Origin: an uncultured Siphonobacter sp.
Lineage (GTDB): Bacteria; Bacteroidota; Bacteroidia; Cytophagales; Spirosomataceae
Length of the DNA stretch: 64,000 nt
Direction: 5' to 3'
Assembly: GCA_913775095.1 (NCBI GenBank)
Contig: CAJYIW010000018.1
Span: 1 to 64,000 of the forward strand
Every line of letters starts with the position of its first letter. Positions within the stretch are counted from its first letter, which is position 1. The translations under genes and the position numbers were made by a program. Below the pieces are notes generated by a model. The model worked only from the letters and a program-made list of their open reading frames with translations. It was not told the DNA's origin and did not search any database. Positions 1 to 64,000 of the stretch are shown piece by piece.

Positions 1-233
1 TGACCAGCCGCAACGTTCGGGCGGTGGTTAACTATGGCGATGAGCAACTGGCCAAAGCCGCCCGCGTCAGCCTGGTGGATTTGTCGGGCCGGACCCTGAG
101 CAGTCAGCAGCTGACGCTGGAGAAGGGTGAGAACCCCATCGAATTCCAGACCAATCAGCTCGGCTCCGGACTGTATTTGATCCGACTCGAAAACGAAGCC
201 AAAACACAGGCCATCAAGGTCGCTTTGCCTTAA
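1..233 (+). CDS. C-terminal part of a secreted protein with T9SS type A sorting domain (partial)
   Basis: The frame is open from the left edge to the TAA at 231-233, so this is the tail of a longer gene cut off by the window. The last 70 or so residues show the type IX secretion sorting-domain pattern: a V-x-L-x-D-L-S-G-R core (here VSLVDLSGRTL), an L-x-x-G-x-N turn, and the terminal G-L-Y-L-I-R-L strand followed by a basic and hydrophobic end. Such domains direct the protein through the T9SS to the cell surface or medium. The GTG at 24 is in frame but is not a believable start because the same reading frame runs upstream to the edge. A strong terminator follows at 254. The identity of the secreted cargo lies outside the window. 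Confidence 0.85.
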   Translation, partial: TSRNVRAVVNYGDEQLAKAARVSLVDLSGRTLSSQQLTLEKGENPIEFQTNQLGSGLYLIRLENEAKTQAIKVALP

Positions 234-253
234 TTAATCTGTATAGCTATCAT

Positions 254-293
254 AAAAAGAGAAGCCCTTTGTGAAAAGGGCTTCTCTTTTTTT
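254..293 (+). terminator. Rho-independent terminator
   Basis: A perfect 17-bp stem (254-270 with 275-291) around a GTGA loop, beginning with an A run and ending in a T run, lies 20 bases after the stop of the T9SS protein. The A/T tracts at both ends would let it work in either direction. Confidence 0.85.
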
Positions 294-415
294 AGTACGT
301 TATTCCTGCCATTAGCTACATTTTTCTCATTGAAAAGAAATCTTTCTTTCCATTTCCGAAAACAGGAGGCATTCAATAAAATGCTACGGAACTTCTGGTG
401 AGGATCTTAATTATT

Positions 416-470
416 ACCTGCCTAACCAAAAAAGAGAAGGGGCTTCCTTCTCTTTTTTGGTTAGGCAGGT
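416..470 (-). terminator. Long perfect hairpin, probable terminator of the YciF gene
   Basis: Two 25-base arms (416-440 and 446-470) are exactly complementary around the 5-base loop GGCTT. It sits 8 bases beyond the stop of the minus-strand ferritin-like gene. The T-rich segment is inside the stem rather than after it, so it is not a textbook terminator. It may protect mRNA 3' ends or stop transcription in both directions. Confidence 0.65.
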
Positions 471-478
471 AGCTTAAC

Positions 479-1006
479 CTACTCAACCATAGCAGAAGCA
501 TTTACAAACGTTTCTGCTAAATGGGTAAGCGTCATATCGGTTGCTTCTTCTTCCTGTAAGGTCGCGTGTAATAAGTGTGACACTTCTTCGTAACCCAGAA
601 TCTTTGCCCAGGCCGTCAGCGTTCCATAGGAGGCGATTTCGTAATGTTCTACTTTCTGACAGGCCGCGATAATTCCGGCATCCCGGGTTAATGTTCCGCT
701 CTGCGTTTCAGAAACAATGTCCTGGCCTTCTTCGACTAACCCGGCCATGGCTTCACATTTGATGCCTTCGGCTTCTACACCGATGAGCGTGAATACCTGC
801 TCCAGACGGGAGATCTGGCCTTCGGTTTCTGCCAGGTGCTTGCGGAGACCGCTCTTTAATTCTTCAGAAGTAGCAGCAGCTTCCATCTGGGGAAGAGCTT
901 CGGTTAACTTGTTTTCGGCCCAGTAAATGTCTTTTAACTGAGCAACGAACAATTCGGAAAGACCTTCGGCCTTGTCGGTTTTAAAGAGATCTGCGAGACT
1001 TGCCAT
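479..1006 (-). CDS. YciE/YciF-type ferritin-like protein (DUF892)
   Basis: A 175-residue, all-helical, acidic protein of the DUF892 (YciE/YciF) family, close to the usual 160-170 residues. The family signature is clear: an ELFVAQLKDIYWAENKL first helix, a second helix ending in HLAETEGQISRLEQVF, a KVEHYEIASYGTL third helix and an EEATDMTLTHLAE fourth helix. The glutamates and histidines of these helices form the ferritin-like metal site in structurally known members. The physiological reaction is unknown; the family is induced by general or osmotic stress in enterobacteria. The ATG at 1006 is the only good start. It stands alone on the minus strand. A DUF2383-like gene at 7483-7926 may be functionally related but is not linked to it. 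Confidence 0.85.
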   Translation of the reverse strand: MASLADLFKTDKAEGLSELFVAQLKDIYWAENKLTEALPQMEAAATSEELKSGLRKHLAETEGQISRLEQVFTLIGVEAEGIKCEAMAGLVEEGQDIVSETQSGTLTRDAGIIAACQKVEHYEIASYGTLTAWAKILGYEEVSHLLHATLQEEEATDMTLTHLAETFVNASAMVE

Positions 1007-1110
1007 ACGAATCTATAGGTTGGTTTTTGCTTCGGTTGTGAAAAGCATATACCAGGCTTCAGAGAGGTAATCAAACCACAGCCAAGCAGAACGTATACCC
1101 CAAAGGGGGA

Positions 1111-1147
1111 AAAAAAATTACGGCTCCCCGTTGTAACAGGGAGCCGT
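1111..1147 (-). terminator. Terminator of the RND efflux operon
   Basis: A 9-bp GC-rich stem (1120-1128 with 1139-1147) just after the permease stop at 1162. On the minus strand it is followed by a run of T (the A run at 1111-1118). Confidence 0.85.
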
Positions 1148-1161
1148 TGTGTGATGAAGTG

Positions 1162-4100
1162 TTATTCGTTCATTAATCGGGAAGCCGTTAGTTCTTCGGG
1201 CTTCTTGGGTTGGGGATCTTTCTTCTGAAAACGAGCCAGCAACCGGTCTACTACCAGATAAACCGAAGGTACGACGAAGAGCGTTAATACCAGCGAACTC
1301 GTCAAACCACCAATGATTACCCAGGCCATACCGTTTTTGGTTTCGGCTCCGGCTCCACTCGCCAGTGCAATAGGTAACATACCAAAGATCATCGCCAGCG
1401 TAGTCATCAGAATCGGACGCAGACGCTCTTTACCCGCCTCTACCAGAGCGGCCACAACTTCCTTGCCTTCTGACTTCAGGTGGTTGGCAAAGTCTACAAT
1501 CAGAATGGCATTTTTCGCGACCAGACCCATCAGCATGATCATACCCACAATGGAGAATACCGTTAAGCTTTCCATCGTTAAAGCCAGGGCCAGCAGAGCA
1601 CCGATCAGAGCCACGGGTATGGAGAAGAGAACGACGAAGGGGTAAACGACGCTTTCGTACAGAGCCACCATGATAAAGTACACCAGCAGGATGGCCATGA
1701 TCAGAGCCAGGCCTAAGCTACCGAAGGCATCGGACTGCTGTTGTAACTGACCCAGGTACTGAACAGAAATGTCTTCACCTAATTTGGCAGACTTCATCTT
1801 TTCCCTGATGTCATCCCCTACTGTACCTACGGGACGACCCACTACCTGAGCATTAATAGTAATGGAAGATAACCGATCATTACGCTCCAGCACGCTTTCT
1901 CCGATTCGTTCGTCTACCTGAGCAAACTGTGATAATTCGAAAGAACGTCCCTGGTTATTCACAAATAAAAGGTGTCCTACATCATTGGCACTGGATCGAT
2001 TAAACTGATCCAGGCTAACCAGGATGTCATACTCATTACCATTCTGCTTGAATTTAGCCCGGTCGTCACCACGGAAAGCGGTTTGCAGAGCCATACCCAC
2101 GTCAGCAGCGTTAATGCCCAACTGAGCCATTTTTTCACGATCCAGCTTGATGGAAACCTCTGGTTTTGGATCTTTCACCGAGTATTTTACATCCTGCGTA
2201 CCAGGGACTGACTTGGTTATTTTCAGTACCTCTTCCGCTGCCTTACGAATGGAATTCATATCGGTCCCTTTCACCGCAATCTGGATGGGAGCTTCTGATG
2301 AACCCACGATCCCCACAGGACTAACCGTTACTTTTACACCCGGAATTTTCGCAATTTCTTTCTTGATCTCTACTCCAAACTCATCGGTGGAATAGGTCCG
2401 CTCTTTCTTATCCACCAGTTTCACGTTAATATCTGCAAGGTTACTGTTGGAAGTTGAAGCAATAGCCGTACTGGTATACCCCACGTTTGAGAATACGTTC
2501 GTTACACCGGGGTGCTTGAGCAGAATTTTTTCTGCTTTCTGAACGGCTTCATTCGTTTGGTACACGGAAGCCGTTGGTGCTAACTCCAGCTGAACCGCAA
2601 TCTCACCCTGATCTGAAGCTGGCATGAAAGCTCCTCCAATGAATCCGGCAGGAACCAGTGCGATAGAGCCTGCGAAGAGCAGGATTACGATGATAAATAC
2701 CCAACGTTTATGACTCAGAGCTGTTTTCAGGATTCTTCCATAATAAGCAATGAGGCGATCGATAAAGCTTTCAAAGCCCAGGTTAATTTTGCCCCAAAGT
2801 GATTTCGGATTCAAATGTTCCAGTTTACCAAAACGAGACACCAGCAAAGGGGTAATGGTAAAGGAAACCATCAAACTCATCAAGGTAGAGAACACGACCA
2901 CTAAGGCAAATTCTCGCAGGATGTTACCAATCAGACCACCCGTTAAAGCCAGTGGAACGAATACGACAACGTCAACCAGAGTAATAGCCAGTGCGGTGAA
3001 CCCAATTTCACTCCGCCCGTCGATAGCAGCCTGACGACGATCTTTACCCATTTCCATGTGGCGGGTAATGTTTTCCAAAATTACGATGGAGTCATCCACA
3101 AGGATACCTACGACCAGCGACAGAGCCATCAGCGTCATCAGGTTCAGTGAGAAGCCTGACAGATACATCAGCATAAACGTCGGCAAAATGGACGAAGGTA
3201 CTGCCACGAGAACGAATAAGGACGACCGGAAACTGTGCAGGAACAAGAGCATTACTACCGACACAATTACAACGGCCAGGAATAAATCGTCTACTACGGC
3301 AGTGGCTGACGCCAGGGTGTAAATGGATTGATCCGCCGCGATATTGAATTTCAGTCCAATGGACGAATATTGTTTTTCAAGCGTAGCAATACGATCCTTC
3401 ACCAGCTTACTTACGTCAACGGCGTTGGCATCACTTTGCTTCAATACCTGAAGACCCACCGAAGGAACGCCATTGATGTGGTTAATAGCAGAAACCTTAG
3501 CGGTTCCATCCACTACTTCGCCTAAATCTTTCAGTAATACGTCACCACCTCCGGGTTTACGGGCCACGATCAGCTCCCGCATCTTGGCAACGGATTGCAC
3601 GGTTGCGTCAAAGTGAATGGAATACTGTGACTGCTGGGTTTCGATTTGCCCCGCAGGGTAACTGGCATTGGCATTATACACCGCCTGAGAAACCTGACCG
3701 ATGGAAATACCGTAGGCCCGTAATTTAGCAGGATCAATATTAACCTGAATTTCCCGCTCCGTTCCGCCCACTAGGTTTACCTGGCCGACTCCTGCAACGT
3801 TCGACAACTGAGGTTTCAGTTTTTCGTCGATCAAGTCATAGAGTTGCGTCGGAGCCAGTTTGGCCGTAACCCCCATCCGCAGCACAGGTAACTCATCGGT
3901 TGAAAATTTATTCAGGATCGGATCATCCACGTCGTCCGGTAACTGCGAAAGAATCTGATTAATTTTCCGCTGAGCATCCTGCTGGGCCTGATTCACATCA
4001 ACACCATTTTTTAACTGAATGATAACGGAAGAAACCCCTTCCTGAGAAGTGGATTTCAGACGGTCCAGACCTTCCAGAGACGACAGGGCATCCTCCACTT

Positions 4101-4296
4101 TCTTGGTAACGTTCGTCTCCACCTCATCGGCGGCGGCTCCCCGGTAGACCGTGGAAACACTAATCACGTTCGCCTCAAATTTGGGCAGCAGGTTATAGGA
4201 AAGCTGCTGGTAACTGATGACTCCGAACAGGATAAGTACCGTAAAAATGGTAGTTATCAGCAGGGGTCGTTTTATGGCTACTTCGGTTATTGACAT
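1162..4296 (-). CDS. RND efflux permease (HAE1/AcrB type)
   Basis: A 1044-residue inner-membrane drug/proton antiporter of the hydrophobe/amphiphile RND family, full length. It starts with a short basic tail and TM1 (residues 10-30), followed by the large periplasmic porter domain with a GAAADEVETNVTKKVE segment like that of AcrB. Around residue 400 the TM4 motif GILVDDSIVILEN carries the paired Asp of the proton relay, and GLVAKNAILIVDF in TM10 carries the essential Lys. The second periplasmic half begins near residue 560. It is the last gene of a four-gene operon (marR, tolC, adaptor, permease) and is separated from the adaptor by 102 bases. The substrate cannot be read from sequence. The long antisense open frames over this gene are shadows. 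Confidence 0.95.
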   Translation of the reverse strand: MSITEVAIKRPLLITTIFTVLILFGVISYQQLSYNLLPKFEANVISVSTVYRGAAADEVETNVTKKVEDALSSLEGLDRLKSTSQEGVSSVIIQLKNGVDVNQAQQDAQRKINQILSQLPDDVDDPILNKFSTDELPVLRMGVTAKLAPTQLYDLIDEKLKPQLSNVAGVGQVNLVGGTEREIQVNIDPAKLRAYGISIGQVSQAVYNANASYPAGQIETQQSQYSIHFDATVQSVAKMRELIVARKPGGGDVLLKDLGEVVDGTAKVSAINHINGVPSVGLQVLKQSDANAVDVSKLVKDRIATLEKQYSSIGLKFNIAADQSIYTLASATAVVDDLFLAVVIVSVVMLLFLHSFRSSLFVLVAVPSSILPTFMLMYLSGFSLNLMTLMALSLVVGILVDDSIVILENITRHMEMGKDRRQAAIDGRSEIGFTALAITLVDVVVFVPLALTGGLIGNILREFALVVVFSTLMSLMVSFTITPLLVSRFGKLEHLNPKSLWGKINLGFESFIDRLIAYYGRILKTALSHKRWVFIIVILLFAGSIALVPAGFIGGAFMPASDQGEIAVQLELAPTASVYQTNEAVQKAEKILLKHPGVTNVFSNVGYTSTAIASTSNSNLADINVKLVDKKERTYSTDEFGVEIKKEIAKIPGVKVTVSPVGIVGSSEAPIQIAVKGTDMNSIRKAAEEVLKITKSVPGTQDVKYSVKDPKPEVSIKLDREKMAQLGINAADVGMALQTAFRGDDRAKFKQNGNEYDILVSLDQFNRSSANDVGHLLFVNNQGRSFELSQFAQVDERIGESVLERNDRLSSITINAQVVGRPVGTVGDDIREKMKSAKLGEDISVQYLGQLQQQSDAFGSLGLALIMAILLVYFIMVALYESVVYPFVVLFSIPVALIGALLALALTMESLTVFSIVGMIMLMGLVAKNAILIVDFANHLKSEGKEVVAALVEAGKERLRPILMTTLAMIFGMLPIALASGAGAETKNGMAWVIIGGLTSSLVLTLFVVPSVYLVVDRLLARFQKKDPQPKKPEELTASRLMNE

Positions 4297-4398
4297 CTTT
4301 TTATTTAGTTTTTCGTTGATGGTTGTTAGTTATCAGAAAAGGCTGATAGCCCTTTTAACAAACTGTCAATCAAACAACTAGTAACAAACAACTATCAA

Positions 4399-5454
4399 CT
4401 ACTTGGTGACTTGAACAGCGGAGCCTTCGCTTAGGTTGATCTGACCAGTCGTTACTACTTTTTCTCCGGCATTCAGGCCAGATAATACTTCGATCGTATC
4501 ACCCAATTCACGACCCACCTGAATTTTACGTTGCTTCACTACCTGTCCTTCCACTACGTAGACATAAGGGTTTTTCACACTTTCGACCAAAGCCGACCGG
4601 GGAATCTGAAGGGCTCTCTGATTGGATTTCTGCGAGAAATCGACGTTCACGAACGTACCGGCTTTCAGCGTATTACCGTTCTGGATGGTAATCTCCACGG
4701 GATAGTTATGCTGTTCGTCACCCTGAGGAGCGATGTAACTGATGCGTCCGTTAAATACCCGATCCGGGAATACGCTGGTGGTTAATTTTACCGAGTTCCC
4801 TTCTTTGAGCGTATACACATCGCTTTCGTTTACCAATACCTGAACTTTCAAACGACTGATATCCAGCACAGTGCCGAGGGAGGCTCCGACGTTTACGTAC
4901 TCGCCCGGTTCGATGTTCTTTTTCACGATCCGACCGCTGATGGGAGCTTTAACCGTAGCATCAGAAATCTGCTTCTTGATTTGCTCGGCCTGATTCACGG
5001 CGTTATCGTAGTTATACTTGGTATCGTTTACCTGTAACTCCGTAGTAGCATTACCTGCATACAGCGTGTTGTAGCGATTGACGTCCTTTTTCAGTTTCTC
5101 CACGTTCAGTTGCGTAGCTTCCAGGGATAACTCTTTTAACTGGTTATCCACCTGAACCATCACGGCACCCTGGCGGACGGCTGAACCCAATTCAAAGTTT
5201 ACCTTCATGACCTTACCCGCAGCAGTAGCCATAATTTCGGCTTCGCGGTAGGGAATCAGGTTACCCGTTTTGATGAGTTGCTGAGAAACTTCTCCTTCCG
5301 CTACGGTCGCCACGGTTACGGGAATCTGGACGTTCGTGTTGGTCGGTATCTGATTTTTCTCGTCGATTTTCTTTTTGTTCGACGACAGCTGGAAGCCGAT
5401 TAATCCGACAATGGCAACCAGAGCGATGATAACGATTATGGTGGTACGTTTCAT
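4399..5454 (-). CDS. RND efflux periplasmic adaptor (HlyD/MFP family)
   Basis: A 351-residue membrane fusion protein that bridges the RND permease and the TolC-like channel. One N-terminal membrane anchor (residues 4-22) precedes a linker. The first half of the lipoyl domain follows, then a short coiled-coil hairpin (about residues 105-155, LEATQLNVEKLKKDVNRY), the second lipoyl half (ATVKAPISGRIVKKNIEPGE) and beta-barrel and membrane-proximal domains ending in GLNAGEKVVTTGQ. There is no lipobox cysteine, so it is held by the transmembrane segment. The short hairpin suggests tip-to-tip docking with the outer-membrane protein. It lies 17 bases after the TolC gene, so co-transcription is very likely. 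Confidence 0.93.
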   Translation of the reverse strand: MKRTTIIVIIALVAIVGLIGFQLSSNKKKIDEKNQIPTNTNVQIPVTVATVAEGEVSQQLIKTGNLIPYREAEIMATAAGKVMKVNFELGSAVRQGAVMVQVDNQLKELSLEATQLNVEKLKKDVNRYNTLYAGNATTELQVNDTKYNYDNAVNQAEQIKKQISDATVKAPISGRIVKKNIEPGEYVNVGASLGTVLDISRLKVQVLVNESDVYTLKEGNSVKLTTSVFPDRVFNGRISYIAPQGDEQHNYPVEITIQNGNTLKAGTFVNVDFSQKSNQRALQIPRSALVESVKNPYVYVVEGQVVKQRKIQVGRELGDTIEVLSGLNAGEKVVTTGQINLSEGSAVQVTK

Positions 5455-5471
5455 GGTATAGGGAAAGACGA

Positions 5472-6812
5472 CTAGAGTTGATTATAGAAATTCAGCAGTG
5501 TACCCTGCGACTGCTCCAGATCAAGCTGAGCCTGGTAGTAACTGATGAGTGAGTTAATGTAATTGGATTGAGCTTCCCGGTAGGACTTATCGGCGTTGAG
5601 TAAGTCGGTCAGGCTTTTCACTCCCTGCTTGTACTGAAGGGTCGTAATTTCATAGACTTCCTGAGCCAGCTTCACGGTACGATCATCGTTCTCGGTGTTA
5701 GTTCGTGCCTTGTCGAGTTGCGATTCGGAGTTACTATACTGCAATTTGAAAGCTTCGGTATTGAGTCGCAGCTCCTCCTCCTGCGTCATGATAGTCAATC
5801 GATTTTGCTGATACTGAGCATCCCGTTTGAATCCGTCAAAAATGGGCAAGGTCAATCGCAAACCAACGGTACCAAAACCCAGGAAATTCCGGAAAGCCCC
5901 TCCAAACTGATTAGAGAAAGAAAGTGTACCGTAACTGGCATTTGCCGATAGCGTGGGCAGGTATCCTGCTTTAGTGCGAGCCATCTGAATCCGCTGTAAA
6001 TCGAGATTACGCTCGGCCTGCTGGTAACTAACCAGATTATGAGGGTCAAATTCCAGCTTTTGTGCCCTGGGTATTTGCTTGAGAATGCTTGAATCCGTAA
6101 GCATCAGTTGCTGATCCTGAGATACGCCCATCTGATATTTCAACTGATTCAAGGCCAGCTGAAGCGAGTTTTGTGCCAACACTAACTGAGAGCGGGTATT
6201 GTTATAACTCACTTCCGTATTAGTATAGTCTACAGGCTGAATTACGCCGTTGTCTCGTTGCAACTTCAGAACGTTCAATACCTGTTCCGTTCGACTCATA
6301 TTGTCTTTCAACAGAGCGATCTGTTGCTGGGAAACAAAAACCTGATAATAGTTTTTGGTGATATTATAAATAACATCTTCCTGCGTCTGACGGGTGTTTA
6401 ACTCGGCCAGCTTTTTGTTAGGCTCATTGGCTTTGATACCCAGAAGCAACGTCTTGTCATAAATAGCCTGAGTAGCCTGAGCGGTAACGTTAGTCTGATA
6501 CTTCTGACCGAAGGCAATAGTGAGGGGTTCTGCATTGCCAAAAACTCCGGCGGGGATGACGTTTCGCTGGAGCTTGACGTTATCTATGAAACTCCCTGAA
6601 CCCGTTACCTGGGGTAAATACTGAGATATGGCTTCGCGAGCCTGCTGGTTAGCCGTCTCTACCTTGTACTGAGCAATTCGTACGCCTCCGTAGTTTTTCA
6701 GACCGTATTCAATGCATTGTTTCAAGGTCCATCCCGGCTGAGCATTTTGAGCTTTGCTGAGCGAAGGCAGCACCGCCATCAGCATTGCAATCAAAAAAGT
6801 GTTCGTTTTCAT
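5472..6812 (-). CDS. TolC-family outer-membrane efflux protein
   Basis: A 446-residue outer-membrane factor with a signal peptide (residues 1-21, cleavage after LSKA). It has two repeated OEP domains of long helices (about 35-230 and 250-440), each with the beta-strand segments that enter the membrane. The C-terminal repeat contains the typical LPIFDGFKRDAQYQQ turn, and the end reads YYQAQLDLEQSQG. It provides the exit duct of the pump encoded downstream. Its ATG at 6812 lies 40 bases after the marR stop and 17 bases separate its stop from the adaptor start, so the four genes read as one transcript. Confidence 0.92.
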   Translation of the reverse strand: MKTNTFLIAMLMAVLPSLSKAQNAQPGWTLKQCIEYGLKNYGGVRIAQYKVETANQQAREAISQYLPQVTGSGSFIDNVKLQRNVIPAGVFGNAEPLTIAFGQKYQTNVTAQATQAIYDKTLLLGIKANEPNKKLAELNTRQTQEDVIYNITKNYYQVFVSQQQIALLKDNMSRTEQVLNVLKLQRDNGVIQPVDYTNTEVSYNNTRSQLVLAQNSLQLALNQLKYQMGVSQDQQLMLTDSSILKQIPRAQKLEFDPHNLVSYQQAERNLDLQRIQMARTKAGYLPTLSANASYGTLSFSNQFGGAFRNFLGFGTVGLRLTLPIFDGFKRDAQYQQNRLTIMTQEEELRLNTEAFKLQYSNSESQLDKARTNTENDDRTVKLAQEVYEITTLQYKQGVKSLTDLLNADKSYREAQSNYINSLISYYQAQLDLEQSQGTLLNFYNQL

Positions 6813-6852
6813 GGAAACTGTTGATATATCAATAATAAATCAAATAGGAAGA

Positions 6853-7332
6853 TTATTTCTCGTTGTTCTGGGCAATGGCTTCTATCTTGGTGCGAATCTT
6901 GGTGAGCAGGGCAATCTCGTCTTCGTCAAAGTGCTTTTCGATTTCGGCATTCATTCCTTCCAGAGCCTCCGTGGCTTTCTGAACGAAGAGCTTACCCGCC
7001 GGAGTCAGTACGACTACATTTTTCCGCTTGTCCTGATCGTCGGTAGTACTTCTCAAATACCCATCCCGCTGTAAAGTCTGGATAGATCGCTGAATACCAG
7101 CCTTATTCTTTTGAAGAATATTTGCAATATCCTGTTGAGAAGGTGGATTTTTTAAATAATTAATCGTCATCAAAATCCGGATCTGCTCAATCTGAAGTGC
7201 GTAACCCAGCTTATTCAGCCAGCGATTGGTATCCCGTACAATCAAATGAGACAAACCCAATATATTCACGATGAACAGCTTCTTGATTCGTTCCACGGAA
7301 GCCTCATCCACCAACTCATAATTTTCTTTCAT
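6853..7332 (-). CDS. MarR-family transcriptional regulator
   Basis: A winged-helix repressor of about 159 residues that heads the efflux operon. The core shows the MarR pattern: helices up to residue 45, the recognition helix region PPSQQDIANILQKNKAGIQRSIQTLQRDGYL, then the wing STTDDQDKRKNVVVLTPAGKLF with the family D-x-R-x turn. Members bind palindromes in their own promoter and let go when a small molecule binds. Two ATGs are possible (7341 and 7332). I prefer 7332 because a -7 element lies at 7346-7353, which puts the transcript start at about 7340. That would make the mRNA nearly leaderless. Being first in the operon suggests that it controls the pump. Confidence 0.9.
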   Translation of the reverse strand: MKENYELVDEASVERIKKLFIVNILGLSHLIVRDTNRWLNKLGYALQIEQIRILMTINYLKNPPSQQDIANILQKNKAGIQRSIQTLQRDGYLRSTTDDQDKRKNVVVLTPAGKLFVQKATEALEGMNAEIEKHFDEDEIALLTKIRTKIEAIAQNNEK

Positions 7333-7345
7333 GGGATTCATGACA

Positions 7346-7376
7346 CAAAAGTAATATTCGTTTACATATCAACCAA
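7346..7376 (-). promoter_or_regulatory. Bacteroidota promoter of the marR-efflux operon
   Basis: On the minus strand a TACTTTTG -7 element (7346-7353) is preceded, 20 bases upstream, by TTG (7374-7376). This matches the TTTG-N19-21-TAnnTTTG consensus. It lies immediately before the marR start codon. Confidence 0.6.
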
Positions 7377-7421
7377 TACCATTTAAAAAATGTTTCCACC
7401 GATCATCATAAATTTCAGGGC

Positions 7422-7458
7422 AAAAAAAGACCCGTTTACGATTGCTCGTAAACGGGTC
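7422..7458 (-). terminator. Terminator of the DUF2383-like gene
   Basis: A 12-bp stem (7429-7440 with 7447-7458, loop of 6) followed on the minus strand by a T run. It is 25 bases past the stop at 7483 and close to the marR promoter upstream. Confidence 0.85.
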
Positions 7459-7482
7459 CATGGGATCTGATTTATTCGTTGG

Positions 7483-7926
7483 CTAAGCGATAGCCGCCGT
7501 TCTTACCATCCTCAACCAGTTCAAGTTTTCAGACATAAACTCACGACGCTGGCGTAAGCTTTTATTTAATTCCGGAAAAGCCGCCAGACAGCGGTGCTCC
7601 ATCACGGATTCAAAGGCATTCAATATAGAAATGGTACCACTTTCACAGCCGGCCAGTTCTTCGTCCCAGTCCATACCCGGCATCACTGCCTGTACTTCCA
7701 TTTCTTCGTCATCCGCATTTACACCGTACTGACTCGTGTAACGATTCAGTTCATCAGCTAGACATTCATTTTCGACGTTGATGCGGGACAAACGTTGTTT
7801 GAGTTTTGGAAGCTTGGCTTCCAGACTCAGATGAGCATATTTGGATCGGCATTCACGAGCGGCCCGCACCAGCAGACCGAGTGATTGAACCAAAATTCGT
7901 AATTCGTTAGGTGCAGTAGTTCCCAT
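7483..7926 (-). CDS. Helical-bundle protein, weakly like DUF2383
   Basis: A mostly helical protein of 147 residues without signal peptide or membrane segment. The general pattern is that of the DUF2383 (PA2169-like) four-helix proteins: an N-terminal helix pair, an acidic loop (NADDEEMEVQA) and the segment LAGCESGTISILNAFESVME, which resembles the family's CERGED-x-A-x-x-x-Y-E-x-A-L helix. The Bacteroidota homologues occur beside stress genes; no activity is known. I place the start at the ATG at 7926. A TTG at 7956 in the same frame would add ten residues (MIRQNNHLKV), which look less conserved in character. The DUF2383 assignment is tentative. Confidence 0.6.
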   Translation of the reverse strand: MGTTAPNELRILVQSLGLLVRAARECRSKYAHLSLEAKLPKLKQRLSRINVENECLADELNRYTSQYGVNADDEEMEVQAVMPGMDWDEELAGCESGTISILNAFESVMEHRCLAAFPELNKSLRQRREFMSENLNWLRMVRTAAIA

Positions 7927-8029
7927 AACCTTAAGGTGATTGTTCTGACGGATCAACCTTTAGCCGCTAAAATCATGCCGCACCAATACATTACTATTAT
8001 ACAGGCAGTTACGGGAATTAAATCCCCAG

Positions 8030-9529
8030 TTACTTCAGCGAAGTTTCTTCTGATTCCGCATATTTCCCCATTGGGCTTTCCTGCTCCTTTCTGAGGGCTT
8101 CCATGATTTCGTCCAGTGCAATGGTAGCAAAACCCGTGGAATAGTCAGACATGGCGTAAGGAATTAGTACTTTTCCAGAGTGGACTACGGCTCCGCAGGT
8201 GTACACCACATTAGGCACGTATCCTTCCCGTTCTTCGCCTTCGGGGGTCAGAATTGGATAAGACAGACGAGCGAGCACTATTTCAGGATTATTCAAATCG
8301 AGCAGAAAAACGCCGATGCAATACTTACGCATGGCTCCCACTCCATGACTCAGCACCAGCCAGCCGTCCGGGGTTTCGATGGGTGAACCGCAGTTCCCCA
8401 ACTGTACAAACTCCCAGGGGTATTTGGGGGCCAGTAACAGTTTACTGGTTTCCCAGAAAAACAGGTTATCCGACTCCATCAGGAAGATATTTTCTCCATC
8501 CTGCCGGCCCAGCATCACGTATTTTCCATTGACTTTTCGCGGAAACAGAGCCATGCCTTTGTTCTTGACCATATCCCCGGCCATAGTTTTTACCCGAAAA
8601 TCAACGAAGTCTCGGGTTTCCAGTAACTGCGGGAAAATCACGCGGCCGTTGTAGGCGGTGTACGTGGCGTAATAGGTTTTCTGACCATCATCTTCCGTAA
8701 ATTCCACAAAACGGGCATCTTCCATGCCATTCATTTCATTGGGTGAATAAGGAAAGAGAATTCGTTCGCTCAGAGCCCGGTCATCGCTGTAGTTAACCGT
8801 ATAATTGGCTTTCATCAAAGCCAGAATGCCATCGCCCGCCACCCGGTGGGTAGGATAAAGGGGATTGTCTTTGACTACGGGATACACATCAGAGTAACAG
8901 ACTTCTTCGGGTAACTGACTGACAATACTATTAGCAAATCCATCATCCAGACCCAGCTCGTGTAACTTCCGCTGGAAAACGTCCCGGGACAGGTACGCCT
9001 CTTCGTAGGAGTCCGGCGGAGTAACGTAACGGGAGTAACCATCCAGCCAGATACCGGCGTTCTGATCTACAAAACCCGATCGAAAGACGATGGAAGAAAT
9101 GTGTCCCTCCCCCGTGGCCCTCAGGCTGATGATGAAACGGCGGCATCCTTCGGGCAAATTAGACTGATCGGGATGCCAGACAATGGATGGATTGAATAAA
9201 GCCGCTGCTTCCAGTGCGTATTCGTGGGTAAAATAAGCTCCTACCAGAAGTTGATGCAGGGGACTTAGTTCTTGGGAAAGATTAAAGTGGGCAAGGATTT
9301 GCTTCGCCCGGCGATCCAGGTAGATCTCGACGGCCTGGTGACGGTGACGGAATTCCTGAAATACCTGAGACAGCTCCTTCTCTACTTCTTCTTCCGTGAG
9401 AGCTAGTAAACGATTGACAATCAATACCATTCGTTCATTTCCTAAATGAAAAGGACGAAACAAGACCCGGCGGGGATCTGGTTTGATGATTAATGGATAA
9501 CGTTCTACGGTCAACAGAGATTCGCTCAT
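8030..9529 (-). CDS. GH130-family glycoside phosphorylase/hydrolase
   Basis: A cytoplasmic protein of 499 residues with the five-bladed beta-propeller signature of GH130. Members phosphorolyse or hydrolyse beta-linked mannosides. The key motif is NEMNGMEDARFVEF (about residue 250), in which the Asp is the catalytic acid position of the family. Other family features are the CGSPIETPDGWLVLSHGVG blade and the C-terminal YSTGFATIALDEIMEAL. There is an extra N-terminal region of some 100 helical residues, usual in the longer GH130 forms. The gene follows a GT4 gene (stop at 9633) by 103 bases on the same strand. Together they suggest synthesis and turnover of a mannose-containing oligosaccharide. 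Exact linkage and whether it is phosphorylase or hydrolase cannot be told. Confidence 0.85.
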   Translation of the reverse strand: MSESLLTVERYPLIIKPDPRRVLFRPFHLGNERMVLIVNRLLALTEEEVEKELSQVFQEFRHRHQAVEIYLDRRAKQILAHFNLSQELSPLHQLLVGAYFTHEYALEAAALFNPSIVWHPDQSNLPEGCRRFIISLRATGEGHISSIVFRSGFVDQNAGIWLDGYSRYVTPPDSYEEAYLSRDVFQRKLHELGLDDGFANSIVSQLPEEVCYSDVYPVVKDNPLYPTHRVAGDGILALMKANYTVNYSDDRALSERILFPYSPNEMNGMEDARFVEFTEDDGQKTYYATYTAYNGRVIFPQLLETRDFVDFRVKTMAGDMVKNKGMALFPRKVNGKYVMLGRQDGENIFLMESDNLFFWETSKLLLAPKYPWEFVQLGNCGSPIETPDGWLVLSHGVGAMRKYCIGVFLLDLNNPEIVLARLSYPILTPEGEEREGYVPNVVYTCGAVVHSGKVLIPYAMSDYSTGFATIALDEIMEALRKEQESPMGKYAESEETSLK

Positions 9530-9553
9530 GTTTCAGTTCGATAGAAGTGAAAT

Positions 9554-9601
9554 GTTCTCAACTCTGATTATCATTTCGCAATGAGAATCAAAATTGAGAA
9601 C
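9554..9601. repeat. 48-bp interrupted palindrome between the GT4 and GH130 genes
   Basis: The outer arms GTTCTCAA (9554-9561) and TTGAGAAC (9594-9601) flank inner arms of 11 bases, TGATTATCATT and AATGAGAATCA, with one mismatch around a TCGC loop. There is no T run on either side, so it does not look like a terminator. It could be an operator or an mRNA structure that sets the relative output of the two genes. Confidence 0.6.
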
Positions 9602-9632
9602 AGTAAAAAAAATATACTAACCTTACGTTCGC

Positions 9633-11924
9633 TTAGTTATTCAAAGACCTGGCCTGTTTGGCGGCTTTCCGCTTCATAATGGCAGACTCCTGCTGAGACT
9701 GAGCAGCTCTGATCTCGCCTCTGGCCATTAAAAAGGCCAGACAGGACTCAGCTCCCTGATTGCAGTTTACCGAGTGAGGCTGCAATCCGTCGTAACAGCC
9801 GCCAGAGGTTTCGTCATATAACGGTAAACCCGTATCATTCTTGCCCAGGTACCACTCAAAAGCAGTATGAGCCGCTTCCCGCCACACATCCAGGCCGCTA
9901 TACGAATAAGCAGCCAGGTAAGCCCCGATGGAGGCCGCAGCTTCCAGGGGTTGCTGATCATAAATGGCAGGTTCACTTCCCATGGGGTAAAATCCATTAG
10001 AGCCAATGGGTCGGAAATGTCCTTCAGGAGCCGTTTGCACGTCGCGTAGCCACTCCAGCGTATGCAGACCTACCAACTGATGTTCCGGAACATCCGAGCA
10101 TAGCAAAGCCTGAGACAGGCGGGCGTTATCGTAACTCAGAATGGGTTCAAACCAGTACCAGTGTGGGCGAGCCGCCTGCCGCAATAATCCTACGAGACGA
10201 TTTCCCAGTTCTTTTCTCAGATCACGCTTGTGACGATCACCGGGATAGCGGTGCAGGTATTCGGTCAGACCCAGCATGGTAAACGCCCAGCTTCGGGGAG
10301 AGGTCATCTCCAGCACGATGTCAATGGAACGGTCAAATAAGTCCCGACCCCAGTTTCGCAAATCAGGACGGCGGGTCCGGGCAATCATTCCACCCAGGGC
10401 CCAGATTGCCCGTCCATGACTATCGTCCGAGCCATAGCTTTCCAGCCACTCTCGTCCGTAAGACATGAAGTTGCGGAACCGACCTTTTTCAGGATCAAAC
10501 GCATGGTTCAGGAAGGACGAAAATACGTCAATCATCCAGGGAATGCGGGCGTCCACTATCTCTCCATCGGCATCCAGAGAAGAAGCTAATAATAAGGCTC
10601 TGGCATTGTCATCGGTACAATACCCTTCCTCGCGGTGGGGTAACGTATAACGGGCGTGCTGAATGATACCCGTTGAATCGGTAAGCCGGAACAAGTGATC
10701 CAGCTTTAAGCCCGGCATTACGCTGTAATTATGTTTGATTTGGGACGAAACACTATATCTAAACAGTTGCTGGTAATTACCCACCACTTCTTTCCAAATC
10801 ATAGGCCGGCTAAACTCATAAGCCCGCTTCCGCATTTGCTGACGGTAATCGGGGTCGTCAAACATCTGGATCAAAGCTTCGGCAATAGCCTCAGACGATT
10901 CAAAAGGAACCAGCACGCCGCGGTCATTTGCCAGCAGCTCCTCTGCGTGCCAGTACGGAGTAGAGACGACGGCCTTACCACACCCTACGGAGTAAGCCAG
11001 TGTACCCGAGGTAATCTGGGCTACATTCAGGTAAGGCGTCAGGTACACGTCCGCCATTTCCAGGTACTGAATCAGGTCGTCCAGTTCGACGAAGCGGTTA
11101 TGAAACTGAACGTGTTCAGCTACGCCCAGATCTTCAGAAAGCTTAATCAGACTGTTGCGGTATTCTTCTCCCCGCTCCCGGATCAGATTGGGGTGCGTGG
11201 CACCTAATACAATATACGTTAACTCAGGGTGCTTCTCTACGACTGCGGGAAGAGCTGAAATAGCCGTCTCAATGCCCTTATTGGGCGAAATGAGCCCGAA
11301 GGTTAACACGACCTTTTTATTTTGCAGACCAAACGTGCTTTTGAACGTGTCTGGTTCCGTAAAGGGAACATCGGGGATGCCGTGAGGAATAACCGCGATC
11401 TTCTCGGGATCAATTTCGTAAATCGTTTCCAGAAACTGGCGGCCTTTTTCTGACATAACCACCAGGAAGGAAGAACGCTCGGCGATTTTCCGGAGTACCC
11501 GGTCCTGCGAGGGACTGGGGTTCTGTAATACCGTATGAAGTGTGGTAATCACGGGCATTTTTACCCGGTTTAGTAAATCAATTACGTACTCACCGCTTTC
11601 TCCACCGTAGATGCCATACTCGTGCTGAAGGCAGAGGATTTCTACGCCAGATTCGTTCAGGTATTTGGCCGTTTCCACGTAAGCGGGTCGGCTGTGCTGA
11701 TCGAATGTATATTTAACTTCTGCGGGATATTCGTACGTTCCGGGATGATCCTCAACAGCTACGACAAACGTATCGAGATCATTGTACCTTTTCTGAAAAT
11801 GCGTACGCAGGTCATGAGTAAACGTAGCGATCCCACACTGACGCGGGAAATAGTCACCCAGGAATGCAATACGACGAACAGGTAAAGTTTCGATCAAATC
11901 AGAGAATAGCTTGTTAATATTCAT
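9633..11924 (-). CDS. GT4 glycosyltransferase fused to an alpha/alpha-toroid domain
   Basis: A protein of 763 residues with two parts. Residues 15-385 form a GT-B glycosyltransferase of family 4. The N-terminal acceptor side contains GDYFPRQCGIATFTHDL, and the donor side contains GLISPNKGIETAISALPAV and the sugar-nucleotide motif around AYSVGCGKAVVSTPYWHAEELL. Residues 400-745 are helical with CTDDNARALLLA, SHGRAIWALGG, SYDNARLSQALL and CNQGAESCLAFL repeats, as in six-hairpin glycosidase-like toroids. This fusion is recurrent in bacteria next to GH130 genes. The likely role is transfer of a mannosyl (or glucosyl) unit, with the toroid binding or trimming glycan. It is cytoplasmic, with no signal peptide. 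The start at 11924 is the only ATG near the fold. Confidence 0.85.
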   Translation of the reverse strand: MNINKLFSDLIETLPVRRIAFLGDYFPRQCGIATFTHDLRTHFQKRYNDLDTFVVAVEDHPGTYEYPAEVKYTFDQHSRPAYVETAKYLNESGVEILCLQHEYGIYGGESGEYVIDLLNRVKMPVITTLHTVLQNPSPSQDRVLRKIAERSSFLVVMSEKGRQFLETIYEIDPEKIAVIPHGIPDVPFTEPDTFKSTFGLQNKKVVLTFGLISPNKGIETAISALPAVVEKHPELTYIVLGATHPNLIRERGEEYRNSLIKLSEDLGVAEHVQFHNRFVELDDLIQYLEMADVYLTPYLNVAQITSGTLAYSVGCGKAVVSTPYWHAEELLANDRGVLVPFESSEAIAEALIQMFDDPDYRQQMRKRAYEFSRPMIWKEVVGNYQQLFRYSVSSQIKHNYSVMPGLKLDHLFRLTDSTGIIQHARYTLPHREEGYCTDDNARALLLASSLDADGEIVDARIPWMIDVFSSFLNHAFDPEKGRFRNFMSYGREWLESYGSDDSHGRAIWALGGMIARTRRPDLRNWGRDLFDRSIDIVLEMTSPRSWAFTMLGLTEYLHRYPGDRHKRDLRKELGNRLVGLLRQAARPHWYWFEPILSYDNARLSQALLCSDVPEHQLVGLHTLEWLRDVQTAPEGHFRPIGSNGFYPMGSEPAIYDQQPLEAAASIGAYLAAYSYSGLDVWREAAHTAFEWYLGKNDTGLPLYDETSGGCYDGLQPHSVNCNQGAESCLAFLMARGEIRAAQSQQESAIMKRKAAKQARSLNN

Positions 11925-12353
11925 GTCGAGGATAATTTATGAATCAATTGGGTTGCCTGAGTGGTAAAACTTAAATCTTAATAAAAGCCAATCTTTACTC
12001 CAGAATTAAGCGTACTGAAATGAGTAAAAAATTGATACCAAATCTTATAATAAAGGCTCTGTAGCCCATTTTATGAAAATTGTGGTGACAATTCCCCGTA
12101 TTAATTTGATACAATTTTAGACCTGCCAAACTCACAAAAGGCGGAAGCATACGCTGGGTATCAATCCGGTAGAATATACCGAGTAATCAGTAACGCGAAA
12201 CAACTGCTCTGTTACTACTCTCAATTCTTAAGAGATGAAACTCTTTTTCCTTTATTCTTTCTTTCGCTCTTTCATTCAGGTAACTGGCCGGCAAACGTCA
12301 CTCAACCACGGGCCTGAAAGTCAGCGAACCTTTCCTTTTCAGGCCTTTACTAC
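11925..12353. other. 429-base gene-free stretch
   Basis: No open frame longer than about 40 codons looks real here. The segment must hold the promoter of the minus-strand GT4 gene, but I found no clear TAnnTTTG element. A small palindrome AATTGT-GGTG-ACAATT lies at 12078-12093. An inverted repeat GGCCTGAAA/TTTCAGGCC near 12312-12346 may end the receiver gene, though no T run follows it. Confidence 0.5.
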
Positions 12354-12812
12354 TTAAATGGCTTCCCGACAGCTGGGTAGCTGCACGGTATTAAACCAGA
12401 AACTTCCCAGCCATTCTACCATACTCAGGGTTTCTGAAAAGGAACTGGGCTTTACCAGATAAGAATTAGTACCGCAGTGATAGGCCTCTTCAATGTCTAA
12501 AGGGGTATGGGAAGTAGTTAATACGACTACCGGGATTTTTTTCAGCTCCGGGTCTGACTTGAGTTCGAGTAATACTTCCTTTCCATTTTTACGGGGCATA
12601 TTCAGATCGAGAAGTATAAAATCCGGTCTCGGACTTTCTTCGGGATTTGCGTACCGTCCTCGTCGCTTGAGATAATCGCAACACTCCTCTCCATCAGAGA
12701 CGAAGCGGAGGTCGCTAACTTCGTAATACTGCTCCAGGGCTTCCCGCAACAAATCCTGATCATCGAAGTCGTCTTCTGCTACCAGCAAAACAAAATTCAG
12801 AGCTTTTCTCAT
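12354..12812 (-). CDS. Single-domain response regulator (Rcp1/CheY-like)
   Basis: About 152 residues, all one receiver domain. Seen: the acidic pair in LLVAEDDFDDQDLL, the phosphorylated Asp in FILLDLNMPRKNG, the Thr/Ser switch in VVVLTTSHTP and the conserved Lys in SYLVKPSSF. No output domain follows, so it acts by protein contact or as a phosphate relay. Receivers with the N-terminal DDFDDQDLLREAL pattern and a long alpha4 region pair with phytochrome-like or orphan kinases. No kinase adjoins it here. The start is taken at the ATG at 12812. A TTG at 12839 would add nine residues of no family resemblance. Confidence 0.88.
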   Translation of the reverse strand: MRKALNFVLLVAEDDFDDQDLLREALEQYYEVSDLRFVSDGEECCDYLKRRGRYANPEESPRPDFILLDLNMPRKNGKEVLLELKSDPELKKIPVVVLTTSHTPLDIEEAYHCGTNSYLVKPSSFSETLSMVEWLGSFWFNTVQLPSCREAI

Positions 12813-12944
12813 CGCATACGTTTCTTCATAACAGAGCAAACATTTGTTATTTCGGTTAAGTAACTGGATAAACCCGAGTTGTTCCGAAACTGTTTTAAAA
12901 TATCACTTCTGCCAGATTTCAGCGGCGGCTTTTTTCATTGATCT

Positions 12945-12983
12945 ATAAAAAAATAAGGCTTCCCATCCCTTGGAAAGCCTTAT
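12945..12983 (-). terminator. Terminator of the 13-14 kb small-gene operon
   Basis: A stem ATAAGGCTT(CC)/(GG)AAAGCCTTAT (12953-12963 with 12972-12983), followed on the minus strand by a run of T. It lies 22 bases after the stop at 13005. Confidence 0.75.
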
Positions 12984-13004
12984 GACGTGCCTGAGCAAAC
13001 GTAA

Positions 13005-13328
13005 CTAATTGGTATTGGTGAGCGTGTTATCGCCGTAGTATTCGTCGGAAGGGTGAGGCTTGGAAACGCCCTGATCCCGGAGATCCATTTGTTCTACTTC
13101 GTCGATTTCGTCATCACCAATAACGATGTTGGAATCATCCGGAAGATCTTCTTCAATAACGGCGTCTTCGTCCGTCAGTTCAGGATCTTCTTCGTCATCG
13201 TAAACCGTCAGGTCTTCTTCTTCGTACTCTTCATCATCCAGATCCTCATCTACCTGGTTTTCTTCTTCTTCAGGAGACAGGGAAGCGACTACTAATTCGT
13301 CATCGGTTAATCCATTCGTCTGAAACAT
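13005..13328 (-). CDS. Small, very acidic protein of unknown function
   Basis: 107 residues, of which roughly two fifths are Asp or Glu, in long runs (about residues 15-65). It has no signal peptide, no membrane segment and no recognisable domain, and is probably disordered. The C-terminal tail KPHPSDEYYGDNTLTNTN is less acidic. The start at 13328 lies 20 bases after the stop of the gene at 13349, which suggests translation from the same mRNA. Acidic disordered proteins of this kind can be counter-ion, histone-mimic or chaperone-like, but nothing here decides. The long plus-strand frame over it (13053-13295) reflects the biased GAA/GAT codons and is a shadow. Confidence 0.65.
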   Translation of the reverse strand: MFQTNGLTDDELVVASLSPEEEENQVDEDLDDEEYEEEDLTVYDDEEDPELTDEDAVIEEDLPDDSNIVIGDDEIDEVEQMDLRDQGVSKPHPSDEYYGDNTLTNTN

Positions 13329-13348
13329 ACCTATATAGAGTTTAGTGA

Positions 13349-13924
13349 TTAATCTATTTTCGTAAGCTGATCTACGGGAATTTCACCCTGATCGGTCAGC
13401 AAAACCAGCGTATTACGTCCCTGATGCTGATTTTGTCCCAGTCCCAGCACAAAATAAGGAGCAGTGCTATACCTTTCTCCGGAGTTAAGCACCAGCAGAG
13501 ATTGTTCCGGGTAAAAGACGTATGAGATTCCATTCTGCGTACCCTGCCAGCCACCCAGCGGCGTTTTTTCGGGCTCGGTAGTAGCTGAGGATGATTCGGT
13601 TTCGATTACTGCCTGTACCGGGGTTGTATCAGACTCAGTTGCATGAATGGGTGCATAAGCAGGGGTCGTGGGATTGGAGCTGGCTAATGGGACTAATTCG
13701 TTAATCAGTCCTAACAAGCGAGTTTTCAGCACTTGATTATTCCAGTCTGAAATCATCAGCATTCCGTTTTGCCATTGGCCCTGGCCCCCAAACTCGGCCG
13801 CACTAAATTGTACCTGGCGTCCTTTTGAAAGGATTAAACCCTGCCAGATTTGATGAACGGCATCAACACTAAAATCATATCGTTGAGCAGCCTGTTCAAG
13901 AAAAACTGCTGTTTCCTCTGCCAT
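13349..13924 (-). CDS. Uncharacterised protein with SHOCT-associated N-terminal motif
   Basis: 191 residues from the ATG at 13924 (a TTG at 13996 would add 24). The N-terminal third (FSVDAVHQIWQGLILSKG, then FSAAEFGGQGQWQNGMLM and a short helix NNQVLKTRLLGLINEL) resembles the segment found before SHOCT domains in many proteobacterial and Bacteroidota proteins, where a GGxGQW motif is kept. A Pro/Thr/Ser/Glu-rich linker (about 90-130) leads to a C-terminal beta-rich part with GGWQGTQNGISYVFYPEQSLLVL. No signal peptide. Its function is not known. Probably the first gene of a two-gene transcript with the acidic protein. Confidence 0.6.
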   Translation of the reverse strand: MAEETAVFLEQAAQRYDFSVDAVHQIWQGLILSKGRQVQFSAAEFGGQGQWQNGMLMISDWNNQVLKTRLLGLINELVPLASSNPTTPAYAPIHATESDTTPVQAVIETESSSATTEPEKTPLGGWQGTQNGISYVFYPEQSLLVLNSGERYSTAPYFVLGLGQNQHQGRNTLVLLTDQGEIPVDQLTKID

Positions 13925-14070
13925 ATCAAGTATTGTTTTTTGAACATACCGGAAAAAGCCGTTCCAATTCAACCCAGCCCTGGTTGTTTCGATCAAAGCA
14001 TTAGGTGTTCACCAGACAATTTATTCGTTTTCAACTGATTAGACTATTGCATTCGGAGGTATTTTCCGGT

Positions 14071-15423
14071 TCATACGACCAACTTTTTTTGTTGCTTCCT
14101 TATCCGGGGAATCCATGCCTTTGGAGCAATTGGGTAGGAACTTCCCAGCCATACGGAATATCGTTTCTGTTCAGCCTTTTTCAATCGCCAGGGTTCATGC
14201 AGGAAGCGAGGCGGCAAGTTCACCAGTTCCGGCAGCCAGATCCGTAAAAAATGAATGCAGGCCGGCATTCGCTGGGACTCGAGTACGGGATTCAAAAACT
14301 TTCGCTGATGAATGGGCTGACTTACGTAGTAGTAAAACAGACGCGGTTCAAAATCCAGGGAATGCTGGGCCAGCCAGCACAGGCCCTCTGATTCAAACTC
14401 GGGCAGGCGTTGTTTGAGTACGGACAGCAGCAATTGCCGCAACCGGGGAATAAGATAGCCCGTTTCCAGCAGACAACGCATGGCCGCATCGACCAGCGGT
14501 ACTCCGGAATTCCCCCGCTTCCAGCGTTCAAAGAGCTGTTGCCGTTCTTCGTCAGGTGCGGCATCGGGGCGGTCCTGATCACAGGCATAGCCCTGATGAG
14601 TAGTAAACAGAATATAATCGTGACGGTACAGATGATCCAGAAAATCCTTTAGGGCTTTCGGATAAAAACCTTCCTTGATGGCCTGCTGGCAGGATTGATA
14701 AATCTGACGCACCGACACATTACCCCAGGCAATGTAAGGCGACAACCGGCTGGCATTGTACCGGCTCAGATAAGGATTATTATCCGCTTCCAGGTACTGC
14801 ACGGCCCGGATTTTAAGAAAGCTGGTTAACCATTCCTGAGCCTGATCGGGACCACCCCGCTGGAAATGAAAATCGGGTATATAAAACTGATCAGGAGAAT
14901 CAATGACTGACAACTGATCAATGAAACCAATGCTAAGCGATACCGGCTTGATTCTGGACAACTCGGGATAGTGAATGGTCTTCTGCATTTCTTTCCGCCA
15001 GAATCTCTTCCAGTCCGTAACCCGTTCGGGCAGGATTTCCAGTGGTTCGGAGGCCTGCCACTGAATTTCCTGTTCCTGGCAGAACGCTTCGATTTCCTGA
15101 TTCCGCTGCTCGATGGCCCGGAGTCCTTTTTCCCGGTACGAAAAAATAGTATCCACGCCGTACCGACGGTGAATTTTACGCAAAACGGCCAGGAAATCAT
15201 TCCGAAACACGTGCAGCACCAACCCCGATTCTTTCAGGGTTCGGGTAAGATTCTGCAGGGACTCCATAATAAATCGCCCGTGCCGGGAATTGAAATGTCC
15301 TTCATTCAGCACCAGGGGTTCGTAGCAATAGACCAGCATCAGCGGCTGTTCAGCATCAATAGCGGCTTGCAGAGGAGCATGATCCACCAGGCGAAGATCT
15401 CTTTGAAACCACAGAATATTCAT
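14071..15423 (-). CDS. Cryptochrome/photolyase-family protein, divergent FAD domain
   Basis: 450 residues. The N-terminal Rossmann-like antenna domain is intact (WFQRDLRLVDHAPLQAA, then LVYCYEP, and GLVLHVFRNDF). The C-terminal helical domain has the YNASRLSPYIAWGNVSVRQIY and GNSGVPLVDAAMRCLLETGYL segments of the family. It ends with a DFEP segment and LPELVNLPPRFLHEPW, like the bacterial 'FAD-binding domain-containing' branch. The parts that bind FAD and DNA are altered: N-x-R-x-R-M is replaced by IPRLRQ, and the G-T-x-x-x-x-x-x-Y-N-P segment is shortened to a FLNPVLESQRM form. It may repair DNA, sense light, or have lost flavin. No neighbour gives a clue. Confidence 0.8.
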   Translation of the reverse strand: MNILWFQRDLRLVDHAPLQAAIDAEQPLMLVYCYEPLVLNEGHFNSRHGRFIMESLQNLTRTLKESGLVLHVFRNDFLAVLRKIHRRYGVDTIFSYREKGLRAIEQRNQEIEAFCQEQEIQWQASEPLEILPERVTDWKRFWRKEMQKTIHYPELSRIKPVSLSIGFIDQLSVIDSPDQFYIPDFHFQRGGPDQAQEWLTSFLKIRAVQYLEADNNPYLSRYNASRLSPYIAWGNVSVRQIYQSCQQAIKEGFYPKALKDFLDHLYRHDYILFTTHQGYACDQDRPDAAPDEERQQLFERWKRGNSGVPLVDAAMRCLLETGYLIPRLRQLLLSVLKQRLPEFESEGLCWLAQHSLDFEPRLFYYYVSQPIHQRKFLNPVLESQRMPACIHFLRIWLPELVNLPPRFLHEPWRLKKAEQKRYSVWLGSSYPIAPKAWIPRIRKQQKKLVV

Positions 15424-15669
15424 AACTGAAGATTAAACCTGTCAAGAAGCGAAAGAATTGTACCAGATTTATCGGTTTTCCGATTGTTTTAGTTAGCGGC
15501 TCATGTGGTTCATGCAACGAAAGGGCTTCTCCCTGCATCTACAAAACAGGCAACAACGTAGCTTACCTTCGTGAAAACGACAGCAGATAAGCAGCTTTCT
15601 TATATAGAATTTGACCGTCTGGGCGTTTTGCTTTTGTTTTGTGGTTAAAATTTAGAATTCCATCGGCAG

Positions 15670-16266
15670 ATGCTTCGACAACTCCCCCTCCTATTGTCCC
15701 TGATTTTCATTAGCTTACTAGCGACTAATGGCTCGGCTCAGGTATTACATTTGAAACCCCATTATGGTCTGAAAGCTGGTTTGAGTTCTGGTTATACCAT
15801 TCGTACTCCACAAAATGACGTCATCACCCGCTGGAATTCCGGCCTGCACCTGGGTGGATTTTACCGTCAGCGTTTTAATAAATTCGTCATTCAGCCGGAA
15901 GTCGTACTGACCCAGCGGGGAGGTTCCCTTAAAACAGGTACGACGGTTTCCCGAAATACCTTTTATTATGCTACGGCTGCGGCCATCTTCGGTTACGTCC
16001 TAACGGAAGGGTTAACGGTTGAAGCCGGACCCGAATATGCGTACGCCCTGAATGGACCCAACAGCACGCCCCGTGGCCCAAACAACCGTTCGGATTACGG
16101 ATTCACGGCGGGTTTGCGTTACGACTTTATGGATGCTGCGGATAAGGTTAGCTTAGGTTTACGCTACAGCCGGGGTTTCAATAATGTCATCACGACCGAA
16201 CCCGGCATCAACTTCTACAACCAGACGGTTCAGGTTTCCCTGATTTATAACTTCTATAAAGAATAA
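15670..16266 (+). CDS. PorT-like outer-membrane beta-barrel protein
   Basis: 198 residues with a signal peptide (residues 1-24, ending NGSAQ). The rest is an eight-strand beta-barrel of the outer membrane beta-barrel family (PF13568-like): HYGLKAGLSSGY, LHLGGFYRQRFN, FVIQPEVVLTQRGG, ATAAAIFGYVL, LTVEAGPEYAYAL, DYGFTAGLRYDFM and KVSLGLRYSRGFNNV, with a terminal aromatic VQVSLIYNFYKE strand typical of BAM-inserted proteins. It has no enzymatic motif, and the role is probably structural or adhesion. It stands alone, divergent from the photolyase gene, and ends at a terminator. Confidence 0.85.
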   Translation: MLRQLPLLLSLIFISLLATNGSAQVLHLKPHYGLKAGLSSGYTIRTPQNDVITRWNSGLHLGGFYRQRFNKFVIQPEVVLTQRGGSLKTGTTVSRNTFYYATAAAIFGYVLTEGLTVEAGPEYAYALNGPNSTPRGPNNRSDYGFTAGLRYDFMDAADKVSLGLRYSRGFNNVITTEPGINFYNQTVQVSLIYNFYKE

Positions 16267-16320
16267 CGGAAACTTCTGAAAACCAGGTCAGCATTCGACA
16301 TCAGCTTAAAGTTTTTCAGA

Positions 16321-16356
16321 AAAAAGACCCGGGGGATGCATCCTTCGGGTCTTTTT
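16321..16356 (+). terminator. Terminator of the outer-membrane protein gene
   Basis: An AAAAAGACCCG arm (16321-16331) pairs with CGGGTCTTTTT (16346-16356), 55 bases after the stop at 16266. Confidence 0.8.
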
Positions 16357-16550
16357 GTGCATCATGCCTTTGTTCTGATTTTCTGACATCAGGTTCATTT
16401 GCTGGCACAACTTTCGTACTTCCGGGTACGTATTACTAGTGATCATGATGGGAATTCGTTTCCTAAAATCTCATAACAGCCATGAATACTCGTCGAAAAG
16501 CAATACATTTGTTTATAGATACGTTTGCGAAAGGTAATCACCTATACCGA

Positions 16551-17267
16551 ATGACTAACAGATTTATTATACTACTCTCCGCATTGTTCCTCGTGTTTTT
16601 ATCCGGGGATGGCTTTGCTCAGGGTCAGGTTAAAACTATTCAATTTTCCGGCGTTGTCGTAGGCGGTAAACAATCCGAGATTCTTCCGGGTGCTACCATC
16701 TGGATTCCCAAATCAGGGGGTAGTACCACCACTTCCAATAACGGTTACTTTAGCTTGCCCGTTTTTCCCGGTGACAGTATCATTTTCAGCTATACGGGGT
16801 ACCGCCGGCAGTATCTGGTCATTCCCAAAACCTATCACGAGGCTTCCTATTCTGCGAAGATCGTGTTACGGGAAGATGCCATCACTCTCCGGGAAGTGAA
16901 GATTTATCCGTTTAGAAACTTTGAAGAGTTCAAGAAGGAATTCCTGGCGATGGAGTTACCTGACGCCCGCGAACGGGAAGCTCTGGCTCGTAATACGGAT
17001 CCGGATTACATTCGCCGATTGGGAGTACGTCAGGGAGCCGGGGCCAGTGCCACCTTCCAGGAATCCCAGCGGCAGATTACCAGCTACAATGCAAATAAAG
17101 GTTTTGCCAATACCATTCCCTTCTTTAATCCTTTTGCCTGGGCAAGTATGATTAAGGATATCAAGAATGGAGCCCTGAAAGATAACTCCTGGAAGTCGCT
17201 CTACAGCGACGCTCCGCTGCTGAATACGAACCGCGATTCTTACATTCGCCAGCAGAGAACCAACTAA
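16551..17267 (+). CDS. Exported protein with carboxypeptidase regulatory-like domain
   Basis: 238 residues from the ATG at 16551, which begins a good signal peptide (TNRFIILLSALFLVFLSG, cleavage after GFAQ). A longer frame opens at 16482 but puts a hydrophilic leader before the signal and is unlikely. Residues 28-120 form a CarboxypepD_reg-like (CNA-B/Ig-fold) domain: FSGVVVGGK, LPGATIWIPKSGG, TTTSNNGYFSLPVFPGDSIIFSYTGY. The remainder (REVKIYPFRNFEEFKKEFLAMELPDARER) is helical and then loose. In this phylum the domain usually starts a SusC-type receptor, but here it stands alone with a short tail. Related stand-alone proteins are uncharacterised. A terminator follows. Confidence 0.75.
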   Translation: MTNRFIILLSALFLVFLSGDGFAQGQVKTIQFSGVVVGGKQSEILPGATIWIPKSGGSTTTSNNGYFSLPVFPGDSIIFSYTGYRRQYLVIPKTYHEASYSAKIVLREDAITLREVKIYPFRNFEEFKKEFLAMELPDAREREALARNTDPDYIRRLGVRQGAGASATFQESQRQITSYNANKGFANTIPFFNPFAWASMIKDIKNGALKDNSWKSLYSDAPLLNTNRDSYIRQQRTN

Positions 17268-17286
17268 GTTTTTGAATGCATTAACG

Positions 17287-17313
17287 AAAGTCCGCCTAAT
17301 CAGCGGACTTTTT
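17287..17313 (+). terminator. Terminator
   Basis: A 9-bp stem AAAGTCCGC/GCGGACTTT with a 7-base loop and trailing T run, 20 bases past the stop at 17267. Confidence 0.8.
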
Positions 17314-17455
17314 GCTAGTTAGCTCAGGATCAGTCTGTCAAAATAGCATTAATTCAAAAAATACGTAGAGTAAATTCCCCGATTTTGTGTCATTTTGGCT
17401 TTGCCGTCTTTCTGGAAAGGTATTTTTTTATACTCTACTAAAATTCGTAAAAGCC

Positions 17456-17857
17456 ATGAAATCACAAATCTCAATACCGAAAGAAATTCTCGCGAATATT
17501 GACTTTGCGAATACGCTCAACGGTGGCCGGACGGAGTCTCTGGTCTGGGTGAATCGCGGAGAAAATGGTTATGAAGTATTCGTAAAAATGCCGGGAGTCG
17601 ATCCCGATGACCTTCAGGTAGACATCGAAGATGGACACCTCTGGTTATATACCTTACATCCCGTTCTGAAAGTCGAGCGACAGGAAGAAGTGGAAAGTTT
17701 TTTACCTTACACTGTAGGAGACCTCATTATTCCAAATGACGTGGATGTAGACCACATCTCGGCTCGTTACCGGAATGGTCGCTGGCGGGTGTTCCTCCCC
17801 TTCCACGAAAGCAATGAAGAAGGGTACCAGCGTCACATTGATTTAGATTGGGATTAA
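17456..17857 (+). CDS. Small heat-shock protein (Hsp20/alpha-crystallin), divergent
   Basis: 133 residues from the ATG at 17456. The earlier alternative start at 17387 would add a hydrophobic, Cys-containing leader that does not fit. The central region YEVFVKMPGVDPDDLQVDIEDGHLWLY is the alpha-crystallin strand set, in which the VKMPGVDPDDLQV pattern matches the usual (V)x(L)PG(V/L)xxxDI(x)V. A later IPNDVDVDHISARYRNGRWRVFLPF corresponds to the VDxxxIxAxxxxGvLxIxLPK strand. The final I-x-I/V anchor is weak. It probably acts as a holdase chaperone. It is a single gene with terminator at 17907. Confidence 0.8.
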   Translation: MKSQISIPKEILANIDFANTLNGGRTESLVWVNRGENGYEVFVKMPGVDPDDLQVDIEDGHLWLYTLHPVLKVERQEEVESFLPYTVGDLIIPNDVDVDHISARYRNGRWRVFLPFHESNEEGYQRHIDLDWD

Positions 17858-17906
17858 CCTTTTGTTGTATCCATTCTTTCGGCAAGAGATTTCCTGACAT
17901 ATTAAC

Positions 17907-17941
17907 AAAAAGAGGACCGGGTCTATATCCGGTCCTTTTTT
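17907..17941 (+). terminator. Terminator of the Hsp20 gene
   Basis: AGGACCGG (17913-17920) pairs with CCGGTCCT (17929-17936), followed by five or more T and preceded by A. It may also serve the minus-strand gene ending at 17967. Confidence 0.8.
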
Positions 17942-17966
17942 GTTTGTGTCTTCTGATAATTAAGGT

Positions 17967-18326
17967 TTACAACCCTTTGGTGGCGTCATCTGCTTCGCTC
18001 TTATCGGATTGTACAGACTCTGATGGCGGGATGGGCTCCTGCACTTTCTTTTCCTGCTCCACATCCTCCCCTTCGCCGTGAGCCATTTCGTAGCTCTCCT
18101 TTAAGTTTTCAGCATCGGCTACGGGATCTTCGGTAATACGGTCCGTGTCCTCGTCCCGCAGGGGGTAACTCACGCCGGGGTCACCCTGACCCGGATCAGT
18201 ACTGTATCCTTTTTCAGGATCGCGTTTTTCCAGGTGCTGGTAATGATGCTTGTGCTGGTTATCTTCCTGCCATTCCAGATCATGCTGGGGCACATTATAA
18301 GGATCCTGTTCTTTATCCGGATTCAT
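17967..18326 (-). CDS. Small hydrophilic, probably disordered protein
   Basis: 119 residues, very rich in Asp, Glu, Lys, Gln, Pro and His, with no hydrophobic segment, signal or known domain. It begins MNPDKEQDPYNVPQHDLEW and carries a DPGQGDPGVSYPLRDEDTDR patch and a Glu-rich C-terminal half. The composition recalls hydrophilin-type desiccation-tolerance proteins and the other acidic protein at 13005. I do not recognise the family. The ATG at 18326 starts the frame, and codon use follows that of its neighbours. Confidence 0.6.
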   Translation of the reverse strand: MNPDKEQDPYNVPQHDLEWQEDNQHKHHYQHLEKRDPEKGYSTDPGQGDPGVSYPLRDEDTDRITEDPVADAENLKESYEMAHGEGEDVEQEKKVQEPIPPSESVQSDKSEADDATKGL

Positions 18327-18420
18327 AACTTGGGCTGATTAGTGGTGATTAATGCGAAAGAAAAAGAAAAGACTATTCCAGTGATTCCATTTCACGTTTT
18401 ATAAGTCGGTTCTCTTCGTG

Positions 18421-18428
18421 TATTTTTG
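18421..18428 (+). promoter_or_regulatory. Probable -7 promoter element for yebC
   Basis: TATTTTTG matches the Bacteroidota TAnnTTTG element, 110 bases before the yebC start. The -33 TTG is not evident, only a TTTT run about 20 bases upstream. Confidence 0.45.
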
Positions 18429-18538
18429 CAAAAAATAAGGTTTGGCTATCGCTTTCTGAAGATCTGTTCCGATGAAGCGTTATCTATTCTTTACGAAATA
18501 GTCAAATCTGGCAAATCACTAACGATTCACTACTTAGT

Positions 18539-19255
18539 ATGGGAAGAGCTTTTGAATTTCGAAAAGCCCGTAAGTTCAAACGATGGGGCCAAATGGCCAA
18601 GACCTTTACCCGGATTGGTAAGGATATTACGCTGGCAGTAAAAAGCGGTGGATCAGACCCCACCTCTAACTCACGTCTGCGGGCCATGATTCAGAACGCG
18701 AAAGCGGCGAACATGCCTAAAGAAAACGTTGACCGTGCCATTAAACGTGCCTCGGCCAAAGATCAGGAAGACTACAAAGAAGTGGTATACGAAGGATACG
18801 GCCCCCACGGAGTTGCCGTATTGGTAGAATGCACGACGGACAATACCAATCGTACGGTGGCTAACGTTCGTAGTTATTTCAATAAGCTCGGCGGTAGCAT
18901 GGGTACGTCCGGCATGCTGGATTTCATCTTTGATCGCAAGTCTGTATTCAAAATTGCCAACAAACCCGGTCTTGATATTGAAGAACTGGAGCTGGAACTG
19001 ATTGACTTCGGAGCAGAAGAATTATTCCTGGATCAGGAGACGGATCAGGTTATCATTTACGGCGAATTCACGGCTTTCGGAGGACTTCAGAAATACCTCG
19101 AAGAAAACGGGTACGAAATTCAGGGAGCCGAGTTCGAACGCATTCCAAACGATTCGAAAGAACTCTCCGAAGAAGAGGCCGCAGAAGTAGACAAACTGAT
19201 CGAACGCCTCGAAGAAGACGACGACGTTCAGAATGTTTATCACAACATGAAGTAA
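18539..19255 (+). CDS. yebC: YebC/PmpR-family DNA-binding regulatory protein
   Basis: 238 residues, the standard length. It starts with the GRAFEFRKARKFKRWGQMAK variant characteristic of Bacteroidota YebC. The family blocks are clear: the helix pair with IGKDITLAVKSGGSDP and NSRLRAMIQNAKAANMPK, DNTNRTVANVRSYFNKLGG and GTSGMLDFIFDRK. The C-terminus is acidic (ERLEEDDDVQNVYHNMK), as usual. Members bind DNA, and YebC/TACO1-type proteins have also been shown to help ribosomes through difficult peptide stretches, so a translational role is possible. Start at 18539 (ATG). Terminator follows directly. Confidence 0.95.
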   Translation: MGRAFEFRKARKFKRWGQMAKTFTRIGKDITLAVKSGGSDPTSNSRLRAMIQNAKAANMPKENVDRAIKRASAKDQEDYKEVVYEGYGPHGVAVLVECTTDNTNRTVANVRSYFNKLGGSMGTSGMLDFIFDRKSVFKIANKPGLDIEELELELIDFGAEELFLDQETDQVIIYGEFTAFGGLQKYLEENGYEIQGAEFERIPNDSKELSEEEAAEVDKLIERLEEDDDVQNVYHNMK

Positions 19256-19256
19256 T

Positions 19257-19291
19257 AAAAAAGCCTGAAAGAACACTTTCAGGCTTTTTTT
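19257..19291 (+). terminator. Terminator of yebC
   Basis: A perfect 15-bp stem (19257-19271 with 19276-19290) and a 4-base loop; the outer bases are A and T runs, so it could also end transcripts from the other side. Confidence 0.9.
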
Positions 19292-19325
19292 AGGCAGATT
19301 CTTTACCAATCGCGGTCAGGCCATC

Positions 19326-19874
19326 TTACTTAACGGCTTGCTGGGAGGCATCATCCGGTTCAAAATCCAGGACCACGGAATTCATGCAGTATCGTTTGTG
19401 CGTGGGAGCCGGCCCATCATCAAAAAGGTGACCTAAGTGACCCTCACAACGGCCACACAGGACTTCAATCCGGTGCATACCGTGGGAATGATCTTCCCGA
19501 TACAGCACACTGTGAGGACGCATGGTTTCGAAGAAGCTCGGCCAGCCACAACTGCTGGCAAACTTGGCATCAGATTTGAAAAGTGCATTACCGCAAGCCC
19601 GGCAGTAGTAAGTACCTTTTCCCGTGAAATTCCAGTATTTCCCACGGAAAGCCCACTCCGTAGCTGCCTCACGGGCCACTACGTACACTTCAGGCTCCAG
19701 TACCTTCTTCCATTCCGCATTTGATACATGAAGTTTTGTGGTGTCAGTTCGAGAATAGTAGGGATTTTTCGTTTTCACTTCCATATTTTTAGGCTTATCC
19801 TTTGATTGTGTCTGGCAACTTCCCATTAATACGGTGGTAAAGACCAGTAAAGCACTAAGCAGTGATGCTTTCAT
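19326..19874 (-). CDS. msrB: Peptide-methionine (R)-S-oxide reductase, probable lipoprotein
   Basis: 182 residues. The N-terminus MKASLLSALLVFTTVLMGSC is a lipoprotein signal with a lipobox ending in Cys20, so the enzyme is exported and anchored. From residue 50 the MsrB fold runs through TEWAFRGKYWNF, the zinc-binding CRACG and CGRC pairs, the SSCGWPSFF motif and the catalytic Cys in RYCMNSVVLDF. It reduces R-methionine sulfoxide in envelope proteins using a thioredoxin-like partner. No msrA is fused to it. Minus-strand single gene; the convergent yebC terminator at 19257-19291 lies just beyond its stop. Confidence 0.93.
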   Translation of the reverse strand: MKASLLSALLVFTTVLMGSCQTQSKDKPKNMEVKTKNPYYSRTDTTKLHVSNAEWKKVLEPEVYVVAREAATEWAFRGKYWNFTGKGTYYCRACGNALFKSDAKFASSCGWPSFFETMRPHSVLYREDHSHGMHRIEVLCGRCEGHLGHLFDDGPAPTHKRYCMNSVVLDFEPDDASQQAVK

Positions 19875-20091
19875 AGTTTGGATTAGAAAAATGTTATGCC
19901 TTTATATTCAAACAGCCATGCCACTCCTAACGTTCGGTAGGAAGTAAAGTTTTTATACTTACGGCAAGCCCCTGAAAGGCTTCACTAAATGGCATGTGTT
20001 TTTCATTTTCGCCTGGATATATCCCGTATTCGACGTTCCTCTTAAATCTCCTTTCAAAGCGGTATTTTACTGGCTTTACCTCACCACCGAT

Positions 20092-21177
20092 ATGTCTTCT
20101 CGCAAACATAAATTTGAACGTAAAAATCTGGGAACGTCTCCCGGTACCCTGGAATACATCGGCCCCCCCCTGGACGATCACGTCAAGATCATCCGAACGG
20201 TGTTTAATAAGGATACTCAGGAAAGTATCTGCCTCAAGAGCATTGCCGACATTGGCCATTCGCCGAACCCCGAGCTTATTACCTGGCTTAGCATTGATGG
20301 GATTCATAAGACCGATATTGTGCAGGAAATTGGCCGAATTTACGGGCTGCATTCCCTGATGCTGGAAGACATTCTGAACACCCTTCAGAAACCCAAATTC
20401 GATTTCTACGGAGATTCCACGCTTTTTCTGGTCATGAAGTGGATCGAGTACAATCCCGCCACCCGCGAAGTAGAACCCGAGCACGTGTCCCTGGTACTGG
20501 GGCCAAACTGGGTGATTTCCTTTCAGGAAGAACGTACCCGCGATATTTTCGAAACGATTCGGCAACGCATCAAGGCCGGAGCCGGGAAGACCCGCCAGAA
20601 TGGTTCTGATTACCTGCTTTACGCCCTCGCTGATGTTGTGGTAGACCAGTATTTCCGGGTGCTGGATTGCATCGAAGAAAACTTGACCAATCTGGAAGAA
20701 GCCCTTTTCAGAAAAGCTCAGGAAAAACACATGCAGGAAATTTATACCGTCAAGCGTGAACTGGGGGTGATGCGGAAGGTCGTAGCCCCCCTGCGGGAAA
20801 TAGTGCTGGCGTTGAACCGTGAAGTTCCGGCTACGGATAAATCCCTGTTTTCCAGCAATACGGATTTATACCTTCGGGATTTGTACGATCACGTCAATCA
20901 GGTCAATGAAACCATTGAAATTTACCGCGACCAGATGACGGGGCTGATGGAATTGTATAATTCTACGATCAGTAATCGTCTGAACAACATTATGAAAGTA
21001 CTGACGATCATCTCGGTCATCTTCATGCCCCTTACCTTCATTGCGGGGATTTACGGGATGAACTTCGAATTTATGCCCGAACTTCACTGGAAATACGGGT
21101 ATCCCTTTGCCCTGGGATTGATGGCCGTCATGGTAGTGGCCATGCTGGCCTGGTTCCGGGCAAAAAAATGGATTTGA
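20092..21177 (+). CDS. corA: CorA-type Mg2+/Co2+ transporter
   Basis: 361 residues from the ATG at 20092. The open frame extends 32 codons further upstream (19996), but the extra MFFIFAWIYPVFDV stretch is unlike the family and overlaps the promoter region. The N-terminal cytoplasmic alpha/beta domain contains LITWLSIDGIH and YGLHSLMLEDILN. Long helices follow (DQYFRVLDCIEENLTNLEEALF), then two C-terminal membrane helices (about 298-320 and 333-353). The signature YGMN selectivity loop is intact in FIAGIYGMNFEFMPEL. It forms a homopentameric channel for Mg2+. A very long antisense frame (19927-20730) is a shadow of it. Confidence 0.93.
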   Translation: MSSRKHKFERKNLGTSPGTLEYIGPPLDDHVKIIRTVFNKDTQESICLKSIADIGHSPNPELITWLSIDGIHKTDIVQEIGRIYGLHSLMLEDILNTLQKPKFDFYGDSTLFLVMKWIEYNPATREVEPEHVSLVLGPNWVISFQEERTRDIFETIRQRIKAGAGKTRQNGSDYLLYALADVVVDQYFRVLDCIEENLTNLEEALFRKAQEKHMQEIYTVKRELGVMRKVVAPLREIVLALNREVPATDKSLFSSNTDLYLRDLYDHVNQVNETIEIYRDQMTGLMELYNSTISNRLNNIMKVLTIISVIFMPLTFIAGIYGMNFEFMPELHWKYGYPFALGLMAVMVVAMLAWFRAKKWI

Positions 21178-21310
21178 TCCGTTTTCAGCCGTTGACTGTG
21201 GTTAATTTACTGGATTTGACTACGGGATGACCGAAATTTTAAAACCTATTGTTAGCAAAACAGGGAAGGTTCTTCCCTGAAAACGGTCCACTGAAAACTG
21301 AAAACTCTGT

Positions 21311-21318
21311 TACCTTTG
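21311..21318 (+). promoter_or_regulatory. -7 promoter element for murF-alr
   Basis: TACCTTTG fits TAnnTTTG exactly, 28 bases before the start codon at 21347. No good -33 TTG was seen. Confidence 0.5.
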
Positions 21319-21346
21319 CCCTTTCTTCGTACTTTCCCGGATTACC

Positions 21347-23698
21347 ATGAATATTTCTGCCCGTTATATACTCACCGATAGCCGCCAGCTTACCAGTCCT
21401 GCCGAATCTGTTTTTTTTGCCATTCGCGGGCCTCATCACGATGGCCATAAATTCGTAGCCGAGCTGTACGACAAAGGTGTTCGTGAATTTGTCATTGAGT
21501 CATCCGATTTTCAGACGCAGGATTTTCCCCTGGCAACCTTCCATCACGTTCCTGACGCCATTCACGCCCTACAGGAAGTGGCCGCCGGGCACCGTCGTCA
21601 GTTTGATATTCCGGTTATTGGAGTTACGGGTTCGAATGGGAAAACCATTGTTAAAGAATGGCTTGCTCAGTTACTGAGTCCGGATTTCATCATCTGCCGC
21701 AGTCCTAAAAGTTACAATTCACAACTGGGCGTTCCCGTATCCGTCTGGACGCTGGACTCCCACAATACATTAGGAATTTTTGAAGCCGGAATCTCACAAC
21801 CCGGTGAAATGGCCCGGCTGGAAGCAGTTATTCAACCCACGATCGGCATTTTCACCAATGTGGGCACGGCACACGACGAAGCTTTCAGTGATCGCCGTCA
21901 GAAAGTCCGCGAAAAAATGGAGTTATTCCGGCACGTGAAGACCTTTGTTTACTGCCGTGATTTTGAAGAAATAACCGACGAATTAGCCGATTTTTTACCC
22001 GCAGATTGTCAGATCATCGGATGGTCCGGCAACGACTCCTGGCATTCCTTTACCACGCAGAGTAACATCAGTTCGGCCTCGTGGGAGAACCTGAATCACT
22101 GCATCGCCATCCTGCGTTTATTCGGAGTTTCAGACGAAGAAATTCAGCGAAGAATTTACGCTCTGCGTCCGGTTTCCATGCGACTGGAACTGAAAGAAGG
22201 CATCAACGGCTGTTACCTCATTGACGACAGCTACAATAATGACTGGGCCGGTCTGAAAATGGCCCTCGACTTCCTTTCCAATCAGCACGAACGTCCCCAT
22301 AAGGTGGTTATTCTGTCGGACGTTTTACAGTCAGGCCTGCCTGAAGCCGATCTCTACGAGCAGATTGCCCGCTTGCTAAAAGACAAAGGCGTTAATCAGC
22401 TCATTGCCATTGGTCCGGCTCTTCAACGCAATCAGATGGTCTTTTCCTTACCCGCGAAGTTCTTTGAAAGCACGGAAGACTTTCTGGCGAAATTCCGTAC
22501 CACTGATTTTACCGAAAGCGTAGTCCTGGTAAAAGGTGCCCGAACGTACCATTTCGAGGATATTATCCGCAAGCTTTCGCTGAAAACGCACGGCACCATT
22601 CTTGAAGTAAACCTGGATTCCCTGTCGCATAACCTGAACTATTTCCGGGAAAAAATTGGTCGTCAGACCAAATTAATGGTCATGGTCAAGGCATTTGCGT
22701 ATGGGAGTGGCATTGAAGAAGTGGCCAATTTATTACAGTTTCACCGCGTGGATTACCTGGCTGTGGCCTACCCCGACGAGGGCGTTCGCCTCCGGCAGGC
22801 CGGCATCCGTCTGCCCATTCTGGTTCTGAACACTTCGCCCGATAACTTCCAGCAGGTACTGGACTATAACCTCGAGCCTGAGATTTACAGTCCCCGCATC
22901 TGGGAGGAATTTACCGCCTTTCTGGCGATGCGTAAGAACCGCACGGAGCCCGTTTCCGTCCACCTCAAAGTGGAGACGGGCATGCATCGTTTAGGCTTCG
23001 AACAGTCGCATCTGGACTGGCTGGGAGCTGAGCTACAGCAACATCCCGAGATTCGGGTGGCAAGTATCTTCAGTCACCTGGCGGCCGCCGACGAAGCCCA
23101 GCACGATGAATTTACTCACCAGCAAATTGCCCGGTATACCTACATGGCGGACCGGATTACCTCTTTTGTTTCCTATACCCCCATCCGGCATCTGGCCAAT
23201 TCACCGGGGCTTGCCCGTTTCCCGGAAGCCCGGTTTGACATGGTTCGTTTGGGGAAAGGTCTGTACGGAACGGCTGTCAAAGAGGAAGATCAGCGTAATC
23301 TGAAAACGGTAGGTACGCTCAAAACGATCATTTCACAAATCAAGGAAGTACCCCAATCCGAAACCGTAGGCTACGGACGAAAAGGGGTGTTATCCCGCGA
23401 TTCCCGCATTGCCACCATTGCGATTGGGTATGCCGATGGCTATGACCGGAAGTTTAGCCGGGGCACGGGTCAGGTGCTGATTCAGGGACAGCTTTGCCCA
23501 ATTGTAGGCAATATCTGCATGGACATGTGCATGGTGGATGTCACGGATATTCATTGCTCAGAAGGCGATGAAGTCATCATTTTTGGGGACTTTCCTACCA
23601 TTCGTGATCTGGCTTCCTGGATCGGAACGATTCCTTATGAGATACTCACCAGTGTGGGCGAACGGGTCAGCCGCGTCTTTTATCGGGAAGGCAACTGA
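21347..23698 (+). CDS. Bifunctional MurF / alanine racemase
   Basis: 783 residues joining two peptidoglycan enzymes. Residues 1-405 are MurF, which adds D-Ala-D-Ala to UDP-MurNAc-tripeptide: the mononucleotide-binding loop GVTGSNGKT ends at residue 100, and NVGTAHDEAF, the adenine-side DDSYNNDWAGLKMAL and the C-terminal VLVKGARTYHFE are present. Residues 413-783 are a PLP alanine racemase: EVNLDSLSHNLNYFR, the PLP lysine in VMVKAFAYGSG (Lys448), MHRLGFE, the catalytic Tyr in ETVGYGRKG, and GNICMDMCMVDVT. Racemase product D-Ala is the source of the D-Ala-D-Ala that MurF uses. The fusion is known from Bacteroidota genomes. One unusual point: the MurF P-loop ends GKTIVKE rather than GKTTTKE. Confidence 0.93.
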   Translation: MNISARYILTDSRQLTSPAESVFFAIRGPHHDGHKFVAELYDKGVREFVIESSDFQTQDFPLATFHHVPDAIHALQEVAAGHRRQFDIPVIGVTGSNGKTIVKEWLAQLLSPDFIICRSPKSYNSQLGVPVSVWTLDSHNTLGIFEAGISQPGEMARLEAVIQPTIGIFTNVGTAHDEAFSDRRQKVREKMELFRHVKTFVYCRDFEEITDELADFLPADCQIIGWSGNDSWHSFTTQSNISSASWENLNHCIAILRLFGVSDEEIQRRIYALRPVSMRLELKEGINGCYLIDDSYNNDWAGLKMALDFLSNQHERPHKVVILSDVLQSGLPEADLYEQIARLLKDKGVNQLIAIGPALQRNQMVFSLPAKFFESTEDFLAKFRTTDFTESVVLVKGARTYHFEDIIRKLSLKTHGTILEVNLDSLSHNLNYFREKIGRQTKLMVMVKAFAYGSGIEEVANLLQFHRVDYLAVAYPDEGVRLRQAGIRLPILVLNTSPDNFQQVLDYNLEPEIYSPRIWEEFTAFLAMRKNRTEPVSVHLKVETGMHRLGFEQSHLDWLGAELQQHPEIRVASIFSHLAAADEAQHDEFTHQQIARYTYMADRITSFVSYTPIRHLANSPGLARFPEARFDMVRLGKGLYGTAVKEEDQRNLKTVGTLKTIISQIKEVPQSETVGYGRKGVLSRDSRIATIAIGYADGYDRKFSRGTGQVLIQGQLCPIVGNICMDMCMVDVTDIHCSEGDEVIIFGDFPTIRDLASWIGTIPYEILTSVGERVSRVFYREGN

Positions 23699-23781
23699 TG
23701 ACTTACTTATTCGCAAAATTATCCATTAACCGATTCCAAGCGTTACCTTTAAAATTGATTTAACAGACATTACAACAACCT

Positions 23782-24705
23782 ATGAAGATGAATTTCAGTA
23801 TTGTACCAACCCTTCGACTCCTAACGATTACCCTGCTTGCAGGCCTGGCTCTGGTGAGCTGTAAAAAAAATAACGATGAAGTAATCGAAGAAACCGGTGA
23901 TGATATCATGGTCGTTGCCAAAGCTGACCCTGAGTTATCTACCTTCGTTTCTGCCGTCACCAAAGCCCAGCTAGTAACTACGCTTCAGCAGGATACCTAC
24001 ACGGTACTTGCTCCTACCAATGCCGCTTTTGCCGCCAGTGGCCTGGACATCAATGCCCTCTCAGCCGATTCCATTCGAGTGATTTTACTTTCCCATATCC
24101 TCGTGTCTGAATACCGATCGGATAGCCTGCGGTCTGGCTCTAAAACAACGGCCATTAATCGGCCTGTCTATTTTTCAGCCAGTAGTTCGGGCATCTTCGT
24201 CAATGGAAATTCAAAAATTGTCAGTGGTGATATTGATGCGTTTAATGGAATCATTCATAAAATAGACCATCTGATTTCCTTATCCCAGCATAACATCGTT
24301 CAGAACATCAGATATACGCCTGAATTATCCAGCCTTTACAAACTCTTAAGACATGAAAAACTAAAAGGTCTGGTTGATTCCCTCTCACGGGGCACGTATA
24401 CCATTCTGGCTCCGTCCAATCAGGCTTTTAGTGCGTATAAGGATACCCTGACTCCCAATTATCCAAGAAACATCATTGCCCGGCATATTATTCCCAACCG
24501 CGTTTTCTCCAGTGATTTTGGCACTGGCACGGTAACTACCCTGTGGGCTAACCATCCGATACAATCCAACCGGGATGCAGCCGGAACGATTACCCTGTTT
24601 GCCGGTACGGATTCGCTGGCCACCAAAGCAAAAGTTCTGTTGCAGGGCTCTAATATCTCAGCTACGAATGGCGTCGTTCATCGCATTGATGCGGTGATCA
24701 AATAG
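23782..24705 (+). CDS. Lipoprotein with two fasciclin (FAS1) domains
   Basis: 307 residues. The signal peptide ends in a lipobox LALVSC, with Cys26 followed by KKNNDE, so it is probably a lipoprotein held at the outer membrane. Two FAS1 domains follow: about 35-165 (LSTFVSAVTKAQLVTTLQ, TVLAPTNAAFAA, GIIHKIDHLI) and 170-307 (LSSLYKLLRHEKL, TILAPSNQAFSAY, GVVHRIDAVIK). FAS1 domains mediate adhesion or protein-protein contact. It is common in Bacteroidota, generally as tandem pairs with low similarity. No operon partner; ends in a very strong bidirectional terminator. Confidence 0.88.
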   Translation: MKMNFSIVPTLRLLTITLLAGLALVSCKKNNDEVIEETGDDIMVVAKADPELSTFVSAVTKAQLVTTLQQDTYTVLAPTNAAFAASGLDINALSADSIRVILLSHILVSEYRSDSLRSGSKTTAINRPVYFSASSSGIFVNGNSKIVSGDIDAFNGIIHKIDHLISLSQHNIVQNIRYTPELSSLYKLLRHEKLKGLVDSLSRGTYTILAPSNQAFSAYKDTLTPNYPRNIIARHIIPNRVFSSDFGTGTVTTLWANHPIQSNRDAAGTITLFAGTDSLATKAKVLLQGSNISATNGVVHRIDAVIK

Positions 24706-24720
24706 TCCTGCTGATGGTAA

Positions 24721-24770
24721 TTTAAAAAGGTAAAGGCCCGGCTTTGCAGCCGGGCCTTTACCTTTTTAAA
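24721..24770. terminator. Bidirectional terminator between convergent genes
   Basis: A perfect 23-bp inverted repeat (24721-24743 with 24748-24770) with loop TTGC, bounded by A and T runs. It serves the fasciclin gene on the plus strand and the gene ending at 24780 on the minus strand. Confidence 0.92.
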
Positions 24771-24779
24771 CCAGCGTAA

Positions 24780-25457
24780 CTAGGGTCTGCGGCTCTTGAC
24801 GGAATCACTCTTTTTCTTTTGTTCTTCCAGCAAAGATCCCGCCTTTTCTACTTCACTTATAAACTTTACGCTATCGGCCTGAAGCTGGGCCAGCTCTTTT
24901 TCGTTCTCTTCCAGGCGTTTGAATAACTTGATTTTCTCAGCCCGGTTGTCCTTGAGGTTACGGATATTCCGATCGGATTTACGCTGAATATCCTTCTGAG
25001 TATCCGTTGCTTCTTTCAGACTTTTATCGGCTTCGCTAACCTGCCACTCGTAGTCTACCTCTTTATGAAAATCCTGCAGAATGGCTTCTACCTCACGCCC
25101 GTAATTATTGGTACTGGAAGCAAATTCATAACTTCCCATGTCGACGGATAAAAACAGGTTCGTCTCTTTGGAGCGGGAATTGATCTGACTAACGATTAAT
25201 ACATTTTTATCCGCAAAAGGTACTTTGGCGTACTCCACTTTATAGACGCCCCCCCGTTCCGTTAATACCCGGCCGTACTGAGCCAGTTTCTTCTTCCAGG
25301 CCTGCTCCACAATCCGGCTGTCGACCGAGGTGGTCATCAGGTAACCGACCCGTTTCACCTTGGAAACTTCCTGAGTTACGGGCTTAATGTCAGCCTGAGC
25401 AAAGGCAACGGAACTGCTTACCAGTAATGTTGCGAAGATTAATGATTTGATTTTCAT
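24780..25457 (-). CDS. Exported coiled-coil protein of unknown function
   Basis: 225 residues with signal peptide 1-20 (SSVAFAQ). The mature N-terminal half (about 30-130) is a mixed alpha/beta region with VGYLMTTSVDSRIVEQAWKKKL and NLFLSVDMGSYEF. Residues 140-220 form a highly charged coiled coil (KDIQRKSDRNIRNLKDNRAEK and then KLFKRLEENEKELAQLQAD). Similar periplasmic proteins recur in Cytophagales, but no function is known to me. The minus strand has a -7 element at 25536, 79 bases upstream. Confidence 0.7.
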   Translation of the reverse strand: MKIKSLIFATLLVSSSVAFAQADIKPVTQEVSKVKRVGYLMTTSVDSRIVEQAWKKKLAQYGRVLTERGGVYKVEYAKVPFADKNVLIVSQINSRSKETNLFLSVDMGSYEFASSTNNYGREVEAILQDFHKEVDYEWQVSEADKSLKEATDTQKDIQRKSDRNIRNLKDNRAEKIKLFKRLEENEKELAQLQADSVKFISEVEKAGSLLEEQKKKSDSVKSRRP

Positions 25458-25535
25458 GGAAATAATGGATTTGAAGGTAAAACCGCAGTAATAAACTAAA
25501 GTTTCTCTACACTAATGGAAAATCGTCACAAAAAA

Positions 25536-25543
25536 CAAAAGTA
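25536..25543 (-). promoter_or_regulatory. -7 promoter element of the coiled-coil exported protein
   Basis: CAAAAGTA on the plus strand is TACTTTTG on the minus strand, 79 bases before the start at 25457. Confidence 0.5.
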
Positions 25544-25567
25544 ACAGAAATTAAGTAAAAGTACTTA

Positions 25568-26764
25568 TTACACTACCTTACGGGTAACCATAACCAGTTT
25601 TCGCTGTTGATGATCCGTACTGGCAAATAAATAGTCTTCACCGCCTTCAGCCAGGCTTAATTTCTTTCTTAAATCAGCCACACTCATCGGAAAATTACGG
25701 ATGGTAAGATTGGCTTTCCCCGAAGGCACCAGCCGGTGAATCTCCTTCTTATCGGCTCTTGTCACGGCTGTAATGCGGAAGATTCTGCCGGGAAAATCGG
25801 GCCAGTATTGATCGGAAGTGTAGAGATGACTGCTCGGAGCCAGTTTATACAGGCCTTTCTGACCGATACTCTTGAAAGCCCCGGCTTTCAAAAGGGCTAC
25901 ATTAGGTTCATATAGATACGTCAGTGGCGATGAAAACTCCGCCTGAGCGGTCTGCTCCTGCCCGCGAGTGAAGCGGAAGGTCTGCTCCTGCCCGTTTTTC
26001 AGCAGATGAACCGCGACTATTTCCGGGTCAGGTTGCTCCTGCGTATGGATATGAAATAACAGTTCCTTTACTTCATCCTCGACGGCCAGCACATACACCT
26101 TCTGAACTCCCGTTAACTGTTTGATGGCCAGATCAATATCCAGCATGGGGGATAGTTTAATCAGAACATTTTCCGCCTTTTCCAGTAATAAGCTCTGTAC
26201 CGCCAGTACATTCGGTTCACAATCGGACAGTAACACCATCTTCTGATTGCTGTGATTCCTGCGGGCCGGATCGAGGTACAGCCAGTCGAGTTTATGGCTC
26301 TTGTGCTGGAGCCATTCCATGCCGTTTCCATTTACCCAGCTTACTTCGGCTTCTAACCCGATCTTCGGTAAATTCCAGCGGGTCGATTCAAACAAATCAA
26401 TTTGTTGTTCGCAGTAGGTGGCTTCCTTAAAACGACTGGAACAGGCCCAGAAATCCACTCCCATCCCGCCCGTCAGATCCGCATAGGAATGTCCCTGCAT
26501 CAAGCCCGCTTTCCAGTACGCCGTTCGTTCGGACGAACACTGTTCCAGCGGGATGATGCCCGGAAAAATCACTTCGGGAGCGGTTAACCAGGCTGGTAAT
26601 TTGGTTTTAGCTTTCTGCCGACACTGAATTTGTAAGGCTATTTCACGCATCGGCATTCCGGGGTAACGATGAGCGGACAAGAGCAGTTTTTGCCAGTCTT
26701 CCTGCTGATGAGCCTGAATGAACGCCTGTATTTCGGGCTGAGCCAATGTGGTAACCAGAGACAT
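25568..26764 (-). CDS. Class I SAM-dependent methyltransferase with THUMP-like domain
   Basis: 398 residues. An N-terminal helical region (1-85) precedes a Rossmann methyltransferase: motif I is SYADLTGGMGVDFWACS, and the catalytic-loop region is DWLYLDPARRN. A C-terminal region has the THUMP_like pattern (KANLTIRNFPMSVADLRKKL, EGGEDYLFASTD). The family sits beside rRNA base methylases in sequence space and probably modifies RNA, but the target is not established. Full length, with ATG at 26764. It is divergent from the MFS transporter gene that starts at 26863. Confidence 0.85.
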   Translation of the reverse strand: MSLVTTLAQPEIQAFIQAHQQEDWQKLLLSAHRYPGMPMREIALQIQCRQKAKTKLPAWLTAPEVIFPGIIPLEQCSSERTAYWKAGLMQGHSYADLTGGMGVDFWACSSRFKEATYCEQQIDLFESTRWNLPKIGLEAEVSWVNGNGMEWLQHKSHKLDWLYLDPARRNHSNQKMVLLSDCEPNVLAVQSLLLEKAENVLIKLSPMLDIDLAIKQLTGVQKVYVLAVEDEVKELLFHIHTQEQPDPEIVAVHLLKNGQEQTFRFTRGQEQTAQAEFSSPLTYLYEPNVALLKAGAFKSIGQKGLYKLAPSSHLYTSDQYWPDFPGRIFRITAVTRADKKEIHRLVPSGKANLTIRNFPMSVADLRKKLSLAEGGEDYLFASTDHQQRKLVMVTRKVV

Positions 26765-26862
26765 ATATAATCCGAAAGAATCTTTCCTCCCTTTAATAAA
26801 TTAATAAAATAACGCTATTTTCGAGCAAATGCTACTTCGATCAGGCATTCAAACCTCTACTC

Positions 26863-28323
26863 ATGCAAAGTATCACTACATCCCCTGTTACCTCTAAACG
26901 CCGACTTTGGGAGGTCATTTTCGCTTCCTCTGCCGGTACAGTTATTGAATGGTATGACTTTTACATTTTCGGCAGTCTGGCTGCCATCATTTCCACCAAA
27001 TTCTTTCCTGCCGAAAATCCAACCACGGCCTTTCTGAGTACCCTGGCTACTCACGGAGCGGGCTTTGTGGCCCGTCCCTTTGGAGCCATTGTTTTTGGCC
27101 GGCTGGGCGACATGATTGGGCGAAAGTACACCTTTTTGGTGACGCTTATGCTCATGGGAGGAAGCACTTTTGCCATTGCTTTTATTCCCCAATACAACTC
27201 CATTGGCCTGCTGGCTCCCTTCATTCTGCTGCTTCTGAGGGTTTTACAGGGTCTAGCCCTGGGCGGTGAATACGGCGGTGCTGCTACTTACGTGGCCGAG
27301 CATTCACCCGATAACCAGAGAGGTAAATTCACCAGCTTTATTCAAACCACCGCCTCCATCGGTTTTTTCGTTTCCATCATCGTGATTCTGGGCTGCCAGT
27401 TTGTTCTCGGTAAAGAAGCCTTCGGGGACTGGGGTTGGCGGTTGCCTTTCGCCTTGTCGGGATTACTGGTCGTTCTGTCCTATTTCATTCGTCGGAATAT
27501 GGATGAATCACCGGCCTTTGCCAAGCTCAAAAAAGAAGGGAACGTCACGAAAACGCCCCTGAGAGACGCCTTCAGAAGCAAAGCCAACGTTCGGCTGATG
27601 TTAATCGCCATGTTTGGAGCCATTATTGGCCAGGGAGCCATCTGGCACACCAGCCAGTTCTACGCTCAGATTTTTATTACCAAGATTCTGAATGTCGAAT
27701 ACAGTTCCGCCCAAACGGTCATGGCTGTTGCGGTAACCTGTGCGACACCGTTTTTCGTCATTTTCGGTTCTTTGTCCGACAAAATTGGTCGGAAAAAAGT
27801 AATGATGGCGGGTTTACTGGGAGCCAGTCTGTTTTTGTTCCCCCTCTACAAAGGACTGGATCAGGTAGTCAACGGCGGTACCATTCTGGAAACCCGAATC
27901 AATACTTCGGGAGAGGTTTCAACCTACGAAGACGGAAAAGTGGTGACCAAAACACCCATTAAATTGCCTAACGGAGACGTCGAAACCAAAACGGAAATTA
28001 CCCTACCCTCTTCCAGGCTCTTGATGCTGGGACTGCTGGTCTTTATCCAGGTCATTTTTGCCACCATGGCGTACGGCCCGATTGCGGCTTTTCTGGTTGA
28101 GTTATTTCCAACCAAAATCAGATATACTTCCCTGTCCATTCCCTATAACATTGCAAACGGAATTTTTGGTGGTTGTGCTCCCTTCATTGCCACCTGGCTG
28201 GGAAGCATGACCGGATCGAAATTTGCCGGTCTGTATTACCCCATTTTTCTGACGGCCATGTCCTTCATCGTCGGGGTAATTTTCATTAAGGAAACGGCGG
28301 GTAAGAAACTGGAAGAAGAATAA
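26863..28323 (+). CDS. MFS transporter of the metabolite:H+ symporter (MHS) type
   Basis: 486 residues, 12 membrane helices. The MHS family hallmarks are present: FASSAGTVIEWYDFYIFGS at the start, FGRLGDMIGRKYTF between TM2 and TM3, VLQGLALGGEYGGAATYVAEH, and DKIGRKKVMMAG between TM8 and TM9. It resembles proline/betaine (ProP) and dicarboxylate (KgtP) carriers. Between the TM9 and TM10 regions lies an unusual hydrophilic insertion of about 50 residues (GGTILETRINTSGEVSTYED and onward), expected outside the membrane. The substrate is unknown; an organic acid or compatible solute is plausible. A terminator follows. Confidence 0.88.
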   Translation: MQSITTSPVTSKRRLWEVIFASSAGTVIEWYDFYIFGSLAAIISTKFFPAENPTTAFLSTLATHGAGFVARPFGAIVFGRLGDMIGRKYTFLVTLMLMGGSTFAIAFIPQYNSIGLLAPFILLLLRVLQGLALGGEYGGAATYVAEHSPDNQRGKFTSFIQTTASIGFFVSIIVILGCQFVLGKEAFGDWGWRLPFALSGLLVVLSYFIRRNMDESPAFAKLKKEGNVTKTPLRDAFRSKANVRLMLIAMFGAIIGQGAIWHTSQFYAQIFITKILNVEYSSAQTVMAVAVTCATPFFVIFGSLSDKIGRKKVMMAGLLGASLFLFPLYKGLDQVVNGGTILETRINTSGEVSTYEDGKVVTKTPIKLPNGDVETKTEITLPSSRLLMLGLLVFIQVIFATMAYGPIAAFLVELFPTKIRYTSLSIPYNIANGIFGGCAPFIATWLGSMTGSKFAGLYYPIFLTAMSFIVGVIFIKETAGKKLEEE

Positions 28324-28351
28324 AAAAAGGCTGCGAATGCAGCCTTTTTTT
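28322..28351. terminator. Bidirectional terminator
   Basis: GGCTGC/GCAGCC with a GAAT loop, flanked by seven A and seven T. It ends the MFS transporter and also sits 11 bases from the stop of the convergent histidine kinase gene. Confidence 0.9.
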
Positions 28352-28362
28352 ATTCTTTGCGA

Positions 28363-30174
28363 TCAGACCGACATTACCAGGTCAAATTGCGTTCCGTTGT
28401 TATTCCTGACGTTTAATATGGCTCCGATTTGCTCACTCAGCATGACAATCAAACGCTTGCCAAAGGATCCCGCTGGCCTATGCCAGACATTCATATCAAT
28501 CCCCGGACCATTGTCTTTTATTTCCAGGTGCAGGTTCTCTTTCTCATTGAGTATGATGCTGAGCTGAGGGTTATCAATCTGATCAAATGCGTGCTTAAAA
28601 GAGTTCGTGATGATTTCATTCAGAATCAGTCCTAAAGGCACCGCCAGCTCCACATCCAACTCTATAGCCGCAATATCTATTTTCAGGTCAAAATCATCAA
28701 TCCTGTACCCGTACGCGTGTAACAAACCCTGCACTAATTCATTGATATACTCCCTCATATTTACTTTCGTAATGTTATCACTTTCGTAGAGTTTCTGGTG
28801 AATCAGTGACATCGCTTCCACGCGTTGTTGCCCTTCTCTAACGGCCTTCACGGCTCCTTCGTCCTCCAGTCGGGTAGACTGTAGCCTGAGCAAACTGGAG
28901 ATAATAGCCAGGTTATTTTTCACCCGATGGTGCAATTCCTTCATCAGGTTCTTTAGCTGCTCCGTCTGCTCGCTAATCTGCTTATTGCGGGTCCAGACCA
29001 GGCGATTCGTCGATTCTAATTCATGATTAACTTCTTTGATTAATTTATACTGCCAGACCGCAATTCCGAATAAAACAAGCATTACACCGGCTCCCGTCAT
29101 TACCCACCAGAACTGTTTGTCTTTTAAGGCATTCTCTTCATCCAGGCGGGTAATTTCAAGCTCTTTTTCCTGCGTTTTAAATCGGGTTTCTGCATCAACT
29201 AGCTGTTGTTTTTTCTCGGTACTGGTGATGGAGTCAGTCGCGGCAATCCACTTTTTCTGGTATTGAAAAGCATTTTTAAAGTCACTCCGTTTCTCAGCAA
29301 TGCGGGTCAAAATACCGTAAATTTCCTGTTCATACCGATACCGTTCGGGCTGGATTTCACTCCACTTTAACGCGAGATTTGCATACTTTTCAGCTTCTTC
29401 CAGCCTACCCAATGGAATCAATGTATTAGGATAATTTATATAAACGTACGCCCTGAGGTAATCATCATTCGTTCGTTTGGCGATTTCCAGACATTCTTTA
29501 TACGTTTTCTCCGACTCCTTATACATGCCGGCATTTTTGTAGATGATTCCCCGGTTAAAAGTAACCGTGAAGTACTTTTCTTTTTCATCACCTACGTATT
29601 TCATGGCCTGCGTGTTATAGCTGAGAGCCTTATCGTAATTTTTACGCATATCCTCGAGCGTAGCCAGATCCATATTAAACTGGATTAGCAAGTCTTTGTC
29701 CTTTAGCTGAGCAGCCAGATTCATCCCTTTTTTCAAGTACGGCTCAGCGGAGGTGTAGTTATTCAGCGATATGTAAGCAAAGGCGATATGGTCTAAAACC
29801 CGAGCCTGCCGCCGCAGGTCCCTGGCAGCCGAGAGGAAGTGCAATGCTTTTTCATAATGCAGTATAGCCTCGGAAGGATTACTTTTATCTCTTTCGAGAA
29901 GACCATACGAAAAATAGGTTCGTCCCAGCAGAGCCGTATCTTTCAGACGGGTAGCTATTTTCAATAACTCATCAATAGCAAGTTTTGCATCCACATATCT
30001 GATATGATCAGCCATGTTTGACTCATATTTCGACAATGAATCAAATTTTGCCTGCTCGGATAAATTTTCAATGCTGTTTAGATAGGATTCAAAGGATTGT
30101 ACTTCTGAAGATTGAGCTCGTGCCTGGAGACATGCACAAGCGATAAGAATAAAGGCAGCTATATAGGTTTTCAT
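28363..30174 (-). CDS. TPR-containing sensor histidine kinase (HisKA_2 type)
   Basis: 603 residues: signal peptide (1-20), about six tetratricopeptide repeats between residues 60 and 320 (such as TALLGRTYFSYGLLERDKSN and AEPYLKKGMNLAAQLKD), a short helix, one membrane helix (about 355-375), coiled coil, then the kinase. The H-box is KELHHRVKNNLAIISSLLRLQ (HisKA_2), followed by the HATPase with N-box LILNEIITNSFKHAF and G1 IKDNGPGID. The G2 region reads GSFGKRLI where many have G-S/T-L-G. It phosphorylates a partner on Asp. The LytTR regulator gene lies 28 bases upstream on the same strand and is the obvious partner. TPR sensors of this form probably act through periplasmic protein contact. 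Confidence 0.9.
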   Translation of the reverse strand: MKTYIAAFILIACACLQARAQSSEVQSFESYLNSIENLSEQAKFDSLSKYESNMADHIRYVDAKLAIDELLKIATRLKDTALLGRTYFSYGLLERDKSNPSEAILHYEKALHFLSAARDLRRQARVLDHIAFAYISLNNYTSAEPYLKKGMNLAAQLKDKDLLIQFNMDLATLEDMRKNYDKALSYNTQAMKYVGDEKEKYFTVTFNRGIIYKNAGMYKESEKTYKECLEIAKRTNDDYLRAYVYINYPNTLIPLGRLEEAEKYANLALKWSEIQPERYRYEQEIYGILTRIAEKRSDFKNAFQYQKKWIAATDSITSTEKKQQLVDAETRFKTQEKELEITRLDEENALKDKQFWWVMTGAGVMLVLFGIAVWQYKLIKEVNHELESTNRLVWTRNKQISEQTEQLKNLMKELHHRVKNNLAIISSLLRLQSTRLEDEGAVKAVREGQQRVEAMSLIHQKLYESDNITKVNMREYINELVQGLLHAYGYRIDDFDLKIDIAAIELDVELAVPLGLILNEIITNSFKHAFDQIDNPQLSIILNEKENLHLEIKDNGPGIDMNVWHRPAGSFGKRLIVMLSEQIGAILNVRNNNGTQFDLVMSV

Positions 30175-30201
30175 TGGGTTAATACGGAGAGGTATGAAGC
30201 A

Positions 30202-30975
30202 CTAATTAATCTGAAAAATTCTCATAAACTCATCTTTATACTGCCGGCCCATGGGTATTAGAAATTGCTCGGCCATTATTTCCTTTTCATTAAAACTCTT
30301 TATTTTCCGAATATTCACGGCGTACGAACGATGTACCCGCATCAGCTTTTCAATTCCTAATCGATGCAGGGTCAGATTCAGTGTTAGGCGAATGGAATAT
30401 TTTTTATCGTTGGTGACAATAGTCGTGTACGTATTATCTGCTTCCAGATACACAATGTCAGCCATTTCAATTCTTACGAACTGGTAATTGTGTTTAATAA
30501 ATATGGAATTATCAATCTTCAGAATTACCTCACGAGTCTGACTATCCTTATCGGTAATTCGATTCTGATCTTTAATAAAGCCGGCACTTTCCCGGGCGGT
30601 AAAATTCTGAATGGCCAGTTCAATGGAAATGTTCAGACTGGCATTATTAACAGGCTTGAAAAGATAGGCAGCCGGATAGGTAAGTTTTGCCCGCTCACGG
30701 GTTTCTTTATCGGCCAGAGCTGTTACATAAATAACAGGAACGACCCGAAAATTATGCAGTTGATTAATCGTTTCGATTCCATCCCACTCCCCTTTGATAT
30801 TAATGTCACACAATACTAAATCGACCTGATTTTGCTGAAATATTTCTAAAGCTCTTTTCCCATTGTTTGCAATACCTACGACGTAATATCCTTCCGCTTC
30901 CAGGGTATCACATAAGTCCATAGCCAGCACAGCTTCGTCTTCTATGATTAATACTCGCACTCGGTTTTCTTGCAT
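30202..30975 (-). CDS. LytTR-type response regulator
   Basis: 257 residues from the ATG at 30975 (a TTG at 30996 would add seven). The receiver covers 5-120: VLIIEDEAVLAMDL, the phosphorylation Asp in LVLCDINIKGEWDGIETI, VIYVTAL and the Lys in AYLFKPVNN. The LytTR DNA-binding domain occupies about 160-257, with IVYLEADNTYTTI, SIRLTLNLTLHRLGIEKLMRVHRSYAVNIRKI. Such regulators bind paired direct repeats near promoters of surface, biofilm or metabolite genes. First gene of an operon with the TPR kinase. Confidence 0.92.
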   Translation of the reverse strand: MQENRVRVLIIEDEAVLAMDLCDTLEAEGYYVVGIANNGKRALEIFQQNQVDLVLCDINIKGEWDGIETINQLHNFRVVPVIYVTALADKETRERAKLTYPAAYLFKPVNNASLNISIELAIQNFTARESAGFIKDQNRITDKDSQTREVILKIDNSIFIKHNYQFVRIEMADIVYLEADNTYTTIVTNDKKYSIRLTLNLTLHRLGIEKLMRVHRSYAVNIRKIKSFNEKEIMAEQFLIPMGRQYKDEFMRIFQIN

Positions 30976-31120
30976 TAGATCAAAGTTTGCACTCAATTTA
31001 ATAAAGCTTTTTAGTATTAAATAACCTGAATTTATTTAAGGAATAAATACTCATATAGTTATTATTAATTAAATTAATAAGTATTATTCATCATTTAAAT
31101 AATCACTAACTACCAAAAAA

Positions 31121-31152
31121 TAATAAACGGGACTAATTAGCCCCGTTTATTA
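31121..31152 (-). terminator. Terminator of the small zinc-ribbon gene
   Basis: An 11-bp stem (31121-31131 with 31142-31152) around a ten-base loop. On the minus strand it is followed by TTATTTTTT. It lies 27 bases past the stop at 31180. Confidence 0.75.
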
Positions 31153-31179
31153 GTATGATCTCCGTATAAAAATGTTCGT

Positions 31180-31338
31180 TTATGTTCGGATAAAAAACCT
31201 CCTGCATTTAAGGCACAGAAACCATTTAATAGGGAGAAAGAACAACATAGTTCGAACAACCAGCGGGCGGCGGCGACGCTCCACCTCTGTAGCCTTGCAA
31301 TAAGGACAACCTTTTGTTTTTGAGCGTGTTGCTGCCAT
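31180..31338 (-). CDS. Small zinc-ribbon protein (52 residues)
   Basis: An ATG at 31338 opens a frame of 52 codons ending in TAA. The protein starts MAATRSKTKGCPYC and ends FLCLKCRRFFIRT, so it has two C-x2-C knuckles (Cys11, Cys14, Cys42, Cys45) 27 residues apart, with a basic RRRR patch and a hydrophobic middle. This is the arrangement of a zinc ribbon, and small proteins of similar form (C-P-x-C ... C-x-x-C-x-R/K-x-F) are widespread in Bacteroidota. It has a terminator-like hairpin directly downstream, which supports that it is transcribed. Function is unknown; nucleic-acid or protein binding are both possible. It is isolated in an AT-rich stretch. Confidence 0.7.
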   Translation of the reverse strand: MAATRSKTKGCPYCKATEVERRRRPLVVRTMLFFLPIKWFLCLKCRRFFIRT

Positions 31339-32301
31339 CGTACGTAAGCAGGTTAGTTCGGTGAATTCTGCGGGCTTCCTTGCCTGTTCATCTGGCGATC
31401 AGGGCCTTTGAATGTATGGGTATTCCTGGCGGTTTACTATTGATGTCCTTGAGAAAGAGAAAACTTTTTAGTCGTTTGCCCTCTTGTAAAAAGTCTCTCT
31501 TTCTCTCAGACAATCATGGGTTAATCCAAACCGGATTTAAGATAAATTGCGTTACGTTTCTTAACCGAGCTCTGAATTATTTAAGAAAAGCTGCAACCTC
31601 TTATGGCGGGTAATTCGGTTTCTTTAAGCGATACAAACATACTTCAAAAAGGATTCTTTGTTTTACAAATGTAGGTAGACTAAGCGTATGAGATAGTCAA
31701 TGACTCTATTTGGTTAGTGAATAAAAAATCGGGAGTTCAGAATTTTATTTTAGATGCCTGAATTTGTGCACAAGTACAGATGGGCATTTTTCGAATTCTA
31801 TAATAAATTCCAGTTTACCTAGAAAAAAGTACTGATAATCAGTATTATACACATACTACAATAATTTAAATAAAAAAATAACAAATGGTAATTAATTTTA
31901 TTTTAACACAAATTTAAATTCTGTGATTATTCCTTAATATACTTCTTAAATCGATTATTAAGTTAACTTATTATTCAGATTTTATAGCGAATATTAAACG
32001 CCAGAAATCAGCTTATTATTTTATCTTATATGTGGACTCAATAAGAACCTTAACTAATGTTATGATCAGCGAATTGTCTTAAGCAAAAAGATTTAACAGG
32101 TTTACCTATACTATATTTAATCCTACTCCAGTACACTGTCGTACGCAATGGCGAATATTGTTTTTTTTATATTTTCGTAAAATTTATAAAGATTCCTGGC
32201 TACTCCGGTCTTTATAAATAATGCTCTCCCCTATGGGGTAATCGCCTGAGATCAGGGTCTTAGAATTATTAACCTCGCATAGGATTTAACATTACAAACT
32301 C
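31339..32301. other. Long AT-rich gene-free stretch with a hairpin
   Basis: About 960 bases between the zinc-ribbon start and the DUF6807 gene. The part from 31700 is markedly richer in A and T than the rest of the window. Frames here (for instance a TTG-started one at 31380-31613) do not look like protein. Two minus-strand TAnnTTTG matches (31634-31641, 31666-31673) could start a leader for the zinc-ribbon gene. A plus-strand TATTTTCG near 32172 could start the DUF6807 gene. A non-coding RNA is possible but not shown. Confidence 0.45.
31451..31507. repeat. Long imperfect inverted repeat
   Basis: The arms 31451-31470 (GAGAAAGAGA then AAACTTTTTA) and 31487-31507 (TAAAAAGTCTC then TCTTTCTCTC) pair over some 18 bases with one bulge and a 16-base loop. 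It is not followed by a T run on either strand. It lies in the gene-free region, upstream of the zinc-ribbon gene. Confidence 0.5.
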
Positions 32302-33339
32302 ATGACTTCTATTGCTAAACTATTTTTATGCGGCTCAGCCCTTTTTCTCAGTGCCCAGGCCATGGGACAGAAGTTAATCGAGCTGAAAAGCGATGAAAAA
32401 GCTAAAAAAGTTGACGTTCTCGTCGAAGGAAAACCTTTTACTAGTTATTTCTATCCGGGAGAACAAGTACTCAAAAAGGCCGTTCTCTACCCGGTTTATT
32501 CTCCCCAGGGAAATATTGTTACCCGTGGATGGCCCATTGATCCAAGACCCGGTGAGCGGGTTGATCACCCTCACCACGTGGGCATCTGGTTTAATTACGA
32601 GGATGTAAATGGCTACGACTACTGGAATAATTCCAATACCCCGCCCAACCCCAAAGCGAAATACGGTACGATCCGCCATACGGGTATTAAGGCGAAAAAA
32701 GATGGCAAACGGGCTGAATTAACCGTTACGGCCGACTGGATAGAAGATAACGGAAAAGGCCGCAAAGTGCTGGATGAACGCACCACGTACTTCTTTACGG
32801 CTACCGACAAGCAACGAATCATTGACCGGGTAACGGTTTTGAAAGCTACGGAAGATGCTCACTTCAAGGATGTGAAGGACGGTATGTTTGCCATTCGGGT
32901 AGCTCGTCAGCTAGAGTTACCTTCCACCAAGGCGGAGAAATACACGGACGCCAATGGCGTAGAAACGTCCGTTCCGAAACTGGACAACACGGGCGTTACG
33001 GGTAACTACCGCTCCAGCGAAGGAGTGGAAGGGGCGAAAGTGTGGAGCACGCGGGGCCGCTGGATGAATTTGACTGGTAAAATCGGAAAAGAAACCGTTT
33101 CTATTGCCATGATTGATCACCCGAAAAACGTTAACTATCCAACCTTCTGGCACGCCCGCGACTACGGATTGTTTGCCTTGAATCCGCTCGGCGAAAAAGT
33201 CTTCACGGAAGGAAAGAAAGAGCTTAATTATCAGCTCAAAAAAGGACAGTCTGTGGTGTTTCGTTACCGGGTAGTGATTACTTCGGGTGGAGCCACTGAT
33301 GCGGAGCTGAATAAGCTGGCGGATGCTTTCGCTAAATAA
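32302..33339 (+). CDS. DUF6807/PmoA-family exported protein
   Basis: 345 residues with a signal peptide (ends about residue 22, AMGQ). The remainder is a beta-rich protein of the DUF6807 group, annotated in databases as PmoA after a distant similarity to methane oxygenase; it is not expected to oxidise methane. The family motif GERVDHPHHVGIWFNYEDVNG (about 88-108, with HPHH) is strongly conserved in character and could bind a metal or sugar. Further blocks are DGMFAIRVARQLELP, TRGRWMNLTGKIG and HARDYGLFALNPLG. These proteins commonly sit near sugar-degradation genes in Bacteroidota, suggesting a role in polysaccharide use. Here it is alone. Confidence 0.82.
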   Translation: MTSIAKLFLCGSALFLSAQAMGQKLIELKSDEKAKKVDVLVEGKPFTSYFYPGEQVLKKAVLYPVYSPQGNIVTRGWPIDPRPGERVDHPHHVGIWFNYEDVNGYDYWNNSNTPPNPKAKYGTIRHTGIKAKKDGKRAELTVTADWIEDNGKGRKVLDERTTYFFTATDKQRIIDRVTVLKATEDAHFKDVKDGMFAIRVARQLELPSTKAEKYTDANGVETSVPKLDNTGVTGNYRSSEGVEGAKVWSTRGRWMNLTGKIGKETVSIAMIDHPKNVNYPTFWHARDYGLFALNPLGEKVFTEGKKELNYQLKKGQSVVFRYRVVITSGGATDAELNKLADAFAK

Positions 33340-33365
33340 GTAACCTGTTTCCTATAATGAGTCAT

Positions 33366-33401
33366 AAAAACCGCTGATCTGTACGTTCAGCGGTTTTTTT
33401 T
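33366..33401 (+). terminator. Terminator of the DUF6807 gene
   Basis: AAAAACCGCTGA (33366-33377) pairs with TCAGCGGTTTTT (33387-33398), followed by more T. Confidence 0.85.
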
Positions 33402-33459
33402 AGGTTCAGTTTTCAGAAACGTCCTTCTGCTTTCATGAAATTTTCAGAGATTGCTACCT

Positions 33460-33957
33460 ATGAAACAAATGGTCGTTTTAATTGGGGTAAGCGGCAGTGG
33501 TAAATCAACCTGGGCCCGGGAATTCTGCCTGAATCAGCCCAACTGGTTACGAATCAGCCGGGATGAATTGAGACGTAGTATTTTGACGGTTCCGTTGGGA
33601 ACCTACTGGCACTGGCCGAGGGAAGATCAGAACCGCATTGAGCATCTGGTGGACCGGATGCATACCAAACTGTTAATGGATGCTCTTCGGTCGGGGTGGA
33701 ATGTGCTGATGGATAATACCCACCTGAAGAAAGCGTATATTGACGAATATGTTACGCTGATGCTCCGCCACTTTCCTTCCTTTACCATACAATACCGATT
33801 ATTTGACACTCCGCTTGAAACTTGTCAGGAAAGAGACCATCTTCGCTCTGATTCCGTTGGAGCCAATACCATTGTTCATCAGTACTCGCAATTGCAGGAG
33901 TTAAAAAGCAGATTTGATTTTCAAACCTTTACGTGGCCTTCTCAAACCAACTCTTAA
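33460..33957 (+). CDS. P-loop kinase, polynucleotide-kinase-like
   Basis: 165 residues from the ATG at 33460 (a TTG at 33451 would add three). It has Walker A GVSGSGKSTWAREF at residues 8-21, then RISRDELRRSIL, and an MDNTHLKKAYIDEY motif like the D-N-T-N/H segment of T4-type polynucleotide kinases. YRLFDTPLETCQERDHLR carries the lid Arg residues. The family phosphorylates 5'-OH ends or small nucleophiles; the substrate is not known. The gap to the methylglyoxal synthase ATG is eight bases, so the two are probably one transcript, though no metabolic link is obvious. Confidence 0.82.
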   Translation: MKQMVVLIGVSGSGKSTWAREFCLNQPNWLRISRDELRRSILTVPLGTYWHWPREDQNRIEHLVDRMHTKLLMDALRSGWNVLMDNTHLKKAYIDEYVTLMLRHFPSFTIQYRLFDTPLETCQERDHLRSDSVGANTIVHQYSQLQELKSRFDFQTFTWPSQTNS

Positions 33958-33965
33958 GTTACGCT

Positions 33966-34430
33966 ATGCCAATCAGACACCTCACTCCCCATAAAAAAAT
34001 TGCCCTGGTTGCTCACGATCATAAGAAAGCCGAGATTCTGGAATGGGCTTTAGTGAACCGCGACTTTCTGGCTATTCATGAATTATACGCTACCGGCACC
34101 ACGGGCCGACTGCTGGAGGAAGCCCTGAAGCTTCCGGTAACCAAATTACTTTCGGGCCCGCTGGGCGGCGATCAGCAGATTGGAGCCATGATTGCCGAGT
34201 CGAAGATTGATGCCATTATTTTCTTCTGGGATCCTATGGAATCGCAGCCGCACGATCCTGATGTAAAGGCATTATTACGACTGGCCGTGGTCTGGAATAT
34301 CCCCATGGCCTGTAACCGGGCAACGGCTGACTTTCTGCTCAGCTCGCCTCTGATGCACCAGGAATACGAATCCCAGCTCACGGATTACAGTACTTACCTG
34401 AAGCGACAGGTCGTTGAGAATTTTGATTGA
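33966..34430 (+). CDS. mgsA: Methylglyoxal synthase
   Basis: 154 residues. Converts dihydroxyacetone phosphate to methylglyoxal plus phosphate, a bypass of lower glycolysis that relieves sugar-phosphate stress. The start ATG at 33966 leads straight into the fold; a longer frame opening at 33933 overlaps the previous gene. Family residues are all present: KKIALVAHDHKK, ATGTTGRLL for phosphate binding, the catalytic Asp in SGPLGGDQQIGAMI, the DPMESQPHDPDVKALLR loop with the Asp/His pair, and NRATADFLLSS. Terminator follows. Confidence 0.95.
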   Translation: MPIRHLTPHKKIALVAHDHKKAEILEWALVNRDFLAIHELYATGTTGRLLEEALKLPVTKLLSGPLGGDQQIGAMIAESKIDAIIFFWDPMESQPHDPDVKALLRLAVVWNIPMACNRATADFLLSSPLMHQEYESQLTDYSTYLKRQVVENFD

Positions 34431-34433
34431 TAC

Positions 34434-34470
34434 AAAAAAGGCCGTACGGACTCATCCGCACGGCCTTTTT
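34434..34470. terminator. Terminator between mgsA and the convergent MFS gene
   Basis: AAAAAGGCCGT (34435-34445) with ACGGCCTTTTT (34460-34470); inner GGA/TCC pairs extend the stem. It can act in both directions; the MFS gene ends at 34486. Confidence 0.85.
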
Positions 34471-34485
34471 CTGTAAAACTGGCAT

Positions 34486-35655
34486 TTACACCAATACCCG
34501 CTCCCGTACCGCATTTTTCTGACGGTAATAAAACACCATCGACATCAGGAAGCCCGTAAAGGCCAGCATAGCTCCTACCCACTGAGGCGAAGTGTAGCCC
34601 AGGCCGGCGGCGATGGGTAACCCGCCCAGGTATGCTCCCAGAGCATTTCCCATATTGAAACCAGCCTGACTCACGGATGAAGCCAGCATTTCTGAGCCAT
34701 TGGAGGCCCGAATCATTAAAATCTGAATGGGTGCTCCGAGCGTGAAGGAAATAGCTCCGGTCACGAAGGTCATGATCAATAACGGCGTTGGAAACGGAGC
34801 GACGAAAGATACAATGGTCAGCGAAGCCGCCATTAATAACAAAAACAGAGCCGTAGCCTTGATCGGTGAGAGCCGATCCGCGGTGAGGCCGGCAATGATG
34901 TTCCCTACGGCCATGCCTACCCCTGCCAATACCAGAATCCAGGTAATCTGATCACTCCTGAAGCCTCCAACTTCCGTCAGTAACGGAGCGATGTAGCTGA
35001 ACCACGCGAACAATCCCCCCGTACCAATGGCTGTAATGCCCAGGATTAACCAGGGTTCTACCCGGGTAAAAATTTTCAGATCCTTGATAATATTTGAATC
35101 CCCCACGGCGGGCAAAGCGGGCAGCAATTGTTTAATACTGAACATGGTCAACAAGCCAACACCCGCAATGATGAGGAACGTAATCCGCCAGCTCATGGTG
35201 TGCCCGATGTAGGTTCCCAGCGGCACTCCGATGATATTGGCAATGGTCAAACCCGCAAACATCACCGAGATGGCCTGAGCTTCTTTGCCCGGCGTAGCCA
35301 GCCGACTCGCTACTACGGCTCCAACGCCAAAGAAAGCTCCGTGCGGAAGACCCGACAGTAAGCGAGTCAGCATCATCAACTGGTAGTTCGGAGCGAAAGA
35401 AGATAAGGCATTACAGAAAGTAAACAGGGCCATTAAGCCCAGCAGGATTTTCTTTGGCGGGTAATTGCCCGCAATGGCTACCAGCAGGGGGGCTCCCAGC
35501 ACGACCCCAAGGGCATAAGCCGAAATCAGGTGACCCGCCTCGGGAATGGAAATGTGTAAATCGCGGGCAATATCCGGCAAAATACCCATCATGACGAATT
35601 CAGTCATGCCGATGCCGAATCCCCCGACGGTTAAAGAAAGCAAACTTTTTTTCAT
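34486..35655 (-). CDS. MFS transporter, AraJ/DHA1 type
   Basis: 389 residues, 12 membrane helices. It begins LSLTVGGFGIGMTEFVMMGILPDIARDL, as in the DHA1 efflux group that includes the E. coli arabinose-polymer exporter AraJ and sugar-efflux and chloramphenicol transporters. Motif C-like GVPLGTYIGHTMSWRITF is present, and the second half repeats the pattern (GNIIAGLTADRL). It is most likely a proton-driven exporter of unknown substrate. The DoxX gene stops 68 bases upstream on the same strand, so the two may share a transcript. Confidence 0.88.
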   Translation of the reverse strand: MKKSLLSLTVGGFGIGMTEFVMMGILPDIARDLHISIPEAGHLISAYALGVVLGAPLLVAIAGNYPPKKILLGLMALFTFCNALSSFAPNYQLMMLTRLLSGLPHGAFFGVGAVVASRLATPGKEAQAISVMFAGLTIANIIGVPLGTYIGHTMSWRITFLIIAGVGLLTMFSIKQLLPALPAVGDSNIIKDLKIFTRVEPWLILGITAIGTGGLFAWFSYIAPLLTEVGGFRSDQITWILVLAGVGMAVGNIIAGLTADRLSPIKATALFLLLMAASLTIVSFVAPFPTPLLIMTFVTGAISFTLGAPIQILMIRASNGSEMLASSVSQAGFNMGNALGAYLGGLPIAAGLGYTSPQWVGAMLAFTGFLMSMVFYYRQKNAVRERVLV

Positions 35656-35723
35656 AAGATTTTCAAATGGGAAAGGCTCATACCTGAAGAGCCTGAGATT
35701 TTCATTGTCGTCAGTCGCTCGGA

Positions 35724-36122
35724 TTATTTCCGGTTAATTTTATCCAGAGCGTAAGCATTATGTGAATGTTCAAAAACGAGTAATACCGTCAGAAAAGCTA
35801 CGTGTATCAACTGCGAAGGGATCGCCCCCCAGTCTTCCACCATCGACGAACCAAATATCAGCATGATCATAATCCAGCTTCCGGCAGTCAGGGCTAGGCG
35901 GGTAAACAGGCCCAGAACGATTAATACTCCCGTCAATAGCTCAGCAATGGGCAGGGCATAACTAAAGGGAATCACGAGTGCTTCGGGCAACAGAGAATTT
36001 TTAAACTTGTCAACCATCCAGGCACTAAAACCACTTAGTTTCGGCAGACGAACCAATCCGTGGCCTAATAAACTAACTCCAATGGCTAAACGGGCAAGAA
36101 AAAAGGACATCTGGCTGTTCAT
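35724..36122 (-). CDS. DoxX-family membrane protein
   Basis: 132 residues with four membrane helices. The first is FFLARLAIGVSLLGHGLVRLPKL, which carries the G-x-x-x-x-x-G-H/R-G pattern of the DoxX family. The middle helices contain IPFSYALPIAELLTGVLIVLGLF, another family marker. DoxX proteins are inner-membrane proteins linked in other bacteria with quinone- or thiosulfate-linked oxidation and detoxification; the exact task here is unknown. It may be co-transcribed with the MFS gene downstream. Confidence 0.82.
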   Translation of the reverse strand: MNSQMSFFLARLAIGVSLLGHGLVRLPKLSGFSAWMVDKFKNSLLPEALVIPFSYALPIAELLTGVLIVLGLFTRLALTAGSWIMIMLIFGSSMVEDWGAIPSQLIHVAFLTVLLVFEHSHNAYALDKINRK

Positions 36123-36383
36123 ATCTTAGCTAAGTCATCGGTACCTACTCCACTACTTTGACTCGATACTGGACTCTGATCTTCGTTCGTCGTTTATTCG
36201 TTGACAAAGTTGATCAAATCCCCTGAGTTAAATAAAAAAAGTACAAAAAACATTCCTTAATCTATAAATATTCTAACTTATTGGTTTGCCAATCCAATTC
36301 CCTCCACCGAACGAACGACGATTCTAACCAGTTCGGTTGAAAAGGGGCGGTGCTTCAGCATCCATACTCTTTCTATCTACTTT

Positions 36384-36908
36384 ATGATTCGCATTGAAAC
36401 TGAACATCACCCGTATTTTCCGAAAGTCTGGCATCTGCTCCAAACGTCATTTCATGCCGGCGAAAGACGGGATCTGGATAAACTCAAGGAGATTCTCAAA
36501 GACGAGCGGGTTCAGCTCTGGGCCTGGGAAGAACAGAATCTTTTTATGGGAATGGCGGTCATATGGACCTTTGAAAAATTTAATTTTCTGGAATATTTGG
36601 CCGTGCATCAGGACGCCAGGGGCAAAGGAATCGGCTCGGCTCTGATGCAGTCTTTTCTGGGCCCGAAATTGCTGTTACTGGAAGTTCAGCCTCCTACAGA
36701 CGATATTAATAAGTCAAGAATTGCCTTTTACGAACGACTGGGCTTACAGCTCAACTCCTACCCCTATCATCAGCCGCCTTATCAAAAAAGAGGTGAGACA
36801 TTCCCCTTACAGATCATGTCTTCACCTCAGTTGTTATCCCCGAACGAGTTTGAAGATTACACCACTCTGATCAGGAAAGAAGTCTACGAAAAATGGTACG
36901 CCGAATAA
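36384..36908 (+). CDS. GNAT-family N-acetyltransferase
   Basis: 174 residues. The central acetyl-CoA loop is HQDARGKGIGSALMQSFLG, the R/Q-x-x-G-x-G/A motif of the GNAT fold, preceded by the beta4 strand NFLEYLAVH. A further strand, LLLLEVQPP, and the helix KSRIAFYERLGLQLN complete the fold. The substrate is unknown. The stop is only two bases from the stop of the convergent gene at 36911. Confidence 0.82.
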   Translation: MIRIETEHHPYFPKVWHLLQTSFHAGERRDLDKLKEILKDERVQLWAWEEQNLFMGMAVIWTFEKFNFLEYLAVHQDARGKGIGSALMQSFLGPKLLLLEVQPPTDDINKSRIAFYERLGLQLNSYPYHQPPYQKRGETFPLQIMSSPQLLSPNEFEDYTTLIRKEVYEKWYAE

Positions 36909-36910
36909 AG

Positions 36911-37342
36911 CTATCGTTTTAACAAGCGATACGTCAGGCCCGCGGCCAGTCCGCCGGCCAGGTACCATCCAATCGTCATTAGTTTCGTAGCTACAGTCCG
37001 GTTACTGGGGGCTTTCCCCAGCCCCAGCGGGCCGGGTAACAGCACCGCTCCTACCCCAGCTGCCAACCCTAAAATAGCTCCGTTGCGAACGGCGTGTTTG
37101 GGTTGATCCAGACTGATCAGGCCATAATAGGCCGCATTAGACATGATGTCCCCCACCATCGAAGCTTTATACAAAGTCTCTTCCGAAGGAGAAACACTGT
37201 CGGGTAATAGTTTGGCAATGGCCCGTTTGCCCAACACGTCAATTCGGGGAGCGTCGTCAAGGGTTTTCCGTGCGGTTTCGTGCAGAAGTGTCAGTGTAGT
37301 AGCACCGACAATTCCACTGGTGGTTGCTGCAAATGAATCCAT
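36911..37342 (-). CDS. Small membrane protein of unknown function
   Basis: 143 residues with three or four hydrophobic stretches (around 8-22, 82-104 and 118-138), the latter two glycine- and alanine-rich (AILGLAAGVGAVLLPGPLGL and WYLAGGLAAGLTYRLL). The middle contains DVLGKRAIAKLLPDSVSPS. I do not recognise the family, although similar short proteins occur in Cytophagales. No signal peptide is evident. It ends two bases from the convergent GNAT gene with no terminator between. Confidence 0.6.
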   Translation of the reverse strand: MDSFAATTSGIVGATTLTLLHETARKTLDDAPRIDVLGKRAIAKLLPDSVSPSEETLYKASMVGDIMSNAAYYGLISLDQPKHAVRNGAILGLAAGVGAVLLPGPLGLGKAPSNRTVATKLMTIGWYLAGGLAAGLTYRLLKR

Positions 37343-37664
37343 ATCAAGGTCTGTTTTAACAGGAATAATTTGTAAATAATGTATGCCAGCCAGTGAGCGA
37401 AATCCATTTTTAAAGTTTCACTGAACGTACTTTAAATAAAAGTTTGAATTTCAGTGGACAGCTCCGAAAGCATAATCGTTTAATACTTATTTCTTCAATC
37501 CCAAAGCTTTAAGTTCAACGTAAATACTTCAAAAATGCATCTTATCGTTAATTTAATGCCTTGAATTAGCCTGCTACTCAACGCATTTTGGGTAATTTTA
37601 TAGTTCCGGGTTAAAAGTTAGATTTGCAGTTTCAATCTTTTACATTCACCTCTGGTAATCGCCA
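37343..37664. other. 322-base divergent intergenic region
   Basis: No frame here looks coding. It holds the promoter of the DUF1080 gene (-7 element at 37619-37626). An imperfect palindrome CACTGAA/TTCAGTG lies near 37420-37456. Confidence 0.5.
37619..37626 (+). promoter_or_regulatory. -7 promoter element of the DUF1080 gene
   Basis: TAGATTTG is a perfect TAnnTTTG match 39 bases before the start codon. No good TTG lies at the expected -33 spacing. Confidence 0.5.
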
Positions 37665-38297
37665 ATGTTTATGAAAAAACAAAGCTTTCTATTAATTGCA
37701 CTTATTACTTTATTATTTGCCTTTACTCCACCAAAAGATCCATGGATTTCACTGTTCGACGGAAAAAGTCTCAAAGGATGGAAAGTGGGGAAAAATGCCG
37801 GCACCTTTAGCATTGAAGACGGTTGCATTAAAGTAGCCGGACCCGTTGCTCACCTATTCTACGAAGGTGCTGAACAACCTTTTAAAAACTTTGAATTTCA
37901 GGCTAAAGTTAAAACGACCCCCGGCTCTAATTCCGGGATTTACTTTCATACGGCCTATCAGGAAGAGGGCTGGCCCGCCAAAGGCTATGAAGTTCAGGTA
38001 AATAACTCTCATACCGACTGGAAACGTACGGGTAGTCTTTACAATATTCAGGATGTAAAAGAGGTGTATGTCAAGGACAATGAATGGTATACCGAAAAGA
38101 TCATTGTGCAGGGCAAACACGTTACCATCAAGATCAATGATAAAACGGTGGTTAATTATACAGAACCTGAAAACGTGCAGCGTCCTGACGACATGAAAAG
38201 CCGGGTTATTGATTCCGGAACCTTCGCCTTACAGGGACACGACCCCAAAAGCGTCGTGTATTTCAAGGATATTAAAGTTCGTAAATTACCCAACTGA
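37665..38297 (+). CDS. DUF1080 (3-keto-disaccharide hydrolase-like) exported protein
   Basis: 210 residues with a signal peptide (1-18 or so). One jelly-roll domain follows, of the DUF1080 family (PF06439), some members of which split 3-keto-glycosides. Seen: ISLFDGKSLKGWKVG, then FSIEDGCIKVAG, FEFQAKVKTTPGSNSGIYFHT, YEVQVNNSHTDW, and the terminal SGTFALQGHDPKSVVYFKDIKVRKL, which contains the family G-x-I/F-A/x-L-Q-G/D-H segment. It acts in the periplasm, probably on oligosaccharides. ATGs at 37665 and 37671 are both possible. Confidence 0.88.
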   Translation: MFMKKQSFLLIALITLLFAFTPPKDPWISLFDGKSLKGWKVGKNAGTFSIEDGCIKVAGPVAHLFYEGAEQPFKNFEFQAKVKTTPGSNSGIYFHTAYQEEGWPAKGYEVQVNNSHTDWKRTGSLYNIQDVKEVYVKDNEWYTEKIIVQGKHVTIKINDKTVVNYTEPENVQRPDDMKSRVIDSGTFALQGHDPKSVVYFKDIKVRKLPN

Positions 38298-38311
38298 TTA
38301 CCATACCATTC

Positions 38312-38344
38312 AGGGAGAACGGATCGCGGTTCTCCCTCTTTTTT
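38312..38344 (+). terminator. Terminator of the DUF1080 gene
   Basis: AGGGAGAAC (38312-38320) with GTTCTCCCT (38329-38337), then C and six T. Confidence 0.8.
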
Positions 38345-38454
38345 ACTCCATTGTTCCGGCAACCTGATAGATTTTGATTAATTTTACTTAACCCATTGAC
38401 TTTGTTTTTCTACTACTTTACCAACAACATTGCTCTTAATTGAATGTATATCTC

Positions 38455-40089
38455 ATGAAATTCTTACTAAGTTTTTTGCTTACCCTTGGTATTATTTTTC
38501 CAACCTTCGCCCAAACGTACGAATTTACCAGAATTGACACTTTACGAGGCACCATAACGCCCGAACGAGCCTGGTGGGATCTGGCATTTTACGATCTTCG
38601 CGTTCGCTTCAACCCCAAAGACAGTAGCTTGACAGGTACGAATCAGGTGGCATACCGGGTGCTGAAAACCGCCCGGACTTTACAGATTGATTTACAGCGA
38701 CCCATGAAAATCAATCGCATTGAACAGGAGGGTAAATCACTGGCTTTCAGACAAGACGGAGACGCTTATTTTGTGGAACTTCAAAAGCCTCAGCTTCCTG
38801 GCCATCGGGAAACCTTAACCATTCATTACGAAGGAAAACCCCACGTAGCCCGTAAAGCCCCCTGGGATGGTGGTTTCGTCTTTTCAAAAGATAAAGCAGG
38901 AAACGCGTATATTGCCACGGCCTGTCAGGGCCTGGGGGCCAGCTCGTGGTGGCCGAACAAAGATCACCCCTACGATGAACCTGACAGCATGAATATTTCC
39001 GTTACGGTACCGAAACCGTTAATGGATGTTTCGAATGGACAGCTCAAGAAGATTACTGAAAATGCTGACAACACCCGAACTTTTCACTGGAAAGTCGTCA
39101 ATCCCATCAATAATTACGGCGTCAATTTAAACATTGCCAACTACGCCCACTGGTCAGAAACCTATCAGGGTCTGAAAGGTCCTCTGGCTCTGAATTATTA
39201 CGTCTTACCCGAACACCTGGAGGTGGCTAAAAAGCAGTTTCAGCAGGTTCCCCTCATGCTGAAAGCCTTTGAATACTGGTTTGGTCCTTACCCTTTTTAC
39301 GAAGATGGTTATAAGCTGGTGGAGGTGCCGTATCTGGGCATGGAACACCAGAGTTCGGTTACGTACGGAAATGGGTTTAAAAACGGCTATCTGGGTCGCG
39401 ATTTATCGACTACCGGCTGGGGCTTGAAATGGGATTTCATCATTGTTCACGAGTCGGGGCACGAATGGTTTGCCAACAGCATTACAAATTACGACGCTGC
39501 CGATATGTGGATTCACGAAAGCTTCACCAATTACTCGGAATCGCTCTTTACGGAATACTATCACGGGAAAGAAGCAGCAGCGGCCTATGTCATTGGCTGC
39601 CGCAAACTAATCAGGAACGATCGTCCTGTAGTGGGTATCTATAACGTCAATTTCTCGGGTTCGGGGGATATGTACTACAAAGGCGGCAATCTGCTTCATA
39701 CGATTCGTCAGATAACCAGTGATGATCAAAAATGGCATCAGATGCTGCTGGGTATCAACAAAACCTTTTATCACAAAACCGTGACCGGAGAACAGGTTGA
39801 GAAATTCCTTAGTCAGTCGCTGGGGTTAAAACTGGATAAGGTCTTTGATCAGTATCTACGGGATATCCGCATTCCCGTGTTTACCTATCAGTTCAAAAAC
39901 AATGAGCTGGAATATCGCTGGGAAAATTGCGTGGATCAGTTTGACATGCCCGTGAAAGTTAAAATCGGAGAGAAAGAAATGGTACTGAAACCTACTCCGC
40001 AGTGGCAAAAACTTACCGGAATCAATCCTTCTTCTTCCTTAACGGTTGATATCAATTATTACGTTAAATCGAAGAATGTCACCAAGTAA
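38455..40089 (+). CDS. M1-family zinc aminopeptidase, exported
   Basis: 544 residues. The ATG at 38455 gives the signal peptide (MKFLLSFLLTLGIIFPTFA). A TTG at 38440 is also in frame but less likely. The N-terminal beta domain (to about residue 200) is followed by the gluzincin catalytic domain. HESGHEW starts at His332 and the third zinc ligand Glu lies in WIHESFTNY; an exopeptidase motif GMEHQS stands in the usual G-A-M-E-N place, with His instead of Asn. The typical helical C-terminal domain is short. It removes N-terminal amino acids from peptides in the periplasm. Confidence 0.9.
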   Translation: MKFLLSFLLTLGIIFPTFAQTYEFTRIDTLRGTITPERAWWDLAFYDLRVRFNPKDSSLTGTNQVAYRVLKTARTLQIDLQRPMKINRIEQEGKSLAFRQDGDAYFVELQKPQLPGHRETLTIHYEGKPHVARKAPWDGGFVFSKDKAGNAYIATACQGLGASSWWPNKDHPYDEPDSMNISVTVPKPLMDVSNGQLKKITENADNTRTFHWKVVNPINNYGVNLNIANYAHWSETYQGLKGPLALNYYVLPEHLEVAKKQFQQVPLMLKAFEYWFGPYPFYEDGYKLVEVPYLGMEHQSSVTYGNGFKNGYLGRDLSTTGWGLKWDFIIVHESGHEWFANSITNYDAADMWIHESFTNYSESLFTEYYHGKEAAAAYVIGCRKLIRNDRPVVGIYNVNFSGSGDMYYKGGNLLHTIRQITSDDQKWHQMLLGINKTFYHKTVTGEQVEKFLSQSLGLKLDKVFDQYLRDIRIPVFTYQFKNNELEYRWENCVDQFDMPVKVKIGEKEMVLKPTPQWQKLTGINPSSSLTVDINYYVKSKNVTK

Positions 40090-40102
40090 TAATTCAAAGT
40101 TG

Positions 40103-40150
40103 TAATAAAGAAAAGGCTCGGGTAACCTAACCCGAGCCTTTTCTTTATTA
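40103..40150. terminator. Bidirectional terminator
   Basis: A perfect 21-bp stem (40103-40123 with 40130-40150) and a 6-base loop, ending the M1 gene on the plus strand and the Arc-like gene (stop at 40160) on the minus strand. Confidence 0.9.
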
Positions 40151-40159
40151 GGTCTTCTT

Positions 40160-40333
40160 TCAGGATCGTTCTTTCGGAAGACGGTTTTTACTTTTTAAAG
40201 CTTCATGCAATAAAAATTCAATCTGTCCATTCAGACTACGGAATTCATCATCAGCCCATTTCTGCAAAGCCTCCAGCTGATCGGGAGCCATTCGCAGGAC
40301 AAAAGCTTTTTTCGCTTCTTTTTCTTTCGCCAT
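40160..40333 (-). CDS. Small Arc-like ribbon-helix-helix protein (57 residues)
   Basis: An ATG at 40333 opens a 57-residue frame ending in TGA. After a lysine/glutamate leader comes KKAFVLRMAPDQLEALQKWA, then DDEFRSLNGQIEFLLHEALK. This is the ribbon-helix-helix pattern of the Arc/MetJ superfamily: a beta strand with alternating basic and hydrophobic residues (F-V-L-R), helix A and helix B with the S-x-N-x-Q-I-E motif seen in Arc-family DNA-binding proteins. It lies 65 bases after the SPFH gene on the same strand and is probably co-transcribed with it. It is likely a dimeric DNA-binding regulator. Its sequence character is far from random, so I believe the gene is real. Confidence 0.82.
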   Translation of the reverse strand: MAKEKEAKKAFVLRMAPDQLEALQKWADDEFRSLNGQIEFLLHEALKSKNRLPKERS

Positions 40334-40398
40334 AGTTTCTGCTACTCACGCAAAGCCCGCAGTAATTTCTCGGGAATGCCATCTTTTTCAGCGGTTTA

Positions 40399-41247
40399 TC
40401 AATGATAGAGCGTTCCCGTGTTCACAACCGGGTTGGCTGCTTTATCTGAACATAATACAACAAGTAAGTTGCTCACCATGGCGGCTTTCTTATCTTCGTC
40501 CAGATCTACAATGGCGTTTTCAGCCAGACGCTTCAGAGCCAGATCTACCATACCTACCGCTCCTTCCACAATTTTGGTGCGTGCCGCTACCATGGCGGTC
40601 GCCTGCTGACGCTGCAACATGGCCTGAGCAATTTCTTCCGCATAGGCCAGGTGGGTAATTCGGGCTTCCAGAATCGTGACTCCCGCCCGGGCCAGGCGTT
40701 CGCTCAGTTCCGCTTCCAGCTTTTCATTAATCAGATCACCACCCGAGCGGAGCGTAATCTCCTGTTGGGCGTCATCAAAATGGTCATACGCATACGCTCC
40801 TGCCAGGTGACGCAACGCGGCGTCGCTCTGAAGCTTTACGTATTGCACGTAGTTATCTACCTCAAATTTGGCCTGAGCGGTGTCGGCTACCTGCCACACG
40901 ACGACGGCTCCTATGACGATGGGGTTACCCAGCAAATCATTGACTTTAATTTTATCCCCCTCCAGGTTACGGGCCCGTAAGGATATGGTAGATTTCAGAT
41001 AAAACGGATTAGACCATTTGAAACCGGATTCTTTGACGGTTCCTACGTAGTTTCCAAACAGAACCAGAATTTTTGCTTCATTCGGATTAACAATGAAAAA
41101 ACCGAAGGTAGCCAGGAAAGCCGCCAGCAAAACGACAACTCCAGCGACTGGAACATTAAACATCAGAAAGACCCCGGTGGGATAAGCCAGCAGCGTCAGA
41201 ACGAGCATCAGGTAGCCCGAGGGTGGATGAAGGATTTTTTCTCTCAT
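40399..41247 (-). CDS. SPFH/band-7 domain membrane protein
   Basis: 282 residues. Two hydrophobic segments at the N-terminus (about 12-32 and 33-53) are followed by the SPFH domain (VNPNEAKILVLFGNYVGTVKESG, then RARNLEGDKIKVNDLLGNPI and VGAVVVWQVAD). A helical region follows (GVTILEARITHLAYAEEIAQ, AMLQRQQATAMVAARTKIVE), as in stomatin and prohibitin. SPFH proteins form ring-like membrane microdomains and often regulate a partner protease. No NfeD-like partner is nearby; the adjacent downstream gene is a ribbon-helix-helix protein, a pairing I recall seeing in Bacteroidota. Two successive stop codons (TGA TAA) end the frame. Confidence 0.88.
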   Translation of the reverse strand: MREKILHPPSGYLMLVLTLLAYPTGVFLMFNVPVAGVVVLLAAFLATFGFFIVNPNEAKILVLFGNYVGTVKESGFKWSNPFYLKSTISLRARNLEGDKIKVNDLLGNPIVIGAVVVWQVADTAQAKFEVDNYVQYVKLQSDAALRHLAGAYAYDHFDDAQQEITLRSGGDLINEKLEAELSERLARAGVTILEARITHLAYAEEIAQAMLQRQQATAMVAARTKIVEGAVGMVDLALKRLAENAIVDLDEDKKAAMVSNLLVVLCSDKAANPVVNTGTLYH

Positions 41248-41734
41248 AGGTTTGATATTAAAATGATATTACAATAATACTACTTCACCGCGTACCAGAC
41301 CAGCGATTTAGGACAAATGGCTTGTGCGAAGGATTAGCTCAAACTAGGAAAGTTCAGTGGTTGTGAAAGGCTGGTTTTAGCAGACAAGCCCGTACCTCCC
41401 CTCGGCGTATTACGAAACGATTGAGGAGCAATTTTATCCTTATATTTAATCCCCGTCCGGAGCTTTTATTCTACTCCACCGGCTGGTATTCCTTTTTAAG
41501 ACTATTCAGAAAAAGATACCTCTGCCTGACGAACGTATTTACAGTAGGTATGAATAATTTTCCGTTACTGAAAGCCCGGAAGGTTTGGAACTTAGGGGCT
41601 TCTTTATACATTTGCAAAACTTCACGAGTATGTTGGGTTTATCTCTTCTCCCGGTTACGCCGGACGCTTTGTCAGGGCTTATCCTTATGTGACCACAATC
41701 CGCCATCTCGTCCACTGAAAACATATACATTCGA
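41248..41734. other. 487-base divergent intergenic region
   Basis: No protein-like frame; the open frame at 41421-41738 has unnatural composition and overlaps the DUF4290 start. The region contains the near-consensus promoter at 41584-41614. The SPFH gene has no clear -7 element here. Confidence 0.5.
41584..41614 (+). promoter_or_regulatory. Bacteroidota consensus promoter for DUF4290-murA
   Basis: TTTG (41584-41587), 19 bases, TACATTTG (41607-41614): a textbook TTTG-N19-TAnnTTTG. The expected transcript start near 41620 gives a leader of about 115 bases to the DUF4290 start. Confidence 0.75.
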
Positions 41735-42508
41735 TTGAAAGAATACGGAAGTAATATCCAGAAACTCGTGGATTATCTCGTAACGATTTCCGACCGCGAG
41801 AAACGCACGAAACAGGCCTACGTACTGATTGAGCTCATGCGACAAATCCATCCTTCCATGAAAGAGGGTCAGGATTACACGAATAAGCTCTGGGATGATT
41901 TATACATCATGTCGCGGTTTCGCCTCGACGTGGAAAGCCCCTTCCCCCCCCCGTCGCCGGAGGCCATTGGAAAAAAACCCAATTCTGTACCTTACAATAC
42001 GCACAACTTACAGTTTCGTCATTATGGTCGGAATCTGGAAGTTATGGTTGAAAAAGCGGTTTCATTAACCAATGAGTACGAGCGATGGGCTTTTGCCAGT
42101 TACATCGCCAAAATGATGAAGAGCTTTTATACCGCCTGGAATAAAGACAATGCCGATGACTCCACAGTTCTGGAACACCTCCAGATCATTTCAAAAGGAG
42201 GACTGAATACGGAGATTGATCGCATTCGTAACGAAGGATACCTGGACATTGCTCCCCGCGACCGTTATTCCAGCAATAGCAGCGGAGGCGGTGGTGGTAA
42301 TGGCCATCATCATACGCATTCCCACAGCCGCCCCAACAACAATTACCGTAATAACGACCGCAATGACCGGAACGATCGCGGGGAGCGTAGTGAACGTGGA
42401 GAGCGTGGGGAACGCAGCGGACAGCCCAGTAACTTCCAGCGTCGGAATAACCCTAATAATCGGAACAATCCGAACAACCACTTCAATCGTAATAACCGCA
42501 AAAAATAG
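41735..42508 (+). CDS. DUF4290-family protein with disordered Asn/Arg/Gly-rich tail
   Basis: At least 257 residues. Residues 1-165 form the DUF4290 helical domain (KEYGSNIQKLVDYLVTISDR, LIELMRQIHPSMKEGQDYTN, and YERWAFASYIAKMMKSFY). From about residue 185 comes a low-complexity tail with a poly-Gly run, His-rich and N-R-x-D repeats, G-E-R-S/G repeats and an Asn-rich basic end (NPNNRNNPNNHFNRNNRKK). The first start codon in frame is a TTG at 41735, yet the preceding in-frame sequence (ENIYIRLKEYG) seems to belong to the domain, so the true start may be upstream on an unusual codon. Co-transcribed with murA, 80 bases downstream. Function unknown; the tail suggests RNA binding. Confidence 0.82.
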   Translation: MKEYGSNIQKLVDYLVTISDREKRTKQAYVLIELMRQIHPSMKEGQDYTNKLWDDLYIMSRFRLDVESPFPPPSPEAIGKKPNSVPYNTHNLQFRHYGRNLEVMVEKAVSLTNEYERWAFASYIAKMMKSFYTAWNKDNADDSTVLEHLQIISKGGLNTEIDRIRNEGYLDIAPRDRYSSNSSGGGGGNGHHHTHSHSRPNNNYRNNDRNDRNDRGERSERGERGERSGQPSNFQRRNNPNNRNNPNNHFNRNNRKK

Positions 42509-42588
42509 TTTATCGGTTTTCTGAATCAGAGAGGGCTGCACGTGGCTTTTCATCTGATCTTCATTTCACGGTAAATTGTCACTGAAAA

Positions 42589-43896
42589 ATGGCTTCATTC
42601 AAAGTAACAGGAGGAAGAAAATTAAAGGGTGAAATTATCCCTCAGGGTGCCAAAAACGAGGCCCTTCAAATCATTTGTGCGGTTCTTCTGACCAAAGAAC
42701 CCGTCACCATTCACAACATTCCCGGTATTCGTGATGTCATTGCTCTGATTGACTTATTAGGCGAGATGGGCGTCAAAGTAACCTGGCTTACGGAATCTTC
42801 CGTTCGTTTTCAGGCGGACGATATCAACATGGGTTACCTCGAAACGGAAGCTTACAAGCAAAAAGCGGCTTCGTTACGCGGTTCGGTTATGACGCTGGGA
42901 CCGCTGTTGGCTCGCTTTAAGAAAGGTCGTATCCCCCGCCCCGGTGGTGATAAGATCGGTCGTCGCCGTCTGGATACTCACTTCCTCGGCTTTGAACGCC
43001 TGGGAGCTCGTTTTGACTTTGATCCCGAAGATGGAGGTTTTTACAAAGTAGATGCCTCTAATCTGAAAGGTACGTATATGTTACTCGATGAAGCTTCCGT
43101 AACCGGAACGGCCAACGTCTTGATGGCGGCCGTTTTAGCGGAAGGAACAACGACCATTTATAACGCCGCCTGTGAACCTTATTTGCAGCAGCTTTGCAAA
43201 ATGCTGGTTCGGATGGGTGCCAGCATCAGTGGTATTGGTTCTAATTTGCTTACCATTGACGGCGTAACGGAACTGCGGGGAACGGAACATACCATGCTGC
43301 CCGATATGATTGAAATCGGTTCGTTCATTGGTTTGGCCGCTATGACGCAGTCCGAAATTACGATTAAGAACTGTTCCATTCCTGACCTGGGAGTCATTCC
43401 GAGCGTTTTCCAGAAGTTAGGCATTAAGCTGGAGTTTCGCGGTGACGATATTTTCGTTCCTGCTCAGGATCATTACGAGCTGGAGACGTTCATTGACGGT
43501 TCCATGCTGACCGTAGCGGATGCCCCCTGGCCCGGCTTTACACCTGACCTGCTGAGTATCGTACTGGTGACGGCTATTCAGGCTAAAGGAACCGTACTGA
43601 TTCACCAGAAGATGTTCGAAAGCCGTCTGTTCTTCGTAGACAAACTCATTGAGATGGGCGGTCAGATTATTCTCTGCGATCCTCACCGGGCAACGGTAGT
43701 AGGTCTGAACCGTCAGTTACAGCTTCGCGGCATTCGCATGACTTCTCCGGATATTCGGGCGGGTGTTTCCTTACTGATTGCTGCTCTGTCGGCCAATGGC
43801 GTTTCCATCATTGATAACATCGAGCAGATTGACCGGGGTTACCAGAACATTGATACCCGACTCAATGCCATTGGTGCTGAAATTGTTCGTCTGTAA
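42589..43896 (+). CDS. murA: UDP-N-acetylglucosamine 1-carboxyvinyltransferase (Asp in place of catalytic Cys)
   Basis: 435 residues, full length. MurA transfers enolpyruvate from PEP to UDP-GlcNAc, the first committed step of peptidoglycan synthesis, in the cytoplasm. The start has GGRKLKGEIIPQGAKNEAL with Lys22-Asn23. The inside-out alpha/beta barrel repeats run through to IDNIEQIDRGYQNI. The flexible active-site loop reads RPGGDKIGRRRLD: Asp121 is at the place of the Cys (115 in E. coli) that is alkylated by fosfomycin. Enzymes with Asp here remain active and are resistant to the drug. It is second in an operon with the DUF4290 gene and ends in a good terminator. Confidence 0.95.
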   Translation: MASFKVTGGRKLKGEIIPQGAKNEALQIICAVLLTKEPVTIHNIPGIRDVIALIDLLGEMGVKVTWLTESSVRFQADDINMGYLETEAYKQKAASLRGSVMTLGPLLARFKKGRIPRPGGDKIGRRRLDTHFLGFERLGARFDFDPEDGGFYKVDASNLKGTYMLLDEASVTGTANVLMAAVLAEGTTTIYNAACEPYLQQLCKMLVRMGASISGIGSNLLTIDGVTELRGTEHTMLPDMIEIGSFIGLAAMTQSEITIKNCSIPDLGVIPSVFQKLGIKLEFRGDDIFVPAQDHYELETFIDGSMLTVADAPWPGFTPDLLSIVLVTAIQAKGTVLIHQKMFESRLFFVDKLIEMGGQIILCDPHRATVVGLNRQLQLRGIRMTSPDIRAGVSLLIAALSANGVSIIDNIEQIDRGYQNIDTRLNAIGAEIVRL

Positions 43897-43918
43897 TAGC
43901 AGATCCTGAGGTCATAAA

Positions 43919-43954
43919 ACAGAAAAGGCTTCCCGCTGAGGAAGCCTTTTCTGT
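43919..43954 (+). terminator. Terminator of murA
   Basis: A perfect 15-bp stem (43919-43933 with 43940-43954) with a 6-base loop; a T run lies within the 3' arm. Confidence 0.85.
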
Positions 43955-43966
43955 GGATAGAGAAAT

Positions 43967-44707
43967 CTATTTCAGAGGAGAAAAATCCGTTGGAACCAGG
44001 TACAAATTCTTTACCCATTCCGTTAATGAGCCATTAGCCAGCTTCTCGGAAGCCGTCCGAGCTTCGACCCACTCCGGATCTTCCCGGAATGCTTTAAATG
44101 CTTTTTCACCCGCTTCTTTACTAGGCTGAGTTAACAGATACATGAGGATATCATCCGCATCGTCCTGAGTCCAGTAGATGAGGTTATTCATGCCGTGTTT
44201 ATCAAAAAGTTTCGTCGTGTGGTTACGGAAACGAGCCAGTAATAGCGGAAGATTATAAGGCGTCGTTTTATACGTCCGAAGCTGAAAGACCCGATTGCCT
44301 TTCTGGGTTATGTCCAGCCGGGGAGAAAAGTCAGTGGTATGAAAAAACTGGCTGATTACTTTCGACACGATTCTGCCATTCTTCTCCGATTCACTGGAGA
44401 CCTTTTTCCATTCCGGATCATTCCCAAACGCTTTCCAGCTCGAATCTCGAGCGGCCCGGTTGGGATACGACAGGAAATAAATCAGGCAACTATCGGGCTT
44501 GTGCTGGGGAACAAAGTAACCTACATTCGTCATACCATGCTTGGCAAAGATTCGCATGGTATGATTTCGAAATCGGTTCATTAAATCGGGTTGTTTTCCT
44601 TCGGGAGAATAGTACACCCGCATTTCATACAAACGGGAATCCCTGGAAGACTGACTAAAGACTGAACCAAAGTTCAGACAAAGGAACAAAAGTAAAGCAA
44701 TACGCAT
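43967..44707 (-). CDS. Exported NIPSNAP-family protein, two domains
   Basis: 246 residues with a signal peptide (1-18, SVFSQ). Two NIPSNAP repeats follow: about 25-125 (YEMRVYYSPEGKQPDLMNRF, HGMTNVGYFVP, DSCLIYFLSYPNRAARDSSW) and 135-245 (FQLRTYKTTPYNLPLLLARF, HGMNNLIYW, DILMYLLTQPS). NIPSNAP domains are ferredoxin-like dimeric alpha/beta barrels similar to antibiotic-biosynthesis monooxygenases; the biochemical role is unknown. In Bacteroidota such exported tandem forms are frequent. Confidence 0.88.
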   Translation of the reverse strand: MRIALLLFLCLNFGSVFSQSSRDSRLYEMRVYYSPEGKQPDLMNRFRNHTMRIFAKHGMTNVGYFVPQHKPDSCLIYFLSYPNRAARDSSWKAFGNDPEWKKVSSESEKNGRIVSKVISQFFHTTDFSPRLDITQKGNRVFQLRTYKTTPYNLPLLLARFRNHTTKLFDKHGMNNLIYWTQDDADDILMYLLTQPSKEAGEKAFKAFREDPEWVEARTASEKLANGSLTEWVKNLYLVPTDFSPLK

Positions 44708-44762
44708 GGAGTTAGAGGTTATTCATCAAAGGTGCAAAAATCTTTGAATTTTTGTCATCCAC

Positions 44763-44802
44763 AAAAAAAGGGAGCTGAACATTTGCATTCAGCTCCCTTT
44801 TT
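44763..44802 (-). terminator. Terminator of the Prc protease gene
   Basis: A 15-bp stem (44765-44779 with 44788-44802) followed on the minus strand by T residues, 12 bases past the stop at 44815. Confidence 0.88.
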
Positions 44803-44814
44803 AATCAATTGGTA

Positions 44815-46980
44815 TTATTTCAGAGAAATCCAGTCAGCCAGAATCCGAATGGACTCTTTCAGCTCCGCATCTTCCTTGAACCTGGAGATGAAGTTGTCTT
44901 TCATTTTCTGACGCGTATCCGCTGAAGCTACATCCTGACCCGGCATTCCTCCTCCGGCGGTGCCGAGTTGAGTTAACTTATCCCCCAGCAATACTACTTC
45001 GTAAGGATTAGGTTTACCTTCGCCCAGTTTCGCCAGCTCCTCTTTGCGTTTTTTAGCATCTTCCATTTCTTTCCGACGCGTGGCTTCGTTCAGCGAAAGC
45101 AGAGTTTTATCCTTATTCTTCTGAAAATCAGAAACTTCAGCCGTTAAACGTAACAAGTCAGGATCTGCTTTGTAACGTTCGTTGTACTTCGTTTTAAGTT
45201 TATCCAGAGTTTTCGGATCAACGTTCGTGTACTCGGTAAAGGCACTAGGCTTGATCTGATCCCAGGGCAGAGCCGTAGGTTGTGAGCTTTCACCGAATTC
45301 TTCCGCACTGAAACGGGAAGGCAATTCGATGTCAGGCGTTACACCTTTGTGTTGCGTACTGCTACCCGTAATCCGGTAGAATTTCGCACGCGTCATTTTG
45401 AGTAAACCTACTTTATCCGTTTCCTTGGGCAGGAACTGATTCAGATCCAATAACTGCTGAACCGTACCTTTTCCATAAGTGGTTCCACCGATTACCAGAC
45501 CACGTTTGTAATCCTGAATGGCTCCAGCAAAGATCTCGGAAGCCGAGGCACTGAAACGGTTGACAATCACAGCCAGCGGACCAGCATATACCTGTTGGGG
45601 ATCCGGATCATTATCGGCGTCAATTCGACCCATGGCATCTTTTACCTGAACCACCGGACCATCTTTAATGAAGAGACCCGTTAATTTAATGGCTTCGTCC
45701 AGCGATCCGCCACCATTGTAGCGTAAATCCAGTACCACACCGTCGACTTTAGCCTGCTTGAACTGTTCCAGAAAACGCTGAACATCCCGGCTGGTTGAGG
45801 TATAATCCTTATCCCCCTTCCGCATTTCATCGAAGTTTTGGTAGAATCCAGGCAGCGTAATGACGCCAATACGGTATTCTTTTTTGTCGTACGTCATGGG
45901 CACAACTTCCGCTTTCGCTACTCCGTCTTCCAGTTTTACCTTATCACGAACGATTCTGATCTCACGAGGCTGACTTCCGGGAAGGGCATCCCCTTTCAGA
46001 ATGTTCAAACGAACCGTCGTTCCTTTAGGACCGCGAATCAGTTTCACCACATCGTCCAGAGCCCAGCCGATTACGTCTACCATTTGTCCGTTACTTCCCT
46101 GCCCTACGCCAACGATCCGGTCATTTTCGCGAACCAGTCCGCTTTTCATGGCCGGACCACCGGGTACCAGCTCACGAATTTTGGTATAATCGTTTTCAGG
46201 CGTAAGCGTCGCTCCGATTCCTTCGAATGACTGAGCCATCTCATCCTTAAAACGGGAAGCATCGGGCGGAGCCATGTAGCTGGTGTGAGGATCAATCACT
46301 TCAGCGAATGAGTTCATGAAGGACTGAAACACGTAATCACTCTTGACTTTGCTGGTCTGCTTATCCAGATTTACGTAACGGTCCTTGATCAGACGGTAGA
46401 TAGCGGTGTCTTTCTTACCCTGAAGTTTATAATCCAGAGCCTGACTTTTCACGATTTTACGCCACAGATCGTTTAGTTCTTCGGGGGTCTTGGCCCACTG
46501 AGCTTTATCGCGATTCGTCTCGTAGGACTCATCCGTATTGAAATCAAAAGGCTTATCCGTTAACGTACCCACGTAGGCCATACGCTCATGAAAACGTTTC
46601 ATGAACAGGTTAAACAGGTCGTAGGCAGGCGTAAGGTTACCAGCCTGGAGATAATCATCAATCTGGTAGCGGTATTTTTCAAAGGCCTCTACATCCGATG
46701 CCAGCAGATAAGCTTTGCCATTATCGACCTCCTTCAGATAGTTCGTCCACACTTTGGAAGACAGCGAATCATCCAGCGGCATCCGACGATAGTGGTACGA
46801 AGAAAGAATGGTAGTAACTACTTTTTCAACCTCTTTCTGCGAAGCCGTAGGGACTAACACCGCGGGTTGATCGGTACTAAAGTTCTGAGCTACTGAGGGA
46901 TGTTCTGGTTGAAACCCCAATAACACCAGCGGCACAAAGGCGAGCAAATAGCTTTTCATAGACATGTTATCTTGAGGCAT
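44815..46980 (-). CDS. Carboxy-terminal processing protease (S41, Prc/Tsp)
   Basis: 721 residues in the longest form. The signal peptide starts at the inner Met (MKSYLLAFVPLVLLGF, base 46959), so the true start may be 46965 or 46959. An N-terminal helical domain (to about 230) is followed by a PDZ domain (FEGIGATLTPENDYTKIREL and then GGPAMKSGL) and the S41 protease core: VVLDLRYNGGGSLDEAIKLTGLF, then the nucleophile Ser in NRFSASASEIFAGA (about 475), and the general-base Lys in TTYGKGTVQ (about 501). A C-terminal DUF3340-type domain ends the protein. It degrades or trims envelope proteins from their C-terminus. Confidence 0.93.
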   Translation of the reverse strand: MPQDNMSMKSYLLAFVPLVLLGFQPEHPSVAQNFSTDQPAVLVPTASQKEVEKVVTTILSSYHYRRMPLDDSLSSKVWTNYLKEVDNGKAYLLASDVEAFEKYRYQIDDYLQAGNLTPAYDLFNLFMKRFHERMAYVGTLTDKPFDFNTDESYETNRDKAQWAKTPEELNDLWRKIVKSQALDYKLQGKKDTAIYRLIKDRYVNLDKQTSKVKSDYVFQSFMNSFAEVIDPHTSYMAPPDASRFKDEMAQSFEGIGATLTPENDYTKIRELVPGGPAMKSGLVRENDRIVGVGQGSNGQMVDVIGWALDDVVKLIRGPKGTTVRLNILKGDALPGSQPREIRIVRDKVKLEDGVAKAEVVPMTYDKKEYRIGVITLPGFYQNFDEMRKGDKDYTSTSRDVQRFLEQFKQAKVDGVVLDLRYNGGGSLDEAIKLTGLFIKDGPVVQVKDAMGRIDADNDPDPQQVYAGPLAVIVNRFSASASEIFAGAIQDYKRGLVIGGTTYGKGTVQQLLDLNQFLPKETDKVGLLKMTRAKFYRITGSSTQHKGVTPDIELPSRFSAEEFGESSQPTALPWDQIKPSAFTEYTNVDPKTLDKLKTKYNERYKADPDLLRLTAEVSDFQKNKDKTLLSLNEATRRKEMEDAKKRKEELAKLGEGKPNPYEVVLLGDKLTQLGTAGGGMPGQDVASADTRQKMKDNFISRFKEDAELKESIRILADWISLK

Positions 46981-47106
46981 TAATCGTCGGAAAATGTGGG
47001 CATTACTTCAGGAACAGTATTCAAAAAAATAATACCCGCCATTTGCCCCCGGTGCCTCTATCTCATTCTTTGCTATAGGGATCGGGGTTGGGTAACCAAC
47101 GACTCT

Positions 47107-47877
47107 TTACTTTTCAATTTCTAATAATTCAACATCGAAAACCAGGGCTGAATACGGAGGAATCTGTCCGGCCGCACGTTCGCCGTACGCAAGCTGATAC
47201 GGAATATAAAAACGGAATTTTGATCCTACCGGCATCAGTTGTAACCCTTCCTGCCAGCCCTGAATGACACCGTTGAGGGGAAAACTGATGGGTTCGCCCC
47301 GTTCTACCGAGCTATCGAACACCGTCCCGTCAATCAATGTTCCGTGGTAATGGGTTTTCACTTTGTCAGAAAGCGTTGGTTTAGCACCCGCTCCCTGTTT
47401 CAAAATCTTGTATTCCAGCCCACTAGACGTAGTAACAACACTATCTTTGGTTTTGTTCTCTGCCAGGAATTTTTCTCCGGCCAGGCGATTAGGCTCGTAC
47501 TTTTTCGCATTCTCAGCCTGGGTTTTAGCCTGCTCTGCTTCCTGAGAAGATCGCATTTGCTGGCTAAAGTTGCTGAGCGTGTTCTGATATTGCTCCTGCG
47601 TCAGAGCATATTTTTCGTCCTTTGAATCCCGAACAGCTTTCGCCACCAGATCCAGATTCAGATTAGTCAGCGAGGGGTTTTTCAAGCTCCGGGCTATATC
47701 CATACCGATGGCATAACTTACCGAATCCATGGACGTTTTCAGAGCACCCGCAGCAGGAGCTACGGATTTGGTGGCAACGGGCTTTTTAACAGCGGGTTTA
47801 GGAGCAGGTTTCTTCGTTTGAGCAAGGGCCGTTAATGAACAGGACACCAGAAGAATAGCAATACTACTTTTTTTCAT
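47107..47877 (-). CDS. FKBP-type peptidyl-prolyl isomerase, exported
   Basis: 256 residues. A signal peptide (1-19) is followed by a Lys/Pro/Ala-rich linker (KKPAPKPAVKKPVATKS). An N-terminal dimerisation part (about 45-140, with SYAIGMDIARSLKN and VRDSKDEKYALTQEQ) resembles the FKBP_N domain of FkpA and Mip. The FKBP domain (150-256) contains VKTHYHGTLIDGTVFDSS, GWQEGLQLMPVGSKFRFYIP and AYGERAAGQIPPYSALVFDVEL, with nearly all active-site residues. It helps proline isomerisation of periplasmic proteins. The 126-base gap to the preceding Prc gene does not look like an operon. Confidence 0.9.
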   Translation of the reverse strand: MKKSSIAILLVSCSLTALAQTKKPAPKPAVKKPVATKSVAPAAGALKTSMDSVSYAIGMDIARSLKNPSLTNLNLDLVAKAVRDSKDEKYALTQEQYQNTLSNFSQQMRSSQEAEQAKTQAENAKKYEPNRLAGEKFLAENKTKDSVVTTSSGLEYKILKQGAGAKPTLSDKVKTHYHGTLIDGTVFDSSVERGEPISFPLNGVIQGWQEGLQLMPVGSKFRFYIPYQLAYGERAAGQIPPYSALVFDVELLEIEK

Positions 47878-48085
47878 GAAAGGAACTTACTGATAGTGAA
47901 GACAAAATCTTCTCAGAAATGATATTGAGTATTGAATAAGAATTGAATCGACGAAGATAGAAATTAATTTAATACCTATTCAAAACGTTAGGATTTGATA
48001 AAAATTATAATGCAAAAGGAAATAGAAGGCTGTTTTGTCGGTAGAAAATCAAAGTTTTTCGATTCCCTCACAAAATCAAATGAAT

Positions 48086-48122
48086 AAAGGCCGAATCATC
48101 CGCCATAGACGATTCGGCCTTT
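48086..48122 (-). terminator. Hairpin downstream of the SASA esterase gene
   Basis: AAAGGCCGAATC pairs with GATTCGGCCTTT around a 13-base loop, 22 bases past the stop at 48144. The T run after it on the minus strand is weak. Confidence 0.6.
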
Positions 48123-48143
48123 GTAAACGCTGGGTATGGGTAA

Positions 48144-49583
48144 CTAGTTGTGCGTCAGTGTTCCCTGATTAAGAATGGTTTTGGCATAAAAGACCCCCTG
48201 AATCGTAATCTGGTGAGTCGCCTGAATGGTTACCGTCGAAGAATAGTTAGGAATACAGTTGCAGTTCCAGGTGGTGGGATCGGACCATGATCCGCTCTTC
48301 ACGGAAGTAATGGTACTTGGATTGGCAGAAACAGGCTCGGGCACCTTAGCCATCAAAGGCTCGGAACTGGTCAGAAAAGATTTATTGTTCTGCGGTTCGG
48401 TAATGACCCGCACCCATTCGTTAGCGGCTTTTCGCTGGCCGGTTTCATTAAAATGGATGATGTCCATTCGGCCCTCACTCCCAATCGTATTCAGGTCAGC
48501 TCCAGCAAATACGTCACTGACATTGGCTACCAGGTTCAGCTGAGCCTTGGTAATGTGTTCCGTAACCTGATTGTCTGACTCGTTGTATTTGCCATAACAT
48601 CTGCCGGCACTCCAGCAATCCTGAGCAACGAGCCAGGCCAGACGGGCGTAGCCAGATTCCTCACGCGTTTTTTCAATGACCTTGATATACTGATCTTCAA
48701 AGGTTTTTCCGATCCCCAGGCGATCATTGGATCCGTGGCCTGAGATGATACCCCGAACACCCGATACGGGTACGTACTTCTTGATGGTATTACGAATATT
48801 TACGTACGGATGTCGTAAGCTGTACCGTACAAATCCATGATCAAACGGAATGTTATAGGCAGCTTTGTACGTCATTTCTATGTTTGTTCCGCCGAACGCA
48901 GCATTATAAAACAACACGGGAACGTTCAGACGTTTGACCAGCATCTCTCCCATTCGGCCCCAGAACCACCGGGGAGCACCCGGAGCCATACCGCATTCCG
49001 TGCAAAGCTGGGACGGTACCAAATCGGGTAACTGATTGGGGCTGGCCGTTTCGTACCAGTAAGGAATGTACGTGGGGAACGACTCCCGAAAGTCTACGGT
49101 ATTAACCTGATCCCGACAAGCCTCATCGGTCTCCTCATAGGGAATGGTTGGACTGTAGGCATCTCCTCCCTGAGCATTAGAGTGCCCGACCACCAGAAAA
49201 ACTTCACCGATTCCAACTCGCTCGACTTTGGCAATGGACCCTACCTGAGCGTTATTTTTCATTCCACGAACTTCCAGGTCATAACGTCCCCCTGTGGCTT
49301 GCAGGGAACCGTAGAAAACGCCATTTGCCGGATTACTCTGGATGGTTTGCCACCCCACGCTGGTTCCGCCTTCGCCGGTTCTTTTGACTAACCTTGCTTC
49401 TACCCGATCAACCGATTGTGGTATTTTCCCGGACATATAGACCTGAGCCTGATTAGCATTGTTCCTCTGTAATACCATTCGGGGAACAGGATAAGTAACG
49501 GAGATTTGGCCCTGAGCCAGAACTGATAATCCAACGGCCCAGGCAAAGAGGCAGTACTTGAAAAACGGGCAAAGGTTCTTCAT
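48144..49583 (-). CDS. Exported sialate O-acetylesterase-like (SGNH) hydrolase
   Basis: 479 residues, signal peptide to about residue 26. A short Ig-like part (YPVPRMVLQRNNANQAQVYMSG) is followed by the SASA-type SGNH domain. The Ser block is VFLVVGHSNAQGGD (G-x-S-N), the oxyanion segments are YNAAFGGTNIEM and ISGHGSNDR, and the catalytic pair lies in the DIIHFNETGQRKAANEW stretch (D-x-x-H). The C-terminal piece (SGSWSDPTTWNCNCIPNYSS) is a repeat-like domain often found in secreted Bacteroidota proteins. It probably removes O-acetyl groups from sugars. No classic sorting domain is seen at the end, so the mode of export beyond the periplasm is unclear. Confidence 0.82.
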   Translation of the reverse strand: MKNLCPFFKYCLFAWAVGLSVLAQGQISVTYPVPRMVLQRNNANQAQVYMSGKIPQSVDRVEARLVKRTGEGGTSVGWQTIQSNPANGVFYGSLQATGGRYDLEVRGMKNNAQVGSIAKVERVGIGEVFLVVGHSNAQGGDAYSPTIPYEETDEACRDQVNTVDFRESFPTYIPYWYETASPNQLPDLVPSQLCTECGMAPGAPRWFWGRMGEMLVKRLNVPVLFYNAAFGGTNIEMTYKAAYNIPFDHGFVRYSLRHPYVNIRNTIKKYVPVSGVRGIISGHGSNDRLGIGKTFEDQYIKVIEKTREESGYARLAWLVAQDCWSAGRCYGKYNESDNQVTEHITKAQLNLVANVSDVFAGADLNTIGSEGRMDIIHFNETGQRKAANEWVRVITEPQNNKSFLTSSEPLMAKVPEPVSANPSTITSVKSGSWSDPTTWNCNCIPNYSSTVTIQATHQITIQGVFYAKTILNQGTLTHN

Positions 49584-49899
49584 TGAGAAGTAGTGTTTAT
49601 TTTGGCGGAAACTCTAGGCTACTTTACAATACCAGAACCAGAGGGCAAACTCAAGAAAGTAGTACTGAAATCAGTAACAGGTAATGACTTTACAGGCACA
49701 AGATTACGCCGTTAACAAAAGTTATTCTAGCGTAAAGTTATTTATTTCTATGAAAAAAGCGAAGGAGGAACACCAAATCAATGCTTCCCCTTCGCTTAAA
49801 TTCAAATCACTAACATTCAAGTGTTTAATAATCAGCGTCTACATTAACTCTTGAGCAACGTTATCTATTAGAACCAGCCGAATGTATTTTTGTTTCAAA
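49584..49899. other. 316-base intergenic region
   Basis: No gene seen. It carries a terminator for the nuclease gene (49753-49797) and, presumably, the esterase promoter; no clear TAnnTTTG element was found for it. Confidence 0.5.
49753..49797 (-). terminator. Terminator downstream of the T9SS nuclease gene
   Basis: AAGCGAAGG (49757-49765) pairs with CCTTCGCTT (49789-49797); a T run follows on the minus strand. It lies about 100 bases after the stop at 49900. Confidence 0.65.
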
Positions 49900-52800
49900 T
49901 TACTGTTTCACAACTTTTTTATAGGTCGTTGAGTAATTCGTAACGATTTTTAGCAGGTAGGATCCCGCTGCCAGGTCAGACATCTGAATTTCATTCGTAG
50001 TCGATTTTTTCAGTAATGTTCCTGCCAAGGTGTATAACTGAACCTCTACCAAACCTTTGCTATCCACTTTGATGATACTGCTGGTGGGGTTGGGCCCCAC
50101 TTTCAGAACATCCACTTCCAGGGAGATCGCACGGGAAATTTCGTACTTACCATTCTGATCTACCTGTTTCAGTCGGTAATAATTCAGACCGCTTCCCGGA
50201 TTAGCATCGGTGTAGGCATAGCGGATTACAGCGGTGCTGTTTCCCTTACCTTTTACGCTGGCCAATGTTTCAAAGGTTAGGCCGTCCTTACTCCGCTGAA
50301 CTTCGAAATGGCTGTTATTCTGCTCACTGGCCGTAGCCCAGGTTAATTCTACCTGCTCCGTTTCATTTAGTTTACCTTTGAAATCCAGCCAGCTTACGGG
50401 AGTTGGGCCTTCAGCTACTGAAAAACGGGCAAATACGGGCACGTGATCAGACGTGGTGGTCAGGATGTTAATGGCGGGAATGTAGTCTCCTGAAATGGTC
50501 CCTACGCTTCCGCTCAAATACCGTAATTTTTCGCCGTTCACTCCTAATTCATTCGAAATGATCATATGATCGATCATGTTATCGAATGTGATCGTTGAGC
50601 CAAATCCCGCTTCACTCAGGGGCAGGGTCAGTACTGAATATTCGGCACTGTTTGTGGTAAACGGAGTGTACGGAGTTGCGTTAGGGACACCGTTGTTCAA
50701 CGTAATGGAGCGATCCATATCGTCGTTCCAGTCCCCGGCAATGATTACGGGTGCATTGTTATAATTCGTGCGAATGTAAGTATGAAGCTCGTTAGCTGCG
50801 TTTAAACGCTGGTTGTAATCAGACTGCGTATCTCCCGCTTTGGCGTGTACCGCAATAAAGGTTACGTTCTGACTCGTTCCATTAATGGTTACATCCGCAT
50901 TTAGCTGGAAGGGAAAGCGGCCACTCGCCCAGTTGGAAGCCGTAAAGCCCGCTACTGATCCCAGACAGATCGTGGTAATATTCGAAAGAACAGAGGTATT
51001 GTAAACAAAACACATCTTCTGATTCGCGGCAGAATGGCTCCCACACGTTCCGTCTACGGGCGGACAGACTTTGGCATAAGTAGCTCCCAAACTGCCACTG
51101 AGGTTGTTCGTTATTCTTTGTAATACATTTTCATCCACCGTTTCTGGCACCACGTAGACGTCGGCGTTCAACTGCGTCATGATCGTGGAAGCATTCGCTA
51201 CCTGATTATCATAATTCGTTCCGCGATTGACCGGGCCATTGGCATTCCCTAGCCATTCCAGATTCCAGGATACGACATCCAGAGTCGTGTTTTTGTTCAC
51301 GTCTGCTCCTGCGGGTGTGTATTCAGTAGTTCCTGGCAAATCCGCATTACTTCGGGGCTGAATCTGATAAGTAGAATTACTGGTCGAAGGATTATCGTCT
51401 GGATCGTAGGCATCCAGTACTCCGGTCAAGGTAATGGCTCCTGCGGGTTTTCCGGAGTTGAGTAAGTCCGCTACGCCGGACTGAATACGCAGCTCCCCAG
51501 TGCCGCCGGGTGTAGAAAAACTATAATTCTGTCGTACGCAGAAATAAGGACGGGAATCCGTAACCGTGACATTTTCCAGTTGCACCAACTTCCCCTGCCT
51601 GGCAGGGGAATGCATGTCAGAGACGCCCGTTAAGGTTTCCGGTGTGACCGCTGCTTCCGCTAGTCCGCCCGTGATTACCGGATTCACCATTTCAATTACC
51701 CCGTAGTAATACGTTACGTTACCCGTAACCCTGATTTGCTCTCCCACTGTTCGGCTTAATCCAGGGTTTGAGCCACTATAAATGGCAATTCCACCAGTAG
51801 CATCCTGTATGTAGAAGGTCTCTCCTGTAAATTGGGAACTCACGATCACCGTGCCCGTCACCGTAACGGTTGCAGTGGAGTTGATATTTCCGGGGGCTGC
51901 TAAAAGCAGAGCCTGTTCGCGGGCACAGGCGATGGACATGGTTCCTGAGGTTGGGCAGCCTGCGGAGTTGGTGACCGTGGCAGACACCGCTACAGAACCA
52001 GAGGCTCCACCTCCGCTGATGGAAAGACTGGTCGAATAGTTGCCAAAACTCAACCCGGCAATTAATCGGGTATAAATCACCTGATCGGTGAATGAGCTTC
52101 CGCTGTAGGTGAAAGTCGCAGTAGTGGTAAAATTCACGTTATCCGCAGAAACCAGCACGGACGAAGAAGGGGACGTAACCGTTACAGTCGGGTCTGAGCC
52201 CGTCAGATTTGAACCGCTCAGTTTAAAAGAACCATCGGCGGGGCCATTACCCACCTGATAATTTAAATTGCTGGCCGAAGATGCGGTGAATGAGGGAGCA
52301 GCAACACCGGAAAACAGAGCACTCCAATTGGTGCTGACCCGAATGCGATCCAGTGTCAAAACGGGCGTGTTACTCCCCTGCCTCAAGGCGTAGCCAGCGA
52401 ACGAAGTGGCATCATTCCCCGTAGCAATCTGCGTTTCAAAACTCGTCGGTTCACTGGCCGTAGTAGGGTTCACATAAACTCCTGCCACGTCATTAGTCGC
52501 TCCATCCTGGAATGTGTACTTGACTACAATCAGATAGGTAGTACCGTAGGATAAAGTGGTGTTACCGTAAGCGGGTGTGCTGCCGGATTTCTCAATTCCT
52601 ATTTGGTACCCACTTCCGCTTTGTCTGACAAAAAGCCTTCCGTAGAAGGTATTATTATTTGCCATAAAGTGAGTAAAGTAATCGGCAGTGGACTTGACTG
52701 AAGTGACCTTGATTAGAAAAGAAGCATAGACCGAGCCGCTGGTTACAGGACTGGACAAGCTTTTATTCACATCCTCTCCGGAAGCTAAAAAGTCAACGGC

Positions 52801-53016
52801 ATTCCCGGAAGCAGACAGACCGGAATACACCAGACCATTCCCCGCTGAGGCTTTCAGGGCATTCGTGCCGGCTCCGCTGTGAGCCGTCCATCCATTAGCC
52901 GTCAGCTCGCTGGAAAAGTCAAAATCTTCTGATAACAACACCTGTCCCTGGGCTTGCCAGTAGCTGAACAAGGTCATTAAAAAAGTACAACTTAATGAAA
53001 ATAGAGTTTTTCTCAT
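49900..53016 (-). CDS. Giant T9SS-secreted endonuclease/phosphatase-family nuclease
   Basis: 1038 residues. The ATG at 53016 starts the signal peptide (RKTLFSLSCTFLMTLFSYW). Next come a jelly-roll-like domain (30-250) and Ig-like sheets (about 250-360). An OB-fold region (about 375-560) contains REQALLLAAPG and TFYIQDATGGIAIYSG. The EEP nuclease core (590-875) has VVSWNLEWLGN, ADVYVVPE, VHAKAGDTQSDYNQR, the catalytic IIAGDWNDDMDRS and TSDHVPVFARF. A fibronectin-like segment and a T9SS type A sorting domain (VGPNPTSSIIKVDSKGLVEV to the end) close it. It resembles ExeM/NucH extracellular nucleases and would degrade extracellular DNA. Confidence 0.9.
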   Translation of the reverse strand: MRKTLFSLSCTFLMTLFSYWQAQGQVLLSEDFDFSSELTANGWTAHSGAGTNALKASAGNGLVYSGLSASGNAVDFLASGEDVNKSLSSPVTSGSVYASFLIKVTSVKSTADYFTHFMANNNTFYGRLFVRQSGSGYQIGIEKSGSTPAYGNTTLSYGTTYLIVVKYTFQDGATNDVAGVYVNPTTASEPTSFETQIATGNDATSFAGYALRQGSNTPVLTLDRIRVSTNWSALFSGVAAPSFTASSASNLNYQVGNGPADGSFKLSGSNLTGSDPTVTVTSPSSSVLVSADNVNFTTTATFTYSGSSFTDQVIYTRLIAGLSFGNYSTSLSISGGGASGSVAVSATVTNSAGCPTSGTMSIACAREQALLLAAPGNINSTATVTVTGTVIVSSQFTGETFYIQDATGGIAIYSGSNPGLSRTVGEQIRVTGNVTYYYGVIEMVNPVITGGLAEAAVTPETLTGVSDMHSPARQGKLVQLENVTVTDSRPYFCVRQNYSFSTPGGTGELRIQSGVADLLNSGKPAGAITLTGVLDAYDPDDNPSTSNSTYQIQPRSNADLPGTTEYTPAGADVNKNTTLDVVSWNLEWLGNANGPVNRGTNYDNQVANASTIMTQLNADVYVVPETVDENVLQRITNNLSGSLGATYAKVCPPVDGTCGSHSAANQKMCFVYNTSVLSNITTICLGSVAGFTASNWASGRFPFQLNADVTINGTSQNVTFIAVHAKAGDTQSDYNQRLNAANELHTYIRTNYNNAPVIIAGDWNDDMDRSITLNNGVPNATPYTPFTTNSAEYSVLTLPLSEAGFGSTITFDNMIDHMIISNELGVNGEKLRYLSGSVGTISGDYIPAINILTTTSDHVPVFARFSVAEGPTPVSWLDFKGKLNETEQVELTWATASEQNNSHFEVQRSKDGLTFETLASVKGKGNSTAVIRYAYTDANPGSGLNYYRLKQVDQNGKYEISRAISLEVDVLKVGPNPTSSIIKVDSKGLVEVQLYTLAGTLLKKSTTNEIQMSDLAAGSYLLKIVTNYSTTYKKVVKQ

Positions 53017-53552
53017 AAAAATCAATTGGATTTCAGTAATAGGAACGCTAACAAAAATATACTAGTAATAAGTAATTTCCTGAATGAGGTTTATTATGAA
53101 TTCGTTAAATCATATTACTTACTTATTTAGAACAATACTCTACTGAACTTCACGACAAATACCCAAACCATATCTGGCAAAATAGGCCTATTTACGTATT
53201 CGCCCCCTTTTATCGTTCCCATTTCTGGCAGTGAATGCACCTTGAATTGCGGGTAAACTGGAAAGTTCATTTACTGACGATAGCGGAGGGAAGCCCGTAA
53301 GGCTTTTAAGGAAGCAAAGGTTCTACCCATGCGAAGTCTGATCGGGCCTATTTGATTGAGCCCGGAAGGGCACGGACCAGAAGGGATCTTTCTAAGAAAA
53401 GTATAAAAAACATTCTTAAAAACTTTCGATTACCTACGGAAAATCAAATTTCGTCGCTAATTTTGCGGGCGATTTCAGAGTTTCTAATTCTTTCCACACT
53501 CTGAAAACGGATTAACAACTCTGAGTTTCATATAACTTTCCAATACTGCTGT
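53017..53552. other. Divergent intergenic region upstream of atpA
   Basis: About 536 bases without a convincing frame. It holds a -7 element for the nuclease on the minus strand (TATTTTTG, 53052-53059) and one for atpA (53458-53465). A GC-richer island with CGGGC/GCCCG arms lies near 53343-53365. The ATG at 53236 opens only 21 codons. No ATP-synthase gene is hidden here. Confidence 0.5.
53458..53465 (+). promoter_or_regulatory. -7 promoter element of atpA-atpG
   Basis: TAATTTTG fits TAnnTTTG, 88 bases before the atpA start. The -33 box is not clear. Confidence 0.45.
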
Positions 53553-55142
53553 ATGGCATCAGTTAGACCCGACGAGGTATCGGCGATATTACGGGAGCAA
53601 CTTTCCGGAGCAAAATCTGCCGCCGAACTCGAAGAAGTGGGTACGGTACTCCAGATCGGTGACGGTGTGGCCCGTATTTACGGACTTTCAAATGTACAAG
53701 CCGGTGAGCTGCTCGCCTTTGAAAATGGCGTTAAAGCTCTGGCTCTTAACCTCGAAGAAGATAATGTCGGGGCCGTGTTATTAGGTGATTCTTCTGATAT
53801 TAAAGAAGGTGATACCGTAAAACGGACTCGTCAAATCGCCTCCATCCGCGTGGGTGAAGGCATGCTTGGTCGTGTGGTTAATACCCTGGGCGAGCCGATC
53901 GACGGCAATGGCCCCATTGCTGGTCAATTATACGATATGCCCATCGAGCGTAAAGCTCCCGGCGTTATCTATCGTCAGCCAGTAACCGAACCTCTTCAAT
54001 CAGGTATCAAGGCAATCGACGCTATGATTCCCGTAGGCCGTGGCCAGCGGGAATTGATCATCGGTGACCGTCAAACGGGTAAAACTACCGTTGCGATCGA
54101 TACCATCATTAACCAAAAGGAATTCTACGAAGCAGGTCAGCCTGTGTATTGTATCTACGTAGCCTGCGGTCAGAAAGCCTCTACTATCAAACAGGTAGAA
54201 CAGGCTCTTCGTAAAGCAGGTGCCATGGATTACACCGTGATCGTAGCCGCTGGTGCGTCTGACTCTGCTCCTATGCAGTTTTACGCTCCATTTACGGGTG
54301 CAGCCATCGGCGAATTCTTCCGTGACTCAGGTCGTCCAGCCCTGGTTGTGTATGATGATTTGTCTAAACAGGCCGTTGCTTACCGTACGGTTTCTCTGCT
54401 TCTTCGTCGTCCCCCCGGACGTGAAGCCTACCCTGGAGACGTATTCTACCTGCACAGCCGCTTATTAGAGCGTGCCGCGAAAATCATCGCTAATGATGAA
54501 ATCGCTGCTCAGATGAACGACTTACCAGAAAGCATTCGTCCCATCGTGAAAGGTGGCGGTTCGTTAACGGCTCTGCCGATCATCGAAACGCAGGCGGGTG
54601 ACGTTTCGGCGTACATTCCCACGAACGTAATTTCGATTACGGACGGACAGATCTTCCTGGAGTCTAACCTCTTCAACGCCGGTATCCGTCCTGCAATCAA
54701 CGTGGGTATCTCGGTAAGCCGCGTAGGTGGTAACGCCCAGATTAAGTCGATGAAGAAAGTAGCCGGTACCCTGAAACTGGATCAGGCCCAATTCCGTGAG
54801 CTCGAAGCTTTCGCGAAATTCGGTTCTGACCTGGATGCCGCTACGAAACTGACCATCGAACGCGGTCGTCGTAACCTGGAAATTCTGATTCAGAAACAAG
54901 GAGCTCCTCAACGCGTAGAAGAGCAAGTGGCCATGATCCACGTTTCTACCAAGGGCTTGATCGATAAAGTTCCGGTAAATCAGGTTCGTCAATACGAAGC
55001 CGATTTTATCAACTTACTCCGTGACCAACACGCGGACGTATTAAAACAACTGAAAGCAGGGAAGTACGACGATACGATCACTTCAACCCTTGAAAAAGTG
55101 GCGAAAGAAGTATCATTGAAGTACGAACTGACTGTTGCCTGA
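53553..55142 (+). CDS. atpA: F1F0 ATP synthase subunit alpha
   Basis: 529 residues, normal length. Three alpha subunits alternate with beta in the F1 head of the membrane ATP synthase. It has the beta-barrel N-domain ([17 protein letters not shown]), the Walker A GDRQTGKT at residues 171-178 and the [15 protein letters not shown] segment. The arginine finger region is [20 protein letters not shown]. The C-terminal helical domain ends in [13 protein letters not shown]. Together with atpG it forms a two-gene unit; the delta, b, c and a subunit genes are not upstream within the window. Confidence 0.98.
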
Positions 55143-55154
55143 TCTGATGTTCGG

Positions 55155-55184
55155 TAGCCCATTGTCTGTCCAGACAGTGGGCTA
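55155..55184 (+). repeat. Intercistronic hairpin between atpA and atpG
   Basis: A 14-bp arm (55155-55168) pairs with 55171-55184 (one G-T wobble) around TC. No T run follows, so it is not a complete terminator; it could attenuate transcription or protect the atpA end of the mRNA. Confidence 0.65.
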
Positions 55185-55222
55185 ATCTCTACTCATTATC
55201 GAACGTCTCATCATCGAACACC

Positions 55223-56104
55223 ATGGCTAATTTAAAAGAAGTTCGTAACCGGATTGCCTCCGTTAATTCTACCCAGCAAATCACCAAAGCCATGAAAATG
55301 GTGGCGGCGGCTAAACTGCGTAGAGCTCAGGACAGCATCATTCAAATGCGGCCTTACGCTCATAAACTGGGTGAAATGCTGCAAACCGTTTCGGCGGGAG
55401 CTGAAGGTGCTCAGGATAATCCCTACAAACAGGAAAGACCCATCGAGCGAGTTCTCATCGTGGTCATTACCTCTGATCGTGGTCTTTGCGGTGCGTTCAA
55501 TGCGAACGTAAGTAAAGCGGCCCAAACGATTATCAATCAGAAATACGCGGCTCAGCTCCAGGCGGGTAACGTACATATCTTGTCAATCGGTAAAAAAGGC
55601 GGCGAATTCTTTACTCGTCGTGGCTATAAGGTTAATCATTCTTACGAAGATACCTATACCCGATTGAGCTTTGCCGTTGTTCGTCAGGCAGCCGAAGAGA
55701 TCATGGCGGCTTTCGTAAAAGGCCAGTATGATGTCGTGGAAATCGTTTTCAATGAATTCAAGAACGTCGCTACGCAGGTGATTCGTGTGGAGCAGTTCCT
55801 GCCAATCGTTGAAAAAGTAACTGACGATGCGACCGTAAAAGGAGATTATATTTTTGAACCTTCGGAAGAGGAAATCATCAAAGAGCTGATTCCGAAATCG
55901 CTCAAAATTCAATTATACCGGGCTGTTCTGGAGTCTAATGCATCTGAACACGGTGCACGGATGACCGCCATGGATAAAGCTACGGATAACGCCGGCGAAT
56001 TGCTGAAAAACCTGCGGATCGAGTATAACCGCTCCCGTCAGGCTGCCATTACGACTGAGATTCTTGAAATTGTGGCGGGTGCTGAGGCCCTTGCTGCGGA
56101 ATAG
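55223..56104 (+). CDS. atpG: F1F0 ATP synthase subunit gamma
   Basis: 293 residues; the rotating central shaft of F1. The N-terminal coiled coil has KEVRNRIASVNSTQQITKAM and KMVAAAKLRRAQD, the middle Rossmann-like part has the VITSDRGLCGAFN motif, and the C-terminal helix contains ATDNAGELLKNLRIEYNRSR and QAAITTEILEIVAGAEALA. All family signatures are intact. It starts 80 bases after atpA with a hairpin between them. It is one copy per F1, against three of alpha. Confidence 0.97.
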   Translation: MANLKEVRNRIASVNSTQQITKAMKMVAAAKLRRAQDSIIQMRPYAHKLGEMLQTVSAGAEGAQDNPYKQERPIERVLIVVITSDRGLCGAFNANVSKAAQTIINQKYAAQLQAGNVHILSIGKKGGEFFTRRGYKVNHSYEDTYTRLSFAVVRQAAEEIMAAFVKGQYDVVEIVFNEFKNVATQVIRVEQFLPIVEKVTDDATVKGDYIFEPSEEEIIKELIPKSLKIQLYRAVLESNASEHGARMTAMDKATDNAGELLKNLRIEYNRSRQAAITTEILEIVAGAEALAAE

Positions 56105-56127
56105 CATTCGTACATTTCCCCTTTGAT

Positions 56128-56157
56128 AACCCTCATTCTTGTGAATGAGGGTTTTTT
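56128..56157 (+). terminator. Terminator of atpG
   Basis: A perfect 11-bp stem (56128-56138 with 56143-56153) with TTGT loop and T run, 23 bases after the stop. Confidence 0.9.
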
Positions 56158-56315
56158 ATTACCTTTTCCACGGGTAAGGCCCCTAAAAAAGATCGTACGG
56201 ATGCCTTTTGAATTGAAATACTTAATTTCAGTATATAATTTTGAAATACTCATTAATTAACCCATATTGAACTTTCAACTTACAAGAATAACCGAATAAT
56301 ATTCCCTTTTGAACT

Positions 56316-57278
56316 ATGCTAAGTCGCGTTGCTAATTCAATCTACTGGCTCAATAGATACGTAGAACGAGCGGATAATTACTCCCGCTTTGTGGATGTTA
56401 ACTTCAACCTGATGCTGGATTTGCCACCAGATGTAGAGGAGCAGTGGGAACCCCTGATTATTGCAACCGCCGACAACAAGCTTTTCTACGAGCATTATGA
56501 TACATCCAGTCGGGAGAATATCATTTTCTTCATGACTTTTGATCCCCGGAATCCGAATTCTATCCTTTGCTGCCTGCAAAATGCCCGTGAAAACGCCCGT
56601 ACGATTCGGGAGGCCATTTCCCGGGAAATGTGGGAGCAGATCAATGCCTTGTACTGGAAGGTAAAAGAAGCCGCTACGCAGTCCCGGCACTGGGAGATGA
56701 CCCATTTTCAGGATTTTTACGAAGATATTAAGCTGGGTTGCCAGACTTTTTACGGTATTGTTGAATCGACCATTAGCCGGAATGAAGGCTGGCATTTTGC
56801 CCGCCTGGGACGAATGCTCGAACGGGCGGATAAAACCACCCGCTTTCTGGACGTAAAGTACTTTACGCTGTTGCCCGAAGTAAGTGCCGTTGGCTCACCG
56901 CTGGATTTATTACTCTGGTCATCCGTACTCAAATCCGTTTCAGCCTATAACATGTACCGGCAGCGGTTTAAAAATATGTCACCGGCTCATATCGTCGAAT
57001 TCCTGATTCTGGAGAAGAATTTCCCCCGTTCCGTGATGCATTCCCTGAAGCGGGCTGAACTTTCCCTGTATGAAATTTCGGGGGGCTTCATCGGAAACAG
57101 TTATACCAATAAAGCCGAGCGTTTGCTGAGCAAGCTTCGCAGTGAAATTGAATTCATGACGATTGAAGACATTTTCAGCACCGGATTACACGAATTTCTG
57201 GACAATTTTCAGTCGAAAAACAATCAGGTAGGGAAAGCGATTTTTGAAACGTACTTCGATTTAAAACCCGTGGTTTAG
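56316..57278 (+). CDS. Alpha-E domain protein (DUF403/COG2307)
   Basis: 320 residues, all helical. It starts with the family signature MLSRVANSIYWLNRYVERADNY and repeats a similar element later (GRMLERADKTTRFLDVKYF). It also has NARENARTIREAISREMWEQ. Alpha-E proteins occur with a circularly permuted ATP-grasp peptide ligase, a transglutaminase and often Anbu; they are proposed to help make or attach a small peptide. Here the next genes on the same strand are Anbu (148 bases on) and transglutaminase. Normally an ATP-grasp gene lies beside this one, but upstream here is atpG. Confidence 0.9.
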   Translation: MLSRVANSIYWLNRYVERADNYSRFVDVNFNLMLDLPPDVEEQWEPLIIATADNKLFYEHYDTSSRENIIFFMTFDPRNPNSILCCLQNARENARTIREAISREMWEQINALYWKVKEAATQSRHWEMTHFQDFYEDIKLGCQTFYGIVESTISRNEGWHFARLGRMLERADKTTRFLDVKYFTLLPEVSAVGSPLDLLLWSSVLKSVSAYNMYRQRFKNMSPAHIVEFLILEKNFPRSVMHSLKRAELSLYEISGGFIGNSYTNKAERLLSKLRSEIEFMTIEDIFSTGLHEFLDNFQSKNNQVGKAIFETYFDLKPVV

Positions 57279-57335
57279 TTTGGCGAAAGCGGAACAAACC
57301 GCTATCTATGCCCTGATAAATGATTTGGTTTGCCA

Positions 57336-57390
57336 GGTTTCAGGCCTGAGACGTGTACATACCTTTGTTTACCAACCAAAGCCTGAAACC
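57336..57390. repeat. Inverted repeat around the anbu promoter
   Basis: GGTTTCAGGC (57336-57345) and GCCTGAAACC (57381-57390) are exact inverted arms 35 bases apart. Between them lies the -7 element TACCTTTG (57360-57367). The layout is what one expects of an operator for a dimeric regulator, or of a hairpin in the leader. Confidence 0.55.
57360..57367 (+). promoter_or_regulatory. -7 promoter element upstream of anbu
   Basis: TACCTTTG matches TAnnTTTG, 59 bases before the anbu start. No clean -33 element was seen. Confidence 0.5.
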
Positions 57391-57425
57391 AGACCTTAAC
57401 TCCAGAAGACCCCTAATTACCTGTT

Positions 57426-58172
57426 ATGACGTATTGTCTGGGCATAAAAACCAAAACCGGCTTAGTTGCCCTGGCGGATACCCGCCTGACTTCCGGTTCT
57501 GAAGTAACGACGAACAAAAAGATTTCCATTCACGAAGTCGAACATCATTCCCTGTTCATTATGACTTCCGGCTTGCGTTCGGTACGAGATAAGGCCATTA
57601 CCTATTTTCGGGAAGTAATCGCGGAACGGGATGCTAATTTCAATAAACTTTACAAAGCTGTCAATGCTTTTGGAGAGCAGGTCCGGCGGGTAGCCCGCGA
57701 AGACAAGAGTGCCCTGGCCGAAGCCGGACTGTCTTTTAACCTGTACGCCATCGTAGGAGGTCAGTTACAGGATGATGACGAACATAAACTCTACATGCTT
57801 TACCCCGAAGGTAACTGGATCGAAGTAGGCCCCAACACTCCCTTTTTCATTATTGGAAACACGGGCTACGGCACTCCTATTCTTCGCCGGAGCCTGCGTT
57901 TTGAAACGTCCCTGCAGGATGCCCTGAAAATAGGGTTCCTGTCCTTCGATTCTACCCGCGTCAGTGCGAATGATGTTGACTTTCCGATCGACGTAGCCGT
58001 TTACGAAAAAGACAGCTTTCACATGAACGAGCATCGCTTTGAAAAAGAAGACGTTGAACAGATTGCTCACCAGTGGGGAGCCTTGCTGGTGTCTTCCGTT
58101 CAGCGGTTACCGAGTGACTGGATGGCTCCGGTTTTCGAGTCTCAAAAGCAACTCGTTGACAATCAGAAATAG
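57426..58172 (+). CDS. Anbu proteasome-type peptidase
   Basis: 248 residues. It starts MTYCLGIKTKTGLVALADTR; after removal of Met the N-terminal Thr would be the nucleophile expected for an Ntn hydrolase of the proteasome beta family. Other family elements are Lys-containing TNKKISIHEVE (about residue 33), LFIMTSGLRSVRDKAI and SFNLYAIVGGQ, with PFFIIGNTGYGTPILRRSL. Anbu forms a homo-oligomeric helical or ring assembly, and protease activity has been hard to show. Its standard genomic setting is alpha-E, ATP-grasp and transglutaminase, largely kept here. Confidence 0.9.
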   Translation: MTYCLGIKTKTGLVALADTRLTSGSEVTTNKKISIHEVEHHSLFIMTSGLRSVRDKAITYFREVIAERDANFNKLYKAVNAFGEQVRRVAREDKSALAEAGLSFNLYAIVGGQLQDDDEHKLYMLYPEGNWIEVGPNTPFFIIGNTGYGTPILRRSLRFETSLQDALKIGFLSFDSTRVSANDVDFPIDVAVYEKDSFHMNEHRFEKEDVEQIAHQWGALLVSSVQRLPSDWMAPVFESQKQLVDNQK

Positions 58173-58197
58173 CCTGGGAAGCAGGTATCTTTTTTCA

Positions 58198-58235
58198 GGA
58201 AGCGGGCCATGAAATTCATGGCCCGCTTCCTTTTT
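58198..58235 (+). terminator. Terminator of anbu
   Basis: A 16-bp palindromic stem (58198-58213 with 58215-58230), followed by five T. Confidence 0.88.
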
Positions 58236-58402
58236 CATAACGAATAAATGGCTTATTAGGCAGGATTAGACAAAAGAAAGATTGGATGAAAGCACTTTTA
58301 ACCATATATTGCAGGTGAGCTCGTCTCCATTCTCTGCTTACCAATGCCCTGAGCTTACCGGGTTTTTCTCCTTTTGTATTTCCTTAAAAACTCTTGAAGT
58401 CA

Positions 58403-59254
58403 ATGCATTATCGGATTCGTCATCAGCTAACTTATACTTATTCTACCGCCGTTACTTTAAGTCCCCACCGGATTTATTTACAACCCAGGTCCAGTTCTTA
58501 TCAATCTCTGAAAAGCTTTAAAATCCAGATTTCTCCCGAGCCCGATAAGACCGTTTGCATCACCGATACCGAAGGAAATACGCAGCATTTACTTTTCTTC
58601 AGCACTCCTACTACCGAACTTAAGATCATTGCCGAGTCAGAAGTCGAATCAACCCTTTCTAATCCCTTTGATTTTATTTTTTACCCTTTCGAATTTCAGA
58701 AACTACCGATTAAGTATTCCGCAGAGGAGCGACGTTTATTGACCACGTACCTGGAAAAAGAAGGAATTACGCCTTCCGTAGAGCAGTTCACGAAGCTGAT
58801 TGCTACGGAGTCCCGCTGGGATACTTTGCAGTTTCTGATTCGTTTGAACGAGTATATTCACGAGGAGTTCAATTACGAAATTCGTGAAACGGGCTTTCCT
58901 CAGGAACCCGACTATACCCTGCAACACCGGAAAGGCTCCTGCCGGGATTACGCCAGTTTATACATGGCCTGCTGCCGTAGTTTAGGACTGGCTTCCCGTT
59001 TTGTGAGTGGGTATTACATGGGCTCTGCGGAGGGACCACAGTATTTACACGCCTGGGCGGAGGTGTACTTACCCGGAGCGGGCTGGCGGGGCTTTGATCC
59101 CACCCAGAATTGTCTGGCGGCCGATTCCCACCTGGTTCTGGCGGCTTCGGCATCCCCGGAAATGATAAGTCCGGTACACGGAAAGTATACCGGACAGGCA
59201 GAGTCTAATCTGGAGGCGTACGTAGCTGTTACTCCCTCTGAAATTCTATACTAG
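58403..59254 (+). CDS. Transglutaminase-like protein of the Anbu/alpha-E system
   Basis: 283 residues from the ATG at 58403 (a TTG at 58394 would add three). The N-terminal beta domain (HYRIRHQLTYTYSTAVTLSPH) and the transglutaminase core are both typical of COG1305 proteins that travel with alpha-E and ATP-grasp genes. The catalytic triad is visible: Cys in KGSCRDYASLYMAC, His in YLHAWAEVYLPG and Asp in GFDPTQN. It may form or break isopeptide or amide bonds. It stands 230 bases after the anbu terminator, so it probably has its own promoter. Confidence 0.88.
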   Translation: MHYRIRHQLTYTYSTAVTLSPHRIYLQPRSSSYQSLKSFKIQISPEPDKTVCITDTEGNTQHLLFFSTPTTELKIIAESEVESTLSNPFDFIFYPFEFQKLPIKYSAEERRLLTTYLEKEGITPSVEQFTKLIATESRWDTLQFLIRLNEYIHEEFNYEIRETGFPQEPDYTLQHRKGSCRDYASLYMACCRSLGLASRFVSGYYMGSAEGPQYLHAWAEVYLPGAGWRGFDPTQNCLAADSHLVLAASASPEMISPVHGKYTGQAESNLEAYVAVTPSEILY

Positions 59255-59506
59255 TTACAAATTCACGGCAACAATACTCGTAATTTCGGGCACCTGACGA
59301 CGGATGGCATCTTCAATGCCTCCGCGGAAGGTCATAGCCGACATCGAGCAGGAACCACAGGCTCCCAGCAGCTCCAGCTTCACGGTATTTTCGTCTGTAA
59401 TCTCGATGATCCGGACATTGCCGCCGTCAGCTTCCAGATACGGACGAATACTATTCAAGGCCTGTTCTACTTTTCCTAATAATGGATGTTCGAGATTCGT
59501 TTCCAT
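59255..59506 (-). CDS. NifU-like (Nfu) iron-sulfur scaffold protein
   Basis: 83 residues from the ATG at 59506. A longer frame from 59572 would add a poorly conserved 22-residue leader. The domain LGKVEQALNSIRPYLEADGGNVRII leads to the cluster-binding C-x2-C in LLGACGSCSMSAMTFRGGIEDAI. Nfu carries a 4Fe-4S cluster between two subunits and delivers it to target enzymes. The next gene upstream on the same strand is Mrp, another Fe-S carrier, so the pair forms a small assembly operon. Confidence 0.92.
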   Translation of the reverse strand: METNLEHPLLGKVEQALNSIRPYLEADGGNVRIIEITDENTVKLELLGACGSCSMSAMTFRGGIEDAIRRQVPEITSIVAVNL

Positions 59507-59603
59507 GTAGAGTCTGGTAATGCTTTTTAATCTGTCCGAACCGTCTACTTGTTCAGATACAGAGTGTTTCAATAAATTATGAATACTCTCGTTTTTTTGC
59601 TGC

Positions 59604-60713
59604 TTATGCCGTCATTTCAACGGGCTTCGTTTTTGCCAGCGTAGCATTTCGAATGGCAACCTGCTGAGCCAGTTTTTCAGCAGTTTTATGGAAGGCAATG
59701 GCCGTCATGCTATCGATCTGCGTGGCGGCAGGTTTCCCTTCGTCGCCTGCTTCACGAATTCCCTGAACCAGGGGTATCTCTCCCAGAAAAGGCGTTTCAT
59801 AATGCTCCGCCAGCCATTTGCCTCCGCCTTTACCAAACAGGTAATATCGGTTTTCGGGAAGTTCAGCAGGCGTAAAATAGGCCATATTCTCGACGATTCC
59901 CAAAATCGGAACATTAATTTGGGGCTGCAGGAACATTTGCAATCCTTTCTTGGCATCGGCCAGGGCTACCTTCTGCGGCGTCGTCACAATGACTGCTCCC
60001 GTAATCGGGGCTGACTGCACCAGCGTCAGGTGAATATCACCCGTTCCGGGGGGCAGGTCGATCAACAGGTAATCCAGTTCACCCCAGTTGACGTCTCCCA
60101 TGAGTTGTTTCAGAGCCTGACTGGCCATCGGACCACGCCACACCATCGGGCTATCGGCGGGCACCAGAAAACCCATGGAAATCATTTTAATGCCGTACTG
60201 AAGAATGGGATTAATCATGTTCTTCCCCTCCACTACGGTAACGGTTGGCTGCAAATCTTCCGCACCAAACATAACGGGAATGGAAGGACCGTAGATATCC
60301 GCGTCCAGAATACCCACTTTCGCTCCGGTATTTTTCAGAGCAATCGCCAGGTTGGCCGTTACGGTTGACTTCCCTACTCCACCTTTGCCCGAAGCTACGG
60401 CAATGACGTTTTTAACCGTCGATAAAATCGTTTTATTACCAAACGCCGTCGTGGTCACGTCAGCGGTCATGTGAATGACTACACGAAGTTCCGGATCAAC
60501 CTGCTCGTGAATGGCATCTTCACAACGCTGACGGATAACTTCTTTTAACGGACAGGCAGGTGTGGTCAGCACCACCGTAAATCGTACTTCGCCCACACCC
60601 AGCTCCACATCCTTGATCATGTTCAAGGTGACCAAATCTTTCTTTAAATCCGGCTCTTCAACCGTGCTTAAAGCCTTAATAATATCTTCTTTTTTGATTC
60701 GTAATTCGCCCAT
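59604..60713 (-). CDS. Mrp/NBP35-family Fe-S carrier ATPase
   Basis: 369 residues. The N-terminal MIP18/DUF59 domain (1-95, EPDLKKDLVTLNMIKDVEL) is joined to a P-loop NTPase. The deviant Walker A is ASGKGGVGKSTVTANLA, the Mrp signature DADIYGPSIPVMFG follows, then MVWRGPMASQALKQL and LIDLPPGTGDIHLTLVQ. A C-x-x-C toward the C-terminus, usual in many NBP35 forms, is not evident. It loads or transfers Fe-S clusters, with Nfu encoded next to it. Confidence 0.93.
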   Translation of the reverse strand: MGELRIKKEDIIKALSTVEEPDLKKDLVTLNMIKDVELGVGEVRFTVVLTTPACPLKEVIRQRCEDAIHEQVDPELRVVIHMTADVTTTAFGNKTILSTVKNVIAVASGKGGVGKSTVTANLAIALKNTGAKVGILDADIYGPSIPVMFGAEDLQPTVTVVEGKNMINPILQYGIKMISMGFLVPADSPMVWRGPMASQALKQLMGDVNWGELDYLLIDLPPGTGDIHLTLVQSAPITGAVIVTTPQKVALADAKKGLQMFLQPQINVPILGIVENMAYFTPAELPENRYYLFGKGGGKWLAEHYETPFLGEIPLVQGIREAGDEGKPAATQIDSMTAIAFHKTAEKLAQQVAIRNATLAKTKPVEMTA

Positions 60714-60759
60714 ACAATAAAATTCGTCAATGGAGGTTTCCCCTGTCCATTCGTAACCA

Positions 60760-60767
60760 CAAAGGTA
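60760..60767 (-). promoter_or_regulatory. -7 promoter element of the mrp-nfu operon
   Basis: CAAAGGTA on the plus strand is TACCTTTG on the minus strand, 47 bases before the Mrp start. Confidence 0.5.
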
Positions 60768-60825
60768 AACAGTAAGTTTCGTAGCACCTTGTATATCTCA
60801 GGGTATTTCCCTAACTGGAAGGATT

Positions 60826-61833
60826 TTACCGGCGTATGGTCTGCAGGCGAGACTGTACTTCCGCTACTTCCGTGCGGGTATCTACGGGCAGGGCCCGCAA
60901 ATCCTTTTCCAGTTTTTCCAGGAACTTCTGATAGCTCAGGGAGTTTTGCTGAAAGGGCCGGTGGTTGAGTGCTTTACTGAGCTTGTCCCACTCGTTGACG
61001 AACTGGTTCAACTCCGGACTAAAATACGTTTGCTGAAATTTTTCGAAGATGTATTGCTCCGCCATTTCATTCGGATGTACCAGATCGGAGGAATAAAACC
61101 GATAGTCCCGCAGATCATCGAGCAACAACTCATAAGCCGGGAAATACGTCACATCGTCATAATCCGTTACCAGGTAATGGCAGGACGCCCGAAGAATGGA
61201 TTTACTGACGGAATTATCCATCATTCCATCTTTGGCATGACGTACAGGACTGACGGTTAGAAAAATACGTAAACCCGGATTAATCTCTTTCAGTAAGGCA
61301 TAGACGCTGCCAAAATCTCTGCAAATCGTTTTGACACTCAGCAGATCTCTGGTAAAAAGGGCAGCGGGCTGCTTGTGGCAGTTGGCCACATAGGCCGGGG
61401 TTTCGTTCAGCTGATAAGCCCAGGCTGAACCCAAGGTCAGAATCAACACATCTGCCTTCGTCAGCGACTCTTTTAAAGCCTCTGATTTTTGAGCAATCCG
61501 TCCCTGTAGCTCCGCTTTACTGCTCCCTGAAACGGAAGAATGCAGGTCATAATGCAACCAGTGGCCTTCTCTTTCCAGAAACAGCCGGGGGTCTGCTTCC
61601 TGATTCTTCAGGGCAGCAGCTACCATTTTAAACAAAGCCAGCGGACTGAACAAAGTACCGAAAGGCTGATACAATCCCCTGATTTTGTACTGCTGCAACC
61701 GCGTTCCTATTACTTCTGCAAAGCAGGAACCCATGGAAACCACGCCCGAATTCAGGTTTAACTTCCAGTCAGAAGCAGGGATGGTAAATTCAGTTCTGAA
61801 ATTCATGGAAGAAGAAGGTAACGTTTCCGGCAT
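60826..61833 (-). CDS. GSCFA-family protein (SGNH-like)
   Basis: 335 residues; an ATG at 61806 is an alternative that drops nine residues. The name-giving motif is seen in VVSMGSCFAEVIGTRLQQY, where the Ser is the nucleophile position of SGNH hydrolases. Other segments are LQPFGT-like YQPFGTLFSPLALFKMV, LILTLGSAWAY and IFLTVSPVRHAKD, and the DLVHPNEMAEQYIFEKF segment supplies the Asp/His pair. Homologues occur through the Bacteroidota; an esterase or acyl-transfer role is suspected. No signal peptide is evident. 28 bases separate it from the YggS stop upstream, so the two are likely co-transcribed. Confidence 0.88.
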   Translation of the reverse strand: MPETLPSSSMNFRTEFTIPASDWKLNLNSGVVSMGSCFAEVIGTRLQQYKIRGLYQPFGTLFSPLALFKMVAAALKNQEADPRLFLEREGHWLHYDLHSSVSGSSKAELQGRIAQKSEALKESLTKADVLILTLGSAWAYQLNETPAYVANCHKQPAALFTRDLLSVKTICRDFGSVYALLKEINPGLRIFLTVSPVRHAKDGMMDNSVSKSILRASCHYLVTDYDDVTYFPAYELLLDDLRDYRFYSSDLVHPNEMAEQYIFEKFQQTYFSPELNQFVNEWDKLSKALNHRPFQQNSLSYQKFLEKLEKDLRALPVDTRTEVAEVQSRLQTIRR

Positions 61834-61861
61834 TACCGAAAACGTTACTTAGTAAAGATGA

Positions 61862-62542
61862 TTAGACCGCGTATTCGCGGGCACCAAAAATGGCACTTCC
61901 CACCCGAATTAGCGTACTGCCTTCCTGTAAAGCGGCTTCGTAATCGCCACTCATGCCCATGGAAAGTTCTTTCAGCTGGCAACGCTCCGTTTGAGGAACC
62001 GTAGCTTTCATGCGGTCAAAAAACTGCTTCAGTCCCCGAAATTCCATCCGCACCTGAATATTATCTTCCGTGTTGGAAGCCATACCCATTAAACCGACAA
62101 TACGCACATTCTGCAGACCGTTCAGAGCTTCCGAGTGCAGGGCGGCTTCGGCTTCCTGCATGCTGAAACCAAACTTCGTTTCTTCCGTAGCAATATGGAT
62201 CTGTAACAAACAATCAATGACCCGTTTGGCTTTCCCGGCCTGCTTATTAATTTCCAGCAGCAACTTGAAGCTGTCTACGGAATGAATCAGGCTTACAAAG
62301 GGAGCAATGGGTTTTACTTTATTGGTTTGCAGGTGGCCAATCATGTGCCATTCGATGTCTTCAGGAAGCTGCTTCCACTTATCCACCATCTCCTGCACTT
62401 TATTTTCTCCAAAAATCCGGCTTCCGGCCTCGTACGCTTCACGAAGGGTTTCTACGGGGTGTGTTTTGGTAACGGCAATCAAACGAGCCGGATAACCAGC
62501 CATGTTTTTCTTAATAATACTCAGATTCTCTGCTACGCTCAT
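61862..62542 (-). CDS. YggS-family pyridoxal phosphate homeostasis protein
   Basis: 226 residues, a stand-alone PLP-binding TIM barrel like the alanine racemase N-domain. The PLP lysine lies in LIAVTKTHPVETL (about residue 26), followed by GENKVQEMVDKW, WHMIGHLQTNKVK, and the phosphate-binding LSMGMSGDYEAALQEGSTLIRVGSAIFG. The family keeps free PLP in check and affects amino-acid metabolism; it has no known enzymatic activity. First of a likely two-gene operon with GSCFA. The minus-strand -7 element lies 17 bases upstream. Confidence 0.94.
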   Translation of the reverse strand: MSVAENLSIIKKNMAGYPARLIAVTKTHPVETLREAYEAGSRIFGENKVQEMVDKWKQLPEDIEWHMIGHLQTNKVKPIAPFVSLIHSVDSFKLLLEINKQAGKAKRVIDCLLQIHIATEETKFGFSMQEAEAALHSEALNGLQNVRIVGLMGMASNTEDNIQVRMEFRGLKQFFDRMKATVPQTERCQLKELSMGMSGDYEAALQEGSTLIRVGSAIFGAREYAV

Positions 62543-62558
62543 TCTATCAATGTTTCTG

Positions 62559-62566
62559 CAAAAGTA
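62559..62566 (-). promoter_or_regulatory. -7 promoter element of yggS
   Basis: TACTTTTG on the minus strand, ending 17 bases before the start at 62542. Confidence 0.55.
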
Positions 62567-62642
62567 GTGCTAAACTCGCCAATGGCCTACCACTTTCGAA
62601 CGACGGAGGTAAATTTCTAATTCGGTTTTCGTCGATAAGTAG

Positions 62643-62672
62643 TTGACTTCTTCCGTCTTAGCCGTAGTTTTG
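62643..62672 (+). promoter_or_regulatory. Bacteroidota promoter for the coiled-coil membrane protein
   Basis: TTG (62643-62645), 19 bases, TAGTTTTG (62665-62672). It fits the consensus well and lies 32 bases before the start codon. Confidence 0.65.
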
Positions 62673-62703
62673 TCCGCCCGTACCTCCATTTTATTACACT
62701 CAC

Positions 62704-63678
62704 ATGGAACCATACGATTATTCTCGCTCAACACCACAGAAAGACTCTGATAAGAAAAATTACTTCATTGCTGCCCTGGTTGTCATGGGTGGTCTCATTG
62801 CCGTTCTCGGCTTTCTTTACTTCAATGAACGTAATGAACGTGAGACCCTTACGACCCGAACGGTTGCTCAGCAACGGGAGATTATTAAAACCAATACCAA
62901 GCTGGATTCCATCTCGACTCAACTCGACGCCAAGATTGCCGAAATCCGGATGCTGGGTGGAAACATTGATGAGTTAATGCAGTTGAAAACCAAGCTGGAA
63001 ATTGATAAACAGAACATTATCAATGCCACGGCTGCGGACATCAAGAAGTACGAGGACAAGATTAAGCAGTACACCGAAATCCTGGCTCAGAAGGACCGGG
63101 ATATCGTGAAGCTGCGGGAAGACAACGGCCTTCTTACGACCCAGAATCAGGAGCTTACCACCAGCAACGAGGGTCTGAAGACTGAAATTGAAACCACGAA
63201 ACAATCGTACGGAGATTCGTTGAGTACGCTGAAGAACAGTAATAAGGAGTTAAACGATAAGATTAATACGGCGGCCGCCCTCAAGGCCCAGAGTGTGATG
63301 GTTTACGCCATTAACTCTAACGGCAAGCAGCGGGAAAAGATCAAGGCTGATAAAATTGATCAGATCCGGATTGCCTTTGGACTGGGAGATAATGTACTGA
63401 CCGAAAAAAACGAAAAGGAAATTTACGTCAGAGTACTGGACCCCTCCGGAGCCATCATTTCGGACATGTCAACGGGATCGGGAACGTTCATGTATCAGAA
63501 CAAGGAAATGATTTTTACGACTAAAAAAGAAATTACCTATCAGGGGAATGGCCAACAGGTAGACATCATTTACAAACGAGGAATGCCTTTCAAGAAAGGG
63601 AAACATCAGATTGAACTCTACTCGGAAGGCGTTAGAATTGGTGAAGGCACCTTCGAGGTTCGCAGTGGTCTGTTCTAA
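62704..63678 (+). CDS. Membrane-anchored coiled-coil protein of unknown function
   Basis: 324 residues. A short cytoplasmic start is followed by one membrane helix (about 20-41, FIAALVVMGGLIAVLGFLYF) and a long coiled coil (about 45-195, Lys/Glu/Asp/Thr-rich, with heptads such as LKTKLEIDKQNIINATAAD). A C-terminal beta domain (205-324) has SVMVYAINSNGKQREKIKAD and KGKHQIELYSEGVRIGEGTF. The whole resembles an envelope-spanning rod with a globular tip. I do not recognise the family. Strong promoter in front, terminator behind, no operon partner; rpsF follows on a separate promoter. Confidence 0.8.
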   Translation: MEPYDYSRSTPQKDSDKKNYFIAALVVMGGLIAVLGFLYFNERNERETLTTRTVAQQREIIKTNTKLDSISTQLDAKIAEIRMLGGNIDELMQLKTKLEIDKQNIINATAADIKKYEDKIKQYTEILAQKDRDIVKLREDNGLLTTQNQELTTSNEGLKTEIETTKQSYGDSLSTLKNSNKELNDKINTAAALKAQSVMVYAINSNGKQREKIKADKIDQIRIAFGLGDNVLTEKNEKEIYVRVLDPSGAIISDMSTGSGTFMYQNKEMIFTTKKEITYQGNGQQVDIIYKRGMPFKKGKHQIELYSEGVRIGEGTFEVRSGLF

Positions 63679-63706
63679 GCCTGCTCTTTCTACTTTCTTC
63701 ATAACG

Positions 63707-63739
63707 AACGCCCCTGTCTCAGAACAGAGGCGTTTTTTT
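63707..63739 (+). terminator. Terminator
   Basis: AACGCC-C-CTGT pairs with ACAG-A-GGCGTT with one mismatch, followed by seven T, 28 bases after the stop at 63678. Confidence 0.85.
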
Positions 63740-63820
63740 ATGTCTGAAACTTCCGAAGCAGAGGAGAAAAGTCCTTCTAAAAACTTTACTGATATGTTTT
63801 ATAATTCTAAATAAAGTGCG

Positions 63821-63828
63821 TACTTTTG
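63821..63828 (+). promoter_or_regulatory. -7 promoter element of rpsF
   Basis: TACTTTTG fits TAnnTTTG, 52 bases before the rpsF start. No perfect TTG at -33. Confidence 0.55.
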
Positions 63829-63879
63829 CGGCTCGATTTTCGATTATTATTCATTTTTTCACATTTTCCGTACTAACAC

Positions 63880-64000
63880 ATGTCACAAAAGCAGTACGAG
63901 ACAGTATTCATCCTTACTCCCGTTTTGTCTGACGTCCAGACGAAGGATGCTGTCGACAAATTCAAAAAAATTCTTACGGATAACGGTTCAGAACTGATCC
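63880..64000 (+). CDS. rpsF: 30S ribosomal protein S6, N-terminal part (cut by window edge)
   Basis: The ATG at 63880 opens a frame running off the right edge, 40 codons visible: [20 protein letters not shown], then [18 protein letters not shown]. This is the beta1-alpha1 start of S6 ([12 protein letters not shown]), which binds 16S rRNA together with S18 in the platform of the small subunit. In Bacteroidota it normally heads rpsF-rpsR-rplI, expected just outside the window. Confidence 0.92.

Follow-up and report, generated by a model that had tools for sequence, protein, structure and literature searches.

On the minus strand of the window (the whole stretch of 64,000 nucleotides analysed here), a conserved island that is predicted to fold into a two-domain RNA, with compensatory change in five species, is followed by a 52-codon gene which, judging by its substitutions, is genuine and under purifying selection, and then by a terminator; this order is constant in all six genus genomes examined. 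We read the three, with moderate confidence, as a single minus-strand unit of about 500 nt in which the structured RNA would control the amount of a zinc-ribbon microprotein. The features of the locus are:

30202-30996, minus strand: LytTR response regulator, the downstream neighbour, syntenic in six genomes
31121-31152, minus strand: terminator hairpin and T-run, present after the orthologue in six genomes
31180-31338, minus strand: microprotein ORF, CxxC-x27-CxxC, with an ATG start, 52 codons, homologues and codon-position bias
31431-31624, minus strand: putative structured RNA element, conserved and matched by covariance model R1 with 204.7 bits (the window sequence is among the model's five)
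31443-31513, minus strand: RNA domain 2, a predicted long hairpin with compensatory changes
31472-31485, minus strand: apical loop region of 14 nt, AAGAGGGCAAACGA, the same in all of the six genomes except G004, where it is changed
31515-31534, minus strand: near-invariant linker CCGGUUUGnAUUAACCyAUG, predicted to be unpaired in its 3' part
31530-31622, minus strand: RNA domain 1, a predicted long imperfect hairpin with AAACCG/CGGUUU closing and a conserved bubble around CCGCCA
31634-31641, minus strand: candidate -7 box TATGTTTG; all six orthologues have TAnnYTTG in this position
31666-31673, minus strand: second candidate -7 box TACATTTG, within the conserved TTTACCTACATTT block

A preliminary description of this DNA had proposed a short minus-strand gene with two CxxC pairs, and its family, its synteny and the purifying selection acting on it bear this out. 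The 52-residue microprotein (MAATRSKTKGCPYCKATEVERRRRPLVVRTMLFFLPIKWFLCLKCRRFFIRT, the translation of 31180-31338 on the minus strand) has cysteines at residues 11, 14, 42 and 45, forming CPYC at 11-14 and CLKC at 42-45, and between the two pairs carries the basic run and FF-P-[KR]-[WY] segment typical of its family. A protein search of 59 genomes at E<=0.01 returned 46 matches, spread over 16 of them, with five or six in each of six Siphonobacter genomes, that of the window included, and both CxxC pairs lie on one open frame at 45 of the 46 loci, the exception being L016. Selection was assessed on a 120-nt core of the ORF in six orthologues: across all 15 pairs pS was 0.46-0.96 and pN 0.03-0.30, and the 591 differences were distributed as 160, 78 and 353 over codon positions 1, 2 and 3. 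The high synonymous change, the low pN and the third-position excess together indicate purifying selection, and the lack of homologues and the rates near one that had been named as grounds for abandoning the gene are clearly not what was found. A spurious ORF, as might be suspected from the short length and from the fact that no curated family matches above its cut-off, is contradicted by the family, the synteny and the codon-position bias and refuted by pN/pS, and its probability is negligible.

The claim that the gene has its own terminator 27 bases past the stop codon also held. A 14-pair stem begins at that distance and is followed by TTTTTT, the stretch folds better than 200 of 200 shuffles (z -4.5), and a hairpin with a T-run is kept after the orthologue in six of six genomes with differing stems (GGGGC/GUCCC, GGAGC/GCUCC, GGGAC/GUCCC). 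The case rests on this conservation because a simple terminator scan is by itself near chance (1 found vs 0.8 expected, the one site in 30900-32320 lying after the ORF); across the genus, a simple scan places a terminator behind 20 of the 33 copies.

In all five Siphonobacter congeners the orthologue has the LytTR regulator and its kinase beside it in the arrangement of the window, and at the G004 locus the regulator and kinase side is kept while the opposite flank is different. In the window the divergent neighbour (32302-33339) encodes a DUF6807 protein, which shows 88-95% identity in those congeners, four of the five, that have it next to the locus. The neighbouring transporter (34486-35655) corresponds to two adjacent ORFs in G002 (L049:3628-4796), which may reflect a frameshift or an assembly error.

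To call the gene isolated, as had been done, misses both its paralogues elsewhere in the genome and the conserved element directly upstream. The family alignment and profile comprise 28 loci chosen from the 46, after removal of 18 that are membrane-anchored, are distant or lack cysteines, and in all 28 of these selected members the four cysteines are among eight invariant columns. Searching with this 28-member profile gave six family copies in the window genome, the sixth of them a membrane-anchored frame on contig C5, and phylum-wide matches in 5 of 118 genomes, the window genome counted among them. At the level of sequence, the family is zinc-ribbon-like, has undergone a genus-level expansion and is claimed by none of the curated models searched. 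No shared context was found for the own-genome paralogues: at four of the other five copies the flanking genes bear no relation to one another (NamZ/YceI, CorA, BNR/tubulin-like and haem oxygenase; one of seven tested was without a match). The protein tree, which is based on 43 columns and poorly resolved, groups L001-L005 with L017 (support 87/99) and leaves the syntenic G004 copy, L006, outside.

Several further observations concern the relatives of the microprotein. G002 has another close copy, L017 (contig C25, near 35258), which the tree places among the syntenic orthologues; TTCACATACATTT is present upstream of it and matches to the linker and loop are absent, and it is possibly a duplicate having lost the RNA. 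In the loci L038-L040, L042, L044-L046 and L097 (own-genome contig C5) a crude test places one membrane-like segment at the N-terminus, ahead of the double-CxxC motif, and several membrane-anchored cousins share a similar tail, such as TPDNEPVKM. Seven motif copies occur in a single genome of the same class and another order (G276, family f23), which suggests an independent expansion outside the order. The sole plasmid match is a weak relative (H1, NZ_CP089541.1:88773-88901, E 0.1) on a plasmid of Spirosoma oryzicola, at a place where the incomplete PLSDB table records no gene. A viral or phage origin was considered and set aside, relatives having been found neither in viral contigs nor in phages.

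The DNA upstream of the gene had been described as AT-rich and non-coding, but it is not featureless: it includes a conserved island at about 31440-31730, made up of candidate TAnnTTTG promoter boxes and a structured element. In a conservation profile of the 1.3-kb intergenic region, given as invariant bases per 30-base block in five species, the invariant fraction is 0.23-0.70 across the upstream stretch 31462-31731, 0.53-0.57 in the ORF core (31192-31311) and 0.50 at 31102-31131; elsewhere it is at most 0.40, and the block with that value (32212-32241) lies near the divergent gene. The upstream stretch opens with the TTTACCTACATTT block and the TAnnYTTG box, and in all six genomes no frame on either strand stays open across the RNA element. 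Five sequences yield a consensus fold with two domains and 53 pairs; 13 of these pairs show double-sided change (reached by 2 of 500 shuffles), and the paired cells amount to 89.9%, as against 83.2% in shuffled alignments (reached by 0 of 500) and 39-56% in slid ones. In this compensatory-change test, 0-2 of 500 shuffles did as well on four of the five measures; on the remaining one, the number of further pair types, 125 of 500 did, so that it does not exceed shuffles and counts against the fold. The position of the island between divergent genes would also fit conservation as DNA, that is, as regulatory sites for the DUF6807 gene or the response regulator, but the compensatory changes fall at paired positions, the minus strand of the window element folds better against shuffles than the plus strand (z -3.55 vs -2.26) and the promoter boxes point in the same direction, which makes this reading very improbable.

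The element is less well preserved in G004, which R1 matches weakly, its 9.8 bits (E 0.22) being fewer than some chance matches scored in that search; its promoter blocks are kept, as is the greater part of the linker, its loop is changed, and its first domain, folded alone, has a CCGGU/ACCGG closing vs AAACCG/CGGUUU in the others. The linker differs by one base in G002 and by more in G004. With R1 at E<=0.1 and stricter filters, which lose weak matches, 5 of 79 genomes were matched, exactly the model's five, each with a single match in the whole genome; G004, although a Siphonobacter genome, is among the 74 that were not matched. In 41 family genomes, searched at E<=1 with stricter filters, two more matches appeared, at E 0.72 and 0.86, and were counted as chance. 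The linker and loop pattern was found in 6 of 150 family genomes, all six being Siphonobacter, the genomes from which the pattern was drawn.

Before the 40 other family loci L007-L046, a set that left out the C5 copy, neither the linker nor the 5' motif was found with 2-3 mismatches allowed; the upstream regions, of which that of L028 has just 106 nt, gave scattered loop-like or promoter-like matches only. In other genera, the DNA preceding the response regulator showed neither a zinc-ribbon frame nor the element at any of 13 loci in 8 genomes. A linker-like match with two mismatches at L092 lies inside a 495-codon open frame and was read as chance. As far as these searches reach, the RNA element appears solely in Siphonobacter, before the window gene and not before the paralogues examined. 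Rfam 15 gave no match in the window at gathering score, and a permissive Rfam search of 31330-31800 gave eight, all far below their gathering scores, the best by E-value (0.048) being to a eukaryotic miRNA family on the opposite strand. A non-exhaustive literature search, judged by titles and abstract openings, returned nothing on this protein or RNA.

The consensus TAnnTTTG has been reported for the -7 element in Bacteroides and was also seen in Flavobacterium johnsoniae (PMC7366714). In all six orthologues a TAnnYTTG box stands 323-344 nt before the first CxxC, and in one of the six such a box lies between the RNA and the ORF. The two qualifying candidate boxes in the window are 32 bases apart, and in the second, the one within the TTTACCTACATTT block, the last base differs in four of six genomes.

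In the mechanism that we propose, transcription would start from a Bacteroidota-type candidate promoter near 31634-31673, the first 190 nt or so of the transcript would fold into the conserved two-domain RNA, and a poorly conserved spacer of about 105 nt would lead to the 52-codon gene, whose product is a basic microprotein with two CxxC pairs, the transcript ending at its own terminator at 31121. RNA and gene would then be carried on one transcript, the microprotein, present in about six copies of its kind per genome, would be a small regulator that binds nucleic acid or a partner, and the folded RNA may set the amount of protein through binding of a protein or an RNA at the linker and loop. 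No device hiding the start codon is visible, the spacer being poorly conserved and variable in length, and we argue from this poor conservation that the RNA does not mask the start codon directly.

A single transcription unit is the simplest reading because of the order, the spacing, the shared strand, the one promoter region and the one terminator. Two observations count against it, namely that the distance from loop to ATG varies from 147 to 166 nt across six genomes, with a poorly conserved spacer, and that the examined paralogues manage without such an RNA. Both would be accommodated by two separate genes, an independent trans-acting sRNA (about 31440-31630) and a microprotein gene with its own weak promoter, as would the candidate promoter boxes belonging to the RNA and the conserved exposed loop and linker, which suit an RNA acting in trans. 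However, no terminator between RNA and ORF was found in the window (scan of 30900-32320), a conserved promoter box before the ORF is absent (one of six), and the linkage of RNA and ORF holds in six of six genomes, although this might also follow from the block being syntenic as a whole; we consider two genes conceivable but doubtful. A dual-function transcript, in which the genus-specific RNA with its conserved exposed loop and linker acts in trans or as a receptor, and in which the microprotein encoded in the 3' half binds the RNA or its targets and so controls the unit it comes from, appears unlikely.

Paired CxxC motifs with basic and aromatic neighbours form a zinc-ribbon-like pattern. The window microprotein falls below every Pfam and NCBIfam cut-off, scoring 14.5 bits with Zn_ribbon_8 (PF09723; cut-off 34.4) and 12.3 bits with Zn_ribbon_PaaD (PF23451; cut-off 27), and is not among the matches to NCBIfam TIGR02605 (FmdB family). 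Among the 28 family members, matches at E<=1 were obtained by 25 with Zn_ribbon_PaaD (best 4.2e-5), by 21 with Zn_ribbon_8 (best 5.1e-4) and by 17 with TIGR02605. A search of PHROGs with the window protein gave three weak matches only (best E 0.16). A profile search of solved structures gave 42 matches up to E 10, the best (3.8e-6) covering 17 residues of human ZBTB17 fingers, and homology with ZBTB17 was rejected as a short CxxC-type coincidence. The AlphaFold2 model, of low confidence and built on a four-sequence alignment (pLDDT 57, pTM 0.30), is helical, with a helix at 36-51, and not a ribbon. The zinc-ribbon label of the preliminary description is a putative one, supported by the four invariant cysteines and the sub-threshold Pfam zinc-ribbon matches but not by the AlphaFold2 helices at pLDDT 57. 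We infer that the four cysteines would bind one zinc ion.

The alternative is a short membrane-associated peptide in which the cysteines are not a zinc site but, for example, redox cysteines beside a hydrophobic helix. It could draw on the hydrophobic stretch at residues 26-44, on the AlphaFold2 helix at 36-51 (its confidence too low to count) and on the N-terminal membrane-like segment that precedes the motif in 7 of the 33 genus copies by a crude hydrophobic-run test, and likewise in the C5 copy. The stretch is, however, broken by R29 and K38, the CxxC pattern is zinc-ribbon-like, and most members match Zn_ribbon_PaaD and Zn_ribbon_8 at E<=1 as given above, so that we regard a membrane peptide as improbable and retain the zinc-ribbon-like protein.

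Routine annotation tends to overlook small zinc-ribbon proteins as well as structured RNAs, and here one locus combines both kinds, each with comparative support. The family expansion offers a natural set for studying the roles of bacterial zinc-ribbon microproteins, and the RNA is a candidate control element that sets the window copy apart from its paralogues.

Among known systems, 6S RNA has the shape of a long interrupted hairpin and in that respect, as in being a structured RNA of about 190 nt, resembles the Siphonobacter element, from which it differs in having one domain and not two. RF00013 and RF01685 were without a match in the window genome, and 6S RNA was rejected, by a test that is weak (RF00013 was found in 5 of 14 controls and RF01685 in 0 of 14). 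Zn_ribbon_8, Zn_ribbon_PaaD and TIGR02605 are likewise double-cysteine zinc ribbons with weak similarity around the first CxxC, whereas the basic run and the FF-P-[KR]-[WY] segment mark the microprotein family described here. With 52 aa the window protein lies within the limit of fewer than 70 residues of the zinc-ribbon microprotein class, and its cysteines, basic run and aromatics would suit a zinc-binding micro-regulator akin to the zinc-finger micro-proteins of haloarchaea, in which functional studies of such proteins have been carried out (PMC10716476, PMC6562870). HVO_0758, HVO_2753 and other C(P)XCG proteins are zinc-finger micro-proteins of Haloferax volcanii; HVO_0758 has several positive residues and bound zinc, and most deletion mutants showed phenotypes (PMC10716476, PMC6562870). 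As described there, they too have fewer than 70 residues, two paired-cysteine motifs and many members per genome, a descriptive likeness, and they differ in being archaeal and in their C(P)XCG motifs. The abstracts on the Haloferax volcanii micro-proteins nowhere mention a structured leader, whereas the Siphonobacter gene has a putative structured RNA upstream.
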